Assembly: GCF_014298075.1 (NCBI RefSeq)
Contig: NZ_CP060418.1
Location: 3,472,001-3,536,000 of the forward strand
DNA: 64,000 nt
Reading direction: 5' to 3'
Source: Enterobacter sp. JUb54
Lineage (GTDB): Bacteria; Pseudomonadota; Gammaproteobacteria; Enterobacterales; Enterobacteriaceae
Shown here piece by piece: positions 1 to 64,000 of the stretch (the first letter of the stretch is position 1; every line of letters begins with the position of its first letter). The translations under genes and the position numbers were made by a program. Below the pieces are notes generated by a model. That model was not told where the DNA came from, searched no databases, and worked only from the letters and a program-made list of their open reading frames with translations.

Positions 1-1358
1 GTAGAGACCACGAAATCTTCCGCGATGCTCTCCAGCTGCTCATATTCCCGCTGCGACAGCGTGGCGGCAATCTCAAGCTGCGGATACTTACGCTGCAAAA
101 TCGCCTCGATCATCCGCACCATCGCATTGCTGGTATCACACACCAGCAGCACCCGCGGCTGGCGCTGATAACCGATGTTGTAATGACGCTCCAGCCCGAC
201 GCCGACGTGCAGCACCAGGAAGCCAATTTCGTTTTCGCTAATGGTATAGGGGGTATATTTGCCCCAGCTGCTCACCGCCGCGAGGGTCATATCCCACGAC
301 ATCGGATAGTGCTGCTTAATGTTATCGAGCAGCGGGTTGGGGATCATTATCTGGTAGCGCACCCGGGTGATCATGGTCTTAATGTGGGTCAGCAGGTCGG
401 CATGCAGCTGGGCGTCGTCCAGCAGGTTGTAGTTATACTGGCTGTTGATGTAGTTCAGGATGTAGTTCACCAGCGCTTCGCCATCGTCGGCGCTGATGGT
501 GCCCGGATCGACGTCCTGGACCTGACGGGCGGCGAGGTGGACGCACAGCCACTCTTCTTCCGCCAGCGAGAGGGTTTTCCCCGCCTGCTGCTGCAGGACC
601 GCAGCCAGATCCCGTGCGGCATCCCGCACGTTCTGCGCCACGTCTTCGGCGCTAAACTCGGCCAACGGATAGCCCTGGCTCACGCGATGGACTACCACCG
701 CGCTGTACAGCCGGATAAAGCGCTCCCCTTCATCGGTCAGACGAACATGGTGGCGGGTCAGGATCTCCTGCAACACGCCCCCCAGCTGTTCCTGGACATC
801 CGAATTTAACGCCTCTTCCCCCATCAGCGGATTCAACCCGCCCTGCTGCACCTGCTGCCACAGCAGATCGGTCAGGCAGGCGCGAATCGACACTTCGCTG
901 CCGAACAAGCGCATGCCGTGACGCGGGCGCGTCTCCAGGGCCAGCTGATAGCGCTGAAAACGCTCGCGCACCTCGACCATGTCGTTTTGCAGGGTCGCGC
1001 GACTGACGAACCACTCGTCCGCCAGGTCTTCAAGCTTGATAGAGAACGCCGAGGTCAAAAAGCGCACCAGCAGAAAGTTGATGCGATCCTGGGCGGTGCG
1101 CGGGATATGCTGCGGCTTTGGCGCGCTCGCCTCCAGGGTCTGGTAGCGCGACGGATCGTCGATTTTCAGTTGATAGCCGCTGCCGCGGGTCAAAATAAAT
1201 TGCGCGCCGTAATGCTCTAATAGCGCGTTCAGCGCGGTGATATCGGCGCGAACGGTACGGGTAGAAACCGACAGCCGCTGCGCCAGTTCATCCTGGGGCA
1301 GCGTTTCGTTTTGCAGCAAGGTAAACAGTTGCGCTAAACGTTGGTTGGGAAATCGCAT
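1..1358 (-). CDS. PRD-type transcriptional activator (BglG/MtlR-like), C-terminus off the window
   Basis: 452 codons are visible from the ATG at 1358; the C-terminus lies beyond base 1. Residues 1-65 form a winged helix-turn-helix (ELAQRLSVSTRTVRAD region), followed by a second helical HTH-like region. Two PTS regulation domains lie at about 180-290 and 295-395, and an EIIB-like fold begins near 401 (VLLVCDTSN). There is no N-terminal RNA-binding CAT domain, so it should bind DNA like MtlR or LicR rather than act as an antiterminator. It lies 22 bases downstream of the lactonase, so it is probably the last gene of the operon starting near 8213 and its local regulator. PRD histidines suggest control by phosphorylation. 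The family call is firm; the target is inferred from position. Confidence 0.85.
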   Translation of the reverse strand, partial: MRFPNQRLAQLFTLLQNETLPQDELAQRLSVSTRTVRADITALNALLEHYGAQFILTRGSGYQLKIDDPSRYQTLEASAPKPQHIPRTAQDRINFLLVRFLTSAFSIKLEDLADEWFVSRATLQNDMVEVRERFQRYQLALETRPRHGMRLFGSEVSIRACLTDLLWQQVQQGGLNPLMGEEALNSDVQEQLGGVLQEILTRHHVRLTDEGERFIRLYSAVVVHRVSQGYPLAEFSAEDVAQNVRDAARDLAAVLQQQAGKTLSLAEEEWLCVHLAARQVQDVDPGTISADDGEALVNYILNYINSQYNYNLLDDAQLHADLLTHIKTMITRVRYQIMIPNPLLDNIKQHYPMSWDMTLAAVSSWGKYTPYTISENEIGFLVLHVGVGLERHYNIGYQRQPRVLLVCDTSNAMVRMIEAILQRKYPQLEIAATLSQREYEQLESIAEDFVVS

Positions 1359-1380
1359 GTCAGTTCCTTCTCTTTACGGC

Positions 1381-2532
1381 TCACGGTTGAGCGGATATCA
1401 CCATCTGTGACGGGCTGCCTACCGGGGTGTATTCCGGGGCAAAAGTCAGTTTGCCGCTCCTGGCCGCAACGCTAAAACGGGTAATATTATCACTGCGTTG
1501 GTTCATGACGTACAGCCATTGCCCCTGATTATCCAGCGTCAACGTGCGGGGGTAGTCGCCACGGGTCCAGATATCTTCCTGATGGCTCAGGCTGCCGTCG
1601 GCCAGCACGCTAAAGTGGGCAATACTGTTATGCAGACGGTTGGCGACATACAGCTGCTTACCGTCAGGGCTGAGTACCAGGCCCGCGGCGAAACTGGTGC
1701 CTTTGTACTCCTTCGGCAGCGCGGAGATGGTTTTGCCCTCACGCAGCAGCCCGCTTTTCTTATCAAGATGATAGAAGGTCAGCGTCGAGGCTTCTTCGTT
1801 AATCAGCCACAGGCCGTCGCCCTTCGGTGTAAAGACAAAGTGACGTGGTCCGGCGCCTTCCGACGATGCGGCAATAAACGGCGGATCGTTCGGCGTCAGA
1901 GTGCCGCTGCGGTTATCCAGCCGGTACTGATAGATACGATCCAGCCCCAGATCGGTGGAAAACACATACTGCCCACTCGGATCGGCGGCGATCATATGAG
2001 CGTGAGGACCGTTATGATCGCTAATGGCGAAGCTGCCCTCAACGGCCGCCGCCGGGCTTTCTGCTCCGGCCGGACCTTCGTCCTGGTGGCTATCCACCGC
2101 CTCGCCCAGGCTGCCATCGTCTTTCACCGGCAACACCGCAACCGAGCCGCTAACGTAGTTCGCCACCAGCAGATGGCGACCGTCCGGCGTCAGCGACAGA
2201 TACACCGGCCCGGCCCCCGCCGAAGAGACCTGATTGAGATCGGTCAGTTCGCCATTGGATTCAACTCGCCACGCCTGCACCACGCCCTTTTCGACTTCAC
2301 TGGCGGCATACAGGGTTTTACCATCCCGCGACACGGCGAGCTGCGCGACGTTCTGCAACGAACTGACCAGCGCTTTATCACGGAGCGCGCCGGTTTTACT
2401 GTCGACGGTAAACCGGTACAGCCCCTCCCCGTTGGGATTATAGGTACCTACCCAGGCATAATGGGTTTGCGCACAGGCGGTGGTAGCCAGCAGGGAAAGT
2501 GATGCAGCAAGCAGGTGACGAGCGGTTGGCAT
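1381..2532 (-). CDS. Exported beta-propeller lactonase (YbhE/Pgl-like family)
   Basis: A 383-residue protein with a signal peptide (about residues 1-22, ending ATTACA) and a repetitive seven-bladed propeller typical of the lactonase family that includes cytoplasmic 6-phosphogluconolactonase YbhE. Recurrent blade signatures are visible (SPDGKQLYVANR, TPDGRHLLVANY, DPSGQYVFSTD). ATG at 2532 is preferred over an upstream in-frame codon because AGGAG stands six bases before it. The signal peptide predicts a periplasmic enzyme that opens sugar lactones, unlike YbhE. It sits between the KDPG-type aldolase and the PRD regulator, 81 bases after the former, which suggests a lactone or aldonate substrate for the operon. 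Substrate is not known. Confidence 0.8.
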   Translation of the reverse strand: MPTARHLLAASLSLLATTACAQTHYAWVGTYNPNGEGLYRFTVDSKTGALRDKALVSSLQNVAQLAVSRDGKTLYAASEVEKGVVQAWRVESNGELTDLNQVSSAGAGPVYLSLTPDGRHLLVANYVSGSVAVLPVKDDGSLGEAVDSHQDEGPAGAESPAAAVEGSFAISDHNGPHAHMIAADPSGQYVFSTDLGLDRIYQYRLDNRSGTLTPNDPPFIAASSEGAGPRHFVFTPKGDGLWLINEEASTLTFYHLDKKSGLLREGKTISALPKEYKGTSFAAGLVLSPDGKQLYVANRLHNSIAHFSVLADGSLSHQEDIWTRGDYPRTLTLDNQGQWLYVMNQRSDNITRFSVAARSGKLTFAPEYTPVGSPSQMVISAQP

Positions 2533-2613
2533 AACGACTCCTTGAGGGTGCAATAAGCTGTTTCCACGCGCACGTTTTGCGATCGGTACGTGCGCGCGGC
2601 GAGGATGACAATC

Positions 2614-3354
2614 CTACTTAACGAGCGCTTTAGTCATCTCCAGCAGCTGGCGAACGTCCGCCGGGCGGGTATGACCGCTTTCTTTATCAATAATAGAGCT
2701 ATAAATGTGCGGGATAATTTTACTGACCCCGGCGTCCAGCGCAATCTGCAGAATTTCGCTGTAGTTCTCCAGGTCGATCCCGCCGGTCGGCTCCAGCCAG
2801 AAATCATGGCGGGCACAGGCCTGCGCCACTGCCAGAAACTCATCGCGATGCTTCAGGCCGCCCATCGGGAAGTATTTGATCGAGCTGCCGCCCATATCTT
2901 TCAACAGCGCGATGGCGGTTTCCAGCGGCACGATACCGTCTGGCGCCTTGCTGCTCAGCGGGCCGGTTGAGATCTTAACCATACCCGGCGTGCCGGTCGG
3001 CGAGACCAGACCGTTGACCACGGTATCATTCTGCCCCAGCAGCGCACGGCTGGTTGCGACCCCGGTAAAGACCTGGTTCACGTGCTGCGGCTGCACCTGG
3101 CGTGAAATTTCACTGACCATCGCCGACTGGTTCGGATCTCCCGCCCCCAGACCGACCGACAGCGCGTTATCGATAAGCTGCGCATATTCGCGCATATCCG
3201 CCACCGCACTCGCCACGTCAGGATAGTTCTTGGAGAGCACCCCCACCAGGACGTGACCTTCTGCCGCCTCGTAAATCTCACGTGCGTTCTCTTTGCTGCC
3301 CGCCAGGACGTTCAGGCAGACGCGGTCACGGTAAAAATTTGGGGTCAGTTTCAT
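2614..3354 (-). CDS. dgaF: DgaF-type KDGP aldolase family protein
   Basis: A 246-residue member of the KDGP aldolase family (recalled as TIGR03581, EF_0839/AHA_3917 type). Lys160 in SSIKYFPMGG matches the Schiff-base lysine context of Eda (KFFP), which supports a class I aldolase cleaving 2-keto-3-deoxy-6-phosphogluconate to pyruvate and glyceraldehyde 3-phosphate. The ATG at 3354 overlaps the end of the PLP lyase gene by four bases and has AAGGAG eight bases upstream, so translation is coupled. In Salmonella, DgaF with DgaE completes D-glucosaminate breakdown. Here the uptake genes differ from that PTS, so the symbol marks the family and the exact substrate is inferred. Confidence 0.8.
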   Translation of the reverse strand: MKLTPNFYRDRVCLNVLAGSKENAREIYEAAEGHVLVGVLSKNYPDVASAVADMREYAQLIDNALSVGLGAGDPNQSAMVSEISRQVQPQHVNQVFTGVATSRALLGQNDTVVNGLVSPTGTPGMVKISTGPLSSKAPDGIVPLETAIALLKDMGGSSIKYFPMGGLKHRDEFLAVAQACARHDFWLEPTGGIDLENYSEILQIALDAGVSKIIPHIYSSIIDKESGHTRPADVRQLLEMTKALVK

Positions 3355-4469
3355 GCTTTTTTCTCCTTGTTCAGAACCTCGGCGATGCGACGAGCGACAA
3401 TCTCCAGCTGCTGCGCGTTCACGCTGCGGACATCGGCTTCAATAATCCCTTCGTTAGCTTTGTAGCCACGGAAGTAGATAGCGTATTCACCCTGCTTTAA
3501 TGCCTCCACCAGTTCGCCGGTAGCGATGCCGGTGACGGCCTCATCAAATTTAATTTCGGTACGGGCGATGTCACGCCCGGCGCTGTCCCAGACCACGCAG
3601 CCGGTCACCCCCTCAAGGGTATTGAGCTGGTTAATAAACGGCGTCATCTTGGCCACCATCTCATCACCGCTCTCTTTACGCGCCGTCAGGTAGTGTTCGA
3701 TGGCGCAGGTCAGGCCGAGGATCCCCTCTTTACCCACTTTCATCGCCCGGCCAATGCCCGCCGACTGGCGTTTCACCCACTCGACGTACTGGGTTTTGCC
3801 GACCACCAGACCGCTGGTCGGCCCTTCAATCGCTTTCGCGCCGCTGTAAATCACCAGGTCAGCGCCGGCGCGGTAGTAGCATTGCAGATCTTCTTCCGCG
3901 GCTGCATCGACGATCAACGGCAGGTTATGTTTACGCGCCACCACTACCGCCTGTTCGACGCTGAGCATGCTTTTCTGTACGCAGTGGTGCGATTTAATGT
4001 ACAGAATCGCCGCCGTGCGCGGAGTGATCGCCGCCGCCAGCTGGTCGGCGGAACATTCGTTGGCGTAGCCCGCTTCCACCAGCTTGCCGCCCCCCAGCGC
4101 CACCATCGAGCCGACCGGCGCGCCGAAGTTAACGTTGTGGCCTTTCGGCAGCACGATTTCATTGTTTTCGATCGGCGTGACGTGCAGGTTTTCCAGCAGC
4201 CAGGCGCTGTCTTTCACCAGCACCGCCGCAACCGACTGGGCAATCCCCGCTGAGGCGCAGGAGACGACGGTAGCGCCTTCCACTTCCAGCAGATTCGCAA
4301 TGTATTCGCCGGTCTTGTTCACCAGGTCTTTCATTTCGAAGTAGTGATTCATGCCGCTCATCACCGCATCCACCACCTCAGGGCGCGGCGTGGAAACGCC
4401 CAGCGCCGTCATGCGACCGGATGTATTAATGACTTGTTTTAAATTGTATTTCTCAAAAATTGAAGGCAT
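3351..4469 (-). CDS. dgaE: DgaE-type PLP-dependent ammonia-lyase
   Basis: A 372-residue SelA-like, fold-type I PLP enzyme. Lys212 in VIYSGAKAIEGPTSG is the likely internal aldimine lysine and Asp188 in LIVDAAAEED the pyridine-nitrogen partner. The family includes DgaE, which converts D-glucosaminate 6-phosphate into 2-keto-3-deoxy-6-phosphogluconate and ammonia, the substrate of the next enzyme DgaF. The gene overlaps the upstream amidohydrolase by 17 bases and the aldolase by four, so all three are translationally coupled. The enzyme class is well supported. The stereochemistry and phosphorylation state of the substrate cannot be read from sequence. Confidence 0.8.
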   Translation of the reverse strand: MPSIFEKYNLKQVINTSGRMTALGVSTPRPEVVDAVMSGMNHYFEMKDLVNKTGEYIANLLEVEGATVVSCASAGIAQSVAAVLVKDSAWLLENLHVTPIENNEIVLPKGHNVNFGAPVGSMVALGGGKLVEAGYANECSADQLAAAITPRTAAILYIKSHHCVQKSMLSVEQAVVVARKHNLPLIVDAAAEEDLQCYYRAGADLVIYSGAKAIEGPTSGLVVGKTQYVEWVKRQSAGIGRAMKVGKEGILGLTCAIEHYLTARKESGDEMVAKMTPFINQLNTLEGVTGCVVWDSAGRDIARTEIKFDEAVTGIATGELVEALKQGEYAIYFRGYKANEGIIEADVRSVNAQQLEIVARRIAEVLNKEKKA

Positions 4470-5586
4470 TTTCCGCGCTCCCTTGTTCGGTCAGATAGCC
4501 CTTGCCTGCGCGAATCGCGGCAAGCGGCACCAGAATATTGTCAGCCTGCAGGCTCTCTTTTTCCGCGTCGACCAGCAGCGTTGGCGCATGCTCGACGGTA
4601 AACAGCGTTAAATCGGCATCAAAACCGACTGCCAGCCGCCCTTTGTGCTTCAGGCGCAGCCCGTCTGCGGCCCCGGCGGTCACGCAGTCAATGACCTGCG
4701 GCAGCGACATGCCGATGGCGAGAAACTTCGACATCACCAGCGCCAGCGAGCGGACCGGGCCGTCGATGCGGTTACGACAGTAAATATCGGAACTGATGGT
4801 ATGCGGCAGGATCCCCATCGCAATGGCCCGACGCGCCACCTCGAAGCTGAAGCTGGCGGTACCGTGGCCGACATCCAGTCGTACGCCGCGCTGTAGCGCG
4901 CGGGTGATCGAAGCGCGCAGCTCGCCGGAAGGCGCCAGGATGCGGTTCGGTTTGCCGTTATAGCAGTGGGTAATGATGTCGCCTGCGCTCAGCAGGTCGG
5001 CAATCTCATCGAGGTTCGGTGGGTTATTGCCGATATGCACCATCAGCGGCAGATCGCCGTTTTCCTGCTGAATAGTTTTCGCCCGCTCAAGCGGGGTAAT
5101 GCCGTTTTCGCCGACCACGCTGCTGCTCATGCGCGCTTTCAGGCCAACGATAAAATCCGGATGGCGTTTGACCGCCTGCTGTACCGCCTCGGCATCGATG
5201 TTGGCCATGTTGGCCAGTTCATTCTGGGCAATCAGTCCGACACGGGAGATATTGAGCAGCGCATAGACCTCGGTCGCCGCCTCGCGGGTCAGCTGATAAA
5301 AGTCATCAACATCGTCCGCGCCGGTGCTGCCGGCATCGATCACGGTGGTGACGCCGCAGGCCACGCCGACGCTATCCGGCTGGTCGTGATAAATCGGTGA
5401 GTTCGGGTAGCAGTGGACGTGGGAATCAATCCAGCCGGCGCTGACATAGTAACGCCCCTGCAGCTCGATGGTTTTGTGCGATGGCGCGTTAATCTCGCCC
5501 AGCGCGGCAATTTTTCCGTCCTGGATGGCAATATCGGTCAGGGTATCGTCGACGAGGCGCGCACGGCGCAGGAGTAAATCAAACAT
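4453..5586 (-). CDS. Amidohydrolase/deacetylase of the DgaE-associated operon
   Basis: A 377-residue amidohydrolase of the dihydroorotase/isoaspartyl dipeptidase superfamily (recalled as TIGR03583, EF_0837/AHA_3915 group). The complete binuclear metal set is visible: His56 and His58 (DSHVHCYP), Lys150 in GLKARMSSS as the probable carboxylated lysine, His184 (MVHIGNN), His207 (THCYNGK) and Asp267 (SSDIYC). It should therefore be active. Followed directly by an ammonia-lyase acting on 2-amino sugar acids, it probably removes an N-acyl group from the imported compound. It is cytoplasmic, with no signal peptide. The particular acyl group and sugar are unknown. Confidence 0.8.
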   Translation of the reverse strand: MFDLLLRRARLVDDTLTDIAIQDGKIAALGEINAPSHKTIELQGRYYVSAGWIDSHVHCYPNSPIYHDQPDSVGVACGVTTVIDAGSTGADDVDDFYQLTREAATEVYALLNISRVGLIAQNELANMANIDAEAVQQAVKRHPDFIVGLKARMSSSVVGENGITPLERAKTIQQENGDLPLMVHIGNNPPNLDEIADLLSAGDIITHCYNGKPNRILAPSGELRASITRALQRGVRLDVGHGTASFSFEVARRAIAMGILPHTISSDIYCRNRIDGPVRSLALVMSKFLAIGMSLPQVIDCVTAGAADGLRLKHKGRLAVGFDADLTLFTVEHAPTLLVDAEKESLQADNILVPLAAIRAGKGYLTEQGSAENAFNF

Positions 5587-5628
5587 ACGTATCTCCTGTT
5601 AAGGCGGGCGCCTGAGCGCCCGTGAATA

Positions 5629-6270
5629 TCAAAGCGCAACCGGGAAGATGGAACCTAAAATCATCGCCCCGAGGATCGCGCCGCCGGTAATCGGCTTCTG
5701 CCAGATGTAAAACAGCAGCGCCCCGAGCAGAGAACCGATGCCGATAGGAATAGAGGCGGTCATCGCGCTGAGGATAATCAACGGCCCGAGGAAGCGGCCA
5801 GAGGCGTTACCCGCGCCCATCATGACGTCGGCGCCGTAGGTCGAGTTGCTCTGGTTAACCGTGAACTTACGCGCCAGGATGATGATGTAGCCAATCGCCA
5901 GGCCGATAATCAGGCCGGTTGCCAGGGAAGCGGCGAAGTTCGCTACCGGGAAAATAATACCCGCGCCCAGCAGCAGCGCCGGCACGCCGAGGCCGACCCC
6001 GGTCTGGATCGCCCCGCCGATATCAAGAATACCGACCAGCGAACCTTCGATGATACGAGCGAACAGGAAGCTCGCGCCAAACGCCGCCACCGCACCGTAC
6101 ACGCCGGTGTCGATCCCGGATTTCAGCATCGCCACGAAGGCGACTTCGTTAAACGCGCCGATACCGTAGAGGTAGTACATGTGGGTCCCGGCGAACACGC
6201 CGGAAGAGAGCAGGCCGACAAAGATCGGGAATGACCAGTCCGCGTACCAAAAACCTTTATTCTGTTCCAT
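5629..6270 (-). CDS. DUF4310 family membrane protein, putative transporter subunit
   Basis: A 213-residue integral membrane protein with roughly six hydrophobic segments and many Gly/Ala-rich helices (for example IGGAIQTGVGLGVPALLLGAG). It belongs to a rare conserved family (DUF4310, the EF_0833-type neighbourhood) with no assigned function that I know. It lies 11 bases after the DUF4311 gene and 42 bases before the amidohydrolase. Together with DUF4311 it is the only membrane component of the operon, so I infer a two-protein permease. It does not show ABC, TRAP or MFS motifs, nor a PTS EIIC signature I can recognise. Confidence 0.75.
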   Translation of the reverse strand: MEQNKGFWYADWSFPIFVGLLSSGVFAGTHMYYLYGIGAFNEVAFVAMLKSGIDTGVYGAVAAFGASFLFARIIEGSLVGILDIGGAIQTGVGLGVPALLLGAGIIFPVANFAASLATGLIIGLAIGYIIILARKFTVNQSNSTYGADVMMGAGNASGRFLGPLIILSAMTASIPIGIGSLLGALLFYIWQKPITGGAILGAMILGSIFPVAL

Positions 6271-6281
6271 GCGTTATCCCC

Positions 6282-7058
6282 TTATTTGCCGCTCAGCGCG
6301 CTATGCAGCAGATCCAGCCAGTTCGGCACGGTCATGTGGAAGGACTCAATCATCTTCATGTCGAATCCACGGAAGAAGCCACTCAGCACGAACAGGGCGA
6401 TAATGGCCGTCATCATGATTTTGGTGACGCGGTTCCAGCCGGCGTCTTCAACGCCTTTACCGATCAGAATGCCCAGTACCAGACCCGGTACGGCGTTACC
6501 CATAATCAGTTGCGCGGCGCCGCCGAAAATAGTGGCCCAGAAGCCTGATTTCTTACCGGCATCGATTGCGGCTAACCAGAAGATAACCGGCATGATGATG
6601 TTCACCAGCAGGTTGGCCGCAGGCACCAGCACTTTTACCGCCGTAACCTGTAACGCTTCCGGTACTGCGGAGGCCGTGGAGTTAAGGAATGCCACCACCA
6701 CCATGCCGATAAAGCCGCAGGCAATGGCCATTTTCTTCGGATCGTGCAGAGTTTCTGCCACGTTGCGATTTTTGAGCATCAGGGCTGAGGCGCCCCAGTG
6801 CGGGATAATGCGGTGGTCAACGTCCTGGGTGAAAGCACCCGCTGCGACGGACGATGCCCAGGCGTTAAAGAAGAAGCCCAGACCAAAGGAGAAATGGGAA
6901 GCCGGATCGCCCTCACAGGAATTCAGCTCGCCCAAGGTACGAAACGCCCCCATCCCCTGCGTGGTAGGCGCATGAAACATGCGTGCCGCTCCGGCGCCCA
7001 CACCGACGCCGACCAGGCCGCCGATAATGAGCGATTTTATTAAAATTATCAGGAACAT
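6282..7058 (-). CDS. DUF4311 family membrane protein, putative transporter subunit
   Basis: A 258-residue membrane protein with about six to seven hydrophobic segments, beginning at an N-terminal helix (MFLIILIKSLIIGGLVGVG). A conserved-looking polar loop (LNSCEGDPASHFSFGLGFFFNAW) and a glycine-rich helix pair (GNAVPGLVLGILIGKG) stand out and could line a substrate path. It belongs to the DUF4311 family, which occurs in the same short operon in Enterococcus and Aeromonas. It is placed between the two small soluble proteins and DUF4310. A transport role is inferred from topology and the absence of any other importer here. Confidence 0.75.
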   Translation of the reverse strand: MFLIILIKSLIIGGLVGVGVGAGAARMFHAPTTQGMGAFRTLGELNSCEGDPASHFSFGLGFFFNAWASSVAAGAFTQDVDHRIIPHWGASALMLKNRNVAETLHDPKKMAIACGFIGMVVVAFLNSTASAVPEALQVTAVKVLVPAANLLVNIIMPVIFWLAAIDAGKKSGFWATIFGGAAQLIMGNAVPGLVLGILIGKGVEDAGWNRVTKIMMTAIIALFVLSGFFRGFDMKMIESFHMTVPNWLDLLHSALSGK

Positions 7059-7079
7059 AGTTTAACCCTATGATGAGTT

Positions 7080-7385
7080 TCAGGTTTGCGTGACAAAATC
7101 CACTTGATCAACATTAATGGCCGTCACGGTGACGGTGACCTCCAGCTCCACGCTGTAGGTCCGTCGTTCACGGCGCAAAAAGAAGAACAGAAATGCTTCT
7201 TTACGCACCGCTTCACGCGCATGAACAACCTTCACATCCTGTGGCTCAATACGCAGTAAGATCTGCGGTGAGGTGCCCATCACCGCTGCTTGTACATGGT
7301 TCAGGGCATCGGCAAAGGCGCGCGTTTTGCTTTCGCCTTTGCCCTTGACGCTCACCGTGGTGGTGAATTGTTCTTTCATGCTCAC
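7080..7385 (-). CDS. DUF4312 family small soluble protein
   Basis: A 101-residue protein with no signal peptide or membrane segment (DUF4312, EF_0831 type). It alternates a polar N-terminal half (KGKGESKTRAFADALNHVQ) with a strand-rich C-terminal half (YSVELEVTVTVTAINVDQVDF), suggesting a small alpha/beta fold. Its ATG at 7385 overlaps the end of the SFCGS gene by four bases, so the two proteins are probably made in equal amounts. By position it may be a cytoplasmic partner of the DUF4311/DUF4310 membrane pair. No catalytic motif is evident. Confidence 0.7.
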   Translation of the reverse strand: MSMKEQFTTTVSVKGKGESKTRAFADALNHVQAAVMGTSPQILLRIEPQDVKVVHAREAVRKEAFLFFFLRRERRTYSVELEVTVTVTAINVDQVDFVTQT

Positions 7386-7744
7386 GCGCCGTATTTCTTT
7401 TTCCAGGCTTCTACCAGGCGCTCGCCCAGCTCTTCTTTATCCATAAAGCCGAAACCCAGTACGTTGTAGCCTTCGTTGATGGCGGTCACGCCTTCATCCA
7501 CGGAACGCATGCCATATTTCGCTTTATAGCCATGCTTGTTTTGCGCGGTAATCGCCCCTGCGCCACCGCTGCCGCAGAAGGAGATGCCAAAGGTGGCATT
7601 CTCGGCTTTCATCACGTCACCCAGCTTCATATCCGCAGCAACGCCCGGAACCACCACGGCACGTGCGCCGGCTTTTTCTGCACCTGCAGCGACTTTTTGT
7701 CCTTTTCCCAGACGATCGCCGATTACGATAGTAATTTGTTCCAT
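7382..7744 (-). CDS. Glycine-rich SFCGS family protein
   Basis: A 120-residue cytoplasmic protein carrying the family signature ISFCGSGGAGAIT with Cys57 in a glycine-rich turn, after a Rossmann-like first strand (ITIVIGDRLGKGQK). The family (recalled as TIGR03577, EF_0830/AHA_3911) is known only from this operon type and has no proven function. A single cysteine in a loop after a beta strand recalls the phosphoryl-acceptor cysteine of PTS EIIB proteins, though I see no direct sequence match to any EIIB. It lies 10 bases after the PRD gene, with a standard ribosome site (AAGGAG) before the ATG. Confidence 0.75.
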   Translation of the reverse strand: MEQITIVIGDRLGKGQKVAAGAEKAGARAVVVPGVAADMKLGDVMKAENATFGISFCGSGGAGAITAQNKHGYKAKYGMRSVDEGVTAINEGYNVLGFGFMDKEELGERLVEAWKKKYGA

Positions 7745-7754
7745 TTTTTACTCC

Positions 7755-8093
7755 TTACAGGTTGTCTTTTGCGACTTCGAAGTGGACTGACAGCAGCCAG
7801 GACTCTTCTTCTGGCAGGTTGCCAAATTCCGCGACCACTTCGCGAGCAAGCATCATTGAATCTTCTGAAATCTCTTCAAACAGACTGGCATCCACTTCCG
7901 GCAGCGGCTCGCCGCTAATCGACCGGTGGGCCATTGCCCGGACGTGGGAAGTCAGCATCTGCTCCTGGACGGCGTTGGGGATGATATTGCGACGACTTAA
8001 CAGTGCATAAACCTGCTGCAGCATCTTCTCAGCCAGCAGCTCAGTTTGCGTCGCCTGCTCCCCTACGTCGTTTATTACCGCTCCGTTATTCAC
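7755..8093 (-). CDS. Stand-alone PRD domain protein
   Basis: A 112-residue protein made of a single PTS regulation domain (recalled as TIGR03582, EF_0829/AHA_3910), without DNA-binding or EII domains. The GTG at 8093 gives the usual family length. A GTG at 8210 with AAGGG seven bases upstream would add 39 residues that look unlike a PRD and would be read through the 20-bp palindrome, so I prefer 8093, but the start is not settled. As first gene of the operon it may sense PTS or transporter phosphorylation and relay it to the full-length regulator at 1-1358. Histidines in SHVRAMAHRS are possible phosphorylation sites. Confidence 0.65.
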   Translation of the reverse strand: MNNGAVINDVGEQATQTELLAEKMLQQVYALLSRRNIIPNAVQEQMLTSHVRAMAHRSISGEPLPEVDASLFEEISEDSMMLAREVVAEFGNLPEEESWLLSVHFEVAKDNL

Positions 8094-8162
8094 TTGTGTT
8101 ACCCCGTTGATGTCTCTGGGGATAAAACTAGCGCCGAGGGGCTGGAGTTTGTAGCGAGTTGT

Positions 8163-8182
8163 TTTCCACTTCGAAGTGGAAA
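8163..8182. promoter_or_regulatory. Perfect 20-bp palindrome, candidate operator of the DUF4310 operon
   Basis: TTTCCACTTCGAAGTGGAAA reads identically on both strands with no mismatch. It lies about 31-51 bases downstream of the predicted start of transcription and upstream of the preferred PRD start codon. It could bind the HTH/PRD regulator or form a hairpin in the leader; there is no T-tract, so it is not an intrinsic terminator. Confidence 0.5.
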
Positions 8183-8213
8183 GGCGGACGGAGAGCGTGA
8201 TCGATTGCACAAA

Positions 8214-8264
8214 ATTGCCCTTATCGGCGCGTTTTCGGCGAAATCACGTGATGGCTATCACAAG
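8214..8264 (-). promoter_or_regulatory. CRP-like site and promoter of the DUF4310 operon
   Basis: CGTGA-N6-TCACA (8247-8262) matches the CRP consensus TGTGA-N6-TCACA in nine of ten core positions. Read toward the operon, a -10-like CGATAA lies at 8226-8221. This predicts a start near 8213 with the CRP centre close to -41.5, the class II activation spacing. No strong -35 is seen, as expected for a CRP-dependent promoter. Confidence 0.55.
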
Positions 8265-8359
8265 AAAATTCCAGCGCGACAAGCAGCGGCGGCCGGGATA
8301 ACCATAAAAGAAAAAGGGAAAAGTGTGAGGTCGATGGGGTTTTACAGCGAGAGAGGTGC

Positions 8360-8383
8360 AGGAGACATCGATGGATGCCTCCT
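8360..8383. terminator. Hairpin downstream of cybC
   Basis: AGGAGACATC and GATGCCTCCT form a nine-pair stem with one mismatch and a GATG loop, ten bases after the cybC stop. No T-tract follows on the minus strand, so termination would be inefficient or Rho-assisted. It marks the boundary between cybC and the accessory operon. Confidence 0.35.
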
Positions 8384-8393
8384 GAAACAGAAC

Positions 8394-8783
8394 TTAGCGG
8401 TACTTCTTATGGTAGGTGTTGCGGGTCGTTTTAAACTCTTCCGCGGCGGCCTGCGCCTCTTTCACCTTCCCTTCGTTCGCCAGCTTCAGCGCACCGTCGA
8501 TCTGGCCAATCAGGATATCCAGACCGTGGCGGTAATCGTTCATTTCGGCGCTGTCCGCGGCTTTACCTTCCAGCTTCGGCGGCGTGTCTTGCTTCGCATC
8601 GACGGCAGCAGTGCGCATTTTGGTCAGCGCGGCTTTCAGTTCGCCAGCATCGGAGGTTTTCTGCACCACCTGCAGGTTTTCTGCAAGGGTATCCATATCT
8701 TCGCCCAGGTCCGCCGCGAACGCCGACACGGAGCTCATCGCCAGCGCTGAGACAGCCAGCATTGCTAACAGTTTTTTACGCAT
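8394..8783 (-). CDS. cybC: Soluble cytochrome b562
   Basis: A 129-residue periplasmic four-helix-bundle haem protein. A clear signal peptide ends near [10 protein letters not shown] (residue 23), so the mature protein begins ADL as in E. coli. The mature Met axial ligand lies in [13 protein letters not shown] (Met7 of the mature form) and the His ligand in the C-terminal helix ([11 protein letters not shown]). The protein is intact, unlike the disrupted gene I recall from E. coli K-12. It is monocistronic between two hairpins. Its electron-transfer partner is not known. Confidence 0.93.
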
Positions 8784-8821
8784 TGCTCACTTCCTTTTTT
8801 ATTATTTAAGCACAAGGAAAA

Positions 8822-8838
8822 GGCGCCTCATGGGCGCC
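8822..8838 (-). terminator. Rho-independent terminator of pmbA
   Basis: Two GGCGCC arms (8822-8827 and 8833-8838) separated by five bases, followed on the minus strand by TTTTCCTT. It lies some 57 bases beyond the pmbA stop codon. Confidence 0.7.
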
Positions 8839-8842
8839 CTTC

Positions 8843-8887
8843 TATACCCGTTCTACTTCAAGCTGCATCTTGAATGATCCGGTATAT
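8843..8887. repeat. Internally deleted ERIC-type element
   Basis: The segment opens with TATACCCG...TACTTCAAGCTGCA, the left end of the ERIC consensus, and closes with TTGAATGAT..GGTATA, matching the other end. Only about 45 bases lie between the tips, so the central part of the usual 127-bp element is missing. It sits between the pmbA stop and its terminator. Confidence 0.6.
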
Positions 8888-8894
8888 CACACCG

Positions 8895-10247
8895 TTACTG
8901 CCCGGCGATTTTCATCTCTGGCAGCAGCACGGAACCACACTGGATATTGCTGCGGGTTTCGATATCGTCACCGACGGTCACGATATTACGCCACATATCT
9001 TTCAGATTTCCTGCAATGGTGATTTCACTGACCGGATACTGAATTTCACCGTTCTCAACCCAGAAACCGGATGCGCCGCGTGAATAATCACCGGTCACGC
9101 CACTGACACCCTGCCCCATCAATTCGGTAACGACAAGTCCGGTGCCCATCTCTTTAAGCAACTTTTCAAAACTCAGGCCGCGGCCGTTGATCCGCCAGTT
9201 GTGGATGCCGCCCGCGTGTCCGGTGCTGGTCATGCCCAGCTTACGCGCCGAGTAGTTGGTCAGCAGCCACTGGGTCAGCACGCCATCTTTAATGATGTCG
9301 CGGCGTTCCGTTCGCACGCCTTCGCTGTCAAACGGCGTGGAGGCCAGGCCTTTCAGCAGATGTGGGTGCTCTTCAATGGTCAGCCACTCCGGCAGGATCT
9401 GCTGACCGAGAGAGTCCAGCAGGAAGGTCGATTTGCGATAGACCGCGCCGCCGGCAATTGCGCCGACGAGGTGACCAAACAGCCCGGTAGCCACTTCGTT
9501 GGCAAAAATCACCGGTGCTTTCATGGTCGAAAGCTTGCGCGGCGCCAGGCGCGACAACGTCCGACGGGCGCACTCGTCACCGACCCACTCCGGCGTCTGC
9601 AAATCTTCAATCGCGCGGCCGATGGTGTAGGCGTAATCGCGCTCCATGTCACCGTTCTCTTCGGCGATCACGCAGCTGGAGAGCGAATGACGGGTTGAGC
9701 AGTAGCTCTGCAACATGCCGTGGCTGTTGCCGAATACCTTAATGCCGTAGTGGCTGTTGAAGCTGCCGCCTTCGGTATTGGTGATGCGTTTGTCGGCCTG
9801 CAGCGCCACTTGTTCAGCACGAGAGGCCAGCTCAATCGCCTGATCCGGGGTCACTTCCGCCGGGTGGAACAGGTCGAGATCCGGGGCGTCAAAGGCCAGC
9901 AGGGCTTTATCTGCCACACCTGCAAACGGATCCGGTGAGGTGTAGCGGGCGATATCCAGTGCCGCCTGCACCGTGCGGGCAATGGCCTGCGGGCTGAGGT
10001 CGGTGGAGGAGGCGCTGCCCTTGCGGTTCTGATGATAAACGGTGATGCCTAACGCACCATCGCTGTTAAATTCGACGTTCTCCACCTCGCCGTAGCGGGT
10101 GCTGACACTGATGCCGGTGGTTTTGCTGACGGAGACTTCCGCGCCGTCTGATTTGCCTGCCGCCAGTTCCAGCGCCGTGGTCACGGCCTCTTCCAGCGCC
10201 TTGCGCTGTTGTGCAACTTGAGAGATGACTTTCATCGCTAATGCCAT
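8895..10247 (-). CDS. pmbA: Metalloprotease TldE/PmbA
   Basis: A 450-residue protein nearly identical to E. coli PmbA (TldE), the partner of TldD in a heterodimeric protease that matures microcin B17 and degrades the CcdA antitoxin. ATG at 10247 ([10 protein letters not shown]) gives the E. coli length; an upstream in-frame codon would add 23 non-conserved residues. As in other TldE subunits, the metal-site HExxxH motif of TldD is absent, so activity depends on TldD encoded elsewhere. It is divergent from yjgA, with the two promoters sharing about 95 bases. Confidence 0.95.
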
Positions 10248-10342
10248 AATGTAGGAAGGAGTTAATTGAAGTCTAACAGAGAACCGTTTTTCAGTGCGCG
10301 CCTTAACTGGTAACATTAGCCTCTTTTTTTAAGGAGCCTGAG

Positions 10343-10894
10343 ATGACAAAGCAGCCCGATGACTGGCTCGACGACGTTCCCGGTGATGACGTCGAAGATG
10401 AAGACGATGAAATTATCTGGGTCAGTAAAAGTGAAATTAAACGTGACGCGGAAGAACTAAAGCGTCTTGGCGCCGAAATGGTAGAGCTTGGGAAGAACGC
10501 GCTGGATAAGATCCCGCTCGATACCGACCTGCGTGACGCCATTGAACTCGCCCAACGTATCAAGAAAGAAGGTCGCCGCCGCCAGATGCAGCTGATTGGT
10601 AAAATGCTGCGCAGCCGCGATGTCGATCCGATTCGCCAGGCGTTAGATAAGCTGAAGAACCGCCACAACCAACAGGTTGCGCTGTTCCATAAGCTGGAGA
10701 TGATTCGCGACCGTCTGATTGCCGAAGGCGATGACGCGGTACCGGAAGTATTGAATCTGTGGCCTGACGCCGACCGTCAGCAGCTGCGCTCGCTGATCCG
10801 TAACGCGAAGAAAGAGAAAGAAGGCAACAAGCCGCCAAAATCCGCGCGCCTGATCTTCCAGTATCTGCGTGAGCTGGCCGAAGGCGAAAACTAA
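10343..10894 (+). CDS. yjgA: Ribosome-associated protein YjgA (DarP)
   Basis: A 183-residue, highly charged helical protein of the DUF615 family, with an acidic N-terminus ([26 protein letters not shown]) and a basic C-terminal region ([18 protein letters not shown]). E. coli YjgA/DarP associates with late 50S ribosomal precursors and helps mature the peptidyl transferase centre. The start at 10343 follows AAGGAG closely. It is transcribed alone, divergently from pmbA, and ends at a cluster of REP-like repeats. Confidence 0.93.
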
Positions 10895-10919
10895 TCCCTT
10901 TCCGCCACCCCGGTCACAT

Positions 10920-11193
10920 CGTGCGGCCGGGGAATGCCCCGGATGGCGGCGCCCTGCGCCTTATCCGGGCTACCATCCCGCACCATACCGGTAGTACCTG
11001 GAGTATCTGTAGCCCGGTCAGCGTAGCGCCATCGGGGAACATCCCGCACCGTACCTGTAGTACCTGTAGCCCGGTCAGCGCAGCGCCACCGGGGAACCTC
11101 CCGCACCGTACCCGTAGTACCTGTAGCCCGGTCAGCGCAGCGCCACCGGGGGAATGCCCTGGATAGCGACGCCCTGCGCCTTATCGGGGCTAC
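10920..11193. repeat. Cluster of REP-like repeats with three tandem units
   Basis: Three copies of a REP-like core (TGTAGCCCGGTCAGCG..) start at 11009, 11065 and 11122, giving a 56-57-base period. The spacers (GCACCGTACC.GTAGTACC) are also repeated. On each side stands a related sequence with GCGCCCTGCGCCTTATC (about 10940-10973 and 11160-11193). The cluster fills the convergent yjgA-GNAT gap and overlaps the GNAT stop codon. Units 2 and 3 are almost identical, which points to recent tandem duplication. Confidence 0.8.
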
Positions 11194-11744
11194 GGTTTCT
11201 GTATGCCCACTCCGGCCATCACCTGCTGGTGTAAATCCTGCGCGAAACGCTGATATTGCCCGGCATCGATCGCCTGCGGGTAGCTCAGCACCAGCAATTC
11301 ATGATCGGCCAGCCCCGCATGATAGGTCGGATGACAATGCGGCCAGCGGTTAGCATGAAAACCCATCGTTTCATAAAAACGCAGACGCCGACGGGCAATC
11401 TCCGTGGTTAACGGATCGATTTCCAGAATGGTCAGCGGCGCACGCTTGAGAATGTCAGCCAACAAGCGCTTGCCGTAGCCACGAGAGCGCAGCGTAGCGT
11501 CAATCGCCAGATGTTCAATATAGCAGTAGCCAGCAAACTGCCAGCAGCCGCTCAGGCCGATAAACACGTCCCCATCAAACCATGCTTCCAGCGCGTAGTG
11601 CGGATCGCACAGCGCCTGCTGCCTGGCCGCCGGTTCCCGCTGCTCATGCCACGGAAACGCCCTGGCATACAGGGCATCCACAGCAGGAAAGTGCGGCGAG
11701 TCGGTCGCGGTGATGTGTCGCGATATGAGCATAAGGGCATCCAT
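11190..11744 (-). CDS. GNAT family N-acetyltransferase
   Basis: A protein of 180-184 residues with a GNAT fold. The acetyl-CoA loop is visible in LAIDATLRSRGYGKRLL (R/Q-x-x-G-x-G/A type), preceded by a hydrophobic strand and followed by LTILEIDPLTTEIARRRLRFYETMGF. The ATG at 11744 has AGGA immediately next to it, so the ATG at 11732 may be the true start. It is not in this place in E. coli, where yjgA and mpl are neighbours. The substrate is unknown. It is probably transcribed from its own promoter in the gap after mpl, 61 bases away. Confidence 0.8.
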   Translation of the reverse strand: MDALMLISRHITATDSPHFPAVDALYARAFPWHEQREPAARQQALCDPHYALEAWFDGDVFIGLSGCWQFAGYCYIEHLAIDATLRSRGYGKRLLADILKRAPLTILEIDPLTTEIARRRLRFYETMGFHANRWPHCHPTYHAGLADHELLVLSYPQAIDAGQYQRFAQDLHQQVMAGVGIQKP

Positions 11745-11805
11745 TCCTGAGGCACAAAAAGAAATCTGCCCTCACAAGGAGGGCAGAGAGAGGCGCGTGT
11801 GGCGG

Positions 11806-13179
11806 TTATTCTGCCGCCGCAGCCTTGCTTGCCAGCTTATCCAGCAGCTTCTGATGAATGCCGCCGAAGCCGCCGTTGCTCATCACCAGAATGTGGTCGC
11901 CCGGATGTGCGGTTTTGACCACCATATCGGCCAGCACATCGACATCGGCGCTCCAGTGCGCCGGCTGGACGCAGGCTTCCGCCACTTCCGCAACCTGCCA
12001 CGGAATATGCTGAGGCTGCAGCAGGAACACTTCATCGGCGCGCCCCAGGGACGGCGCCAGATCGTCTTTGCAGACGCCCATTTTCATGGTGTTGGAGCGC
12101 GGTTCCAGCACGGCGAGGATCCGCGCGGTGCCACCGACTTTACCGCGCAGCGCCTGCAGGGTAGCCAGAATCGCCGTCGGGTGATGGGCAAAATCGTCAT
12201 ACACGGTGACGCCGTTGGCTTCACCGCGCAGTTCAAGACGACGGCGGGCGTTGATAAAGCCGCCCAGCGCCTGGGCCGCATCGGCCGGCAACACGCCAAC
12301 ATGACGAGCCGCGGCAATCGCCATCAGACCGTTATGCATGTTGTGTTCGCCCACCAGATCCCACTTCACTTCCCCGGCTTTCTCACCGTCGAGCCAGACT
12401 TCCCACTGTGACGCATCGGCATTCAGCTTCTTCGCCTGCCAGTGGCCCTGTTCGCCCACCAGCTCTTGCTCGCTCCAGCAGCCCATCGCCATAGTCTGTT
12501 TCAGATTGATGTCGTTTTCCGGCAGGATAATTTTGCCCTGACCCGGCACGATGCGCACCAGATGGTGGAACTGCTTCTGGATAGCCTTCAGGTCGTCAAA
12601 GATATCCGCGTGATCGAACTCAAGGTTATTGAGGATCAGCGTGCGCGGGCAGTAATGAACGAATTTGGAGCGTTTATCGAAGAAGGCGCAGTCGTACTCA
12701 TCCGCTTCGATAACAAAGAACGGGCTGTCGCCCAGACGGGCGGAAACGTCAAAGTTACCCGGTACGCCGCCAATCACGAAACCTGGCTTATAGCCACAGG
12801 CTTCGAGGATCCACGTTGCCATTCCGGCGGTGGTGGTTTTACCGTGGGTGCCGGCAACCGCCACAACCCAGCGATCGCGCAGGACGAAATCATGCAGCCA
12901 CTGCGGGCCGGACATGTACGGAATGTTGGTTTCCAGCACCGCTTCCACGCACGGATTACCGCGCGTCATCGCGTTACCAATGATCACCAGATCCGGCCGA
13001 GGCTCCAGCTGGCTGGCATCATATCCTTGAATTAAATTGATCCCCTGGTTTTCCAGCAGGGTACTCATTGGCGGATAGACGTTAGCATCCGACCCCGTTA
13101 CCTCATGACCGAGGGAGCGAGCCAGCATGGCCAGTCCCCCCATAAACGTGCCACAGATACCTAAAATATGAATGCGCAT
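11806..13179 (-). CDS. mpl: UDP-N-acetylmuramate:L-Ala-gamma-D-Glu-meso-Dap ligase
   Basis: A 457-residue Mur-ligase paralogue that joins recycled murein tripeptide to UDP-MurNAc. The ATG at 13179 (MRIHILGICG) matches E. coli; 33 upstream codons in frame are not conserved. The Rossmann start GICGTFMGGLA, the ATP loop AGTHGKTTTAGM (about 108-119), EADEYDCAFF and the C-terminal YDDFAHHPTA motif are all present. It acts in the cytoplasm in peptidoglycan recycling together with Amp and Nag enzymes. It is divergent from fbp, with 175 bases between start codons. Confidence 0.96.
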   Translation of the reverse strand: MRIHILGICGTFMGGLAMLARSLGHEVTGSDANVYPPMSTLLENQGINLIQGYDASQLEPRPDLVIIGNAMTRGNPCVEAVLETNIPYMSGPQWLHDFVLRDRWVVAVAGTHGKTTTAGMATWILEACGYKPGFVIGGVPGNFDVSARLGDSPFFVIEADEYDCAFFDKRSKFVHYCPRTLILNNLEFDHADIFDDLKAIQKQFHHLVRIVPGQGKIILPENDINLKQTMAMGCWSEQELVGEQGHWQAKKLNADASQWEVWLDGEKAGEVKWDLVGEHNMHNGLMAIAAARHVGVLPADAAQALGGFINARRRLELRGEANGVTVYDDFAHHPTAILATLQALRGKVGGTARILAVLEPRSNTMKMGVCKDDLAPSLGRADEVFLLQPQHIPWQVAEVAEACVQPAHWSADVDVLADMVVKTAHPGDHILVMSNGGFGGIHQKLLDKLASKAAAAE

Positions 13180-13354
13180 TCGTCGTTTCCCTTTTTCATC
13201 TGGCGCACATTTTACCCATATGTATGGCATCAGAGAAATGCATTTCAGGCGATTCCGTTTTTTGCTGGCGCGATTCACCAGTGCGAACTTTTTTTATTCT
13301 TTGTTAAGATTGTTGCGTTCGTTTTACTTCACATAAACATGCAGGGAACGGGTT

Positions 13355-14353
13355 ATGAAAACGTTAGGTGAATTTATTGTCGAAAAGCAACACGAGTTCT
13401 CCCACGCAACCGGCGAGCTTACTGCTTTGTTGTCGGCGATAAAGTTAGGCGCCAAGATCATCCACCGCGATATCAACAAGGCCGGTCTGGTCGATATCCT
13501 GGGTGCCAGCGGTGCTGAAAACGTCCAGGGTGAGGTTCAGCAAAAACTCGACCTGTTCGCCAATGAAAAATTAAAGGCCGCACTGCGAGCACGCGATATC
13601 GTGGCGGGGATCGCCTCCGAAGAAGAAGATGAAATCGTGGTCTTTGAAGGTTGTGAACACGCGAAATACGTGGTGCTCATGGACCCTCTGGATGGCTCCT
13701 CTAACATCGACGTTAACGTCTCTGTGGGGACGATCTTCTCCATCTATCGTCGCATAACCCCGGTAGGTACGCCGGTCACCGTTGAAGATTTCCTGCAGCC
13801 GGGCAGCCAGCAGGTCGCTGCCGGCTATGTGGTGTACGGCTCCTCGACCATGCTGGTCTATACGACCGGCTGCGGCGTCCACGCCTTCACCTACGACCCT
13901 TCCCTCGGCGTGTTCTGCCTCTCCCAGGAGCGCATGCGCTTCCCGGAAAAAGGCAATACTTACTCCATTAACGAAGGGAACTACATCAAGTTCCCGATGG
14001 GCGTGAAGAAGTACATCAAGTTCTGCCAGGAAGAAGACACCGGCACCCAGCGTCCGTACACCTCGCGCTATATCGGTTCACTGGTAGCGGATTTCCACCG
14101 CAACCTGCTGAAAGGCGGCATCTACCTGTACCCAAGCACCGCCAGCCACCCGGAAGGCAAGCTGCGTCTGCTGTACGAATGCAACCCGATGGCGTTCCTC
14201 GCGGAGCAAGCGGGCGGTAAAGCCAGCGACGGTAAAGAGCGCATTCTGGATATCGTCCCGACCAGCCTGCACCAGCGCCGTTCTTTCTTCGTCGGTAACG
14301 ACCATATGGTTGAAGACGTCGAGAACCTCATCAAAGCGTTCCCGGACGCCTAA
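13355..14353 (+). CDS. fbp: Fructose-1,6-bisphosphatase class I
   Basis: A 332-residue gluconeogenic enzyme that hydrolyses fructose 1,6-bisphosphate to fructose 6-phosphate. The metal and phosphate motif [20 protein letters not shown] starts at Asp110, and Glu89-Glu91 and GGKASDG near the C-terminus complete the site. Length and sequence follow E. coli Fbp, which is inhibited by AMP and glucose 6-phosphate. The upstream region is AT-rich (tttttattctttgttaag) and likely holds the promoter. It is monocistronic and ends at a strong hairpin shared with the convergent yjfF. Confidence 0.97.
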
Positions 14354-14361
14354 GCTATCCC

Positions 14362-14385
14362 TTCCCCTCCCGTCCGGGAGGGGAA
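14362..14385. terminator. Symmetric hairpin between convergent fbp and yjfF
   Basis: TTCCCCTCCCG and CGGGAGGGGAA form a perfect 11-pair stem around a two-base centre. There is no T-tract on either side, so it may act mainly as an mRNA 3'-end stabiliser for both genes. Confidence 0.5.
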
Positions 14386-14392
14386 TATTCCG

Positions 14393-15391
14393 CTAACGAT
14401 GTGCCGTCCCGCTCACCCGCGTGACCGGAGAGTTCTGGCGGTTTTCCCACAGCACCGTCAATCCGCGCTGCAGCGCGATGAAAATAAACAGCAGAATGCC
14501 GATGGCAATTTTCGTCCACCACGAGCTCAGCGTGCCGTCGAAGTTAATGTAGGTCTGAATCAGCCCCTGAATCGCCACCCCGAACAACGTCCCCAGCACC
14601 GTTCCCACGCCGCCGCTCAGCAGCGTACCGCCAATCACCACCGAGGCAATAGCATCCAGCTCCACGCCGACCCCGGCGAGCGCATAGCCGGCCTGGGTGT
14701 AGACCGAGAACACGATCCCCGCCAGCGTCGCCAGCCCGGTGGAGAGCATATAAATACGAATGGTGGTGCTCCGGGTCGAAATGCCCATCAGATTGGCCGA
14801 GGTGGCGCTGCCGCCAATGGCATAAACCTCGTTGCCGAAACGGGTACGGTGCGCCATAAATATCCCCGCCACCACCACCAGCAACATCAGCAGCCCCATC
14901 GCGCTCAGGCGCCCGCCGCCGGGGATCATCCACGCCAGATCGGACAGCGTGTCGTAGACCGGATGGTTAATCGGGATCGACTCCTCAGACACCAGATAGC
15001 TGACGCCACGCAGAAAGAACATGCCGGCGAGGGTAATGATAAAGGCCGGAATTTTTAGCGCGTCGATCAGCAGCCCCATAAAGGCACCAAACGCGCAGCC
15101 CATCATCAGCACCAGCGGAAAAGCCAGCAGCGGGTTGATCCCCCAGCTACCAATGGCTTTTGCCAGGAACACGCCGGTGAATGCGATCACCGACCCGACC
15201 GAGAGATCGATCCCGCCAGAGAGGATCACAAAGGTCATCCCGACGGCAATGATGCCAAGAAAGGCGTTATCGGTCAGGATGTTGCAGATAACCCGCGTCG
15301 AGGCAAACCCCGGAAACTGGGTCAGGCAATACAGGTAGCCCAGCACGAACACGGCCAGGGTGATCATCAACGGTAAATTACGTTTTATCAT
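14393..15391 (-). CDS. yjfF: Galactofuranose ABC transporter permease YjfF
   Basis: A 332-residue CUT2-family permease with about ten membrane segments. It keeps the ribose-type permease signature GMTFVILSGGIDLSVGSVIAF and a second GGID-like region (IGGTLLSGGVGTVLG). It pairs with YtfT to form the channel for galactofuranose brought by YtfQ. Its start overlaps the ytfT end by 14 bases, so the two permeases are co-translated. This is the last gene of the ytfQRT-yjfF operon. Confidence 0.95.
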   Translation of the reverse strand: MIKRNLPLMITLAVFVLGYLYCLTQFPGFASTRVICNILTDNAFLGIIAVGMTFVILSGGIDLSVGSVIAFTGVFLAKAIGSWGINPLLAFPLVLMMGCAFGAFMGLLIDALKIPAFIITLAGMFFLRGVSYLVSEESIPINHPVYDTLSDLAWMIPGGGRLSAMGLLMLLVVVAGIFMAHRTRFGNEVYAIGGSATSANLMGISTRSTTIRIYMLSTGLATLAGIVFSVYTQAGYALAGVGVELDAIASVVIGGTLLSGGVGTVLGTLFGVAIQGLIQTYINFDGTLSSWWTKIAIGILLFIFIALQRGLTVLWENRQNSPVTRVSGTAHR

Positions 15392-16403
15392 GGCCGCGCA
15401 CCCCTTTAAGTAAACCGATAAAGCGCGGCGACTGGACGATCAACACGCACAGTACCACCACCGCTTTGACGACCTGATTCATCTCCGGCGGGAAGCCCGA
15501 CAGCAGGATCCCGGTATTCATTCCCTGGATGATCAACGCGCCCACCACCGACAGCAGCAGGTTAAAGCGCCCGCCCATCAGCGATCCGCCGCCGATCACC
15601 ACCGCAAGGATCGCGTCCAGCTCCAGCCACAGTCCGGCGTTATTAGCATCGGCGCCACGAATATCCGCCGCCACGATCACCCCGGCGATCGCCGCACAGA
15701 TGCCGCTCAGCACATAGGCCAGCATCACGACGATCCGCGTATTCACCCCGGCGTTTTTCGCTGCCCGAATGTTGATCCCCACCGCTTCGATAAACATGCC
15801 CAGCGCCGTTTTGCGGGTGAACAACCAGAACAGCAGCAGCGTGGCGGCGGCGATCAGCACCGGCGTTGGTAGCAGAAACAGCGAGCCGCTGCCGAGCCAC
15901 GCCAGATGCGGCGAATCGAAGGTGACGATCTGCCCGGCGGTGATCAACTGCGCGACCCCGCGCCCGGCCACCATCAGGATCAGCGTCGCCACGAAGGGCT
16001 GGATCTTGAGGATCGCTACCAGAATGCCGTTCCATAGCCCCGCCAGCGCCCCTGCCGCCAGCGCGGTCAACAGCACCACCGGCAGGGCATGCCCGGCGAC
16101 GGTCATCGAGGCTGCCGTGGCGCCGGCAATCGCCATCACCGCCCCCACCGACAGGTCAATCCCGCCGGTCGCGATAACCAGCGTCATGCCGATCGCCAGC
16201 AGTGCCACCGGCGCCGCGCGGTTGAGAATATCAATGGGGCTGCCGAACAGACGCCCGTCCTGCAGCACAATCTGAAAGAAGTGCGGTGCCACAAGGCTAT
16301 CCACCACCAGTACCAGCACCAGGGCGATAATTTGTGGCATGCCTTTCGGCCAGTTGAAGCGCCGTTTTGGCTGGCCGGTTTGGGGAAGAGATCCTGGCAT
16401 CAT
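15378..16403 (-). CDS. ytfT: Galactofuranose ABC transporter permease YtfT
   Basis: A 341-residue CUT2 permease with about nine to ten membrane segments and the signature GMTLVIATGGIDLSVGAVMAIAG. It is homologous to YjfF in the same operon, consistent with a heterodimeric channel rather than the RbsC-type homodimer. The gene starts 10 bases after the ytfR stop and overlaps yjfF. Length agrees with E. coli YtfT. Confidence 0.95.
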   Translation of the reverse strand: MMPGSLPQTGQPKRRFNWPKGMPQIIALVLVLVVDSLVAPHFFQIVLQDGRLFGSPIDILNRAAPVALLAIGMTLVIATGGIDLSVGAVMAIAGATAASMTVAGHALPVVLLTALAAGALAGLWNGILVAILKIQPFVATLILMVAGRGVAQLITAGQIVTFDSPHLAWLGSGSLFLLPTPVLIAAATLLLFWLFTRKTALGMFIEAVGINIRAAKNAGVNTRIVVMLAYVLSGICAAIAGVIVAADIRGADANNAGLWLELDAILAVVIGGGSLMGGRFNLLLSVVGALIIQGMNTGILLSGFPPEMNQVVKAVVVLCVLIVQSPRFIGLLKGVRGHDKT

Positions 16404-16413
16404 GGGTTACTCC

Positions 16414-17916
16414 TTATGCCGCAATAGCGTTCATGATCGCCGGGACGGAGAGCTCCGCCAGCGGGATCTCCGCGACCTGCTTGCGATCGCGCATAATAAT
16501 CACCCGATCGGCATAGCCCACCAGCTCTTCCAGCTCCGAGGAGATCACCAGCAGCGCCAGGCCATCGGCGCACAGGGTTTCAATCAGGCGAATAATCTCC
16601 GCATGCGCGCCGACATCAATGCCGCGCGTCGGTTCATCGAGGATCAGGAACTGCGGTTTGGTCAGCAGCCAGCGGGAAAGCAGCACCTTCTGCTGGTTGC
16701 CGCCGGAGAGAAACTCGATCGGCTGTTCCGCGCTGGGAGTGCGGATCCCCAGCTGGCGAATAAAGCGTTCGGCAATGTCATTTTGTTCACGCCGTGGGAT
16801 CGGCCGTAACCAGCCGCGCTGAGCCTGCAGCGCCAGCACGATATTTTCCCGCACCGAAGCCGCAGCAATAATGCCGTCGGTTTTACGATCTTCGGGGCAG
16901 AAACCAATCCCCAGGCACGAGGCCTGATGCGGCGAACGCAGCCCCTGCGGTTTACCTTTGATCCACGCGTTCCCGCTGTCCGCCGGTTTAATCCCGAAGA
17001 TCACTTCGGCAGTTTCGGTGCGCCCGGATCCCAGCAGCCCCGCCAGGCCGACGATTTCGCCGGGGCGAACTTCGAGGTCAAACGGCGCGATGACCCCCTT
17101 CTTGCCGTAGCCGGCAAAGGCGGCAACCGGCTTATCGCTAAGCAGAGTGCGGCCCGCGCGGTGCAACGCATCATGCTCCAGCTCGCGGCCAAGCATCATC
17201 TTCACCAGCTCAATCTGCGGCAGCTCGCGGGTTTCCCGACAGCCGACAAACCCGCCGTTGCGCAGGACGGTGATCCGGTCACTGACGGCATATACCTGGT
17301 CGAGGAAATGGGTGACGAAAATCAGGCTGACGCCGTCGTCACGCAGCTGGCGCATCAGGGTGAAGAGCATCTCCACCTCCTGGGTATCCAGACTGGCGGT
17401 GGGTTCATCAAGGATCAGCACTTTCGCCGACAGGTCAATCGCCCGGCAGATGGCGACAATTTGCTGCATCGCGACCGAAAAGCGGTTCAGGGGTTCGCGC
17501 ACGTCGAGGGAAAAACCGTAGGATTCCATCAGCGCGGTGGCGCGCCTTTCCATCTCTTTGCGCCGCAGCAGGCCAAAACGACGCGGTTCACGGCCGATAA
17601 ACAGGTTATCCGCCACCGACATGTTCGGCAGCAGGTTCACTTCCTGATAGACCGTGCCGATCCCCAACTGCTGGGCATGAGCGGTATTCTTTGGCGATAT
17701 TTCCTGCCCTTCCAGCCAGATCGCCCCACGATCGGCGTGGTAGACGCCGGTGAGGGCTTTAATCAGCGTCGACTTACCGGCCCCGTTTTCACCGAGCAGG
17801 GCCATGATTTCGCCGCGTCGTAGGTTAAAATTGACGTTATCCAGCGCTTTGACGCCGGGGAAAAACTTGCTGAGCCCTTCCGTGCGAAGGATTTCCTGAT
17901 GTGATTCGCCGTTCAT
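16414..17916 (-). CDS. ytfR: Galactofuranose ABC transporter ATPase YtfR
   Basis: A 500-residue protein with two fused ABC domains, as in RbsA and MglA. Domain 1 has an intact Walker A (GENGAGKST, residues 42-50) and Walker B (VLILDEPTASLD). Domain 2 has a divergent P-loop (GLLGSGRTET) but a normal signature LSGGNQQK and Walker B (FLILDEPTRGID), a typical asymmetry in this family. It powers import through YtfT-YjfF. It is separated from ytfQ by about 180 bases containing hairpins, which may let ytfQ be made in excess. Confidence 0.95.
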   Translation of the reverse strand: MNGESHQEILRTEGLSKFFPGVKALDNVNFNLRRGEIMALLGENGAGKSTLIKALTGVYHADRGAIWLEGQEISPKNTAHAQQLGIGTVYQEVNLLPNMSVADNLFIGREPRRFGLLRRKEMERRATALMESYGFSLDVREPLNRFSVAMQQIVAICRAIDLSAKVLILDEPTASLDTQEVEMLFTLMRQLRDDGVSLIFVTHFLDQVYAVSDRITVLRNGGFVGCRETRELPQIELVKMMLGRELEHDALHRAGRTLLSDKPVAAFAGYGKKGVIAPFDLEVRPGEIVGLAGLLGSGRTETAEVIFGIKPADSGNAWIKGKPQGLRSPHQASCLGIGFCPEDRKTDGIIAAASVRENIVLALQAQRGWLRPIPRREQNDIAERFIRQLGIRTPSAEQPIEFLSGGNQQKVLLSRWLLTKPQFLILDEPTRGIDVGAHAEIIRLIETLCADGLALLVISSELEELVGYADRVIIMRDRKQVAEIPLAELSVPAIMNAIAA

Positions 17917-17934
17917 GATCTCCCCTCACCTTTG

Positions 17935-18085
17935 CCCTCTCCTGTTGGGAGGAGAGGGAGCTCAGCCGTACTTTAGCAATCGGGATAATCCCGGAGGCGG
18001 CGCGACGAGCCTGTCCGGGCTACCCGATCCGTCGACGGCGGTGAACCTGTCGCCCGGTAAGCGGAGCGTCACCGGGAACGTGGCC
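17935..18085. repeat. Hairpin and REP-like sequences between ytfQ and ytfR
   Basis: CCCTCTCCT and AGGAGAGGG (17935-17943, 17950-17958) form a perfect nine-pair stem. REP-like sequences follow at about 17989-18024 (GCCTGTCCGGGCTACCC) and 18047-18078 (GCCCGGTAAGCGGAGCGTC). Such structures after a binding-protein gene usually protect the upstream ytfQ transcript and reduce expression of the downstream ATPase. Confidence 0.65.
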
Positions 18086-18098
18086 TGTTTTTCGCTAC

Positions 18099-19055
18099 TC
18101 AGTAGCCCATGTTTTTCTTCTTCTCTAACTCTTCTTTCGCCGTGTCCGGCAGATACAGCGTCGATTTGGTAATGGTCAGCTTCTCAGGCAGCGTGCCGTC
18201 TTTTTTATATTTCTCCAGTGCATCAAACGCCGGCCCGGCCATATTTGGCGTCAGCTCGACGCTGGCATTCGCTTCGCCCGCCATCATCGCTTTATAAATA
18301 TCCGGTACGCCGTCGATGGAGCCGGTCAGAATATCTTTGCCCGGTTTCAGACCCGCTTCTTTAATGGCCTGGATGGCGCCAATCACCATGTCATCGTTGT
18401 GCGCGTAGACCATGCAGATGTTCTTGCCGTTGTTCTCCGCTTTAATAAAGCTCTCCATGACCTCTTTACCTTTACTGCGGGTAAAGTCACCGGACTGCGA
18501 GCGGATAATCTTGATGTTCGACGCCTTCGCTATCGCCTCGGCAAAGCCTTTCTTACGGTCAATCGCCACGCTCGCGCCCACGGTGCCCTGCAGCTCGACG
18601 ACGTTACACGGTTTGCCGTCGACCGTTTTCACCAGCCAGTCGCCAATCAGCTGACCTTCCAGCACGTTATTGGCGGTAACGGTGGTCATGTAGAGATCTT
18701 TGTCTTTAACATCAATCGAGCGGTCGAGCAGGAACACCGGGATTTTGGCCTGTTTGGCTTCTTTCAACACCGGCTCCCAGCCGGTCGCAACCACCGGAGC
18801 GATAAAGATCGCGTCGACGCCCTGAGCAATAAAGGAGCGGACGGCTTTAATCTGGTTTTCCTGTTTTTGCTGGCCGTCGGCAATCTTCAGAGTGATACCG
18901 CGTTTCGCGGCTTCCTCTTTCGCCACGTTGGTTTCAGCGGCACGCCAGCCGGATTCAGACCCGACCTGTGAAAATCCTACGGTCAGAGGGGCAGCCATCG
19001 CCATAGACGACATAGCTGCGGAAACTGCTGTGACAAGAAGTAAGCGCTTCCACAT
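18099..19055 (-). CDS. ytfQ: Galactofuranose-binding periplasmic protein YtfQ
   Basis: A 318-residue CUT2-type solute-binding protein of the RbsB/peripla_BP_4 fold. A signal peptide (about residues 1-21, ending SMAMA) is followed by APLTVGFSQVGSESGW, the usual first strand. E. coli YtfQ binds galactofuranose and galactose in the periplasm and feeds YtfR-YtfT-YjfF. It is the first gene of the operon and is divergent from ppa. The 400-base upstream region holds two TGTAA-containing palindromes that probably control it. Confidence 0.96.
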   Translation of the reverse strand: MWKRLLLVTAVSAAMSSMAMAAPLTVGFSQVGSESGWRAAETNVAKEEAAKRGITLKIADGQQKQENQIKAVRSFIAQGVDAIFIAPVVATGWEPVLKEAKQAKIPVFLLDRSIDVKDKDLYMTTVTANNVLEGQLIGDWLVKTVDGKPCNVVELQGTVGASVAIDRKKGFAEAIAKASNIKIIRSQSGDFTRSKGKEVMESFIKAENNGKNICMVYAHNDDMVIGAIQAIKEAGLKPGKDILTGSIDGVPDIYKAMMAGEANASVELTPNMAGPAFDALEKYKKDGTLPEKLTITKSTLYLPDTAKEELEKKKNMGY

Positions 19056-19105
19056 AAAAAGATCCTCGTAGGGTAACGTTGAGTGAAATCGTCATCTGCG
19101 GACAA

Positions 19106-19146
19106 ACTATAGACAACCCGTGATGTAACTGAATGCGTTACATCAC
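19106..19146 (-). promoter_or_regulatory. ytfQ promoter with overlapping inverted repeat
   Basis: Read toward ytfQ, TATAGT (19111-19106) is a good -10, with a weak -35 TTCAGT 16 bases upstream. The -35 lies inside an inverted repeat of two perfect 10-base arms, GTGATGTAAC (19120-19129) and GTTACATCAC (19137-19146), separated by seven bases. The overlap suggests an operator that controls RNA polymerase access. Confidence 0.5.
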
Positions 19147-19278
19147 ACTTCGAAAAAGTAAATTAAATGTTAAAGAGCGGGGTTTATGGCAGCTGAGAGC
19201 GGATAAGGCTTCGCGCAAAGCGCCGCCACCGACGTACGCGGAGAAATTTTTCCCATCTTGAGAAATCAAACAGATGCA

Positions 19279-19294
19279 ATGTAAGCGGTTACAT
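19279..19294. promoter_or_regulatory. GalR/GalS-like operator upstream of ytfQ
   Basis: ATGTAAGCGGTTACAT agrees closely with the GalR/GalS pattern GTGTAANCGNTTACAC, including the central CG. It is about 225 bases before ytfQ and 165 before ppa. Control of ytfQ by a galactose regulator makes sense for a galactofuranose importer. The other LacI-family members cannot be excluded. Confidence 0.5.
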
Positions 19295-19390
19295 TAATTT
19301 ATTCAGGATGCGGCTATGTTTATGGATTTTAAGGTTGTTTTTTGCGGGAAAATTCAGACAACCGGAGGGTGCGCGGAACAAAAAGAAGCG

Positions 19391-19418
19391 AAGACATTCG
19401 ATGTGAGTTGGCTATAAT
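19391..19418 (+). promoter_or_regulatory. Promoter of ppa
   Basis: A perfect -10 TATAAT (19413-19418) is preceded by AAGACA (19391-19396) at 16-base spacing, and ppa starts 40 bases later. This fits strong constitutive expression of pyrophosphatase. Confidence 0.75.
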
Positions 19419-19458
19419 ACCCGGCACTTGTTTGCCATACATTTTAAAGGAAACAGAC

Positions 19459-19986
19459 ATGAGCTTACTCAACGTACCTGCGGGTAAAGATCTGCCGGAA
19501 GATATCTACGTCGTGATCGAAATCCCGGCGAATGCAGATCCTATCAAATACGAAGTCGACAAAGAGAGCGGTGCACTGTTCGTTGACCGTTTCATGTCCA
19601 CCGCGATGTTCTATCCGTGCAACTACGGCTACATCAACCACACCCTGTCCCTGGACGGTGACCCGGTAGACGTGCTGGTCCCGACGCCGTATCCGCTGGA
19701 GCCAGGCTCTGTGATCCGCTGCCGTCCGGTTGGCGTGCTGAAGATGACCGACGAATCTGGTGAAGATGCGAAACTGGTTGCTGTACCGCACACCAAGCTG
19801 AGCAAAGAGTACGATCACATCAAAGATGTGAACGACCTGCCAGAACTGCTGAAAGCCCAGATCACCCACTTCTTCGAGCACTACAAAGACCTCGAAGCGG
19901 GCAAATGGGTTAAGGTTGACGGTTGGGACAATGCTGAAGCAGCGAAAGCTGAAATCATTGCTTCCTTCGAGCGCGCTAAGAAGTAA
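19459..19986 (+). CDS. ppa: Inorganic pyrophosphatase (family I)
   Basis: A 175-residue cytoplasmic enzyme that hydrolyses pyrophosphate and pulls biosynthetic reactions forward. The family I metal signature [10 protein letters not shown] and FYPCNYGYI are present, with Glu20-type and Lys29-type residues in [20 protein letters not shown] at 19459 ([11 protein letters not shown]) follows AAAGGAAA; the 39 codons upstream in the same frame are non-coding. It ends AKK, one residue shorter than E. coli. It is flanked by a perfect -10 and a strong terminator. Confidence 0.97.
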
Positions 19987-20008
19987 TTCTGCCGCACTCA
20001 GGTTAGCG

Positions 20009-20036
20009 AAAAACACCGCCTCAGGGCGGTGTTTTT
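20009..20036 (+). terminator. Rho-independent terminator of ppa
   Basis: AACACCGCC and GGCGGTGTT pair around a TCAG loop, with A- and T-rich ends (GTTTTTGTTT downstream). It starts 23 bases after the ppa stop. Confidence 0.9.
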
Positions 20037-20080
20037 GTTTCTGCCGCGGGCCGCTTTCCCGGGTGGCGGCGGGCGACAAA

Positions 20081-20107
20081 AAAACAACGCCACCCGAAGG
20101 TGGCGTT
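20081..20107 (-). terminator. Rho-independent terminator of tamA-tamB-ytfP
   Basis: AACGCCACC and GGTGGCGTT form a nine-pair stem with a CGAA/TTCG tetraloop. On the minus strand a T-rich run (GTTTTTTTG) follows, just beyond the ytfP stop at 20115. Confidence 0.88.
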
Positions 20108-20114
20108 GCCGTTG

Positions 20115-20459
20115 TTAATACTGGTCTCTGTCTAACCAGTTACCGCTCTCTATCAACGTAAAGCCCTCTACGGGCCGCTGATAGACATACATCCACGCAC
20201 TGCCATAAGGCGTCTGGATCAAGTGACGTGCGTACTCACCGCCTTTGGTGCGTAGCGCGTCCAGTTCGGCCAGCGTTGATGCGTCAATACGATACACTTC
20301 ACCATGTACTGTGCCTTCGCCCGGCACCGCGCCTGGATAGTGGCCCAGACTGTACAGCTGATAATCGTTGACACTATGATCGCCCAGCCACTGAGCGTTA
20401 GTCATCCAGTGGCTGTTGCCTTGTTTGCGTCGTAAACTGCCGTAAACAAATATTCGCAT
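20115..20459 (-). CDS. ytfP: Gamma-glutamylcyclotransferase-family protein YtfP
   Basis: A 114-residue AIG2/GGCT-like protein. The N-terminal substrate loop YGSLRR (residues 5-10) is intact and a glutamate in the position of the family's catalytic acid occurs in DALRTKGGEYARH. The family can cyclise gamma-glutamyl peptides, but the function of YtfP is not established. It starts two bases after the tamB stop, so it belongs to the tamA-tamB-ytfP operon, a pairing kept across enterobacteria. Confidence 0.92.
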   Translation of the reverse strand: MRIFVYGSLRRKQGNSHWMTNAQWLGDHSVNDYQLYSLGHYPGAVPGEGTVHGEVYRIDASTLAELDALRTKGGEYARHLIQTPYGSAWMYVYQRPVEGFTLIESGNWLDRDQY

Positions 20460-20461
20460 TG

Positions 20462-23400
20462 CTAAAACTCAAACTGATAGAGCAAATCGAGAGCCTGGTC
20501 TACGCCAGACACCGCTTCCATATATAGCTTAGGCATCAGACGGTAACGTAGAGTCAACGTCGCCAGGGAGTCAAAGATACCGACTCCATATTTTACCTGC
20601 AGACCTGGCAGTACATAGCCGCTGACTACGACCTGGGAGGAGTCACCTACCCCCTGGGTATCCAACGCCAAATTGCTTACGCCAAACGTCTCGCCGATTT
20701 TACCCACAACCTGACCACTTTGTGCAACCCCCAGGCCAACAAGCATTGATGTCATCGCTGCTCCGTCACCCTGATCGCTGCTCAATCCCTGGCCACGCAG
20801 CAGGTAAGACAGCGCTTCTTGCTGCGACATGGCCGGGTCAGAGAAGATTTCTGCCTTCGGCTGATCGGCAGAACCGGTTACCCGCACCCCGGCTATGACA
20901 TCATCTTCCGTCGCATCCGGGTTACGAATCGCTTCGATGTTCAGCAACGGCTGATCCGGCGGCCCGGAGAACAGCAGCTCGCCTTTACGCACGATCAAGT
21001 CCTGGCCGTAGGCGTGGAAGCGCCCTTCCGGAATATTGATCTGCCCGTTCAGGCCCAGACCTTGTTTATCCTGAGCGACTTTCAGATCGCCGGTCAAGCG
21101 CGCTTTCAAGCCAAAGGCATCCAGGCGTACGTTGTTGCCAACATGAATCGTCAGATTGCTGTTGATCGGGATCCCGGCGCTCTGCGGCTTAATCGGCTGC
21201 AGATCGTTATTCAGCATCACTTCGTCCGAAGAGACCCCAACAGCGCTTTCCGGCACCTCGTTGACGACGATACGCGCCCACGGTACATCCACGCTGCCAT
21301 CCAGACTAAACAAGCTTGGCGTGGCGGTAAAGACCACGTCAGGCGACACGTCAAGGCGCACCATCGGCGGCACGGTAATGCGGACCCGGCTGCCCTTCGC
21401 CGCAATCTGCGCTCGCCAGTTGTCAATCTGGGTCCAGTCAGCATTCCCGCTCAGGCTAATCTGGCCCTGTCTGGTATTCACGGTGCCCTGCAGCGTGGAG
21501 CTGGTGCCGTTGAAGTTCATCGCCAGCTGGCTCGGCTGCATATCAAACGGCATAAAGTTACCGTCGACATCGATACCGCCCAGCTGCATCTGACCGAACA
21601 GCTGCGGGCTTTGCAGGTTACCACCAAGGCGCAGGTGCGCGTTAAGCTTACCTTCCGCTTTCTCTCCCCGGGAGAAGATCGGGTTAATCATCGCCAGCGA
21701 GAAGTTGTTGATGTTCACATTCCCGCCGAGGTTACGCCGCCCCTGCGGATCGCTGATCTGGACCTGGCCATCCAGCTGACCGTTGTTGGTCAGGCGAATC
21801 AGCCAGCCGAGCTCGGCGCGGTTGTTATGCAGGTCGGCGGTGAGGTTCAGGGTATCAAAGGCCACCGGCAGCGGCGCGTCGTTGACCACCTGCGTCACTT
21901 TTACGTTGCGGCCGTTGAGCGTTATCTTGCCCTGCGGCAGCCCCTCTTTGGTGGTGTCCCAGCTGACATCGGCATTGCCGCTAAACACGCCGCTGGCCTG
22001 GGTCGCCTCCGGCATAAACGGCTTCAGCATCGCCAGGTCAAAGCGGTTCAGATTAACAACCGCCCGCCCGCTGGCTCCCGCGTCGATGGTTTGCGGTACG
22101 CACAGCTCGGCATTCGGGTTGCTCCAGCAGTGCGGCCCGATTCTGATTTTTTGCTCAAGGTTGCGATAATCCAGCGCGATGTTACGCGTCAGCGAAACCG
22201 GCCCGACCGGGGTCTGGAAGCGGGTATTACTCAGCGTCCCCTTCCAGCGCTCCGCTTTGCGGTCGAAACTTCCCGCCAGCGACAGCTGCCCGGAAACCGG
22301 CTCACCCTGGACTTTCAGCTGCAGGTCATGTTGCTTCTCGTTACCTTTGGCGTTCAGCTGCACCAGGCTGATATTGACTCCTGGCTGGCTGATACGGTCC
22401 ACCCGCACATCCAGATTGCCGCCAATCTGGTCGCTGGACTTCACATCGCCTTTCACATTGACCTGCGCTATCGTCAGCTCCTGCCAGCGCAGCGCACGGG
22501 CGGTGATATCCGCCAGCAGCTGCGGCGCGTCGACGGTACCGCGAACTTTCAGCAGCCCTTTCGCCGTGCCGCCAAGGCCCGGCAGCGCATTATCCAGATT
22601 CGGTGCATCAATGGTGGCGTCGAGGTCCAGATCTTTGACCCCCAGCTCGCCCTTCACGTCGGCGCTGTTCTTACCGAGCGCCAGATGCAGACCGGGGATT
22701 TTCCACTGCATGTAGCTGTTGCCCTGCAGGGAACCGCTGACATCGACCTTATTCTGCTTCACGTTACCGGTGATTTTCAGCTCCGGAACCGACATCTGCC
22801 AGCTACCGCCGTACAGGCTGCCCTGGGTTTTGATCATCCCGTTCAGTTTTGACGGCCAGTCCGGCACCTCTTTGGCGGTGTTAATGCCGTCAAGCTTCAG
22901 CTCGCCGCGCCAGCTGATCGCCTGCTGCCAGTCCAGCAGCGCTTTCAGCTCGGTTTTCCCTTCCAGCGCCGCCACCGTCAGCTTATCGAGGTTCAGCTGC
23001 TGTTCGTTCCCTTTGGCGTTGAGGGTGATCTTCGCCGGCGGCAGCGATTGCCCCTTCACCGCGGTGCTGAACGCCATGGTGTAGTCGGTCATCTTGCCGT
23101 TAAATTTCAGCAGGACGTCGTCGGCCTGGAACTGCTTCTCGCCGCTAAACGGCCAGTACAGCTGCTTGCTCTTCAGCTCCATATTCAGCGGCAGCCCGGC
23201 TTCCGCCAGCTGTGCGTCGGCACGCAGCGTCATGGCGACAGAGCCGGCTAAATCCACGGCTACGTCCAGCTTTTTACGCACCTCGCCGCCGACTTTCAGC
23301 TTCACCTTCTCGCCTTTCAGCGGGTCGATGTTCAGCGTGCTGTCGAGGGTGATATCGACCGGCCAGTTATCCTGCAGCTGCGCGCTGCCCGAGGCGTTGA

Positions 23401-24238
23401 CTTTGCCCTGATCGGAGTCGATATCCAGCGCGTCCAGCTTCATGTGCCCGTCGATGCTGCTGACTTTCAGCAGCAGGCTGTAGACGGTCATGTCGGTATC
23501 GCCGGTGACCCGCAGCTGCTCGCCGCGGAACTCCTGAATATTAAGGTTCAGCGGCAGATGTACGTCGGTCATTTCCGGCAGCACCGGCTTCGAGAAGAGA
23601 TCTTTCATCGTCTCGCCGAGCGGTTTTTCTTCCGGTTTAGGGTTTTCAATCTTCGGTTCAACCACCTGCTCCTGCGCCACTTTCGCCACCTTCGGCAGCG
23701 CAATCAGCAGTCCCTGTAACGAGGTCGGGGTCAGGGTCAGGTTCTTCTCCTGCCAGTTCAGGCCGGTGGAGAAGTCCCGCACCGACACGGCAGTGTTATC
23801 AATTTTGACGTTAACGTTTTGCAGCGCAATGCGGCTCAGGGTGATGGGATACGGCGTCGAGAGATTCAGCGGCCCCGTGTCTTCTTCTTCCACCGGCGCA
23901 GCAGGTGGCATTTTGCTGGTATCGATCGCCACATAGATATCGCGCAGCGACAGGTCATTCACACACAGGCTGCTATCCCACAGGCACCGGACCTTGACCG
24001 CCAGATGGAACTGCCCGGCGGTGACCGCCACGCCCGGTTGTTCAAAGCGTACGTTTTGCAGCGTCAAATCACGCCAGCCGCCGGTGACCTTGCCGATCTC
24101 CAGGCCAGGAACCCAGCGGTCCGCCGCCTTCAGCACCAGATGCAACCCGCTGGTCGTCCCCACCAGGAACGCCACCGTCCCCAGCAGCAGGACCACAAAG
24201 ATCAGTACTCCGAGGCTTATCTTCTTCCATAAACTCAT
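20462..24238 (-). CDS. tamB: Translocation and assembly module subunit TamB
   Basis: A 1258-residue AsmA-like protein. An N-terminal membrane anchor (residues about 7-27, [20 protein letters not shown]) is followed by a long series of amphipathic beta strands that form a periplasm-spanning groove, and by the conserved DUF490/TamB domain at the C-terminus (from about residue 900). It works with TamA in outer-membrane protein assembly and, with YhdP and YdbH, in moving phospholipids to the outer membrane. The ATG overlaps the tamA stop by four bases. Length matches E. coli (1259). Confidence 0.96.
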
Positions 24239-25968
24239 AATTCAGGCCCCAGACCGATGTAAAACTGTAAACCGTGCTCTTCTTTGTCGCCGACCGGCGC
24301 GGCAATATCCAGCTTGATCGGGCCAACCGGCGACTGCCAGCGCACGCCGACGCCGGCGCCGGTTTTAAAATCACTCTTACGGATATCGCTCACCGCTTCG
24401 CCGCTGTCGACGAACACGGCGCCCCACCATTTTCCGCTGACGTTGTATTGATACTCCAGCGAGCCGGTGGCCAGCTTGGAAGCACCGATTAACTTGCCAT
24501 CGTCATCTTTTGGCGAGATCGATTTGTATTTGTAGCCGCGGATGCTGCGATCGCCCCCGGCGAAGAAGCGCAGGTCCGGCGGGACTTTGTTGAAATCATC
24601 GGCTTCAATCCAGCCGAGGTTGCCACGCACCACAAAACGGTGGCGGTCGTAGAGCGTACGGATCCACACATCCTGCGCCTGCGCGACGATGAAGTTAATA
24701 TCCGAGCCCCACATGGTGTTGGAGTAATCCACCGAATAGCGCTGAGAGTCGCCCCAGGTCGGCATCAGGCCGCCGCGCGAGCGGGTACGGTTTACCGACA
24801 CCCCAGGATAGATCAGCATCGTGGTGTTGGTGACGTTGGCCTGGGTAAAGTGGTCGAGGCTCCAGCGCAGGTTGATGGCGCGCTGCCAGCCGCTGGAGAG
24901 CTCCCAGTAACGCGATACCGCCAGCGTTGAGGAGTCAGCTTTGGTGTCGTTGAGGTCCGTGCGCTTAAAGCCGCCCTGCATCAGGTAATACTGTTCAAGC
25001 GGGTTTTTTAACAGAGGGACTTTGTAGCTAAAATCGAGCTGCTGTTCCGGTGCGGAGAGGCTGAGGCTGGAGGTCAGGCTATGGCCGTAGGAGTTCATCC
25101 ATGGCTTTTTCCAGGTCGCTTTGATCCGCGGCCCGACGTCCGTCGAATAACCGACCCCGGTTTCAACGGTGTTCTCTTTGCGCGGCGAGACCACGCCGTG
25201 CAACGGCAGCACTTTGGTCTTACGTGATTTATCAAACTCCGGCGCCACCACCACCGAGCTGAACCAGCCGGTAGCCGCCAGACGGCGGTTTAGCTCCGCC
25301 AGATCTTCAGAGGTGTAGTAATCCCCTTCCTTGAAGGGCACCAGGTTTTGCAGATATTCATCGCGAATTTGCGACCCGCTGAACGTCACGTCGCCAAAAC
25401 GATAGCGCTCGCCGCTGTTGTAGTCGATATCCCAGAACGCCTGGTGACGACCGAGCGCGATGCCAAGCTGGCTTTTATTGAATTCGCTGTCGAAGTAGCC
25501 TTTACGCAGCGCAACGCGGGTCAGGGAGCTTTTGAAACCGTCATAATCGCCCTGGTTAAGCACGGTGCCAATCGCCGGACGCGTTTTTAGCAAATCCAGA
25601 TAGTCACGGTCAGTACGCGCTCCGCCGCGCAGAATCACCTCCGTGCCGCCAATGCGCACGGGTTCACCGGGTGTGACCTTCGCAATCAGCACCTGCCGGC
25701 CACTTTTCGGTGGCGGACGGAGATCGAAGTCGATGGTTGGTTCGTAGTAGCCCAGGGCTTTCAACCCTTCGCGAATGGCATCATCCACGCGCGCGCGGAA
25801 TCGACGATCCGGCGTAACTTCATCGCTCTGGATCGTAGAAAGTTGAGCTCGGACGTTTTTTTCCAGCTCTCCGGACAACCCCTCAACCTGCAAACGCACG
25901 CTCGCGGCGCTAGCGACCCCGCTGACCAGCAAAAGGCTGGTGACACATAACTGGCGGATTTGTAGCAC
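24235..25968 (-). CDS. tamA: Translocation and assembly module subunit TamA
   Basis: A 577-residue outer-membrane Omp85 protein. A signal peptide ends at about residue 21 (VASAAS), followed by three POTRA domains (to about residue 265) and a 16-stranded barrel with the Omp85 motif [11 protein letters not shown] and the C-terminal [15 protein letters not shown]...FYIGLGPEL. Length equals E. coli TamA. It partners TamB encoded next, with which it overlaps by four bases. It is divergent from msrA across about 210 bases that contain AT-rich promoter-like sequence (tcttatatataaatc). Confidence 0.96.
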
Positions 25969-26178
25969 GTTTTCTCCTGAATTTCCTTGTTTCCCCCCGC
26001 AGGAAACGAAAGCGCCGTTCCACGGCTTAACAAAACCCCAACAACTTAGGGTTGAAAAAGTGACGCGAACCCAAATAATTCTTATATATAAATCTAGACG
26101 TATCGAGCGCGTTTATTGTGTAAAAAGACACGCTTCGTTACAACCTTAACCACAACTTATGTTTTTGAGAGGCCAACC

Positions 26179-26817
26179 GTGAGTCTATTTGATAAAACGC
26201 ATCTTGTCGCCCAGGCGGATGCGCTGCCAGGACGCAACACGCCCATGCCGGTGGCAACACTCCACGCCGTTAATGGCCACTCGATGACCAATGTCCCTGA
26301 CGGGATGGACGTTGCGCTGTTCGCGATGGGCTGTTTCTGGGGCGTTGAACGCTTGTTCTGGCAGCAGCCAGGCGTTTACAGCACCGCCGCAGGCTATACC
26401 GGCGGCTACACGCCGAATCCAACCTATCGTGAAGTCTGTTCGGGTGACACCGGCCATGCCGAAGCGGTACGTATCGTTTACGATCCGCAGGTCATCAGCT
26501 ACGCGCAGCTGTTGCAGGTGTTCTGGGAAAATCACGACCCGGCGCAAGGGATGCAGCAGGGTAACGACCATGGCACCCAGTACCGCTCGGCGATCTATAC
26601 GCTGACTCCGGAGCAGGATCAGGCGGCCAGGGCCAGTCTGGCCAGCTTCCAGGCGGCGATGCGCGACGCCAACGATACTCGTACCATCACCACCGAAATT
26701 GCCTCAGCGAAGCCGTTTTACTATGCCGAGGATGACCACCAGCAGTACCTGCACAAAAATCCGTACGGCTACTGCGGCCTTGGCGGGATTGGCGTTTGTC
26801 TGCCTCCGCAGGCCTGA
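26179..26817 (+). CDS. msrA: Peptide-methionine (S)-S-oxide reductase
   Basis: A 212-residue MsrA. The active-site motif [11 protein letters not shown] carries the catalytic Cys (about residue 52), and the resolving cysteines lie in the C-terminal [15 protein letters not shown]. It repairs the S epimer of methionine sulfoxide in proteins with thioredoxin. The start is GTG at 26179, which gives MSLFDK as in E. coli; the in-frame region upstream has no homology. It is monocistronic with a strong terminator. Confidence 0.96.
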
Positions 26818-26895
26818 AACGGTGAATCGCTAAGGTGAGTAATTAACGCTCTGGCGGCTTTACAGTAGCTTACGCTATACTACCCTGTGTTATAG

Positions 26896-26924
26896 CCGGT
26901 CCAGCGCCTTCGGACCGGTTTTTT
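26896..26924 (+). terminator. Rho-independent terminator after msrA
   Basis: CCGGTCC (26896-26902) and GGACCGG (26912-26918) form the stem, followed by TTTTTT. It lies 78 bases after msrA and 66 before ytfL, so ytfL must start from its own promoter beyond it or by read-through. Confidence 0.85.
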
Positions 26925-26989
26925 ATGTATGCCACATTAGCGTTATCAACTTCCCTTCCGAGGATCTGGCCCCAACGGCTAGATAAACT

Positions 26990-28333
26990 ATGTTAAACAG
27001 TATTTTAGTAATACTTTGTCTGATTGCCGTCAGTGCATTTTTTTCGATATCGGAAATCTCGCTGGCCGCCTCACGTAAAATCAAACTCAAACTGCTGGCC
27101 GATGATGGCAATGTGAACGCGCAGCGCGTTCTCAAAATGCAGGAAAACCCTGGGATGTTTTTCACCGTCGTGCAAATTGGCCTGAACGCGGTGGCCATTC
27201 TCGGCGGTATCGTCGGCGATGCAGCATTTTCACCGGCTTTCAACAGCCTGTTAAGCCGCTACATGTCGCCGGAACTGTCCGATCAGCTCAGCTTTATTAT
27301 CTCCTTTACTCTGGTCACCAGCCTGTTCATCCTGTTTGCTGACCTGACTCCGAAACGCATCGGTATGATTGCGCCAGAAGCGGTAGCTTTGCGCATCATC
27401 AACCCGATGCGCTTCTGCCTGATGGTGTTCCGTCCGCTAGTGTGGATGTTCAACGGCATGGCCAACAATATCTTCCGCCTGTTTAAAATACCGATGGTGC
27501 GCAAGGACGATATTACTTCCGACGATATTTACGCGGTGGTCGAAGCCGGCGCGCTGGCCGGCGTGCTGCGTAAGCAGGAGCATGAACTGATTGAGAACGT
27601 GTTCGAGCTGGAATCCCGTACCGTTCCGTCCTCCATGACCTCGCGCGAAAATATTATCTGGTTCGATCTGCACGAAGATGAGCAGAGCCTGAAGAGCAAG
27701 GTGGCGGAACATCCGCACTCCAAGTTTCTGGTCTGTAACGAAGATATCGACCATATCATCGGCTACGTTGACTCAAAAGACCTGCTCAACCGCGTGCTGG
27801 CAAACCAGAGCCTGGTGCTGACCGGCGGCGTGCAGATCCGCAATACGCTGATTGTTCCGGATACCCTGACGCTGTCAGAGGCGCTGGAAAGCTTTAAAAC
27901 GGCGGGTGAAGACTTCGCGGTGATCATGAACGAGTACGCGTTAGTGGTGGGGATTATCACCCTGAATGACGTCATGACCACCCTGATGGGCGATCTGGTC
28001 GGCCAGGGGCTGGAAGAGCAGATTGTCGCGCGCGACGAGAACTCATGGCTGATTGACGGCGGCACGCCGATCGACGACGTGATGCGCGTACTGGATATCG
28101 ACGAGTTCCCGCAGTCCGGTAATTATGAAACCATCGGCGGCTTTATGATGTATATGCTGCGCAAGATCCCAAAACGCACCGATGCGGTGAAGTTCTCCGG
28201 CTATAAGTTCGAGGTGGTGGATATCGACAACTACCGAATCGACCAGCTGCTGGTGACGCGGATCGACAACAAACCGACGGTGCTGGTCCCGAAGCAGACC
28301 GAATCCACGGATAGCGAAAAAGAACCCGCATAA
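26990..28333 (+). CDS. ytfL: CNNM/CBS-domain polyamine exporter PaeA (YtfL)
   Basis: A 447-residue inner-membrane protein. The N-terminal DUF21/CNNM domain has about four membrane segments (ILVILCLIAVSAFFSISE; the SExSL-like SISEISLAAS motif), followed by paired CBS domains (about 205-335) and a CorC_HlyC domain at the end. In Salmonella and E. coli it is named PaeA and protects stationary cells from cadaverine and putrescine, probably by export. It is monocistronic, with a terminator right after it. In this genome a galactoside locus stands between it and ytfK. Confidence 0.93.
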   Translation: MLNSILVILCLIAVSAFFSISEISLAASRKIKLKLLADDGNVNAQRVLKMQENPGMFFTVVQIGLNAVAILGGIVGDAAFSPAFNSLLSRYMSPELSDQLSFIISFTLVTSLFILFADLTPKRIGMIAPEAVALRIINPMRFCLMVFRPLVWMFNGMANNIFRLFKIPMVRKDDITSDDIYAVVEAGALAGVLRKQEHELIENVFELESRTVPSSMTSRENIIWFDLHEDEQSLKSKVAEHPHSKFLVCNEDIDHIIGYVDSKDLLNRVLANQSLVLTGGVQIRNTLIVPDTLTLSEALESFKTAGEDFAVIMNEYALVVGIITLNDVMTTLMGDLVGQGLEEQIVARDENSWLIDGGTPIDDVMRVLDIDEFPQSGNYETIGGFMMYMLRKIPKRTDAVKFSGYKFEVVDIDNYRIDQLLVTRIDNKPTVLVPKQTESTDSEKEPA

Positions 28334-28350
28334 CCCCCATCCCCAACACC

Positions 28351-28378
28351 AAAGGCAGAGACTCTCTCTGCCTTTTTT
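28351..28378 (+). terminator. Rho-independent terminator of ytfL
   Basis: AAAGGCAGAG and CTCTGCCTTT pair around ACTCT, followed by a T-run. It lies 17 bases after the ytfL stop. Confidence 0.9.
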
Positions 28379-28386
28379 ATTTGCCG

Positions 28387-28406
28387 AATGTGAAGCGGCT
28401 CACGCC
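28387..28406 (+). promoter_or_regulatory. CRP-like site upstream of the galactoside locus
   Basis: TGTGA-N6-TCACG (28389-28404) matches the CRP core in nine of ten positions. A -10-like TACAAT lies at 28493-28498 with no good -35, which would place the CRP centre near -108. This fits activation by CRP together with the AraC-type regulator of the locus. Confidence 0.5.
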
Positions 28407-28530
28407 ACTCAACCGATAGCAGATTTTTACTACTCCATAGCGAAACGTTCATGACTCCCCTTTACGCAAAAAGGTAACTTTGCTCGCGTCTCTACAATCA
28501 TATTCCGGTTCTCAGGAAACGAGGGTTACC

Positions 28531-29763
28531 ATGATAGAAGCAAATAAAAATTACTATATCAGCTGTCTGTTCTTTCTCTTTTTCTTTATTGGCTGGGGAT
28601 GCTGTTATCCCTATTTATCATTATGGCTGACAGAAACCATCGGCATCAATTACACCGACGTCGGTCTCGTATATTCCTTTACCGCTATTATTGCCGTTTG
28701 CGTCCAGCCGTTATTTGGGTTTGTTTCCGATAAATTAGTCTATCGGAAGAACCTGATGTGGATGCTGGCTATTATTATTACCTTGTTCGCCCCTTACTGG
28801 ATTTACGTCTTCGCGCCATTATTAAAAGTTAACGTCTTTCTCGGAGCACTGGCTGGCGGTATCTATATCGGTATGGCCTACGGTGCCGGCTGCGGCATTT
28901 GCGAAGCCTATATTGATAAGGTCAGTCGCGCCTCAGGCTTTGAATTTGGCCGTGCCAGGATGTTTGGTGGCATTGGCGCCGCTATCGGCACCTTTGCCGC
29001 CGGTAAGCTCTACGGTATCGATCAGAATATGATTTTCTGGCTGGCGAGCGGCGCCGGGGTGTGCCTGCTGGTGATTGTCTGGAAAATGCAGATCAGCCCC
29101 CGTGCACAAGGCGCAATGTCATCAGGAAAAGCCACGCCGGTTACCCTGCAGGACGCCACCTCGTTGCTGAAGATGAAGAAGTTCTGGTTCTTCGCCATCT
29201 ACATGATTGGGGTCGGTGCGGTGTATGAAACCTACGACCAGCAGTTCGCTATCTATTACAGCCACTTCTTTGAGAGTAAAGCACGCGGTGCGGAAGTCTT
29301 TGGCTATTTAACCACCGGGCAGATTTTCCTTGATGCGGTGGTGATGTTTTTTGCACCGTGGTTTGTCAATAAAATTGGCCCGAAAAACGCCCTGCTGTAT
29401 TGCGGGATGATCATGAGCCTGCGCATCATTGGTTCGGCCTGGGCCGTTGGCCCGGTCTCCATCAGTCTGATTAAACTGCTCCACGGCTTTGAAAGTTCGG
29501 TATTACTGGTTGCCGCATTAAAATATATCACCGCCAACTTCAACCCACTGCTTTCCGCCTCGGTTTATTTAATCGGATTCCAGTTTTCGAAAAGCTTTAG
29601 TTCTATTTTTCTTTCCACCGGTATCGGCCATATGTACCAGAGCATGGGGTTTACCAGCAGCTATATCGTACTGGGCAGCATTGCCCTGTGCTTCACCCTT
29701 ATCTCGGCCATTACGCTGAACAACGCGCGCATTTTTGCTCCGCAACCGGCGCCCGCTCATTAA
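28531..29763 (+). CDS. LacY-type oligosaccharide:H+ symporter
   Basis: A 410-residue MFS permease of the oligosaccharide:proton symporter family (LacY, MelY, RafB, CscB). Twelve membrane segments are expected. LacY sugar-binding residues are visible by motif: Glu126 (CEAYIDK) and Arg144 (FEFGRARMFGG). The proton-path residues Arg302 (MSLRIIGS), His322 and Glu325 (LLHGFES) are kept too. The Glu269 position of LacY (TTMGELL) is not kept here (TTGQIFLD); an Asp follows three residues later, as in RafB/CscB-like carriers. ATG at 28531 is chosen because AGG is nearby and upstream codons are not conserved. It is co-transcribed with a GH42 enzyme. Confidence 0.88.
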   Translation: MIEANKNYYISCLFFLFFFIGWGCCYPYLSLWLTETIGINYTDVGLVYSFTAIIAVCVQPLFGFVSDKLVYRKNLMWMLAIIITLFAPYWIYVFAPLLKVNVFLGALAGGIYIGMAYGAGCGICEAYIDKVSRASGFEFGRARMFGGIGAAIGTFAAGKLYGIDQNMIFWLASGAGVCLLVIVWKMQISPRAQGAMSSGKATPVTLQDATSLLKMKKFWFFAIYMIGVGAVYETYDQQFAIYYSHFFESKARGAEVFGYLTTGQIFLDAVVMFFAPWFVNKIGPKNALLYCGMIMSLRIIGSAWAVGPVSISLIKLLHGFESSVLLVAALKYITANFNPLLSASVYLIGFQFSKSFSSIFLSTGIGHMYQSMGFTSSYIVLGSIALCFTLISAITLNNARIFAPQPAPAH

Positions 29764-29781
29764 TTCAAGGAGGTAACCTGC

Positions 29782-31791
29782 ATGTCGACATTATTTTATG
29801 GCGTGGCCTATTACGACGAATATATGCCGGAGGATCGTCTGGCGAAAGATATCGCCTTAATGCGTGAAACGGGGATTAACGTCGTGCGCATTGCCGAGTC
29901 CACCTGGAGCACCCTGGAGCCTCAGGAAGGTGTTTACAACTTCTACCATATCGACCGGGTGCTGGACGCGATGCACCAGGCCGGCATTGCGGTGATTATC
30001 GGCACGCCCACCTATGCGGTCCCGGCGTGGCTGGCGGCTAAACATCCGGACATTATGGTTACCACCGTCGAGGGGCAGCAGAAATATGGCCCGCGGCAAA
30101 TTATGGATATCGTCAACCCAACCTTCCGACGCTATGCCGAAAACATTATCCGTACCCTGATGGCGCATGTTCAGCATCACCCGGCGATTATCGGCTGGCA
30201 GCTGGATAACGAAACCAAGCATTACGATAATATCGGCCGCCATATGCAGGAAGGGTTCGTACGCAGCCTGCAGGAACAGTACCCGGACCTCGACCAGTTG
30301 AATCACGATTTTGGCCTGAACTACTGGAGCAACCGTATCGACAGCTGGCAGGATTTCCCGCCGGTTGAGAACACCATTAACGCCAGCCTCGCCTGCGCAT
30401 TCTCGCGTTATCAGCGTCAGCAGGTGACGGAGTACCTGGCCTGGCAGGCGGAGATCGTGCGCGAGTATGCGCAGCCGCAGCAGTTTGTCACCCATAACTT
30501 CGATTTTGAATGGCGGGGCTACTCTTATGGCGTTCAGCCGCGGGTCGATCACTTCGCCGCCGCGCAGGCGCTGGATATTGCCGGGGTCGATATCTATCAC
30601 CCCAGCCAGCAACACCTCACCGGGCGGGAAATCGCCTTTGGCGGCGCCATCACCCGTTCGCTGAAGCAAGGGCAGAATTACTTCGTACTGGAGACGCAGG
30701 CACAGGGATTTGCCCAGTGGACGCCGTTCCCGGGCCAGCTCCGGCTGCAGGCCTTCAGCCATATTGCCTCCGGCGCAACCATGGTCTCCTACTGGCACTG
30801 GCATTCGATCCACAATTCGTTTGAGACCTACTGGAAGGGCTTGTTAAGCCACGATTTTTCACGTAACCCTACCTGGCAGGAAGCCACTACTATCGGCGCT
30901 GACTTTGCCCGTCTGGCCCCGCAGTTGGCCGACCTGCGGGCAGAAAACGACGTCGCCCTGCTGGTCAGCAACGACGCGATGGACGCGCTGAATCAGTTCC
31001 GGCCCGGTGATGCCCAGGGCAATGTCTATAACGATATTTTCCGCCGCTTCCATGATGCGCTGTACGACCATAACGTTAGTCTCGACATCATCCACGATGT
31101 CAACGAGGAGACCTCGCGCTACCGCACGTTGATTATTCCTGGTCTTTACGCTGCCGATGATGGCCTGTTAAACCGTATCAATCGCTATATTGCCCAGGGC
31201 GGTAGAGCGTTGATTGGCTTTAAATCAGGCTTTAGCGATGAAAACGTCAAGGTGCGTCACAGCACGCAGCCGGGGATTTTGCACCAGGCCTGCGGCGTCA
31301 GCTACAGCCAGTTCACCCTCTCGGAAGAGACCACCGTGGCGTCGTGCTGCGCGCAGCTTGATTGCAGCGAGAATAATCAGGCAGAACTGTGGATGGAGCT
31401 GCTGACCCCGGAGGCCAACACCCGCACTCTGCTGCGCTATCAGCACCCCGCGTGGGGCGAGTATGCCGCCGCCACTGATGCGGACTATGGTCAGGGCCGC
31501 GCCATCTACGTGGGCTTCCTGCCGCACAAGAGGCTCATCAGCCAGCTGTTTGATTTACTCACCGCCGACCAGACGCTGCGTTCGCGTACGTCGGCATACC
31601 GCTATCCGCTGGTGGTCAGAAAGATGCGCAATCGCGACGGCAACATCGTGAATTTTCTGTTCAACTACTCTGCCGACCCGCTGGATGTCATCAGCGAGAC
31701 CGCCGGGGAAAATGTCCTGAGCGGCGAGAGCGTTCACGTCGGCCAGCCGTTGCGTCTCAAGGCCTGGGAATTTAGTATCATCGAAAGTTAA
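29782..31791 (+). CDS. GH42 beta-galactosidase
   Basis: A 669-residue glycoside hydrolase family 42 enzyme without signal peptide, so it acts on imported sugar. The catalytic acid/base is Glu144 in WQLDNETKH and the likely nucleophile Glu304 in FVLETQAQG. The beta-trimerisation and C-terminal beta domains follow from about residue 385 onward. GH42 enzymes prefer short galacto-oligosaccharides to lactose. A very strong ribosome site (AAGGAGGT) stands eight bases before the ATG and 18 bases after the permease. It is not found here in E. coli. The natural substrate cannot be deduced from sequence. Confidence 0.9.
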   Translation: MSTLFYGVAYYDEYMPEDRLAKDIALMRETGINVVRIAESTWSTLEPQEGVYNFYHIDRVLDAMHQAGIAVIIGTPTYAVPAWLAAKHPDIMVTTVEGQQKYGPRQIMDIVNPTFRRYAENIIRTLMAHVQHHPAIIGWQLDNETKHYDNIGRHMQEGFVRSLQEQYPDLDQLNHDFGLNYWSNRIDSWQDFPPVENTINASLACAFSRYQRQQVTEYLAWQAEIVREYAQPQQFVTHNFDFEWRGYSYGVQPRVDHFAAAQALDIAGVDIYHPSQQHLTGREIAFGGAITRSLKQGQNYFVLETQAQGFAQWTPFPGQLRLQAFSHIASGATMVSYWHWHSIHNSFETYWKGLLSHDFSRNPTWQEATTIGADFARLAPQLADLRAENDVALLVSNDAMDALNQFRPGDAQGNVYNDIFRRFHDALYDHNVSLDIIHDVNEETSRYRTLIIPGLYAADDGLLNRINRYIAQGGRALIGFKSGFSDENVKVRHSTQPGILHQACGVSYSQFTLSEETTVASCCAQLDCSENNQAELWMELLTPEANTRTLLRYQHPAWGEYAAATDADYGQGRAIYVGFLPHKRLISQLFDLLTADQTLRSRTSAYRYPLVVRKMRNRDGNIVNFLFNYSADPLDVISETAGENVLSGESVHVGQPLRLKAWEFSIIES

Positions 31792-31820
31792 ACGCATCGC
31801 GGCGCTCAGACGAGGAAACA

Positions 31821-32693
31821 ATGGAACTGGATATCAATGAGCTATTGAATTTCTCGCCGTTGATGAAGACCTTTACCTTCAACGCCTGGGTTGTCGCGGG
31901 CTTTACGCCCATCACTCGCGGTTCAACGCTGGATTACTACATTAACCGCCCGCAGGGGATGAAAGGCTACATTATTAATTTCACCCTGCGTGGCCAGGCC
32001 CGCGCCAAAGCCGGTGACGGCTCCCTGCTGTGTCGCGAGAACGATATGCTGCTCTTTCCGCCCGGCGTTCCGCATCATTACGGGCGGGATGAACACAGCG
32101 ATCACTGGGACCATCTGTGGATCTACTTTATCCCTCGCCCCTACTGGATAGACTGGCTGAAATGGGATCAGACGACCCATAATATTGGCAAAACCACGAT
32201 TACCGACCCCGAACAACAGCAAAATCTGCACGATCTGTTCTATGAGGTCATTCGCCACCATTCTGCTAGCGCCCCGCTGTCGGAAGCGTTGGCCATGAAT
32301 GCGCTGGAACGCCTGATCCTCAACTGTTTTCAGCTTCAGCCCATCAGCAATCGCCACGCTCACGACCCGAGGATTAACGCCGTCTGTGCATATCTCAACG
32401 AGCACATTGCTCAGGAAGTAAAAATTGAGACCCTGGCAGCGATGGTCTTCATCTCGCCGTCAAGGCTGGCCCACTTGTTCAAAAATGAACTCGGGCAGAC
32501 GGTGTACGCCTGGCGCGAGGCGCAGCGCATCAACCGGTCAAAATGGCTGATTCAGAGTACTTCGCTGCCGTTAAACAAAATTGCGCTGTCGGTCGGCTAC
32601 GCTGACCCGGTCTATTTCACCCGGATTTTCCGCAAACATAACGGCATTCCGCCGGGCGAATACCGTAAACGTTATGCGATGATGAAGGACTAG
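31821..32693 (+). CDS. AraC-family regulator of the galactoside locus
   Basis: A 290-residue AraC/XylS regulator. An N-terminal cupin-like sugar-binding domain (about 15-165, with LLFPPGVPHHYGR typical of AraC-family arms) precedes two HTH motifs at about 190-287 (IETLAAMVFISPSRLAHLFKN and LNKIALSVGYADPVYFTRIF). It is the third gene of the operon, 29 bases after the GH42 gene, with GAGGAAA before the ATG. It probably activates the upstream promoter together with CRP, as MelR, RafR or MsmR do. Confidence 0.88.
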   Translation: MELDINELLNFSPLMKTFTFNAWVVAGFTPITRGSTLDYYINRPQGMKGYIINFTLRGQARAKAGDGSLLCRENDMLLFPPGVPHHYGRDEHSDHWDHLWIYFIPRPYWIDWLKWDQTTHNIGKTTITDPEQQQNLHDLFYEVIRHHSASAPLSEALAMNALERLILNCFQLQPISNRHAHDPRINAVCAYLNEHIAQEVKIETLAAMVFISPSRLAHLFKNELGQTVYAWREAQRINRSKWLIQSTSLPLNKIALSVGYADPVYFTRIFRKHNGIPPGEYRKRYAMMKD

Positions 32694-32701
32694 AAACATC
32701 A

Positions 32702-32730
32702 ACGGCTCCCGTGGGGAGCCGTCTTTTTTT
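32702..32730 (+). terminator. Rho-independent terminator of the galactoside locus
   Basis: ACGGCTCCC and GGGAGCCGT form a nine-pair stem with a GTG loop, followed by CTTTTTTT. It starts nine bases after the AraC gene. Confidence 0.9.
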
Positions 32731-32756
32731 ACCGCATAGCTACATCGTTCTTCAGG

Positions 32757-32963
32757 TTACGCCATCTCGGTCTGCAAACGCAGGACCTGACGATTAACCT
32801 CAGACATCACAGACAAATGCTGCTTGTCCTTGACCTTCGGGATAAGGATTTTTCCCTTATCAAACTCAAAAGCGCCAACATCCTTGATGTATAACCGTCC
32901 GCGGAACAGGATCTTCACGTACTTCGCCACTTGCAGCGGATTGTAGCGTTGGAAAATTTTCAT
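32757..32963 (-). CDS. ytfK: Stress response protein YtfK
   Basis: A 68-residue basic protein, nearly identical to E. coli YtfK. E. coli YtfK binds the catalytic domain of SpoT and favours (p)ppGpp synthesis under phosphate and fatty-acid starvation. GGAGACAA precedes the ATG. It is divergent from ytfJ over 318 bases. In E. coli the gene responds to PhoB and CRP; I do not see a convincing Pho box here. Confidence 0.93.
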
Positions 32964-33281
32964 TGTTGTCTCCTGCCAGGGTTACGCTCTTGTGGTGCCA
33001 CACTTAGCCCACGATTCTGGAGCGCAAATTTAATGCCCTAAAACTATAGTTCAGAACCTTTGTAATACCCAGCATGCATAAGTTTATTTACCTTTTGATG
33101 ACAATAATTAAGAACTATCGTTTCAAACATACGTAGAAATGAGTATAAGTGGCCGATTTTCTTCGAATATGTGCGTTAACACGCAAACTGGCCTTCTGAT
33201 TGCGTGTCACACCGGTAAATCGCACTTATGCTTAAAGCCAGACCAAGTGGTCGGATCACCTGCATATAATAAGGACCCATC
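32964..33281. other. Divergent ytfK-ytfJ intergenic region
   Basis: The 318 bases are AT-rich relative to the genes and hold no convincing ORF. A TATAAT (33265-33270) lies only 11 bases before ytfJ and is probably too close to serve as its -10. GACCAAGTGGTC (33240-33251) is a short palindrome. TTGTCATC on the minus strand near 33100 is a weak single Pho-box half site. Confidence 0.4.
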
Positions 33282-33839
33282 ATGACCCTACGTACATTTC
33301 TGGCGGCTTCCTGCCTCCTGTTCCCGCTGATAGCGTCAGCGCATAACTTTGTTGATGGCCAGCGCGTCGCGCCGGTTGGCATAGCCGACCGGGGAGAATT
33401 AATGCTGGATAATGATAAGTTTAGCTACAAAAACTGGAATAGCTCGCAGCTGGCAGGAAAAGTTCGCGTGGTGCAACACATCGCCGGGCGCACCTCGGCA
33501 AAAGAGAAAAACGCCACATTGATCGAGGCGATCAAGGCGGCGAAATTCCCGCACGATCGCTACCAGACCACCACCATCGTCAATACCGATGATGCCATCC
33601 CAGGCTCCGGTATGTTCGTGCGCAGCAGCATTGAGAGCAACAAACAGCTCTACCCCTGGTCGCAGTTTATTGTCGACAGCAACGGCCTGGCCCGCAAAGC
33701 CTGGCAGCTGCAGGAAGATAGTTCAGCCATTGTCGTGCTGGATAGCGAGGGCCGCGTGCAGTGGGCCAAAGATGGCGCACTCACCCAGGAGGAAGTGCAG
33801 CAGGTGGTCGCGCTGCTGCACAAACTGCTTAGTAAATAG
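33282..33839 (+). CDS. ytfJ: Periplasmic YtfJ family protein
   Basis: A 185-residue exported protein with a signal peptide ending at about residue 20 (LIASA-HNF). The rest has a thioredoxin-like layout: [19 protein letters not shown] aligns with a peroxiredoxin-type region, but no CxxC or peroxidatic cysteine is present, so redox catalysis is unlikely. It is conserved in enterobacteria without a known function. Its stop overlaps the convergent cysQ stop by 11 bases. Confidence 0.9.
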
Positions 33840-34572
33840 AGACCCGGAAGCCGGGGTTGAGGAACGACTCACGCGGCGTGTAGTCCAGAGTACGCCCCTG
33901 CCAGTCGTGAACGTGCGCCCCGGCAGCAACCGCAACCGCATGACCAGCCGCGGTATCCCAGGTGCTGGTCGGCCCGAAGCGCGGATAAAGCTGGGCCTGA
34001 CCCTCCGCCACCAGGCAAAACTTCAGGGATGAGCCGATGGACGTGGTTTGATGTTCGCCGAGCTGCTCCAGATACTCCTGCAGTTCCGGGTCGTTGCCGT
34101 GAGAGCGGCTGATGACCACCAGCGGCGGTCGGCCATCACGCACCTGAATTTGCTTGCGCCGGCCGCACTCATCTTTCCAGGCCTTGCCGTTTTCCGCGCA
34201 GTACAGCACCTTCATCACCGGGGCATAGACCACGCCAAGCACCGGTTTACCGTTCTCAATCAGCGCAATATTGACGGTGAACTCACCGTTACGTTTGATA
34301 AATTCTTTGGTGCCATCCAGCGGATCCACCAGCCAGTAACGCTGCCAGTGTTGGCGGATGTCCCAGCCGGGCGGGTCTTCCTCAGACAGCACCGGGATGT
34401 CCGGCGTCAACGCCAGCAGGCCGCTCATAATCACGCTGTGAGCCGCGAGATCCGCCGCGGTAACCGGAGAATCATCTTTCTTGCTGGCTACGTCCATCGG
34501 TTGCTTCCCATCATAGACATCCATGATGGCATCACCTGCACGCCGTGCAAGCTCACATACTTGTTCTAACAT
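33829..34572 (-). CDS. cysQ: 3'(2'),5'-bisphosphate nucleotidase CysQ
   Basis: A 247-residue inositol-monophosphatase-fold enzyme that removes the 3' phosphate from PAP and PAPS, controlling sulfate assimilation and RNase inhibition. The metal motifs are complete: [10 protein letters not shown] (Glu about 64), [11 protein letters not shown] (about 83-93) and [12 protein letters not shown] near the C-terminus. Lithium-sensitive activity is typical of the family. It is convergent with ytfJ and divergent from cpdB, which lies 190 bases away. Confidence 0.95.
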
Positions 34573-34761
34573 TCTCCACCTCGTCTGGTTACAGTGGCGT
34601 TAACTCGTTGTTTTAGTTATATCGCATCGGTGCGAGTTCCGCTATCTGTGATAGTAATGGCGGTTTCATCGTGCAAATTTCGGCATGATTCACACTTCTG
34701 TAAGCAACAGAATGTACATACATTTTCTACTGTGCCATTGCTCATGAAAAGGATGCCTCTG

Positions 34762-36714
34762 ATGATGAAGTTTAGCGTAACGTTACTGGCCACGCTGGTC
34801 GCGGCCAGCGTGAACGCCGCCACCGTCGATCTGCGGATCATGGAAACCACCGATCTGCACAGCAATATGATGGATTTCGATTATTACAAAGACGCCGCCA
34901 CCGAAAAGTTTGGTCTGGTTCGCACCGCCACGCTTATCGAAAAAGCCCGCCAGGAGGTCAAAAACAGCGTGCTGGTCGATAACGGCGACGTTATTCAGGG
35001 AAGCCCGCTGGGCGACTATATGGCGGCAAAAGGGCTCAACAAAGGCGATGTTCATCCGGTCTATAAGGCGATGAATACCCTGGATTACACAGTGGGCAAC
35101 CTCGGCAATCACGAATTCAACTATGGCCTCGATTTCCTGCACAAGGCGCTGGCCGGGGCGACGTTCCCCTACGTGAACGCCAACGTTATCGATAGCAAAA
35201 CCGGCCAGCCGATGTTCACGCCGTACCTGATCAAAGAGACCCAGGTTCAGGACAGCGATGGCAAAACCCAGACGCTACGCATCGGCTATATCGGCTTTGT
35301 GCCGCCGCAAATTATGACCTGGGATAAAGCTAATCTCAGCGGTAAAGTCAGCGTCAACGACATCACCGAAACCGCGCGGAAATACGTGCCGGAAATGCGT
35401 GAAAAAGGCGCCGATGTGGTGGTGGTCATTGCCCACTCCGGGCTCTCCGCCGATCCGTACCAGGCGATGGCGGAAAACTCGGTGTACTACTTAAGCCAGG
35501 TGCCCGGCGTGGATGCCATTATGTTCGGCCACGCGCATGCGGTATTCCCGGGGAAAGATTTCGCCAGCATTAAGGGCGCGGATATCGAAAAAGGCACGCT
35601 GAACGGCATTCCCGCCGTGATGCCCGGCATGTGGGGCGACCACCTGGGCATCGTCGATTTGGTGCTGAATAACGATGCTGGCCACTGGCAGGTCGCGCAG
35701 GCCAAAGCTGAAGCGCGCCCGATCTATGACGCGGTGGCGAAGAAATCGCTGGCGGCAGAAGACGCGAAGCTGGTGCAGGTGCTCAAAGCCGATCACGATG
35801 CAACCCGTGAGTTCGTCAGCAAACCCATCGGCCAGTCTGCCGATAACATGTACAGCTACCTGGCGCTGGTGCAGGATGACCCCACCGTGCAGGTGGTAAA
35901 CATGGCGCAGAAGGCCTATGTCGAACACTATATTCAGGGCGATCCGGATCTGGCGAAACTGCCGGTGCTCTCCGCCGCCGCGCCGTTTAAAGTTGGCGGT
36001 CGTAAGAACGACCCGGCCAGCTTCGTCGAAGTCGAAAAGGGCCAGCTCACCTTCCGTAACGCCGCCGACCTGTACCTCTATCCCAATACGCTGGTGGTAA
36101 TGAAAGTCAGCGGCAAAGAGGTCAAAGAGTGGCTGGAATGTTCCGCCGGACAGTTCAATCGCATCGACCTGACCAGCAGCAAACCGCAGTCATTAATCAA
36201 CTGGGACGGTTTCCGCACCTATAACTTTGATGTGATTGACGGTGTGAACTACCAGATTGATGTCAGCCAGCCGGCGCGCTACGACGGCGAATGCCAGATG
36301 GTTAACCCGCAGGCGGAACGCATTAAGGATCTGACCTTTAACGGTAAACCTGTCGACCCGACCGCCACCTTCCTCGTCGCCACCAATAACTATCGCGCCT
36401 ACGGCGGCAAGTTTGCCGGTACCGGCGATAGCCATATTGCGTTTGCTTCCCCTGACGAAAACCGCTCGGTACTGGCGGCATGGATCGGCGCCGAATCGAA
36501 AAAATCCGGTGCTATTCACCCGTCCGCCGATAATAACTGGCGCCTGGCGCCGCTTCACGGCACGGTGCCGTTGGATATTCGCTTTGAGACCTCGCCGGGT
36601 GAGAAAGCGGCGGCGTTCATCAAAGAAAAAGCACAGTATCCGATGCACCAGGTTGCCACCGACGATATCGGCTTTGCCATTTACCAGCTGGATCTGGGTC
36701 AGTCGAAGCCTTAA
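34762..36714 (+). CDS. cpdB: 2',3'-cyclic-nucleotide 2'-phosphodiesterase/3'-nucleotidase
   Basis: A 650-residue periplasmic bifunctional enzyme. Signal peptide residues 1-20 (ASVNA-ATV) are followed by the metallophosphoesterase domain with [26 protein letters not shown] and GHAHAVFPG, then a 5'-nucleotidase C-terminal domain. It scavenges cyclic nucleotides and 3'-AMP. I choose ATG 34762 (MMKFSVTLL), aligned with E. coli MIKFS and preceded by AAGGA. The 56 codons upstream in frame are spurious. It overlaps convergent ytfH by four bases. Confidence 0.96.
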
Positions 36715-37100
36715 ACCTCAGCCACCTGCTCGTGGTTCGCCAGAACCGCGGGCAGGTTCAGCTCGATCCAGTCGGCCAGCGCCGCCACTTTCTCGCTTAC
36801 CTGCTCGCCAAGCGGGGTCAGGCTATACTCGACGTGTGGCGGCACCACCGGTCTGGAGAGCCGATTGATAAAGCCATCCTGCTCCAGCGCCTGCAGCGAT
36901 TGCGCCAGCATTTTTTCACTCACGCCGCCCATCTTACGACGCAGCTCGCTAAAACGATGGGTACCGCCGCGTAACGCCACCAGAATTAAGACTCCCCAGC
37001 GGCTGGTCACATGTTTAAGCACGTCGCGTGACGGGCACTGCTCGGCAAACAGGTTACCGTCGCGCAGCTGTTCACTCAGAGTGGGATTCACGTTCTTCAT
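36711..37100 (-). CDS. ytfH: HxlR-family regulator YtfH (QorR)
   Basis: A 129-residue winged-helix regulator of the HxlR family. Cys22 in the [10 protein letters not shown] motif corresponds to the single redox-sensing cysteine of YodB/HypR-type members. The recognition region [18 protein letters not shown] is intact. It is divergent from qorB, which it probably controls in response to quinones or disulfide stress. The intervening 84 bases contain repeats suited to dimer binding. Confidence 0.9.
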
Positions 37101-37124
37101 ACTTACCTTTTTGTACGTACTTAC
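37101..37124. promoter_or_regulatory. Candidate YtfH operator between ytfH and qorB
   Basis: ACTTAC repeats directly at 37101-37106 and 37119-37124, 18 bases apart, and GTACGTAC (37113-37120) is a perfect palindrome between them. The site lies next to the ytfH start and within the divergent promoter region. Binding by YtfH is inferred from position. Confidence 0.45.
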
Positions 37125-37184
37125 TAAAAGTTAGCTAAGGTGTTAGCTTACCACAACTGCTACTGAACACGAAGGAGAAGACCC

Positions 37185-38033
<849 letters not shown>

Positions 38034-38113
38034 CCGTTGCAAAAAGGTTAATTTTTGTAGCATCCCGGCGGGTCATCCCCAATAATAACTGGAGATCCGT
38101 CGGGAGTGACTCA

Positions 38114-38938
38114 ATGCAGGGCGTACCGGAACAGTTCAACGATGAGAGAGACAGCGCGCGCTTTCGCCATCTGGCGCAGGTGCCCGGCGTTGAGCTGTAT
38201 CATGCCCATATTTCCCGCTACGCCTTCGAACCCCATACTCACGAAGCCTTCGGTATTGGCGCGATAGAGCTGGGCGCCGAGCGCTTTCGCTATCGCGGCA
38301 GCCAGTACGTCGCCCCGGTAAACTCCATCGTCACCATGAACCCGGATGAACTGCACACCGGTGAAGCGGCGACCGCTGACGGCTGGCGCTACAGAATGGT
38401 CTATCTGGAGCCTGACAAGCTGGAAGAGATCACCGGCGTACGCCACTGGTGGTTTAGCGAGGTGGTACGCCAGGATCCCCGACGCTCGCAGCAACTGTGC
38501 CAGCTGATTTATGGCTTATGGCACACCGATGACCCGCTGGCCCAGCAGGGACTGTTGCTGGACCTGATCGATACCTTCCGCCCGCTGGCCCATCACGCGC
38601 CGGTGCTGGCTGAAGCCTCCCACCGCTTCGAGCGGGTGCGCGACTATCTGCACGACAACTATATGCACGCCGTCTCGCTGGATGAGCTGGCACAGGTTGC
38701 CGCCCTGAGCCCATACCATTTTCAGCGCCAGTTTAAGGCCCACTTCCACGTCACGCCGCATCAGATGCTGATGGCCATTCGCCTGTGGCGAGCCAAAGCC
38801 TTCCTCACCCACGGTATGCCCGCCGCCGAAGTGGCCGCCGCCGCTGGCCTGACCGATCAGTCGCACCTGACCCGCGCCTTTACCCGCCGCTACGGCATCA
38901 CCCCGGTTCGCTATCAAAAGCAGGTCGCCCGGCGCTAA
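38114..38938 (+). CDS. AraC-family regulator upstream of ytfF
   Basis: A 274-residue AraC regulator with an AraC_binding cupin domain (about 20-110, FEPHTHEAFGIGAIELG) and a C-terminal double HTH (about 175-270, SLDELAQVAALSPYHFQRQFK and PAAEVAAAAGLTDQSHLTRAF). It is 76 bases before ytfF in the same orientation. AraC regulators of this subgroup are often paired with DMT or LysE exporters. Whether it controls ytfF is inferred. It is not found at this place in E. coli. Confidence 0.88.
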   Translation: MQGVPEQFNDERDSARFRHLAQVPGVELYHAHISRYAFEPHTHEAFGIGAIELGAERFRYRGSQYVAPVNSIVTMNPDELHTGEAATADGWRYRMVYLEPDKLEEITGVRHWWFSEVVRQDPRRSQQLCQLIYGLWHTDDPLAQQGLLLDLIDTFRPLAHHAPVLAEASHRFERVRDYLHDNYMHAVSLDELAQVAALSPYHFQRQFKAHFHVTPHQMLMAIRLWRAKAFLTHGMPAAEVAAAAGLTDQSHLTRAFTRRYGITPVRYQKQVARR

Positions 38939-39014
38939 TGCGCAACCTCATACAATATTTCCGCCCCACCCTCTTCTACACTTTACGCCAACTGAAACGA
39001 GTGCGGATGATGTG

Positions 39015-39989
39015 ATGATTAGCGGTGTGTTGTATGCCCTGTTGGCAGGGCTGATGTGGGGACTGATCTTTGTCGGCCCGGTGCTGATCCCGGAATACCC
39101 GGCGGTGCTGCAATCGATGGGGCGCTATCTGGCGCTGGGGCTGATTGCGCTGCCGCTGGCCTGGCTGGGTCGCGCGCGACTGCGTCAGCTGTCGGGACGA
39201 GACTGGTGGACGGCGCTGGGGCTGACCATGATGGGCAATCTTATCTATTACGTCTGCCTTGCCAGCGCCATCCAGCGCACCGGCGCGCCGGTATCGACCA
39301 TGATTATCGGCACGCTGCCGGTGGTGCTGCCGGTGATGGCAAACCTGCTCTATAGCCAGCGTGATGGCAAACTGCCGTGGCGACGCCTGTTCCCGGCGCT
39401 CTCCTGCATTGCCATCGGCCTGGTATGCGTCAACATCGCTGAACTTCGCCAGGGCCTGCCCAACTTCAGCGTCTGGCGCTATGGTTCCGGCATTGGGCTG
39501 GCGTTGATCTCCGTGGCCTGCTGGGCGTGGTACGCCTTACGTAATGCCCGCTGGCTGCGGGAAAACCCGGACAAGCATCCGATGATGTGGGCGACGGCGC
39601 AGGCGCTGGTGACCTTACCGGTTTCGCTGGCGGGCTATCTGGTTGCCTGTGGGTGGTTGCAGGCTCAACAGGCCGACTTCCCGCTTCCCTTCGGCCCGCG
39701 GCCGGTGCTTTTCGTGACGCTGATGCTGGCTATTGCCGTGCTCTGTTCGTGGGTGGGCGCCTTGTGCTGGAACATCGCCAGCCAGAAGCTTCCTACGGTG
39801 ATCCTCGGGCCGCTGATCGTCTTCGAAACGCTGGCCGGCCTGCTGTATACCTTCCTGCTGCGGCAAAGCATGCCGCCGCTGCTGACCCTGAGCGGCATTC
39901 TGCTGCTGGTGATCGGCGTGGTCTACGCGGTGCGCTCCCGACCACAAAAATTGCCGGTGCTGGAGCCGGTCTGCGGGCATAAAAAATAG
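39015..39989 (+). CDS. ytfF: DMT-family inner-membrane transporter YtfF
   Basis: A 324-residue drug/metabolite transporter with ten predicted membrane segments in two EamA repeats. ATG at 39015 (MISGVLYALL) agrees with E. coli YtfF; a GTG three bases earlier is possible. E. coli YtfF has no firmly proven substrate. It may be regulated by the AraC protein encoded just upstream. It is followed by the ytfE regulatory region. Confidence 0.92.
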   Translation: MISGVLYALLAGLMWGLIFVGPVLIPEYPAVLQSMGRYLALGLIALPLAWLGRARLRQLSGRDWWTALGLTMMGNLIYYVCLASAIQRTGAPVSTMIIGTLPVVLPVMANLLYSQRDGKLPWRRLFPALSCIAIGLVCVNIAELRQGLPNFSVWRYGSGIGLALISVACWAWYALRNARWLRENPDKHPMMWATAQALVTLPVSLAGYLVACGWLQAQQADFPLPFGPRPVLFVTLMLAIAVLCSWVGALCWNIASQKLPTVILGPLIVFETLAGLLYTFLLRQSMPPLLTLSGILLLVIGVVYAVRSRPQKLPVLEPVCGHKK

Positions 39990-40022
39990 CCTGGTATCCT
40001 AAAGGGGTATTCCTTTATCTAT

Positions 40023-40045
40023 AAGATGCATTTAATATGCATCTT
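40023..40045 (+). promoter_or_regulatory. NsrR operator of ytfE
   Basis: A 23-base inverted repeat with arms AAGATGCATTT and AATGCATCTT-like symmetry (11-1-11 layout, AAGATGCAT at left and ATGCATCTT at right) fits the NsrR consensus with almost no deviation. It lies 27 bases before the ytfE ATG. NsrR itself is encoded at 55476-55901, so nitric oxide should derepress ytfE. Confidence 0.85.
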
Positions 40046-40071
40046 ATATTTTTAAAGACGAGGTATCCGCT

Positions 40072-40734
40072 ATGGCTTTTCGTGACCAACCTTTAGGCGA
40101 ACTGGCGCTGACTATCCCGCGCGCCTCCGCGTTATTCCGTAAATATGACATGGACTACTGCTGCGGCGGCAAGCAGACGCTGGATCGCGCGGCAACGCGC
40201 AAAGACCTGGACGTCGCGGTGATTGAAGCCGAGCTGGCGCAGCTGGCAGAAACACCGGTAGAACGCGACTGGCGTGTCGTGCCGTATGCGGAAATCATCG
40301 ACCACATTATCGTGCGTTACCACGACCGCCACCGCGAGCAACTGCCGGAGCTTATCCTGCAGGCCACCAAAGTTGAGCGTGTGCATGCTGACAAACCCAA
40401 CGTGCCCGTCGGCCTGACAAAATACCTGACCATGCTGCACCAGGAGCTCTCCAGCCACATGATGAAAGAGGAACAGATCCTGTTCCCGATGATTAAGCAG
40501 GGCATGGGGACGCAAGCCGCAGGGCCTGTCAGCGTCATGGAAAGCGAACACGACGAAGCGGGTGAGCTGCTGGAGGTGATTAAGCACGTCACCAACAATG
40601 TGACGCCGCCGCCGGAAGCCTGCACCACCTGGAAAGCGATGTACAACGGCATTAATGAACTGATTGACGATCTGATGGAACACATCAGCCTGGAGAACAA
40701 CGTGCTGTTCCCGCGCGCCCTCGCCGGAAACTAA
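40072..40734 (+). CDS. ytfE: Iron-sulfur cluster repair di-iron protein YtfE (RIC)
   Basis: A 220-residue di-iron protein that repairs iron-sulfur clusters damaged by nitric oxide or peroxide. The N-terminal ScdA domain carries Cys30-Cys31 (DMDYCCGG). The hemerythrin-like domain supplies His84, His129, His160 and His204 with Glu133-type and Glu208-type ligands, at the same positions as E. coli. A high-quality NsrR site precedes it. It is monocistronic with a terminator in the gap to convergent cycA. Confidence 0.96.
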
Positions 40735-40778
40735 CAAAAAAGGCGCCCGCAGGCGCCCTCGACAGTGTCAGTCTTATT

Positions 40779-40800
40779 GGCCACCGCAGTGGCCTTTTTT
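40779..40800 (+). terminator. Rho-independent terminator of ytfE
   Basis: GGCCAC and GTGGCC pair around CGCA, followed by TTTTTT. A second GC-rich repeat of GGCGCC (40742-40747 and 40752-40757) stands just after the stop codon. Confidence 0.85.
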
Positions 40801-40836
40801 ATGCCCGTCTCCCTACGGGCCGTTGCAAGCAACGTT

Positions 40837-40859
40837 AAAAATCTCTGCCGAAGATTTTT
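40837..40859 (-). terminator. Rho-independent terminator of cycA
   Basis: AAAAATCT (40837-40844) and AGATTTTT (40852-40859) pair around seven bases, with T-rich sequence on the minus-strand 3' side. The stem includes part of the cycA stop codon. Confidence 0.65.
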
Positions 40860-42261
40860 ATTTCGCCAGACGCTTCTTACCGGCAAAGAACCAACCCACC
40901 GCCAGCAGAACGAACCACAGCGGCGTCACAATCAGCGCTTCGCGAGTGTCCGCTTCCAGCGTCAGCAGTACCAGAACGAAGACGAAGAAGGCCATACAAA
41001 CCCAGCACATCAGTTTGCCCAGCGGCATCTTGTATTTCGACTGCTCATGCAGCTGCGGACGCTTTTTGCGGTAGACCAGATAGGAGCAGAGGATAATGGT
41101 CCAGACGAACATAAACAGGATCGCCGACACCGTGGTAATCATGGTGAACGCAGCAATCACGCTCGGGTTAACCATCAGCATCACCACACCGCCCAGCAGG
41201 CACATGCAGGAGAAGGTCAGCCCTTTCGCCGGTACCGCACGCTTCGACAGCTTGGCAAACATCGACGGCGCCTGACCATCCTGCGCCAGACCGAACAGCA
41301 TACGGCTGGTCGAGAACACGCCGCTGTTGGCCGAAGAAGCGGCCGATGTCAGCACCACAAAGTTAATCAGGCTGGCGGCAGCCGGCAGGCCCACCAGCAC
41401 AAACAGCTCGACGAACGGGCTCTTGCTCGGTACCACGGAGCTCCACGGCGTCACCGACATAATCACGATCAGCGCGAAGACGTAGAACATGATGATACGC
41501 AGCGGGATAGAGTTAATCGCGCGCGGCAGAGATTTCTCCGGATCTTTGGTTTCCGCAGCGGTGGTGCCCACCAGCTCAATACCGACAAACGCAAAGACCG
41601 CGATCTGGAAGCCGGCAAAGAACCCGCTGATGCCTTTCGGGAACCAGCCGCCGTCATTCCACAGATGGGCAAACGACGCCTCAACACCGGTCGGCGATTT
41701 GAAATGCATCATCACCATCACCAGGCCGACAACAATCAGCCCCACGATAGCGACGATTTTGATCATCGCGAACCAGAACTCCATTTCACCGAACATTTTC
41801 ACGGTGGCCAGGTTAAGGCTCAGCAGCAGCAGGATAACCGCCAGCGAGGCCACCCAGTCGGACAGCCCGGGGAACCAGAACTGGGCGTAGGCGGTAATGG
41901 CCACCACGTCGGCCATCCCGGTCACGACCCAACAGAACCAATAGGTCCAGCCGGTAAAATACCCTGCCCACGGCCCCAGCAGGTCGGCGGCAAAATCGCT
42001 GAATGATTTATATTCGAGGTTCGACAGCAGTAATTCGCCCATGGCACGCATAACGAAAAACAGCATAAAGCCGATGATCATATAAACAAAAATGATGGAT
42101 GGACCGGCAAGGCTGATGGTTTTGCCGGAGCCCATAAACAGCCCGGTACCAATGGCGCCACCGATAGCAATAAGCTGGATATGTCGATTCGTGAGATTTC
42201 GCCGTAGCGATTGTTCAGTCGGAGCCTGCTCTGCGGCAGCGACTTTAACCTGATCTACCAT
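40858..42261 (-). CDS. cycA: D-serine/D-alanine/glycine:H+ symporter
   Basis: A 467-residue amino-acid permease (APC superfamily) with 12 membrane segments and the family start RNLTNRHIQLIAIGGAIGTGLF. It imports glycine, D-alanine, D-serine and cycloserine with protons. Sequence and length follow E. coli CycA (470), with a slightly shorter C-terminus. In E. coli the mRNA is repressed by the sRNA GcvB, and a fitting leader sequence is present here. It is monocistronic and convergent with ytfE. Confidence 0.96.
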   Translation of the reverse strand: MVDQVKVAAAEQAPTEQSLRRNLTNRHIQLIAIGGAIGTGLFMGSGKTISLAGPSIIFVYMIIGFMLFFVMRAMGELLLSNLEYKSFSDFAADLLGPWAGYFTGWTYWFCWVVTGMADVVAITAYAQFWFPGLSDWVASLAVILLLLSLNLATVKMFGEMEFWFAMIKIVAIVGLIVVGLVMVMMHFKSPTGVEASFAHLWNDGGWFPKGISGFFAGFQIAVFAFVGIELVGTTAAETKDPEKSLPRAINSIPLRIIMFYVFALIVIMSVTPWSSVVPSKSPFVELFVLVGLPAAASLINFVVLTSAASSANSGVFSTSRMLFGLAQDGQAPSMFAKLSKRAVPAKGLTFSCMCLLGGVVMLMVNPSVIAAFTMITTVSAILFMFVWTIILCSYLVYRKKRPQLHEQSKYKMPLGKLMCWVCMAFFVFVLVLLTLEADTREALIVTPLWFVLLAVGWFFAGKKRLAK

Positions 42262-42273
42262 GTGATTTTCTTC

Positions 42274-42299
42274 CTGTTGTACCTGTCTGTGTTGTTCAG
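42274..42299 (-). promoter_or_regulatory. Candidate GcvB-binding site in the cycA leader
   Basis: On the mRNA strand the leader reads CTGAACAACACAG then TACAACAG, 13-38 bases before the start codon. These CA-rich ACAACA segments are complementary to the GU-rich R1 seed of GcvB. The target relation is known in E. coli; the exact pairing here is inference. Confidence 0.4.
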
Positions 42300-42567
42300 G
42301 CTCTGATGGCCCGTCATTCGCTATTGCCCTGAAAATGGGCTTATCGATATTAGGTAAGAATCGGAGGGATGAATACTATGATTTAGATATAATGTTAAAT
42401 ATATGTTTAAAGTGAGTGTTATATCACCCCAGTCACGCGAAACAGCTCACAAAAATACACCTAAAACGCGAGCGAGCAATATAAAACACCAGCAAACTCT
42501 CAACTTAAGTTTTTTTCGCTATTTTTAGTCGCTTCCTCCCCCAAACGGGAGAGGAAGCCCCTGCTGT

Positions 42568-43188
42568 TTAGATAATATCCAGCAGTTCAACTTCAAAAAT
42601 CAGGGTGCTGAACGGAGGAATGGATGCACCAGCACCGCGCTCGCCATAGGCCAGCTCGTGCGGAATAGTCAGTTCCCATTTGGAACCGACCGGCATCAGG
42701 GTCAGCGCTTCAATCCAGCCGCCGATAACGCCGGTTACCGGGAATTCAGCCGGTTCGCCGCGCGCCACAGAGCTGTCAAACACGGTACCGTCGATCAGTT
42801 TACCGGTGTAATGCACGCGTACGCGGTCGGTACGTGCCGGGATCGCGCCTTCGCCCTGGGTCAGAACGCGGAACTGCAGACCGGATTCGGTGCTGTTCAC
42901 ACCTTCACGCTCGCGGTTTTCATCCAGGTATTTCTGGCCATCAGCCGCCATTTCCTGGAAACGTTCGCGACGCACTGCATCAGCACGCTCGTGAATTTCA
43001 CGCAGCGCGCGGTGAACGGCTTCCACCGGCACCTGCGGCTGATTGCCTTCCAGCGCATCAGCAATGCCGGCAACCAGTGCTTCCGGCAGCAGCCCCTGCA
43101 GGCCAGATTCGCTCAGCTGTTGTCCAACCTGCAAGCCAATACCATAACTTGCCTGCGCTTCAATCGTGTCAAAAGTCGGGGTTGCCAT
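42568..43188 (-). CDS. fklB: FKBP-type peptidyl-prolyl isomerase FklB (FKBP22)
   Basis: A 206-residue protein with an N-terminal helical dimerisation domain (residues 1-90) and a C-terminal FKBP domain (about 110-205: [33 protein letters not shown]). It catalyses cis-trans isomerisation of prolyl bonds. ATG at 43188 ([12 protein letters not shown]) matches E. coli; the 54 codons in frame upstream run through an ERIC remnant and are not coding. It is divergent from ytfB. Confidence 0.95.
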
Positions 43189-43259
43189 CTTTGTTCCTTT
43201 GTTGGGTGAGAGTTTCATACTCCACGGCTTCATGCGACAGCAGCGGAAAAAGCCGGAAT

Positions 43260-43320
43260 AGATACCCTGGATAATTCGAGTGCAGCCAACGCGCCTGCAA
43301 CCTGAAGTATGACGGGTATA
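43260..43320. repeat. Internally deleted ERIC-type element before fklB
   Basis: The left tip ATACCCTGGATAATTCGAG and the right tip CCTGAAGTATGACGGGTATA match the two ends of ERIC, but only about 61 bases separate their outer limits. The central half of the element is missing. It lies in the fklB-ytfB divergent region, where it may be transcribed as part of the fklB leader. Confidence 0.7.
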
Positions 43321-43516
43321 AAGTGGTGGGAAGCATATCAGCCATAGCACGACGGGTAAAACTTTGTCGCGGAGATGATGACAAATCTAAGGGAAACAGA
43401 AACAATAGGAGATATCAGGTTAACCTCACGAAACATATCTTTGTCTCGGCCATCAGGAAGTTAGCCATCTATACTCTACTGAGCAGGATAAAAATATGCG
43501 GAGCAGGAGGAAAGCC

Positions 43517-44191
43517 ATGCCCGGGCGCTTTGATATCACACCTACCCTGGCGAAGATCTGGCACGCCCCGGATCATATTCGCATCATGGATCCGCTGCCG
43601 CCAATGCATCGTCGGGGCATTATTGCCGGCGCGTTGCTGGTGATTATCGGCATACTGCTGCCTTCAGAGGATAGCAGCAGCCCAATGCAAAATAGCCGCG
43701 AAGCCAGTATCGACCTGCAATCACAGTCCCAGCCGCAGTCGGCCCAGCAGGGCATGCCGCTGCCGCCTATTACCAACACGCCTACGGTCAATGATGCCGA
43801 CCAAATGGCCCCGGTGGCGCCTGAGCCTGTTCAGGATGAGCCGATGGACCAGGGCCAGAGTCAAAGCCAGGCCTACTCTCAGCCACAGCAGCAGCAACAA
43901 CAACAGCAATCCGCGCCGGGGATTGAGCAACAGTGGCGCACCTACCGCATCGAAGCCGGTAAAACCCTGGCTCAGCTGTTCCGCGACCATAATCTTCCGC
44001 CGACTGACGTCTACGCCATGGCCCAGGTCGAAGGCGCGGGTAAGCCGTTAAGTTCGCTGCAAACCGGGCAGACGGTGCAGATTCGCCAGAATGCCAACGG
44101 TGTGGTGACGGGTCTGACGATTGATACCGGCAGCGGGCAGCAGGTGCTGTTCACCCGCCAGGCGAATGGCAGCTTTATCCGCGCACGATAA
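43517..44191 (+). CDS. ytfB: Cell division protein YtfB (OapA family)
   Basis: A 224-residue inner-membrane protein with a cytoplasmic N-terminus (MPGRFDITP), one membrane segment (about 36-51, GIIAGALLVIIGILL), a low-complexity Pro/Gln linker and a C-terminal OapA/LysM-like domain (about 140-224). E. coli YtfB localises to the septum and binds N-acetylglucosamine polymers. The ATG at 43517 is aligned with E. coli; seven upstream codons are not conserved. The linker has eight consecutive glutamines, encoded by mixed CAG/CAA codons, which E. coli lacks. Confidence 0.9.
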   Translation: MPGRFDITPTLAKIWHAPDHIRIMDPLPPMHRRGIIAGALLVIIGILLPSEDSSSPMQNSREASIDLQSQSQPQSAQQGMPLPPITNTPTVNDADQMAPVAPEPVQDEPMDQGQSQSQAYSQPQQQQQQQQSAPGIEQQWRTYRIEAGKTLAQLFRDHNLPPTDVYAMAQVEGAGKPLSSLQTGQTVQIRQNANGVVTGLTIDTGSGQQVLFTRQANGSFIRAR

Positions 44192-44224
44192 CGCGCGCTA
44201 AAGCATGTGGCATAGCCGGGTGTG

Positions 44225-45175
44225 TCACCCGGCCTGCCTGGATTTTTTGACGCGCGGCGTCCCTTCTCTGTTTACCCACCGAATCCCGACACAAACCAGC
44301 ACCAGCGCAATCACATATTTGATCTCAAAGATGTTCTCACCGAGGAAAATCGCTGACAGCACGGTTCCGGCAACCGGGATCACAAAGTTAAACGGCGCAA
44401 TCATACTGACGCGATTGTGCTTGAGTAATACGCTCCACACTGCAAAAGCCACCGAAGAGAGTAGCGTCAGATAGGCGAGCACCAGCAGCGCCGTGGTGCT
44501 GTGGATAACCAACTCGCCACCGGTGAAGTAACCCCCAACCAGCAACACCAGACCGCCAAACGCCAGCTGCCAGCCGGTCATCACCGTGGGATCGACCGTT
44601 TGTGAAATACGCTTTCCGTAGAGTGTCGCCGCCGACAGAATAAACGCCGCCAGCACCACAAAACCGTCCCCCTGCCAGACAAAGCTAAAATCGCTCAGCG
44701 AATGGCTAAAGTTCACCAGCATCACGCCGGTAAAGCCGAGAATACAGCCGATGGCTTTGTTGTAGCTCAGTTTGTCGTTCTGATAGATAAAGTGCGCCAG
44801 CAAGACGCTAAAGAAGGTCCCGGTGGCGTTCATGATCGAGCCCTTCACGCCGGTGGTAAACGCCAGCCCGATGTAGAAGAAAATGTACTGCAGGGAGGTT
44901 TGCGTTACGCCAAGTATCGCCAGCTGTGCACATTGCCGGGGATTCAGGCGCGCAACCGGTTTTCGTTGTGCCAGGGCAAAGAGCAGCAACAGCAACCCGG
45001 CAAACAGGAAACGGTAACCTGCAAAGACCAGTTTTGACGGCACATCATCGGTGGCGATATGAAACAGTTCATAGCCGCTTTTTATTGCCGGATAAGAGCT
45101 TCCCCATAATAAACAACACAGGGTTGCACAGGCGTAAGCCACTTTCTTACGGGAAAAAACTGAGGGGGCATCCAT
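44225..45175 (-). CDS. EamA/DMT-family transporter
   Basis: A 316-residue protein with ten membrane segments in two EamA repeats (CCLLWGSSYPAIKSG and FNFVIPVAGTVLSAIFLGENI). It is probably an exporter of a metabolite or amino acid, but the substrate is unknown. ATG at 45175 (MDAPSVF) is favoured because GGTGA stands five bases before it. It is unrelated by position to any E. coli gene between ytfB and rplI. A perfect AT-rich inverted repeat lies just upstream at 45187-45209. Confidence 0.82.
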   Translation of the reverse strand: MDAPSVFSRKKVAYACATLCCLLWGSSYPAIKSGYELFHIATDDVPSKLVFAGYRFLFAGLLLLLFALAQRKPVARLNPRQCAQLAILGVTQTSLQYIFFYIGLAFTTGVKGSIMNATGTFFSVLLAHFIYQNDKLSYNKAIGCILGFTGVMLVNFSHSLSDFSFVWQGDGFVVLAAFILSAATLYGKRISQTVDPTVMTGWQLAFGGLVLLVGGYFTGGELVIHSTTALLVLAYLTLLSSVAFAVWSVLLKHNRVSMIAPFNFVIPVAGTVLSAIFLGENIFEIKYVIALVLVCVGIRWVNREGTPRVKKSRQAG

Positions 45176-45186
45176 TCGCGTCACCA

Positions 45187-45209
45187 AAAATAAAATAGCG
45201 TTTTATTTT
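45187..45209. promoter_or_regulatory. AT-rich inverted repeat before the EamA transporter
   Basis: AAAATAAAA and TTTTATTTT are perfect nine-base arms separated by TAGCG. The repeat lies 12 bases upstream of the chosen start codon, in the ribosome-site and leader region. It could be an operator or a weak hairpin. Confidence 0.35.
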
Positions 45210-45283
45210 ATTATCCAGAAAGCACGCGGAATAGCCACCATACAAGGAAAAGATTGTTCAAAGACGTGATGCAGAAAAGCAAA

Positions 45284-45304
45284 ACGCCGGCACAAGGCCG
45301 GCGT
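45284..45304 (-). terminator. Rho-independent terminator of the rpsF operon
   Basis: ACGCCGGC (45284-45291) and GCCGGCGT (45297-45304) pair around five bases. On the minus strand TTTTGCTTTT follows. It lies 24 bases after rplI. Confidence 0.85.
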
Positions 45305-45327
45305 CTCGACGCGAACTCAGTAATAAA

Positions 45328-45789
<462 letters not shown>

Positions 45790-45816
45790 TTAAAGTCGTT
45801 AATAGACGGCGGCCGA

Positions 45817-46363
<547 letters not shown>

Positions 46364-46368
46364 CAGGA

Positions 46369-46782
<414 letters not shown>

Positions 46783-46803
46783 TTATTCAGCCTCCTGTCT
46801 GGG

Positions 46804-46850
46804 TCAGCCGCGGCCCATGGAGGCAAGGAACGTGGTTAAAGGGCGGCTGA
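46804..46850 (-). promoter_or_regulatory. S6:S18-binding autoregulatory leader of rpsF
   Basis: On the mRNA, TCAGCCGC and GCGGCTGA form an eight-pair stem enclosing 31 bases, 40 bases before the rpsF start. An rpsF leader hairpin bound by the S6:S18 complex, with a CCG motif mimicking 16S rRNA, is established in E. coli and other bacteria. The stem and position agree with it; fine structure was not computed. Confidence 0.7.
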
Positions 46851-46864
46851 AAAATTGACGCGTC

Positions 46865-46893
46865 ATAATACGTACGAAAGCCAATTAAGACAA
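46865..46893 (-). promoter_or_regulatory. Promoter of the rpsF operon
   Basis: Read toward rpsF, the -35 TTGTCT (46893-46888) and -10 TATTAT (46870-46865) are separated by 17 bases, an excellent sigma70 promoter. Transcription would start near 46858, directly before the S6:S18 leader stem. Confidence 0.8.
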
Positions 46894-47111
46894 GCAAATT
46901 GCGCAAATAATTCGCACTATCCGCAAAGCCGTATTAAGTCAGTGATTTAAAATTAATCAACAACGGTAGCGACGTTTTTTTGAACAACTCCATCAGAAAT
47001 GGTCGCGATGCCGCGACAGCCAGAGATTACACTTAAGTCAAAGCCATCGATAACCCAAGAGGACCCCGGATTAACGCCAGCATGGCCGACAGAACGTCAG
47101 GAGCGTAGAGT

Positions 47112-47387
47112 ATGAAAAACATCATCATTGCTGCATTGGCTGCTGTCTTACTGAGCGCGAGCGCGCAGGCAGCCATCAAGATCGATGGGCGCCAGGCACG
47201 GAATATGGACGATGTGCAGAGCCTTGGCGTTATCTATATCAACCATAATATGGCGACTGAACAAGAAGCCGATCAGGCTCTGAATCAGTTGAGCGATGCG
47301 CGAGGCGCAAAATACTTCCAGCCAATCCTGATTCACGAACCGGAAAGCAACGGTCTGATACACGCAGAAGCGGCGATTTACCGCTAA
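47112..47387 (+). CDS. yjfY: DUF1471 periplasmic protein YjfY
   Basis: A 91-residue protein with a signal peptide ending at residue 20 (ASAQA-AIK) and a DUF1471 domain (DDVQSLGVIYINHNMATEQEADQALNQLSDARGAKYFQPI). The family (BhsA, McbA, YahO) is tied to stress and biofilm phenotypes. Placement next to rpsF matches E. coli yjfY. AGGAG stands eight bases before the ATG. Its own role is unknown. It is one of three DUF1471 proteins in this window. Confidence 0.82.
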   Translation: MKNIIIAALAAVLLSASAQAAIKIDGRQARNMDDVQSLGVIYINHNMATEQEADQALNQLSDARGAKYFQPILIHEPESNGLIHAEAAIYR

Positions 47388-47402
47388 CCCCTCTGAATCG
47401 TT

Positions 47403-47430
47403 GACTTCGCCCGACCACAAGGGCGAAGTC
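47403..47430 (+). terminator. Hairpin after yjfY
   Basis: GACTTCGCCC and GGGCGAAGTC form a perfect ten-pair stem with an eight-base loop. Only TTAA follows, so it is a weak intrinsic terminator. Confidence 0.5.
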
Positions 47431-47525
47431 TTAATGCGATTGATAATTATTTTATTTATGACTTATCAGCATCACCGTAACCTGATTTAATCCCCTTTTA
47501 ATCGCATGATTATCCGGAGTCATTC

Positions 47526-48719
47526 ATGGTTTCGCGTTTTGCCACGCTAAGTCGTATCCCCAAAGGCGTGTGGGTTCTTGGTGGCGTTAGCTTGCTGATG
47601 GATGTGTCATCAGAGATGATCCACAGCCTGCTCCCGCTGTTTATGGCCACTACCCTGGGGGCCAGCGTCATTATTATCGGAATTATCGAAGGCGTTGCTG
47701 AAGCCACCGCGCTGATGCTAAAAGTCTTTTCCGGCGTCATCAGCGATTATGTGGGCAAACGCAAAGGGCTGGCGCTACTCGGCTACGGCCTGGGGGCGCT
47801 GAGCAAGCCGCTTTTCGCCATAGCTCCCACCTCCGGCGTGGTGTTTAGCGCCCGGATGATCGACCGTGTCGGCAAAGGCATCCGTGGAGCGCCAAGGGAT
47901 GCGCTGGTCGCCGACGTCACGCCGCCGGAAATCCGCGGCGCCGCCTACGGGCTGCGTCAGGCGCTGGATACCATTGGCGCGTTTCTGGGGCCGCTGCTTG
48001 CCGTCGCGCTGATGTTCCTGTGGGATAACGATTTCCAGTCTATTTTCTGGGTCGCAGTGATCCCCGCCGCGCTCTCTATCGCGTTACTGGGCTTTGGGTT
48101 AAAAGAGCCAAAAACGCCGGTCGCCCAAAAACGCACGAATCCCCTGCGCCGCGAGAATCTAAAAAAGCTGTCCGCCGCCTACTGGTGGGTGGTGGCGATC
48201 GGCTCAATCTTTACCCTCGCCCGCTTCAGCGAAGCCTTTCTGGTTCTGCGCGCCCAGCAGATGGAAATCCCGTTGTTCGCCATCCCGTTGGTGATGGTCG
48301 CGATGAATCTGGTTTACAGCCTGACCGCCTATCCATTCGGTAAGTTATCGGACAGCATGAGCCACAGCAAAATGCTGCAATGGGGCCTGCTGGTGCTGAT
48401 CGCCGCCGATATCGTACTGGCGCTCAGCGGCCACTGGAGCACGCTTCTTGCGGGCGTCGCGCTGTGGGGCATTCATATGGGGATGACGCAGGGTCTGCTG
48501 GCGGCGATGGTGGCACATACTGCTCCGCCGGAGTTGCGCGGCACCGCCTTCGGGATGTTCAACCTGATGAGCGGCATCGCGCTGCTGCTGGCGAGCGCCG
48601 GAGCCGGGGTGCTGTGGGAAGTTTTTGGCGCCGCCTCGACGTTTTACGCCGGCGCGATAATCTGCGTCCTGACGCTGATTGGCATGCGCTGTATGCCATC
48701 CGCTTACCAGCAAAACTAA
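47526..48719 (+). CDS. MFS transporter at the position of the E. coli ula operon
   Basis: A 397-residue major facilitator with about 12 membrane segments. The MFS loop 2-3 motif appears as GVISDYVGKRKGL, and a second conserved motif as RMIDRVGKGIRGAPRDALVAD, typical of a group of uncharacterised carriers of the YfkF/fosmidomycin-resistance-like type. The substrate is not known. It starts 139 bases after yjfY, with AT-rich promoter-like sequence (attattttatttatgac) before it, and is followed by a hairpin at 48741-48765. In E. coli this interval holds ulaR-ulaG-ulaABCDEF. Confidence 0.82.
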   Translation: MVSRFATLSRIPKGVWVLGGVSLLMDVSSEMIHSLLPLFMATTLGASVIIIGIIEGVAEATALMLKVFSGVISDYVGKRKGLALLGYGLGALSKPLFAIAPTSGVVFSARMIDRVGKGIRGAPRDALVADVTPPEIRGAAYGLRQALDTIGAFLGPLLAVALMFLWDNDFQSIFWVAVIPAALSIALLGFGLKEPKTPVAQKRTNPLRRENLKKLSAAYWWVVAIGSIFTLARFSEAFLVLRAQQMEIPLFAIPLVMVAMNLVYSLTAYPFGKLSDSMSHSKMLQWGLLVLIAADIVLALSGHWSTLLAGVALWGIHMGMTQGLLAAMVAHTAPPELRGTAFGMFNLMSGIALLLASAGAGVLWEVFGAASTFYAGAIICVLTLIGMRCMPSAYQQN

Positions 48720-48740
48720 GCCGGACGCCAGGACAGAAAG

Positions 48741-48765
48741 CGATCCTCAAGCACTTTGAGGATCG
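48741..48765. terminator. Hairpin between the MFS gene and yjfP
   Basis: CGATCCTCAA and TTGAGGATCG form a perfect ten-pair stem with a five-base loop in the gap between convergent genes. On the plus strand GCTTTC and on the minus strand CTTTCTG follow, which is only moderately T-rich in each direction. Confidence 0.6.
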
Positions 48766-48784
48766 GCTTTCAGGTGATTGCCGT

Positions 48785-49492
48785 TTACAGATGACGCTGG
48801 AAAAACGCCACCGTTGCCGTTAGCGCTTCCGGCGTGATCCGGTGGCCCACGCCGTGCTGCCAGACGCAGGTCAGATCCGCACTGTCCTGTAGCGCCTGCT
48901 GCAGGCGGAACGTCCCTTCAGGGGGCACAATATCGTCCTCCTCACCGTGCCATAGCAGCAGCGGTCTGTCAGCCACCGCGCTGAGATCGTGGTCAACGTC
49001 CCATTCTGCAAGCTGCTCAACATCGAATTCCGGAGACGGAAACAGGCTCTGCGAGAGCGAGGTAAAATAGCCGGAGCCCATCAGACAGGCCACGCTTTTC
49101 AGCTCCCGATGATGGGTCATGATCCCCAGCGCCGCCATTCCGCCCATCGACGCCCCACCGACACCCAACCGTTCACCCTCGACCCAACCTTGTGCGAAAA
49201 CCGCTTCGCGCAGCGCAGGAAACTCGCGAAAGCTGTGCAGCAGAATCGGCCAGAAACGCTGCATCCGCCCGCCTTCATCCCCATCGTAACGCGCACCATG
49301 CTCCGCGGCATCGGGCATGATCACCCGAAAACCGGCCTCCGCCAGCGCCACGGCGAAGTAGCTATATACCCACTTCGAGGAGGTAAAACCATGATAAAAT
49401 ATGATGCAGGGCAACGGTTTATCCAGCGCATCCTGCGGGCAGGCGTGCAGCACTTCTCCCCCCGCGAGGTGACGTACTTCAAGAGCAATCAT
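48785..49492 (-). CDS. yjfP: Esterase YjfP (alpha/beta hydrolase)
   Basis: A 235-residue alpha/beta-hydrolase. The nucleophile Ser lies in GGASMGGMAALG, with the acid in LLWHGEEDDIVP and the His in VGHRITPEAL. The oxyanion region is IIFYHGFTSS. E. coli YjfP has carboxylesterase activity on short esters. ATG at 49492 (MIALEVRHL) is preferred to an in-frame codon at 49513 because AGGAG lies seven bases upstream. It is divergent from bsmA. Confidence 0.9.
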   Translation of the reverse strand: MIALEVRHLAGGEVLHACPQDALDKPLPCIIFYHGFTSSKWVYSYFAVALAEAGFRVIMPDAAEHGARYDGDEGGRMQRFWPILLHSFREFPALREAVFAQGWVEGERLGVGGASMGGMAALGIMTHHRELKSVACLMGSGYFTSLSQSLFPSPEFDVEQLAEWDVDHDLSAVADRPLLLWHGEEDDIVPPEGTFRLQQALQDSADLTCVWQHGVGHRITPEALTATVAFFQRHL

Positions 49493-49701
49493 TGACCATC
49501 TCCTTTCACTCAAGGGGTGACATGCCCGGAAGCGACATATTCACCAGGAAACCAGGTTCACGGTGATTCATAATGTTGAGAACCAGATTACGCTTTCACG
49601 ATATTTTCATTCGAAATTCGCGTTCGAGATAACACTTCGGGAACATTCCCCGGAAATGACATTCAGGCTACCACTACACTATGACTATCAGGAAACGAGA
49701 T

Positions 49702-50010
49702 ATGGTTATGCGTAGGTTTACACCGTGGTTACTGGTTCTCGCCTTAACTGGCTGTAGTGCCCTACAGGGAACGCCAGAAGCGCCGCCACCCGCAACCGAC
49801 CATCCGCAAGAGATCCAGCGTAATCAGACGCAGGGTCTACAGAAGATAGGAACAGTGAGCGTCTTACTGTATGGCTCACCGATGGATGTAGAAGCTGCGC
49901 TAAAAGTCAAAGCAGAGACAGCGAAAGCGGATTACTACGTCATCATTATGATTGATGACACCATGGTTCCCGGCCAGTGGTATTCGCAGGCGATTTTATA
50001 CCGTAAGTAA
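49702..50010 (+). CDS. bsmA: Biofilm peroxide resistance lipoprotein BsmA (YjfO)
   Basis: A 102-residue lipoprotein. The lipobox LALTGC (Cys about 17) follows a short signal sequence, so the mature protein is lipid-anchored. The rest is a DUF1471 domain (GLQKIGTVSVLLYGSPMDVEAALKVKAETAKADYYVI). E. coli BsmA raises peroxide and acid resistance in biofilms. ATG at 49702 is chosen because AGGAAACG precedes it; 49681 or 49708 are alternatives. It is divergent from yjfP. Confidence 0.88.
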   Translation: MVMRRFTPWLLVLALTGCSALQGTPEAPPPATDHPQEIQRNQTQGLQKIGTVSVLLYGSPMDVEAALKVKAETAKADYYVIIMIDDTMVPGQWYSQAILYRK

Positions 50011-50147
50011 CGGTTAAAATTTAACCCAGATTTACACTGCTTTGCATCCATTCACGTTCTCCTGTGCATAATAACGTTCAGCCAGCCATACCCTGGCAGA
50101 ACGTTAGCAACGGACTGCCCTCAGGACTACGTGAAATGGAGCTGACG

Positions 50148-50423
50148 ATGAAACGATCTTTTACCCTACCCAGTCTGCTGCTGAGCGCAGCAACTGCCAA
50201 CACCACGGCACAATCAGCGGAATTCGCTAGTGCGGATTGCGTCACTGGCCTGAATGAAATTGGCCTGATTTCCGTGAATAACATTGCCGGCAGCCAGCAG
50301 GACGTTGAACATGCCATCGCCGTGAAGGCCGATGAGCAAGGCGCGTCGTGGTACCGCATCGTACAGATGTACGAAGAGCAGCAGCCGGATAACTGGCGGG
50401 TACAGGCGATTCTCTACGCCTGA
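50148..50423 (+). CDS. yjfN: DUF1471 periplasmic protein YjfN
   Basis: A 91-residue protein with a DUF1471 domain (CVTGLNEIGLISVNNIAGSQQDVEHAIAVKADEQGASWYRIVQ) and a weak N-terminal signal region ending near TAQSAEF. E. coli YjfN is reported to stimulate the periplasmic protease DegP. ATG at 50148 has GGAG seven bases upstream; the 28 codons before it in frame are not conserved. It lies after bsmA in the same orientation and its stop overlaps that of convergent aidB by ten bases. Confidence 0.87.
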   Translation: MKRSFTLPSLLLSAATANTTAQSAEFASADCVTGLNEIGLISVNNIAGSQQDVEHAIAVKADEQGASWYRIVQMYEEQQPDNWRVQAILYA

Positions 50424-52051
50424 GGCGCCTGGCGCCCACGTCCCATCGCACGTAGCAATAAATCGTCCAGCGTCGGCGCATCCAGACGCATACCGCCGCG
50501 CGTGTCGAGCATCATCCGACACCAGGCTTCCGCCAGCGGCGGTGAGGCGTAACGCAGCATCTGCGCCCCGACACCGAGCATATAAACCAGACGGGTAATC
50601 TCTCTGCCCTGCTCTTCAGCGGGACGCCGTAACAGCTGCTGCAGCTGCCGCCAGGCACGGTCAAAGTGACGATTCTGCCCTTTCACCTCGGCACACTCTG
50701 CCGCCAGCAGCTCCAGCGCCGCCGGATGCTTGCTCAACACCCGCATCACATCCAGGCACATAATATTACCGGAGCCTTCCCAGATGCTGTTGACCGGCAT
50801 CTCGCGATACAGACGCGGTAGCTCACTCTCTTCGCAGTAGCCAATGCCGCCCAGCACCTCCATCGCCTCCGCAACAAACGGCATCCCGGCTTTACAGATG
50901 GCAAATTTCGCCGCCGGCGTCCACAACCGGGCCCACAGCACCTCGTTAACATCATCACGGCGATCCCACGCCCGCGCCAGGCGGAACATAAAGGCGGTTT
51001 GCCCTTCCAGACGCAGCGCCATCTGACCCAGCACCTGGCGCATCATCGGCTGATCGACCAGGTATTTACCGAAGGCCTGGCGTTGCAGCGCATGGTACAG
51101 CGCGACCGAGTACGCCCGGCGCATTAAGGCGTGGCTACCCAGCGCACAATCGAAACGGGTCAGGCCGCCCATTTTCAGGATCTGCCGCACACCATCGCCT
51201 TCATCGCCAATCAGCCAGCCATGGGCCTCAAACAGCTCCACTTCGCTGCTGGCGTTAGCGCGATTCCCCAGCTTATCTTTTAGCCGTTCGAGGTGCAGCG
51301 CATTACGCTGCCCGTCGGGAAGCAAGCGGGGCACGAAAAAGCAGGAGAGACCTTCCGGCGCCTGGGCCAGCACCAGATGCGCATCGCTTTGCGGAACCGA
51401 GAAAAACCACTTATGTCCGGTCAGAAGGTAAAAACCTTCCGCCGTTTTTTCTGCCCGGGTGGTGTTAATCAGAACGTCAGATCCCCCCTGCTTTTCCGTC
51501 ATTCCCATGCCAATTAACACCCCGCGTTTCTGCTGGCCTGGGGCAAGGTGCGGATCGTAGCGGTCGCTTAGCAGCGGTGACAGCCAGTCGCTGAACGGTT
51601 CAGGCACCGCGCGCTGCAACAGCGGTGTGGCGGCGAAGGTCATGGTTATCGGGCACAATGTCCCTGCCTCCACCTGAGCGTGGAGCAAAAAGCGGGCGGC
51701 ACGCGCGACAAACGCCCCGCTGCGGGCCTCGTCCTGCCAGGCGAGATTATGGACCTGGTTTGCGCAAAGCCCCTGCATCAACAGGTGCCAGGCAGGGTGA
51801 AAACGGACATCATCCAGCCGGTTGCCGCTGGCATCGTAGCGTAGCAGCTCCGGCGGATTGCTGTTCGCCAGCCTCCCCAGCTCCAGCGATTCCGCGGTCC
51901 CCAACTGCTGGCCGATACTGGCCAGTAAATCGCTATCCCATCCCGCACCTTCGCGCCCTACCGCTTCGCGCAGGGCGGTATCCGACAGGAACAGGTTGCT
52001 ATTGCACAGCGGCGTGGGTTGATTAAAGACGGTGTGCGTCTGCCAGTGCAT
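50414..52051 (-). CDS. aidB: Acyl-CoA dehydrogenase-like protein AidB
   Basis: A 545-residue flavoprotein of the acyl-CoA dehydrogenase fold (FAD region MTEKQGGSDVLINTT and KWFFSVPQ; C-terminal EVLGGIGYCEE..YREMPVNSIWEGSGN). E. coli AidB is part of the Ada adaptive response, binds DNA and has weak isovaleryl-CoA dehydrogenase activity. ATG at 52051 (MHWQTHTVFNQ) matches E. coli. It overlaps yjfN by ten bases. In E. coli the yjfI-C genes lie between aidB and rlmB; here they are absent. Confidence 0.94.
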   Translation of the reverse strand: MHWQTHTVFNQPTPLCNSNLFLSDTALREAVGREGAGWDSDLLASIGQQLGTAESLELGRLANSNPPELLRYDASGNRLDDVRFHPAWHLLMQGLCANQVHNLAWQDEARSGAFVARAARFLLHAQVEAGTLCPITMTFAATPLLQRAVPEPFSDWLSPLLSDRYDPHLAPGQQKRGVLIGMGMTEKQGGSDVLINTTRAEKTAEGFYLLTGHKWFFSVPQSDAHLVLAQAPEGLSCFFVPRLLPDGQRNALHLERLKDKLGNRANASSEVELFEAHGWLIGDEGDGVRQILKMGGLTRFDCALGSHALMRRAYSVALYHALQRQAFGKYLVDQPMMRQVLGQMALRLEGQTAFMFRLARAWDRRDDVNEVLWARLWTPAAKFAICKAGMPFVAEAMEVLGGIGYCEESELPRLYREMPVNSIWEGSGNIMCLDVMRVLSKHPAALELLAAECAEVKGQNRHFDRAWRQLQQLLRRPAEEQGREITRLVYMLGVGAQMLRYASPPLAEAWCRMMLDTRGGMRLDAPTLDDLLLRAMGRGRQAPQA

Positions 52052-52129
52052 GGTGTTTCCCTCCCTCAATGGCGTTGCCATTAAGTATGGTCACCCTGAA
52101 CCAACCTCGCCCGCGAAAGCAGTCACAAA

Positions 52130-52153
52130 AAAACCATCCCGAGGGATGGTTTT
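52130..52153 (-). terminator. Rho-independent terminator of nsrR-rnr-rlmB
   Basis: AAAACCATCCC and GGGATGGTTTT form an 11-pair stem around GA, and the minus strand continues with TTTTTTG. It lies 30 bases after rlmB. Confidence 0.88.
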
Positions 52154-52182
52154 GCATTTTTGCGCTTAGCGAAACAAGGTGT

Positions 52183-52914
52183 TTAGCTACGCTGGCGCAC
52201 CGCTTCAAACAGGCAAATACCGGTCGCCACCGAGACGTTCAGGGAAGAAACGCTGCCGGCCATCGGGATGCTGATCAGCTCATCGCAATGTTCGCGGGTC
52301 AGACGACGCATGCCTTCGCCTTCTGCGCCCATCACCAGCGCCATCGGGCCGGTCATTTTGCTCTGGAACAGCGTGTGGTCAGCTTCACCGGCGGTCCCGA
52401 CGATCCAGACGTTCTCTTCCTGCAGCAAACGCATGGTGCGTGCCAGGTTTGTCACGCGGATAAGCGGGACATTCTCTGCCGCGCCACAGGCAACTTTTTT
52501 CGCCGTTGCGTTGAGCTGTGCAGAGCGGTCTCTCGGCACAATCACCGCATGAACGCCGGCGGCATCCGCGCTACGCAGGCAGGCGCCCAGGTTGTGCGGG
52601 TCGGTGACGCCATCCAGAATCAGCAGGAACGGCTGATCGAGGGAGGCCAGCAGGTCAGGCAGATCGTTCTCCTGGTACTGCCGTCCCGGTTTCACGCGGG
52701 CGATGATCCCCTGATGTACTGCCCCTTCGCTTTTCTCGTCAAGGAACTGACGGTTAGCGACCTGAATCACCACACCCTGCGCTTCCAGGGCGTGAATCAA
52801 CGGCAGCAGACGTTTATCTTCACGGCCTTTCAGAATATAAACTTCCTGAAAACGCTCTGGAGCGCGTTCAAGCAGGGCCTGCACCGCGTGGATGCCGTAA
52901 ATCATTTCACTCAT
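52183..52914 (-). CDS. rlmB: 23S rRNA 2'-O-methyltransferase RlmB (Gm2251)
   Basis: A 243-residue SPOUT methyltransferase with an N-terminal L30e-like RNA-binding domain (residues 1-75). The trefoil-knot motifs are present: [26 protein letters not shown] and [19 protein letters not shown]. It methylates G2251 in the peptidyl-transferase P loop. It follows rnr in the same orientation at 78 bases and ends at a strong terminator. Confidence 0.97.
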
Positions 52915-52992
52915 TGATGTACTCGTTACGTGTTGGTATTGCCGTTTCGGCCTTGCAGACCGGGCGCCCCGGTCTGCAACATTGATCGATGC

Positions 52993-55437
52993 TTATTCAG
53001 CGACTTTTTTCTTCGCCGCGCGCTTCGCCTTGGTCGCCGCCGCGATTTTCTGCGTCTTGGCTGACGGTTTTTTAGCGCTCTTGTCTTTCTTCGCTTTCGC
53101 CGGCTTCGGTTTACCCTTATCACCACGGAAAGCGCTGTCTGGCTCGAAGTTCACCTGCTTGCCCGCCTGGCGACGACGGCCAGAAGGTTTACCTGCGGTG
53201 TTCGCCTTTTTGGTTTTCTCCCGCGCGGTCTTACCGACGTTGCGCGGACCGCGTTCGCTGGAGATCAGCGAGAAGTCGATCTTACGCTCGTCCATATTGA
53301 CCGCTTCCACCCGGACTTCCACGCGGTCGCCCAGACGGTAAGTCTGGCCACCGGATTCGCCGATCAAGCGTTGCCCGACCTGATCGAAACGATAGTAGTC
53401 ATTATCGAGGGAAGAAACATGAACCAGGCCATCGATAAACAGTTCATCAAGACGCACGAAGAAACCAAAGCCGGTGACGCTGGCAATCACGCCTTTGAAG
53501 ACGTTGCCCACCTGATCCAGCATGAAATCACATTTCAGCCAGTCAGACACTTCACGGGTGGCCTCATCGGCACGGCGCTCGGTCATCGAGCAGTGCGCGC
53601 CCAGCTGCAGCATTTCGTCCATGCTGTAGTGCCAGCCGCCGGTTTCGGTGCTGTTGCCCTTATGACCCTGCTCTTTCGCCAGCAGATACTTGATCGCCCG
53701 GTGCAGCGACAGATCCGGGTAACGACGAATCGGTGAAGTGAAGTGGGCATAGGACTGCAGCGCCAGGCCAAAGTGACCACGGTTTTCCGGATCGTACACC
53801 GCCTGCTTCATGGAGCGCAGCAGCATCGTCTGCAGCATTTCATGATCCGGACGGTCAGCAATCGAAATCAGCAGTTCAGCATAGTCTCGCGGCTCTGGCT
53901 TATTCCCGCCAGGTAGCTCCAGACCCAGTTCCGCCAGCACGGAGCGGAACGCGGTGATCGCTTCGGTGCTCGGCTTATCGTGAATACGGAACAGCGCGGG
54001 CTCCAGCGCCTTCTCAACGAAACGCGCGGCGGAGATGTTCGCCAGAATCATGCACTCTTCAATCAGCTTGTGCGCATCGTTACGCTGCGTCTGCTCAATG
54101 CGTTCGATACGACGTTCAGCGTTGAAGATGAACTTCGCTTCTTCACTCTCAAATGAGATCCCACCGCGTTCTTCACGGGCGCTATCCAGCACTTTATAGA
54201 GAGTGTGAAGTTCTTCAATATGCTTCACCAGCGGCGCATAGTGCTCACGCAGTTCCTGATCGCCCTGCAGCATATGCCACACTTTGGTATAGGTCAGGCG
54301 CGCGTGTGAACTCATCACCGCTTCATAGAATTTATATCCGGTCAGGCGCCCTTTGGAGGAGATGGTCATCTCACACACCATGCACAGGCGATCGACCTGC
54401 GGGTTCAGGGAGCACAGGCCGTTGGAAAGCACTTCCGGCAGCATCGGGACAACCTGAGACGGGAAGTAGACCGACGTTCCGCGGCTACGCGCTTCCGCAT
54501 CCAGCGGCGTGCCGGGGCGGACATAGTAGCTGACATCAGCAATCGCAACCCACAGGCGCCAGCCGCCACCGCGTTTTTTCTCACAGTAGACCGCATCATC
54601 GAAATCGCGGGCATCTTCGCCATCGATCGTGACCAGCGGCAGGTCACGTAAGTCTACGCGGCCCACTTTGGCCTCTTCCGGTACCTGTTCTTTCAGCACC
54701 GAGACCTGTTTTTCCACCGCCGGTGGCCAGGTATAAGGGATTTCGTGGGTGCGCAGCGCCATATCGACCGCCATGCCGGTGCCCATGTTGTCGCCCAGCA
54801 CTTCAACGATTTTGCCGATGGCTTTGGTTCGACGGGTCGGGCGTTGGGTCAGTTCAACCACCACCACAAAGCCCATCCGCGCGCCCATGACTTCTTCCGG
54901 CGGAATTAAGATATCAAAGCTCAGACGGCTGTCGTCGGGCACGACGAAACCGACGCCGGCGTCAGTGAAGTAGCGGCCGACAATCTGGCTGGTTTTCGGC
55001 ACCAGAATACGCACCACGCGCGCTTCGCGACGGCCTTTACGATCGGCACCCAGCGGCTGCGCCAGGATCTGATCGCCATGAATACACATTTTCATCTGCT
55101 CGGAAGAGAGATAAAGGTCGTCTTTGCGTCCTTCGACGCGCAGGAAGCCGTAGCCATCGCGGTGGCCGATAACGGTGCCTTTAAGCAGGTCCAGACGTTC
55201 CGGCAGCGCGTAGCACTGGCGACGGGTAAAGACCAGTTGTCCGTCACGCTCCATCGCGCGCAAACGACGACGCAGCCCTTCGAGCTGCTCTTCTCCTTCG
55301 ATATTCAGTTCTATCGCCAGCTCTTCGCGGCTGGCCGGTTTTTCACGTTTTGTTAAATGATCGAGGATAAATTCCCGGCTTGGGATTGGATTCGCATACT
55401 TTTCAGCTTCGCGGTCCTGGAAAGGATCTTGTGACAT
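52993..55437 (-). CDS. rnr: Exoribonuclease R
   Basis: An 814-residue 3'-5' exoribonuclease: helix-turn-helix and two cold-shock domains (to about 220), RNB catalytic domain (with [14 protein letters not shown] near 280), S1 domain (about 645-725) and a Lys/Arg-rich tail ([15 protein letters not shown]). It degrades structured RNA and acts in trans-translation and rRNA quality control. It is 38 bases after nsrR, so it belongs to the nsrR-rnr-rlmB operon, and NO-related control of rnr is possible. Confidence 0.97.
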
Positions 55438-55475
55438 GTCGGTTCCTCCGTTGTCATCTCTGATGTGAGTTTACG

Positions 55476-55901
55476 TCACTCCACCAGTAATAATTTATAA
55501 AGCGGTTGATTTTCTTCAACCAAATCAGCCAGCGTGTAGTTATCTAGTTCCTTAAGAAAACTTTGCGCAGCTTCAGCAAGCGCCTTTTTCAGGCGGCAGG
55601 CGGGAGTAATGTGGCAAAATTCGCTGCTGCAATTGACCAGCGATAACGGCTCCAGATCGCGGACAACATCACCAACACGAATAGCTTGCGCTGGTTTACC
55701 CAGGCGAATCCCCCCGTTTTTCCCCCGCACGGCCATAACGTAACCAGCACGGCTTAACTGATTGATTATTTTAACCATATGATTACGGGAAACGCCGTAA
55801 ACCTCCGTCACTTCGGAGATACTCGTCATTCTTCCATCCGGCAACGACGCCATGTAGATCAGCGCACGTAATCCGTAATCCGTAAAACTCGTTAACTGCA
55901 C
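55476..55901 (-). CDS. nsrR: Nitric-oxide-sensing repressor NsrR
   Basis: A 141-residue Rrf2-family repressor with an N-terminal winged helix ([29 protein letters not shown]) and the cluster-binding cysteines Cys91, Cys96 and Cys102 ([14 protein letters not shown]). Loss of its iron-sulfur cluster to NO releases targets such as ytfE. The start is GTG at 55901, with GAGG five bases before it, giving the E. coli length; the 11 codons upstream are not conserved. A good target site is present at 40023-40045. Confidence 0.95.
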
Positions 55902-56088
55902 ATCAACCTCAGGGTAAGGGGGAACGGTCAGCACTCTGGCTTCAGTTGCTGCGCGAACGGGCGCATCCTGAATGCTTTAGAGCATTGATCCTCGGGTAAA
56001 AACGATATTGATACTGTATTGATGATAAACCAGCCAGCGCTCAGGCCGCTAATTTATTTGAAATGGGGCGGGTGAACAGCAAAAACAA

Positions 56089-56107
56089 GGGCGCCTGAAC
56101 GGCGCCC
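56089..56107 (-). terminator. Rho-independent terminator of purA
   Basis: GGGCGCC and GGCGCCC pair around TGAAC; on the minus strand TTGTTTTTGC follows. It begins 12 bases after the purA stop. Confidence 0.85.
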
Positions 56108-56118
56108 CAGGTTATTGA

Positions 56119-57420
<1,302 letters not shown>

Positions 57421-57427
57421 TCAAAAT

Positions 57428-57476
57428 CACCGTTTGCTTAAAAATGGATTCTACCATCGCTTTTTCAGAGTTACAG
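57428..57476 (-). promoter_or_regulatory. purA promoter and PurR-like half site
   Basis: Read toward purA, -35 CTGTAA (57476-57471) and -10 TAGAAT (57453-57448) are 17 bases apart. AAGCAAACGGTG (57439-57428) in the early leader matches the left half of the PurR operator consensus, but the right half is poor. PurR control of purA is known in E. coli; the site here is a candidate. Confidence 0.5.
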
Positions 57477-57519
57477 CACTTTTTGCAGCCAATATCAGGC
57501 AAGTCTGACCACTTTTTGA

Positions 57520-57717
57520 TCAGTTTAACGATTTCGTCAACATGTAGTAGATAACGAACCCAGCGACCACAAGACCACCGCCAAAACGGCGTAATAAATT
57601 ATCCGGAAGCTGGGTCATTGTCGCAATCATTCGCCGCCAGGCACGTGGATAAAGCAGTGGCCCGAGCCCTTCCAGAACTAAAACCAGCGCCAGTGCCAGC
57701 CAGATTGTTGAATTCAT
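57520..57717 (-). CDS. yjeT: DUF2065 inner-membrane protein YjeT
   Basis: A 65-residue protein with two hydrophobic segments (residues 4-22, WLALALVLVLEGLGPLLY, and 46-60, GGGLVVAGFVIYYML). It matches E. coli YjeT in length and sequence and keeps its place between purA and hflC. The function is unknown. It may depend on the upstream hflKC transcript or on its own promoter, since a terminator follows hflC. Confidence 0.9.
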   Translation of the reverse strand: MNSTIWLALALVLVLEGLGPLLYPRAWRRMIATMTQLPDNLLRRFGGGLVVAGFVIYYMLTKSLN

Positions 57718-57874
57718 TATTGACCCTTAGAGAGAAAGCTGACCGCTGCGGCAGAGCAACGTGTAAATTGGACTTTTGCCGCATTGTCCGGCATTTCGCC
57801 TTGATTATGTACTGCTTTCGCGCACAAAAGACCATAACCGATTGTGCTGCGGCTGTTTATTAGATTTGCCTATA

Positions 57875-57900
57875 AAAAAAGGCGCCTGTAAAGGCGCCTT
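57875..57900 (-). terminator. Rho-independent terminator after hflC
   Basis: Two GGCGCC arms (57881-57886, 57893-57898) with flanking A/T pairs enclose TGTAAA. On the minus strand TTTTTTTATA follows. It ends 20 bases after the hflC stop. Confidence 0.88.
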
Positions 57901-57920
57901 TTCATCATATCATCCACAAA

Positions 57921-58925
57921 TCAGCGAGTAGTCGCCGCAGGTGATTTCATATAACGGAAGAAATCGCTGTCCGGGCTGAGCACCATCACATCCTGATTGC
58001 TCTGGAAGCTGTTCTCATAGGCACGCAGGCTACGGATAAAGGCATAGAAGCCTGGATCCTGGCTGAATGCATCAGCAAACAGCTTAGCGGCATCTGCATC
58101 ACCTTCACCACGCATGATACGGCCCTGACGCTCCGCTTCAGCCAGTGTCTTGGTGACTTCATAGTCCGCGGTAGCACGCAGCTTCTCAGCCTCTTCCTGG
58201 CCTTGTGAACGGTGACGACGAGCAACCGCTTCACGCTCGGCGCGCATACGGTTGTAAATCGCTTCAGACACTTCCGCCGGCAGGTTGATCTGCTTGATAC
58301 GCACGTCAACGACTTCAATACCCAGTGCCGCCATACTGTTCGGGTTAATCACCGGGACTTTACCGTTGGTTTCTGTCGCCACGCGCTCCGCCGCTTTGGC
58401 GATAGCATCGTCGGCAGCCGGGGTGCTGACTTCATCTTCAGTCCCTGCAGAACCGGAGTTCAGGGCATCGCGTACTTCCAGGGTCAGACGACCACGGGAG
58501 TCGGTCACGATATCTTTCACGTCCAGGCGACCAATTTCAGAACGCAGACGGTCAGAGAACTTACGCTTCAGCAGTACCTCGGCCTGGGAGACGTCGCCGC
58601 CGCCGGTTGCCAGGTAGTAGCGGCTGAAGTCGCTGATACGCCATTTAATGTAGGAGTCAACGATCAGGTCTTTCTTCTCTTTAGTCACAAAGCGATCGGC
58701 CTGGTTGTCCATGGTCTGAATACGCGCATCCAGCGTTTTCACTGATTCAATGAACGGGATCTTGAAGTGCAGACCCGGCGCATAGACCAGCGGTTTATTT
58801 TCGCTATCGCGCAGGACTTTACCAAAGCGCAGCGTAATACCACGCTCGCCTTCTTTGACAACAAAGACAGACATGTAAAGCACTACCAGCACGATAACCA
58901 CTATCGCAATAACAGGTTTACGCAT
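57921..58925 (-). CDS. hflC: FtsH protease modulator HflC
   Basis: A 334-residue SPFH/prohibitin-domain membrane protein with an N-terminal anchor (residues 5-22, VIAIVVIVLVVLYMSVFV). It forms a large cage with HflK around the FtsH protease and limits degradation of membrane proteins. The C-terminal half is helical and charged (coiled-coil-like, VARRHRSQGQEEAEKLRA). It starts two bases after the hflK stop. Confidence 0.97.
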   Translation of the reverse strand: MRKPVIAIVVIVLVVLYMSVFVVKEGERGITLRFGKVLRDSENKPLVYAPGLHFKIPFIESVKTLDARIQTMDNQADRFVTKEKKDLIVDSYIKWRISDFSRYYLATGGGDVSQAEVLLKRKFSDRLRSEIGRLDVKDIVTDSRGRLTLEVRDALNSGSAGTEDEVSTPAADDAIAKAAERVATETNGKVPVINPNSMAALGIEVVDVRIKQINLPAEVSEAIYNRMRAEREAVARRHRSQGQEEAEKLRATADYEVTKTLAEAERQGRIMRGEGDADAAKLFADAFSQDPGFYAFIRSLRAYENSFQSNQDVMVLSPDSDFFRYMKSPAATTR

Positions 58926-58927
58926 CG

Positions 58928-60184
58928 TTATTCCCCCTGACGCTGGTAGTCGTTACGCTGCGCGTTAGCGCGGCGTTGGTCCATGATATTGCCGTCCGTA
59001 GTGGTCGACGTCGTGCTGGCGCTGCTTGAGCTTGACGCAGGCGGCAGGCGCAGCAGATCGCTGGCACCACTGCTACTGTTCTTTGCCGCTGGGGTGCCAG
59101 CGCCTTTCAGCATCTGGTCCAGAGGCAGAACCATCAGATTGCCGCCTTTATCGTTAACCAGCACTTTGCGGGTGTGGCTCAGCACTTTTTCCATGCTTTC
59201 GATATACAGACGTTCACGGGTAATTTCCGGCGCAGCTTTATACTCTGGCAGGATTTTCGCAAAGCGAGCAACTTCACCCTGCGCTTCGAGTACGGTCTGA
59301 GTCTTGTACGCACGCGCCTCTTCAAGGATACGCTGCGCCTGACCATTGGCTCGCGGCTGCACTTCGTTGGTATACGCTTCAGCTTCACGGATGTACTGCT
59401 GTTCGTTCTCACGAGCGGCAATCGCATCATCAAATGCGGCTTTCACCTCTTCCGGCGGACGAGCCGTCTGGAAGTTGACGTCCAGCAGAGTGATACCCAT
59501 GTTGTACGGACGAATCGTCTCTTCCAGCTCACGCTGGGTATCGCTACGAATAACGGTACGACCTTCGGTCAGAATGCGGTCCATCGTGTACTTACCAATA
59601 ACGCCACGCAGGGCGCTGTCGGTCGCCTGACGCAGGCTGTCGTCTGCGCTGGCTACGCTAAACAGGTAGCGCTCAGGATCGGTCACGCGATACTGCACGT
59701 TCATCTCAACGCGTACGACGTTTTCATCGGACGTCAGCATGACGCCAGAAGCCGCCAGTTCACGTACTGATTCAACGTTAACGGCCTGCACGTTATCGAT
59801 AAAGGTCGGCTTCCAGTTAAGACCAGGCTCAACCAGATGACTGAATTTACCAAAGCGTGTTACCACACCACGTTCCGCTTCCTTGATGGTATAGAAACCG
59901 CTGGCTGCCCAGATAATTACCGCAGCGGCGGCAACGATGCCGACAATGCGTCCGCCCATCGGGCCGCGTGGTCCTTGAGAGCTGCTACCGCCCCCCTGGC
60001 CACCTTTACCGCCACCGAGACCGCCAAGTTTTTTACTTAACTTGCGGAAGATATCATCCAGATCGGGCGGCCCCTGCTCGCGACCACCTTTATTGCCATT
60101 TCCCCCGGAGTTGCCGCCTTGGTTATTGCTGCTCCCCCACGGGTCGCGGTCCTGTCCGTTATTACCGGGCTGATTCCACGCCAT
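58928..60184 (-). CDS. hflK: FtsH protease modulator HflK
   Basis: A 418-residue SPFH-domain partner of HflC. The cytoplasmic N-terminus is Gly/Asn-rich (NNQGGNSGGNGNKGG and GGLGGGKGGQGGG), followed by a membrane segment (about 80-98, IVGIVAAAAVIIWAASGFY), the SPFH domain and a Ser-rich tail (ASSSSSASTTSTTT). The protein acts in the membrane facing the periplasm. It precedes hflC by two bases and follows hflX by 65. Confidence 0.97.
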   Translation of the reverse strand: MAWNQPGNNGQDRDPWGSSNNQGGNSGGNGNKGGREQGPPDLDDIFRKLSKKLGGLGGGKGGQGGGSSSQGPRGPMGGRIVGIVAAAAVIIWAASGFYTIKEAERGVVTRFGKFSHLVEPGLNWKPTFIDNVQAVNVESVRELAASGVMLTSDENVVRVEMNVQYRVTDPERYLFSVASADDSLRQATDSALRGVIGKYTMDRILTEGRTVIRSDTQRELEETIRPYNMGITLLDVNFQTARPPEEVKAAFDDAIAARENEQQYIREAEAYTNEVQPRANGQAQRILEEARAYKTQTVLEAQGEVARFAKILPEYKAAPEITRERLYIESMEKVLSHTRKVLVNDKGGNLMVLPLDQMLKGAGTPAAKNSSSGASDLLRLPPASSSSSASTTSTTTDGNIMDQRRANAQRNDYQRQGE

Positions 60185-60249
60185 GTATATGCTCCATATT
60201 TGTTTTTGATATCCCCACAGGGGTTAATATCTTCAGGCAAGCTGCAAGG

Positions 60250-61530
60250 TCAAATCACGTAATCAACCAGCGCTGGCTCTTGTTTACAGAGGCGACGCCA
60301 GTCAACGATCGGCATGCGCACCTGCAGACTCACGCTGCCGTCATCCTCCATCCACTCTTTTTCTATCGCCTGAAGCTGATAGAACCGACTTCTCAGTCGC
60401 CCTTCCTGTGGCGGTAGACGCAGCGTGTGCTGTGCCACTTCACCGGAAAGTCGTTCCGTCAAAGCCTGAAAAAGCAGTGGTACGCCAACTCCGGTCTGGG
60501 CGGAGAGCCAGACCCGAATCGGTTTATTCTCTTCATCCCGATCGATACGCGGTTCAAAATCATCCAGCATGTCGATTTTGTTCATTACCAGCAGCATCGG
60601 AATTTCATCGGCCTCGATTTCAGCGAGTACCGTATTAACTGCATCAATGTTTTCCTGCACGCGGACATCGGCTGCATCAATCACATGCAGCAGCAGGGTC
60701 GCCTGACGCGTCTCCTGCAGGGTGGCTTTAAACGCGGCAACCAGATCGTGCGGCAGATGGCGAATAAAGCCGACGGTATCCGCCAGCACGGTCTCGCCAA
60801 CATCGGCGACATCAATGCGACGAAGCGTTGGATCCAGCGTTGCGAACAGCTGGTTCGCAGCATAAACCTCGGCTTCGGTTATCTGATTGAACAGCGTTGA
60901 TTTTCCGGCGTTGGTGTAACCCACCAGCGAGACGGTTGGAATATCGGCTTTGGCTCGAGACCGCCGTCCTTGTTCACGCTGTTTTGACACCTTTTCCAGC
61001 CGCCCCAGGATCTGCATGATCCGGTTACGCAGCAGTCGACGGTCAGTTTCGAGCTGGGTTTCACCCGGGCCGCGCAAACCAATCCCGCCTTTTTGTCTTT
61101 CAAGGTGGGTCCAGCCACGAACCAGGCGCGTGGCCATATGGCGTAGCTGTGCCAGCTCAACCTGCAGTTTCCCTTCATGGGTACGTGCGCGCTGGGCAAA
61201 AATATCTAAAATAAGACCTGTGCGATCGATAACCCGGCATTCGCATAAACGTTCCAGGTTTCGTTCCTGAGCCGGGCTCAGAGCATGATCGAACAGCACG
61301 ACTGACGCGCCGGTCGCTTTTACGGCTTCCGCAATTTCGACAGCCTTACCTTCACCAACAAAATATTTTGGGTGCGGTGCTTTACGGCTACCGGTAATCA
61401 CCTGCATTGCTTCGACACCGGCAGAGGAGACCAGGGATTCAAACTCCTGAAGGTCTTCCATATCTTTGTCTTGCGAAAAATAGATGTGTACCAGCACCGC
61501 CTGCTCACCGGCATCATAACGGTCAAACAA
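60250..61530 (-). CDS. hflX: Ribosome-rescue GTPase HflX
   Basis: A 426-residue protein with the HflX-specific N-terminal domain and a GTPase domain: G1 [11 protein letters not shown] (about 203-213), G3 [10 protein letters not shown] and G4 NKID. It splits stalled ribosomes under heat stress. The start is TTG at 61530 (MFDRYDAG), preceded by AAGGGG; this equals the E. coli length. Its distance to hfq is 241 bases, against the 75 I recall in E. coli, because of an ERIC element. Confidence 0.95.
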
Positions 61531-61567
61531 GCATAAACCCCTTATCAAATACCAGCGGAGAACCCAG

Positions 61568-61736
61568 TTACCCGTCGTCTTTCAGGTCGCATGCGTTGGT
61601 GCTCTGACCCATACGGGTCACCAAACACCGCTTTCAATATGCGTCTGACAAATGTGTTGTACCCAGTCATTCACTGACGTAAATGACTGGGGAGTCACGA
61701 CATGCCGCTTACCTGAAACCTGAAATGCATCGGTAA
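61568..61736. repeat. ERIC element in the hfq-hflX gap
   Basis: The left end (TACCCGTCGTCTTTCAGGTC..GCATGCGTTGG) resembles the ERIC start, TATACCCGTCATACTTCAAG. The centre has a ten-pair hairpin, CCCAGTCATT (61662-61671) with AATGACTGGG (61682-61691), as in the ERIC core. The right side (GGGGAGTCACGACATGCCGCTTACCTG) matches the other end. The length of about 168 bases equals the extra spacing relative to E. coli. The element is degenerate and has an extra ~40-base segment. Confidence 0.7.
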
Positions 61737-61771
61737 AACCTGGCTCCCCGGCATGGAAAAACAGCGAAACC

Positions 61772-62092
<321 letters not shown>

Positions 62093-62172
62093 TTATATGT
62101 ATGCTTGTTTTGTACTCAGAACCTTACGATTCTTAAAAAAAATTACGCACGATACCGTTTAATTGTACACGT

Positions 62173-63123
62173 TCAGTCCTGGCTCGCACCAACTACCTGT
62201 AATACTTTGTTGAGCGCCTGTTCAGGGTGTTCACTATCTAACCAGTGAATATCTTCCCAGCCACGCAACCAGGTGATCTGACGTTTAGCTAACTGTCTCG
62301 TCGCGCAAACACCTCGATAAACCATTTCATCATACGAGATCTCGCCTTCAAGGTATGACCACATCTGGCGGTATCCAACACAACGAATGGAAGGCATGTC
62401 CGTATGCAAATCTCCGCGGGCAAAAAGCGCCCGTACTTCTGCTTCAAAACCCGAAGCCAACATCTGATGAAAACGCTGTTCAATGCGCTGATGGAGCAGT
62501 TCACGGCTCGCCGGGGCGATGGCGAACTGATGCACCTGGTAAGGCAGAGCGTCTCCTGACGTTTGCGTCAGTTCCGTTAAAGTTTTACCCGAAATGAAAA
62601 AAACTTCCAGTGCTCGGGAAAGTCTTTGCGGATCATTTGGATGAATACGCGCGGCGGCAACGGGATCGATCTCCTGTAGCTGCCGGTGCAATGCGTGCCA
62701 CCCCTGCTCTGCTGCCTGCTGCTCAATGTTGGCCCTGACCTGAGGGTCCGCCGACGGTAGCGGCGATAAGCCTTCCAACAACGCTTTGAAATACAACATG
62801 GTTCCGCCAACCAGTAGCGGAATGCGCCCGGCAGCGACGATATCCGCCATTTCTGCCAGCGCATCGCGGCGAAAATCAGCCGCGGAATAAGCCTCTGCTG
62901 GATCGCGAATATCCAGCAACCGATGCGGCGCGGCACTCTGCTCCGCGGCATCCGGCTTGGCAGTGCCGATATCCATTCCTCGATAGATAAGGGCGGAATC
63001 AACACTAATCAACTCTATCGGTAAAATTTTACGCAACGCAATCGCTAATGCGGTTTTACCGGAGGCCGTTGGGCCCATTAAAAATATTGCCTTAGGCAGG
63101 CTCGCCGTAGTGACATCACTCAT
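62173..63123 (-). CDS. miaA: tRNA dimethylallyltransferase MiaA
   Basis: A 316-residue enzyme that adds a dimethylallyl group to A37 of tRNAs reading UNN codons. The P-loop [11 protein letters not shown] (about 17-27) and [16 protein letters not shown] are present. The ATG at 63123 overlaps the mutL stop by eight bases, so it is translationally coupled in the mutL-miaA-hfq-hflX-hflKC superoperon. Length matches E. coli. Confidence 0.97.
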
Positions 63124-64000
63124 CTTTCAGGGCATTCATCGCCGAATGTAAATCAACAGGTTGTAACAGACCACCCGGCGGCGCTTTTACCAGTTGCGGG
63201 CACAAACGTTCAACGTCTGCCAGAACGGTAATCGCCTGCGCCATATTCCACTGCGCATGCTCGCTTGCCAGATTACGCGCAATCCACTGCGCGATGTTGC
63301 CGACGTCGAATGCCTTTTGCTGCGCCAGGTAGCCTATCAGTTCAGGAATCAAGATTTGTAAATTTTGTTGTCTTAAGGGTAAAGGCACGGCGCGCACCGT
63401 TAAATGTTGCGCGTCCGGTTGCACATCGATACCCAGCACTGCCAGGGCCGATTGGGCTTTACCCAGCGCCTCTTTTTCCGCCGCGGAAGCCTTCAGACGC
63501 AGCGGGATCAACAGAGGCTGCGCGCAAACCGGCTCGACCTGCGGCGTCAACTGTGCCTGCCGTAACCAGCGCTCCGCGACCGGCAACGACAGCAGCGCCA
63601 GCTTGCCGTCGCGCTCCAGCAGCGCGCAATCGCCGCCGACAATAGTCAGCACGCGGCCAAAGCTCTGGCTATGGCCGGATAACCCTTCCGCCGCCGGCGT
63701 CGGCACAACGTTTTTACGCTCTGCCGCGGGAGTATCCAACAGTTGGCGATAGAGCGCGCCCTGCTGTTTCTGGTAGCCCGGCTGCGCATGCGGCCAGCTG
63801 GCCGCCCCTGCGGCTGCAGGATTGGTGGGAGTGCGTGGCGTATCGCTGGAATAACGAGGCGCGGCAGGCTCACGCGCCAGCGCGGGTTGCGCGAAATGGT
63901 TACCTCCCGCTGCCACCCGGTTTTCCGGAATCTGCGGCCGCGACGGCGCCATCTCGTCATCGTCCTCCACCAGCGGCGCCTGAAGCTGCTGCTGGAGCAC
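63116..64000 (-). CDS. mutL: DNA mismatch repair protein MutL, C-terminal part
   Basis: The last 294 residues of MutL are visible; the ATPase domain lies beyond base 64000. The visible part holds the Pro/Ala-rich linker (to about residue 145 of the fragment) and the C-terminal dimerisation domain ([33 protein letters not shown]...). The DQHAxxExxxxE endonuclease motif of other bacteria is absent, as expected for MutL that works with MutH. It overlaps miaA by eight bases. Confidence 0.95.

Follow-up and report, generated by a model that had tools for sequence, protein, structure and literature searches.

Two described routes lie close to the operon analyzed here. In the Salmonella dgaABCDEF system, a mannose-family PTS for D-glucosaminate, the phosphate arrives with uptake (PMC9529869 in the portion available, citing PMC3754740). 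In the ong pathway of Pseudoalteromonas, which acts on oxidised chitin, GlcNAc1A is deacetylated and deaminated before KdgK acts (available portion of PMC9537276). We posit that our operon serves to catabolise an N-acylated 2-amino-2-deoxy-aldonic acid and that five of its genes form a block encoding a PTS-coupled phosphorylating importer, which would deliver the acid as its 6-phosphate; we give this reading an even chance of being right. N-acetylglucosaminate is the likeliest, if unproven, substrate. As in Salmonella dga, DgaE- and DgaF-type enzymes stand behind small uptake genes, an arrangement for which one genome of our set (G236) holds a comparable operon (L189). Unlike dga, the operon has no mannose-family EIIA-D among its proteins by profile search, its DgaE falls below the equivalog cut-off, and it includes an amidohydrolase as well, suggesting that the substrate is N-acylated. 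With the ong pathway it would share the steps that strip N-acetylglucosaminate of its acetyl and amino groups on the way to KDPG; the ong route differs in its SSS-type importer OngIT, in phosphorylation only after deamination, and in a deacetylase and lyase that are set apart by their description as D-aminoacylase- and D-amino-acid-deaminase-like (PMC9537276, same portion).

An operon of eight genes with a larger surrounding unit

The window, a 64,000-nucleotide stretch of Enterobacter sp. JUb54 DNA, carries the eight genes on its minus strand at 2614..8210 (Table 1). An earlier note had claimed such an operon, and the coordinates, the strand and the profile scores confirm it: all eight proteins surpass curated TIGRFAM cut-offs, seven of them with models named after EF_0829 to EF_0839 and the DgaE-type protein with TIGR01437. 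The tight packing and many overlaps of 4-17 bases ascribed to it hold at three of the seven junctions (4, 17 and 4 bases), the genes at the other four being separated by 10 to 42 bases. The PRD gene probably starts downstream of 8210, as the GTG at 8093 yields a protein as long as the orthologue annotated in K. pneumoniae. The unit is also larger than 2614..8210, since a lactonase gene and then an activator gene follow. To the eye, the lactonase N-terminus reads like a signal peptide, and the enzyme may open an aldonolactone ahead of uptake. The activator, cut by the window, is complete in the genome (L191:6449-8359) and has an orthologue at L016:13682-15592.

Table 1. Genes of the operon and its downstream neighbours in the window
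Feature	Coordinates	Strand	Length and matches
Stand-alone PRD protein	7755..8093	-	112 aa from GTG at 8093 (151 aa from 8210); TIGR03582 E 3e-39
SFCGS protein	7382..7744	-	120 aa; TIGR03577, PF14272
DUF4312 protein	7080..7385	-	101 aa; PF14189, TIGR03578
DUF4311 membrane protein	6282..7058	-	258 aa; PF14188, TIGR03580
DUF4310 membrane protein	5629..6270	-	213 aa; PF14187, TIGR03579
Amidohydrolase/deacetylase (AHD)	4453..5586	-	377 aa; TIGR03583 E 5e-173
DgaE-type PLP ammonia-lyase	3351..4469	-	372 aa; TIGR01437 above cut-off
DgaF-type KDPG aldolase	2614..3354	-	246 aa; NF047796 above cut-off
Lactonase	1381..2553	-	PF10282 E 4e-100 in K. pneumoniae orthologue; PRK11028 161 bits, below cut-off
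MtlR/BglG-like activator, first part	1..1358	-	HTH, Mga, PRD, EIIA_2; cut by window start

The amidohydrolase, whose closest PDB chains are 8WZY and 2ICS, was said to possess all metal ligands; H56, H58, K150, H184, H207 and D267 are indeed invariant in 78/78 sequences, and we take these six positions to be the ligands. We propose that it performs N-deacylation. The DgaF-type aldolase is closest to chain 3M0Z. Uptake through the DUF proteins would feed these DgaE/DgaF-type enzymes, as the earlier note held. Arg303, Arg334 and Arg348 of the DgaE-type protein align (to 7LC0) with the phosphate-site residues Arg301, Arg332 and Arg346 of DGL and are conserved in 75/76 sequences, the remaining one being short. 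A docked model of DGL places these three arginines near the phosphate (PMC9529869, available portion), and we count their retention in favour of the phosphorylating importer. The cluster does not separate uptake routes, since 8T7J and the DgaE proteins of the EIIC route also carry it. The window DgaE scores 372.7 bits against equivalog NF047797 (cut-off 600), and that of the mannose-type operon in G236 is likewise below (363.2 bits).

A conserved five-gene block and its possible relatives

PRD, SFCGS, DUF4312, DUF4311 and DUF4310 occur together and in this order in 80 of 84 other loci, with L015 taken as complete despite a partial DUF4310 match and L026 despite fusion of PRD to the activator; the three enzymes and the activator vary in position around the block. 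The exceptions are two loci in which the start of the block is missing at the stretch edge (L068, L073), one internal loss (L042) and one locus out of order by stop-to-stop coordinates (L084). These counts come from six-frame HMM searches whose models were trained on the loci being counted; ORF-based counts were lower. Enterobacterales, Aeromonas, Chromobacterium, Iodobacter, Bartonella plasmids and many Bacilli all carry the gene set, the last being over-represented because the relatives taken from the genome scan were the best 80 of 498, those closest to the E. faecalis protein. Recurrence across these lineages makes the operon more than chance and bears out its earlier description as a portable module, as well as the occurrence stated there of the same set in Aeromonas and in E. 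faecalis (EF_0829-0839), the latter agreeing with the TIGRFAM model names and an E. faecalis record. In five Companilactobacillus loci the PRD-type activator is absent and the stand-alone PRD protein still accompanies the block, so the unit comprises five genes rather than four. The four DUF proteins singled out previously stay the best candidates for uptake, probably with phosphorylation, once the PRD protein is added to them.

Conservation suggests a division of labor. Two histidines of the PRD protein, His50 and His104 of the 112-aa form (codons 7944-7946 and 7782-7784), are each invariant in 74/74 sequences, and we propose a phospho-acceptor or EIIA-like subunit. In SFCGS, Cys57 (codon 7574-7576, within SFCGSGGAG) is invariant in 75/75, consistent with an EIIB-like carrier or a sugar-phosphate-binding subunit. 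DUF4312 has no invariant His or Cys; it is therefore unlikely to be a classical phosphocarrier and is proposed to be an accessory subunit. DUF4311, with numerous invariant polar residues and 11 helices in its predicted structure (pLDDT 71.7), may form part of the translocation pathway, plausibly with DUF4310 (pLDDT 69.6) as its partner.

Four of the five families have no assigned function, and the fifth is a bare PRD domain. Searches by family name in a literature that leaves most subscription journals and bioRxiv out of scope returned nothing for DUF4310, DUF4311 or DUF4312, SFCGS matches unrelated by title, and nothing relevant for the E. faecalis locus tags; no title or abstract on neighbouring topics assigned these families a function. 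When 46 DUF4311 and 47 DUF4310 sequences were searched against Pfam, none of the matches listed with an E of 1 or lower belonged to an EII family; HMMER filters drop most matches above 0.1. The profile check attached to the earlier note's uptake reading, HHalign of DUF4311 and DUF4310 against ManC, ManD and the PF02378 EIIC family, gave no match (at most 1.4%) at a sensitivity so low that EII positive-control pairs failed too. Fold comparison of the DUF4311 and DUF4310 models, with pLDDT near 70, brought out no match to a PTS EII, and SFCGS or YhfU against two EIIB sets (10 and 9 sequences) reached at most 0.9% HHalign probability.

SFCGS weakly resembles RpiB/LacAB isomerases in a Cys-Gly-Ser/Thr-Gly loop and a match over its C-terminal half, differing in that it is shorter, linked to a membrane block and only weakly matched by the profile. 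LacAB_rpiB matches 10/29 members (best E 0.0037) with the window protein below the gathering score, RpiB 2VVR is the best PDB sequence match (E 0.18), and HHalign gives 13/8.5% against RpiB, where RpiB against EIIB also gives 25%. SFCGS could accordingly act as an isomerase or epimerase of RpiB type, with DUF4310-4312 making up a sensor or an enzyme complex in the membrane instead of a transporter, the more so as Pfam profile searches found no clear transporter relative of DUF4311. We consider this quite improbable: we recognise no further gene for uptake in the window operon, and in three genomes the block lies apart from the enzymes, which are there preceded by PTS uptake genes.

The E. coli yhf operon offers an architectural parallel, with a small PRD protein (YhfY), a small Cys protein (YhfU) and a multi-span membrane protein (YhfT). 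HHalign probability is 95% for PRD-YhfY and 51/21% for SFCGS-YhfU, the YhfU cysteine, present in 12/12 sequences, aligns with Cys57, and SFCGS looks related to YhfU. The order YhfZ-YhfY-YhfU-YhfT recurs in five Firmicute loci. The yhf operon differs in its other enzymes and in YhfT, for which HHalign detects no relation to DUF4311 or DUF4310 (at most 0.7%); no DUF4312 gene is among its annotated genes.

Interchange of uptake modules and the distribution of kinases

In three loci (L025, L026, L028) the block stands without the three enzymes. The same genomes encode AHD-DgaE-DgaF elsewhere, behind EIIC-MupG and with a PfkB kinase (L187, L188, L190). These GntR-EIIC-MupG-amidohydrolase-DgaE-DgaF-PfkB operons have the three enzyme families in common with the window operon and differ in EIIC uptake (lactose/cellobiose family in L187), the MupG-like protein and the sugar kinase; the PRD-SFCGS-DUF block is absent from their stretches. 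G236 additionally places mannose-type EIIA-B-C-D ahead of DgaE-DgaF (L189), a stretch in which neither AHD nor a PfkB kinase was found. The E. faecalis block operon itself also has PTS EIIC, a MupG-like protein and a PfkB kinase; the statement that no PTS EII is present is therefore true of the window and untrue of the module everywhere.

The missing kinase noted earlier carries information only through comparison across loci, for which PfkB-type kinases were sought within 5 kb of the operon. The comparison covers 74/84 loci, leaving out L015 and nine without a called DgaE ORF (L016, L019, L022, L025, L026, L028, L032, L049, L084). A kinase accompanies 15/18 MupG-positive block loci and 3/3 stand-alone EIIC-MupG operons; L024 and L038 are MupG-positive, do not end early and yet have none. 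PfkB matches occur in 6/56 MupG-negative loci, and a reading of the neighbours leaves an operon-type kinase in just one (1/56; L068, directly behind DgaF): the matches in L048 and L062 belong to a cluster that precedes the regulator gene of the operon, those in L053 and L072 are weak and ribokinase-like, and the two in L076 lie past an opposite-strand gene. Few independent lineages stand behind the pattern.

The block might instead be a non-phosphorylating importer. PTS phosphate would then go no further than the PRD protein and the activator, where it would act as a catabolite signal, and the acid or 2-keto-3-deoxygluconate would be phosphorylated by a kinase encoded elsewhere, as by KdgK in ong. 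In known systems PRD domains have a regulatory role, some hosts have PfkB-type kinases in neighbouring clusters, and the kinase search covered the operon vicinity only. The ong order of deacetylation and deamination ahead of KdgK provides a precedent (PMC9537276, in part). Against it stand the occurrence of an operon kinase with the EIIC/MupG route but in just one of the 56 other block loci, the persistence of the PRD protein in Companilactobacillus and the arginine cluster of DgaE. We judge this alternative unlikely, though far from negligible. A phosphorylating importer is favoured because the block behaves as a unit, the enzymes interchange uptake modules, and the kinase tracks the EIIC/MupG route.

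Proposed coupling to the phosphotransferase system

On two Bartonella plasmids an HPr-EI fusion adjoins the block, with no EII annotated near either. Its domains were read in one copy, the other being 99.7% identical, and it contains the motifs GLHARP and GGATSHVAILAR, presumably its phosphorylation sites. The next best proteins among 12 plasmid records listed, from Caballeronia/Paraburkholderia, reach 54-55%; the one read, from Caballeronia grimmiae, is an EIIA-HPr-EI fusion adjoining ptsG and thus of the sugar-transporting type. The Bartonella fusion could serve only the activator. HPr is present in 24/26 host genomes or records tested. HPr and EI were not found in Gammaproteobacterium AwWohl (L081, G242) or a Bacilli MAG (L049, G258), both drafts of unestablished completeness. 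AwWohl, in whose family only 10/18 genomes have EI, keeps the eight genes including both PRD histidines on a contig that ends inside the activator. The two drafts count against the PTS-coupled reading, and AwWohl in favour of the non-phosphorylating alternative. On the side of PTS coupling stand the Bartonella HPr-EI, the invariant PRD His pair, the invariant SFCGS Cys and the frequency of HPr among hosts. The first three would be left unexplained if the block imported an already phosphorylated acid, making kinase or PTS transfer unnecessary; that scenario accounts for the missing kinase and the DgaE arginines, and we regard it as highly improbable.

What the comparison establishes is gene content, linkage, conservation, the swapping of uptake modules and the distribution of the kinase; transport and phosphorylation by the block, the carrier order and the substrate are our interpretation. 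For the PTS-coupled importer, we infer the following order of carriers. EI and HPr would hand phosphate to a PRD histidine, from which it would move to Cys57 of SFCGS and finally to the substrate during its passage through DUF4311/DUF4310, with DUF4312 as a scaffold. After uptake, the amidohydrolase would remove the acyl group, the DgaE-type lyase would release ammonia to yield KDPG, and the DgaF-type aldolase would split KDPG into pyruvate and glyceraldehyde 3-phosphate. It is possible, if doubtful, that this constitutes a second, non-homologous form of group translocation, in which PRD stands for EIIA, an RpiB-like Cys protein for EIIB and DUF4311/DUF4310 for the EIIC pathway, and of which YhfY-YhfU-YhfT would be a second family.

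Five conserved families from Klebsiella-type bacteria, enterococci, lactobacilli and others thereby become a single testable system. If the proposal is true, PRD domains, which are known targets of regulation by the PTS, would double as subunits of a transporter, and uptake with phosphorylation would not be limited to the EII families now known. The proposal would further hint at what the uncharacterised yhf operon of E. coli does and at a route by which bacteria eat oxidised amino sugars.

An eight-gene operon and its five-gene unit

The operon described in the earlier note is real: each of its eight proteins, encoded on the minus strand in the order PRD, SFCGS, DUF4312, DUF4311, DUF4310, amidohydrolase, DgaE type and DgaF type, scores above a curated TIGRFAM threshold. 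For seven the model bears a name from the series EF_0829 to EF_0839, and for the DgaE-type lyase it is TIGR01437. Its tight packing holds in part, with overlaps of 4, 17 and 4 bases, but only three of the seven junctions overlap and the other four are spaced by 10 to 42 bases. The PRD gene probably starts at a GTG at 8093 rather than at 8210. The activator with PRD and EIIA_2 domains probably controls the operon, and the lactonase may open an aldonolactone.

Features of the window outside the eight genes
Feature	Positions	Strand	Remarks
Activator, first part	1-1358	minus	domains HTH, Mga, PRD, EIIA_2; truncated where the window begins; complete in L191, a stretch of the same genome
Lactonase	1381-2553	minus	between operon and activator; N-terminus reads like a signal peptide
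STnc450 sRNA match	26873-26930	plus	above the Rfam gathering score
RpsF leader match	46762-46847	minus	above the Rfam gathering score

The host genome assembles into one 5.3 Mb contig, and close matches in the PDB and in K. pneumoniae suggest Klebsiella or a near relative. DUF4311 is present in 20 of 20 genomes searched in the genus (the host's own among them) and in 22 of 40 overall, and DUF4310 in 5 of 200 genomes sampled from the phylum. We scored gene presence by six-frame profile search across 84 loci, comprising the best 80 of 498 relatives from a scan of named genomes, closest to the E. faecalis protein, and four loci from a plasmid collection. DUF4312, DUF4311 and DUF4310 each occur in all 84, SFCGS in 82, PRD in 81, amidohydrolase and DgaE in 79 each, the activator in 76 and DgaF in 74, several of the misses being contig ends. 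The four DUF-type proteins (SFCGS, DUF4312, DUF4311 and DUF4310) previously proposed for uptake remain candidates, but the unit is one of five genes, since PRD-SFCGS-DUF4312-DUF4311-DUF4310 (the block) is whole and collinear in 80/84 loci. The enzymes, in turn, lie downstream, upstream or on both sides of the block, with the amidohydrolase upstream of the PRD gene in five Bacillus-type loci. Because five Companilactobacillus loci keep PRD while the activator is missing from the stretch examined, with what reads as a GntR-type gene in its place, the stand-alone PRD protein is part of the block and not only of the regulator; in Vagococcus allomyrinae activator and PRD protein form one fusion. 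An Aeromonas caviae record looks internally deleted: it lacks amidohydrolase and DgaE, and a single frame stretch (L015:8639-9271) is hit by both the DUF4310 and the DgaF profile. The Lactococcus raffinolactis locus (L042) has lost the activator end, PRD, SFCGS and the DUF4312 start.

Interchange of uptake modules and the kinase pattern

Three loci (L025, L026 and L028) have the activator and the block without the enzymes. DgaE is encoded elsewhere in these genomes, in each case in an operon of a GntR-type gene, EIIC, a ~90-aa protein, MupG, amidohydrolase, DgaE, DgaF and a PfkB kinase, and the stretches read around the three operons contain no block. One of the genomes (G236) additionally carries mannose-type EIIA, B, C and D upstream of DgaE and DgaF (L189), an operon at which neither amidohydrolase nor PfkB kinase was found. 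The block, the EIIC/MupG route and a mannose-type PTS are all found with the DgaE and DgaF families, so that these enzyme families are supplied by three different uptake modules. In Companilactobacillus jidongensis (L062) a second DgaE-DgaF pair adjoins the block operon, together with genes that resemble those of a mannose-type PTS and of a large regulator.

A PfkB gene, the kinase type sought, lies within 5 kb of 15/18 MupG-positive block loci versus 6/56 MupG-negative ones (Fisher p 2e-8, which overstates independence because the loci are related). Three MupG-positive loci have no such PfkB gene: in L051 the contig breaks off behind DgaE, which leaves L024 and L038 as genuine exceptions. To judge from the neighbouring genes, the PfkB gene is part of an adjacent cluster in five of the MupG-negative cases and operon-type in the sixth, L068. 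We posit that on the EIIC route MupG would release an unphosphorylated acid, hence requiring a kinase, whereas none would be required where the block or the mannose-type PTS feeds the enzymes. From this pattern we infer that the block behaves as an importer that phosphorylates its cargo would.

Links to the phosphotransferase system

Homology to PTS enzyme II (EII) was found neither in Pfam scans of 46 DUF4311 and 47 DUF4310 sequences nor by profile comparison of the two families, in which EII-family control pairs failed too, and AlphaFold models of both, at middling confidence, gave no clear structural match. The DUF4311 alignment has a weak recurring Pfam match to DUF2232 (35/46 members, best E 0.0005).

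On two Bartonella plasmids an HPr-EI fusion (671 aa) comes after the block, enzymes and activator, and it carries the motifs of the HPr and EI phosphorylation sites; no classical EII is annotated in the stretches shown, where annotation is incomplete. Outside Bartonella, its best matches among the 12 records listed come from Caballeronia and Paraburkholderia (~54-55% identity). The one relative examined, a Caballeronia grimmiae protein, joins EIIA to HPr and EI and is encoded beside ptsG, which marks the Bartonella protein as of the sugar-transport type. Unlike that relative, the Bartonella fusion lacks EIIA, and its cluster contains no known EII; it could still serve the activator alone.

PRD His89 and His143 (151-aa numbering) are invariant (74/74 each), as is SFCGS Cys57 (75/75), and HPr is present in 24 of 26 hosts or records tested. 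HPr and EI were both not found in two drafts, Gammaproteobacterium AwWohl and a Bacilli MAG. AwWohl retains all eight genes, the PRD His pair, the SFCGS Cys and the DgaE Arg residues; because EI occurs in just 10/18 genomes of its family, true absence is plausible. A break in its activator frame lies close to a short coding repeat where the contig ends (L081:14929-15608) and may reflect phase variation, decay or assembly error.

In a docked model of DGL, the DgaE-type reference enzyme (7LC0), as given in an excerpt of PMC9529869, the substrate phosphate lies near Arg301, 332 and 346. Their counterparts Arg303, 334 and 348 are conserved in 75/76 DgaE-type sequences, the remaining one being short. 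Because EIIC-route DgaE proteins and 8T7J share them, these residues show the enzyme to be compatible with a phosphorylated substrate without discriminating between uptake routes. Uptake with possible phosphorylation, which the earlier note had suggested for the DUF proteins, is better supported than before for the five-gene unit, and its mechanism is what we still infer.

Substrate and the E. coli yhf operon

Genes for the amidohydrolase occur with the block and with the EIIC route, whereas the mannose-type operon has none, a pattern that suggests N-acylation of the substrate. An aldonolactone precursor would agree with the lactonase seen in Klebsiella-type loci. N-acetylglucosaminate, described in an excerpt of PMC9537276 as a product of oxidative chitin cleavage, would be the simplest candidate.

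Among 29 SFCGS members, Pfam matches beyond their own family are all weak and recur most often for DUF2620, to which YhfU belongs (12), Cecropin (11), LacAB_rpiB (10) and DUF1521 (9). HHalign gave 51 and 21% for SFCGS-YhfU, 13 and 8.5% for SFCGS-RpiB and 20 and 21% for YhfU-RpiB, against at most 1.4% for unrelated pairs save one at 3.0%, and 67-95% for true pairs; RpiB versus lactose-type EIIB reached 25%, which cautions that the Cys loop by itself may inflate such values. All 12 YhfU sequences keep their Cys, and PRD-YhfY reaches 95%, whereas YhfT showed no relation to DUF4311 or DUF4310. We read the block and yhf as two systems of similar build, with homology throughout not proven. Five Firmicute loci (L106-L110) run YhfZ, YhfY, YhfU, YhfT, which suggests a related type of uptake block within the yhf operon of E. 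coli.
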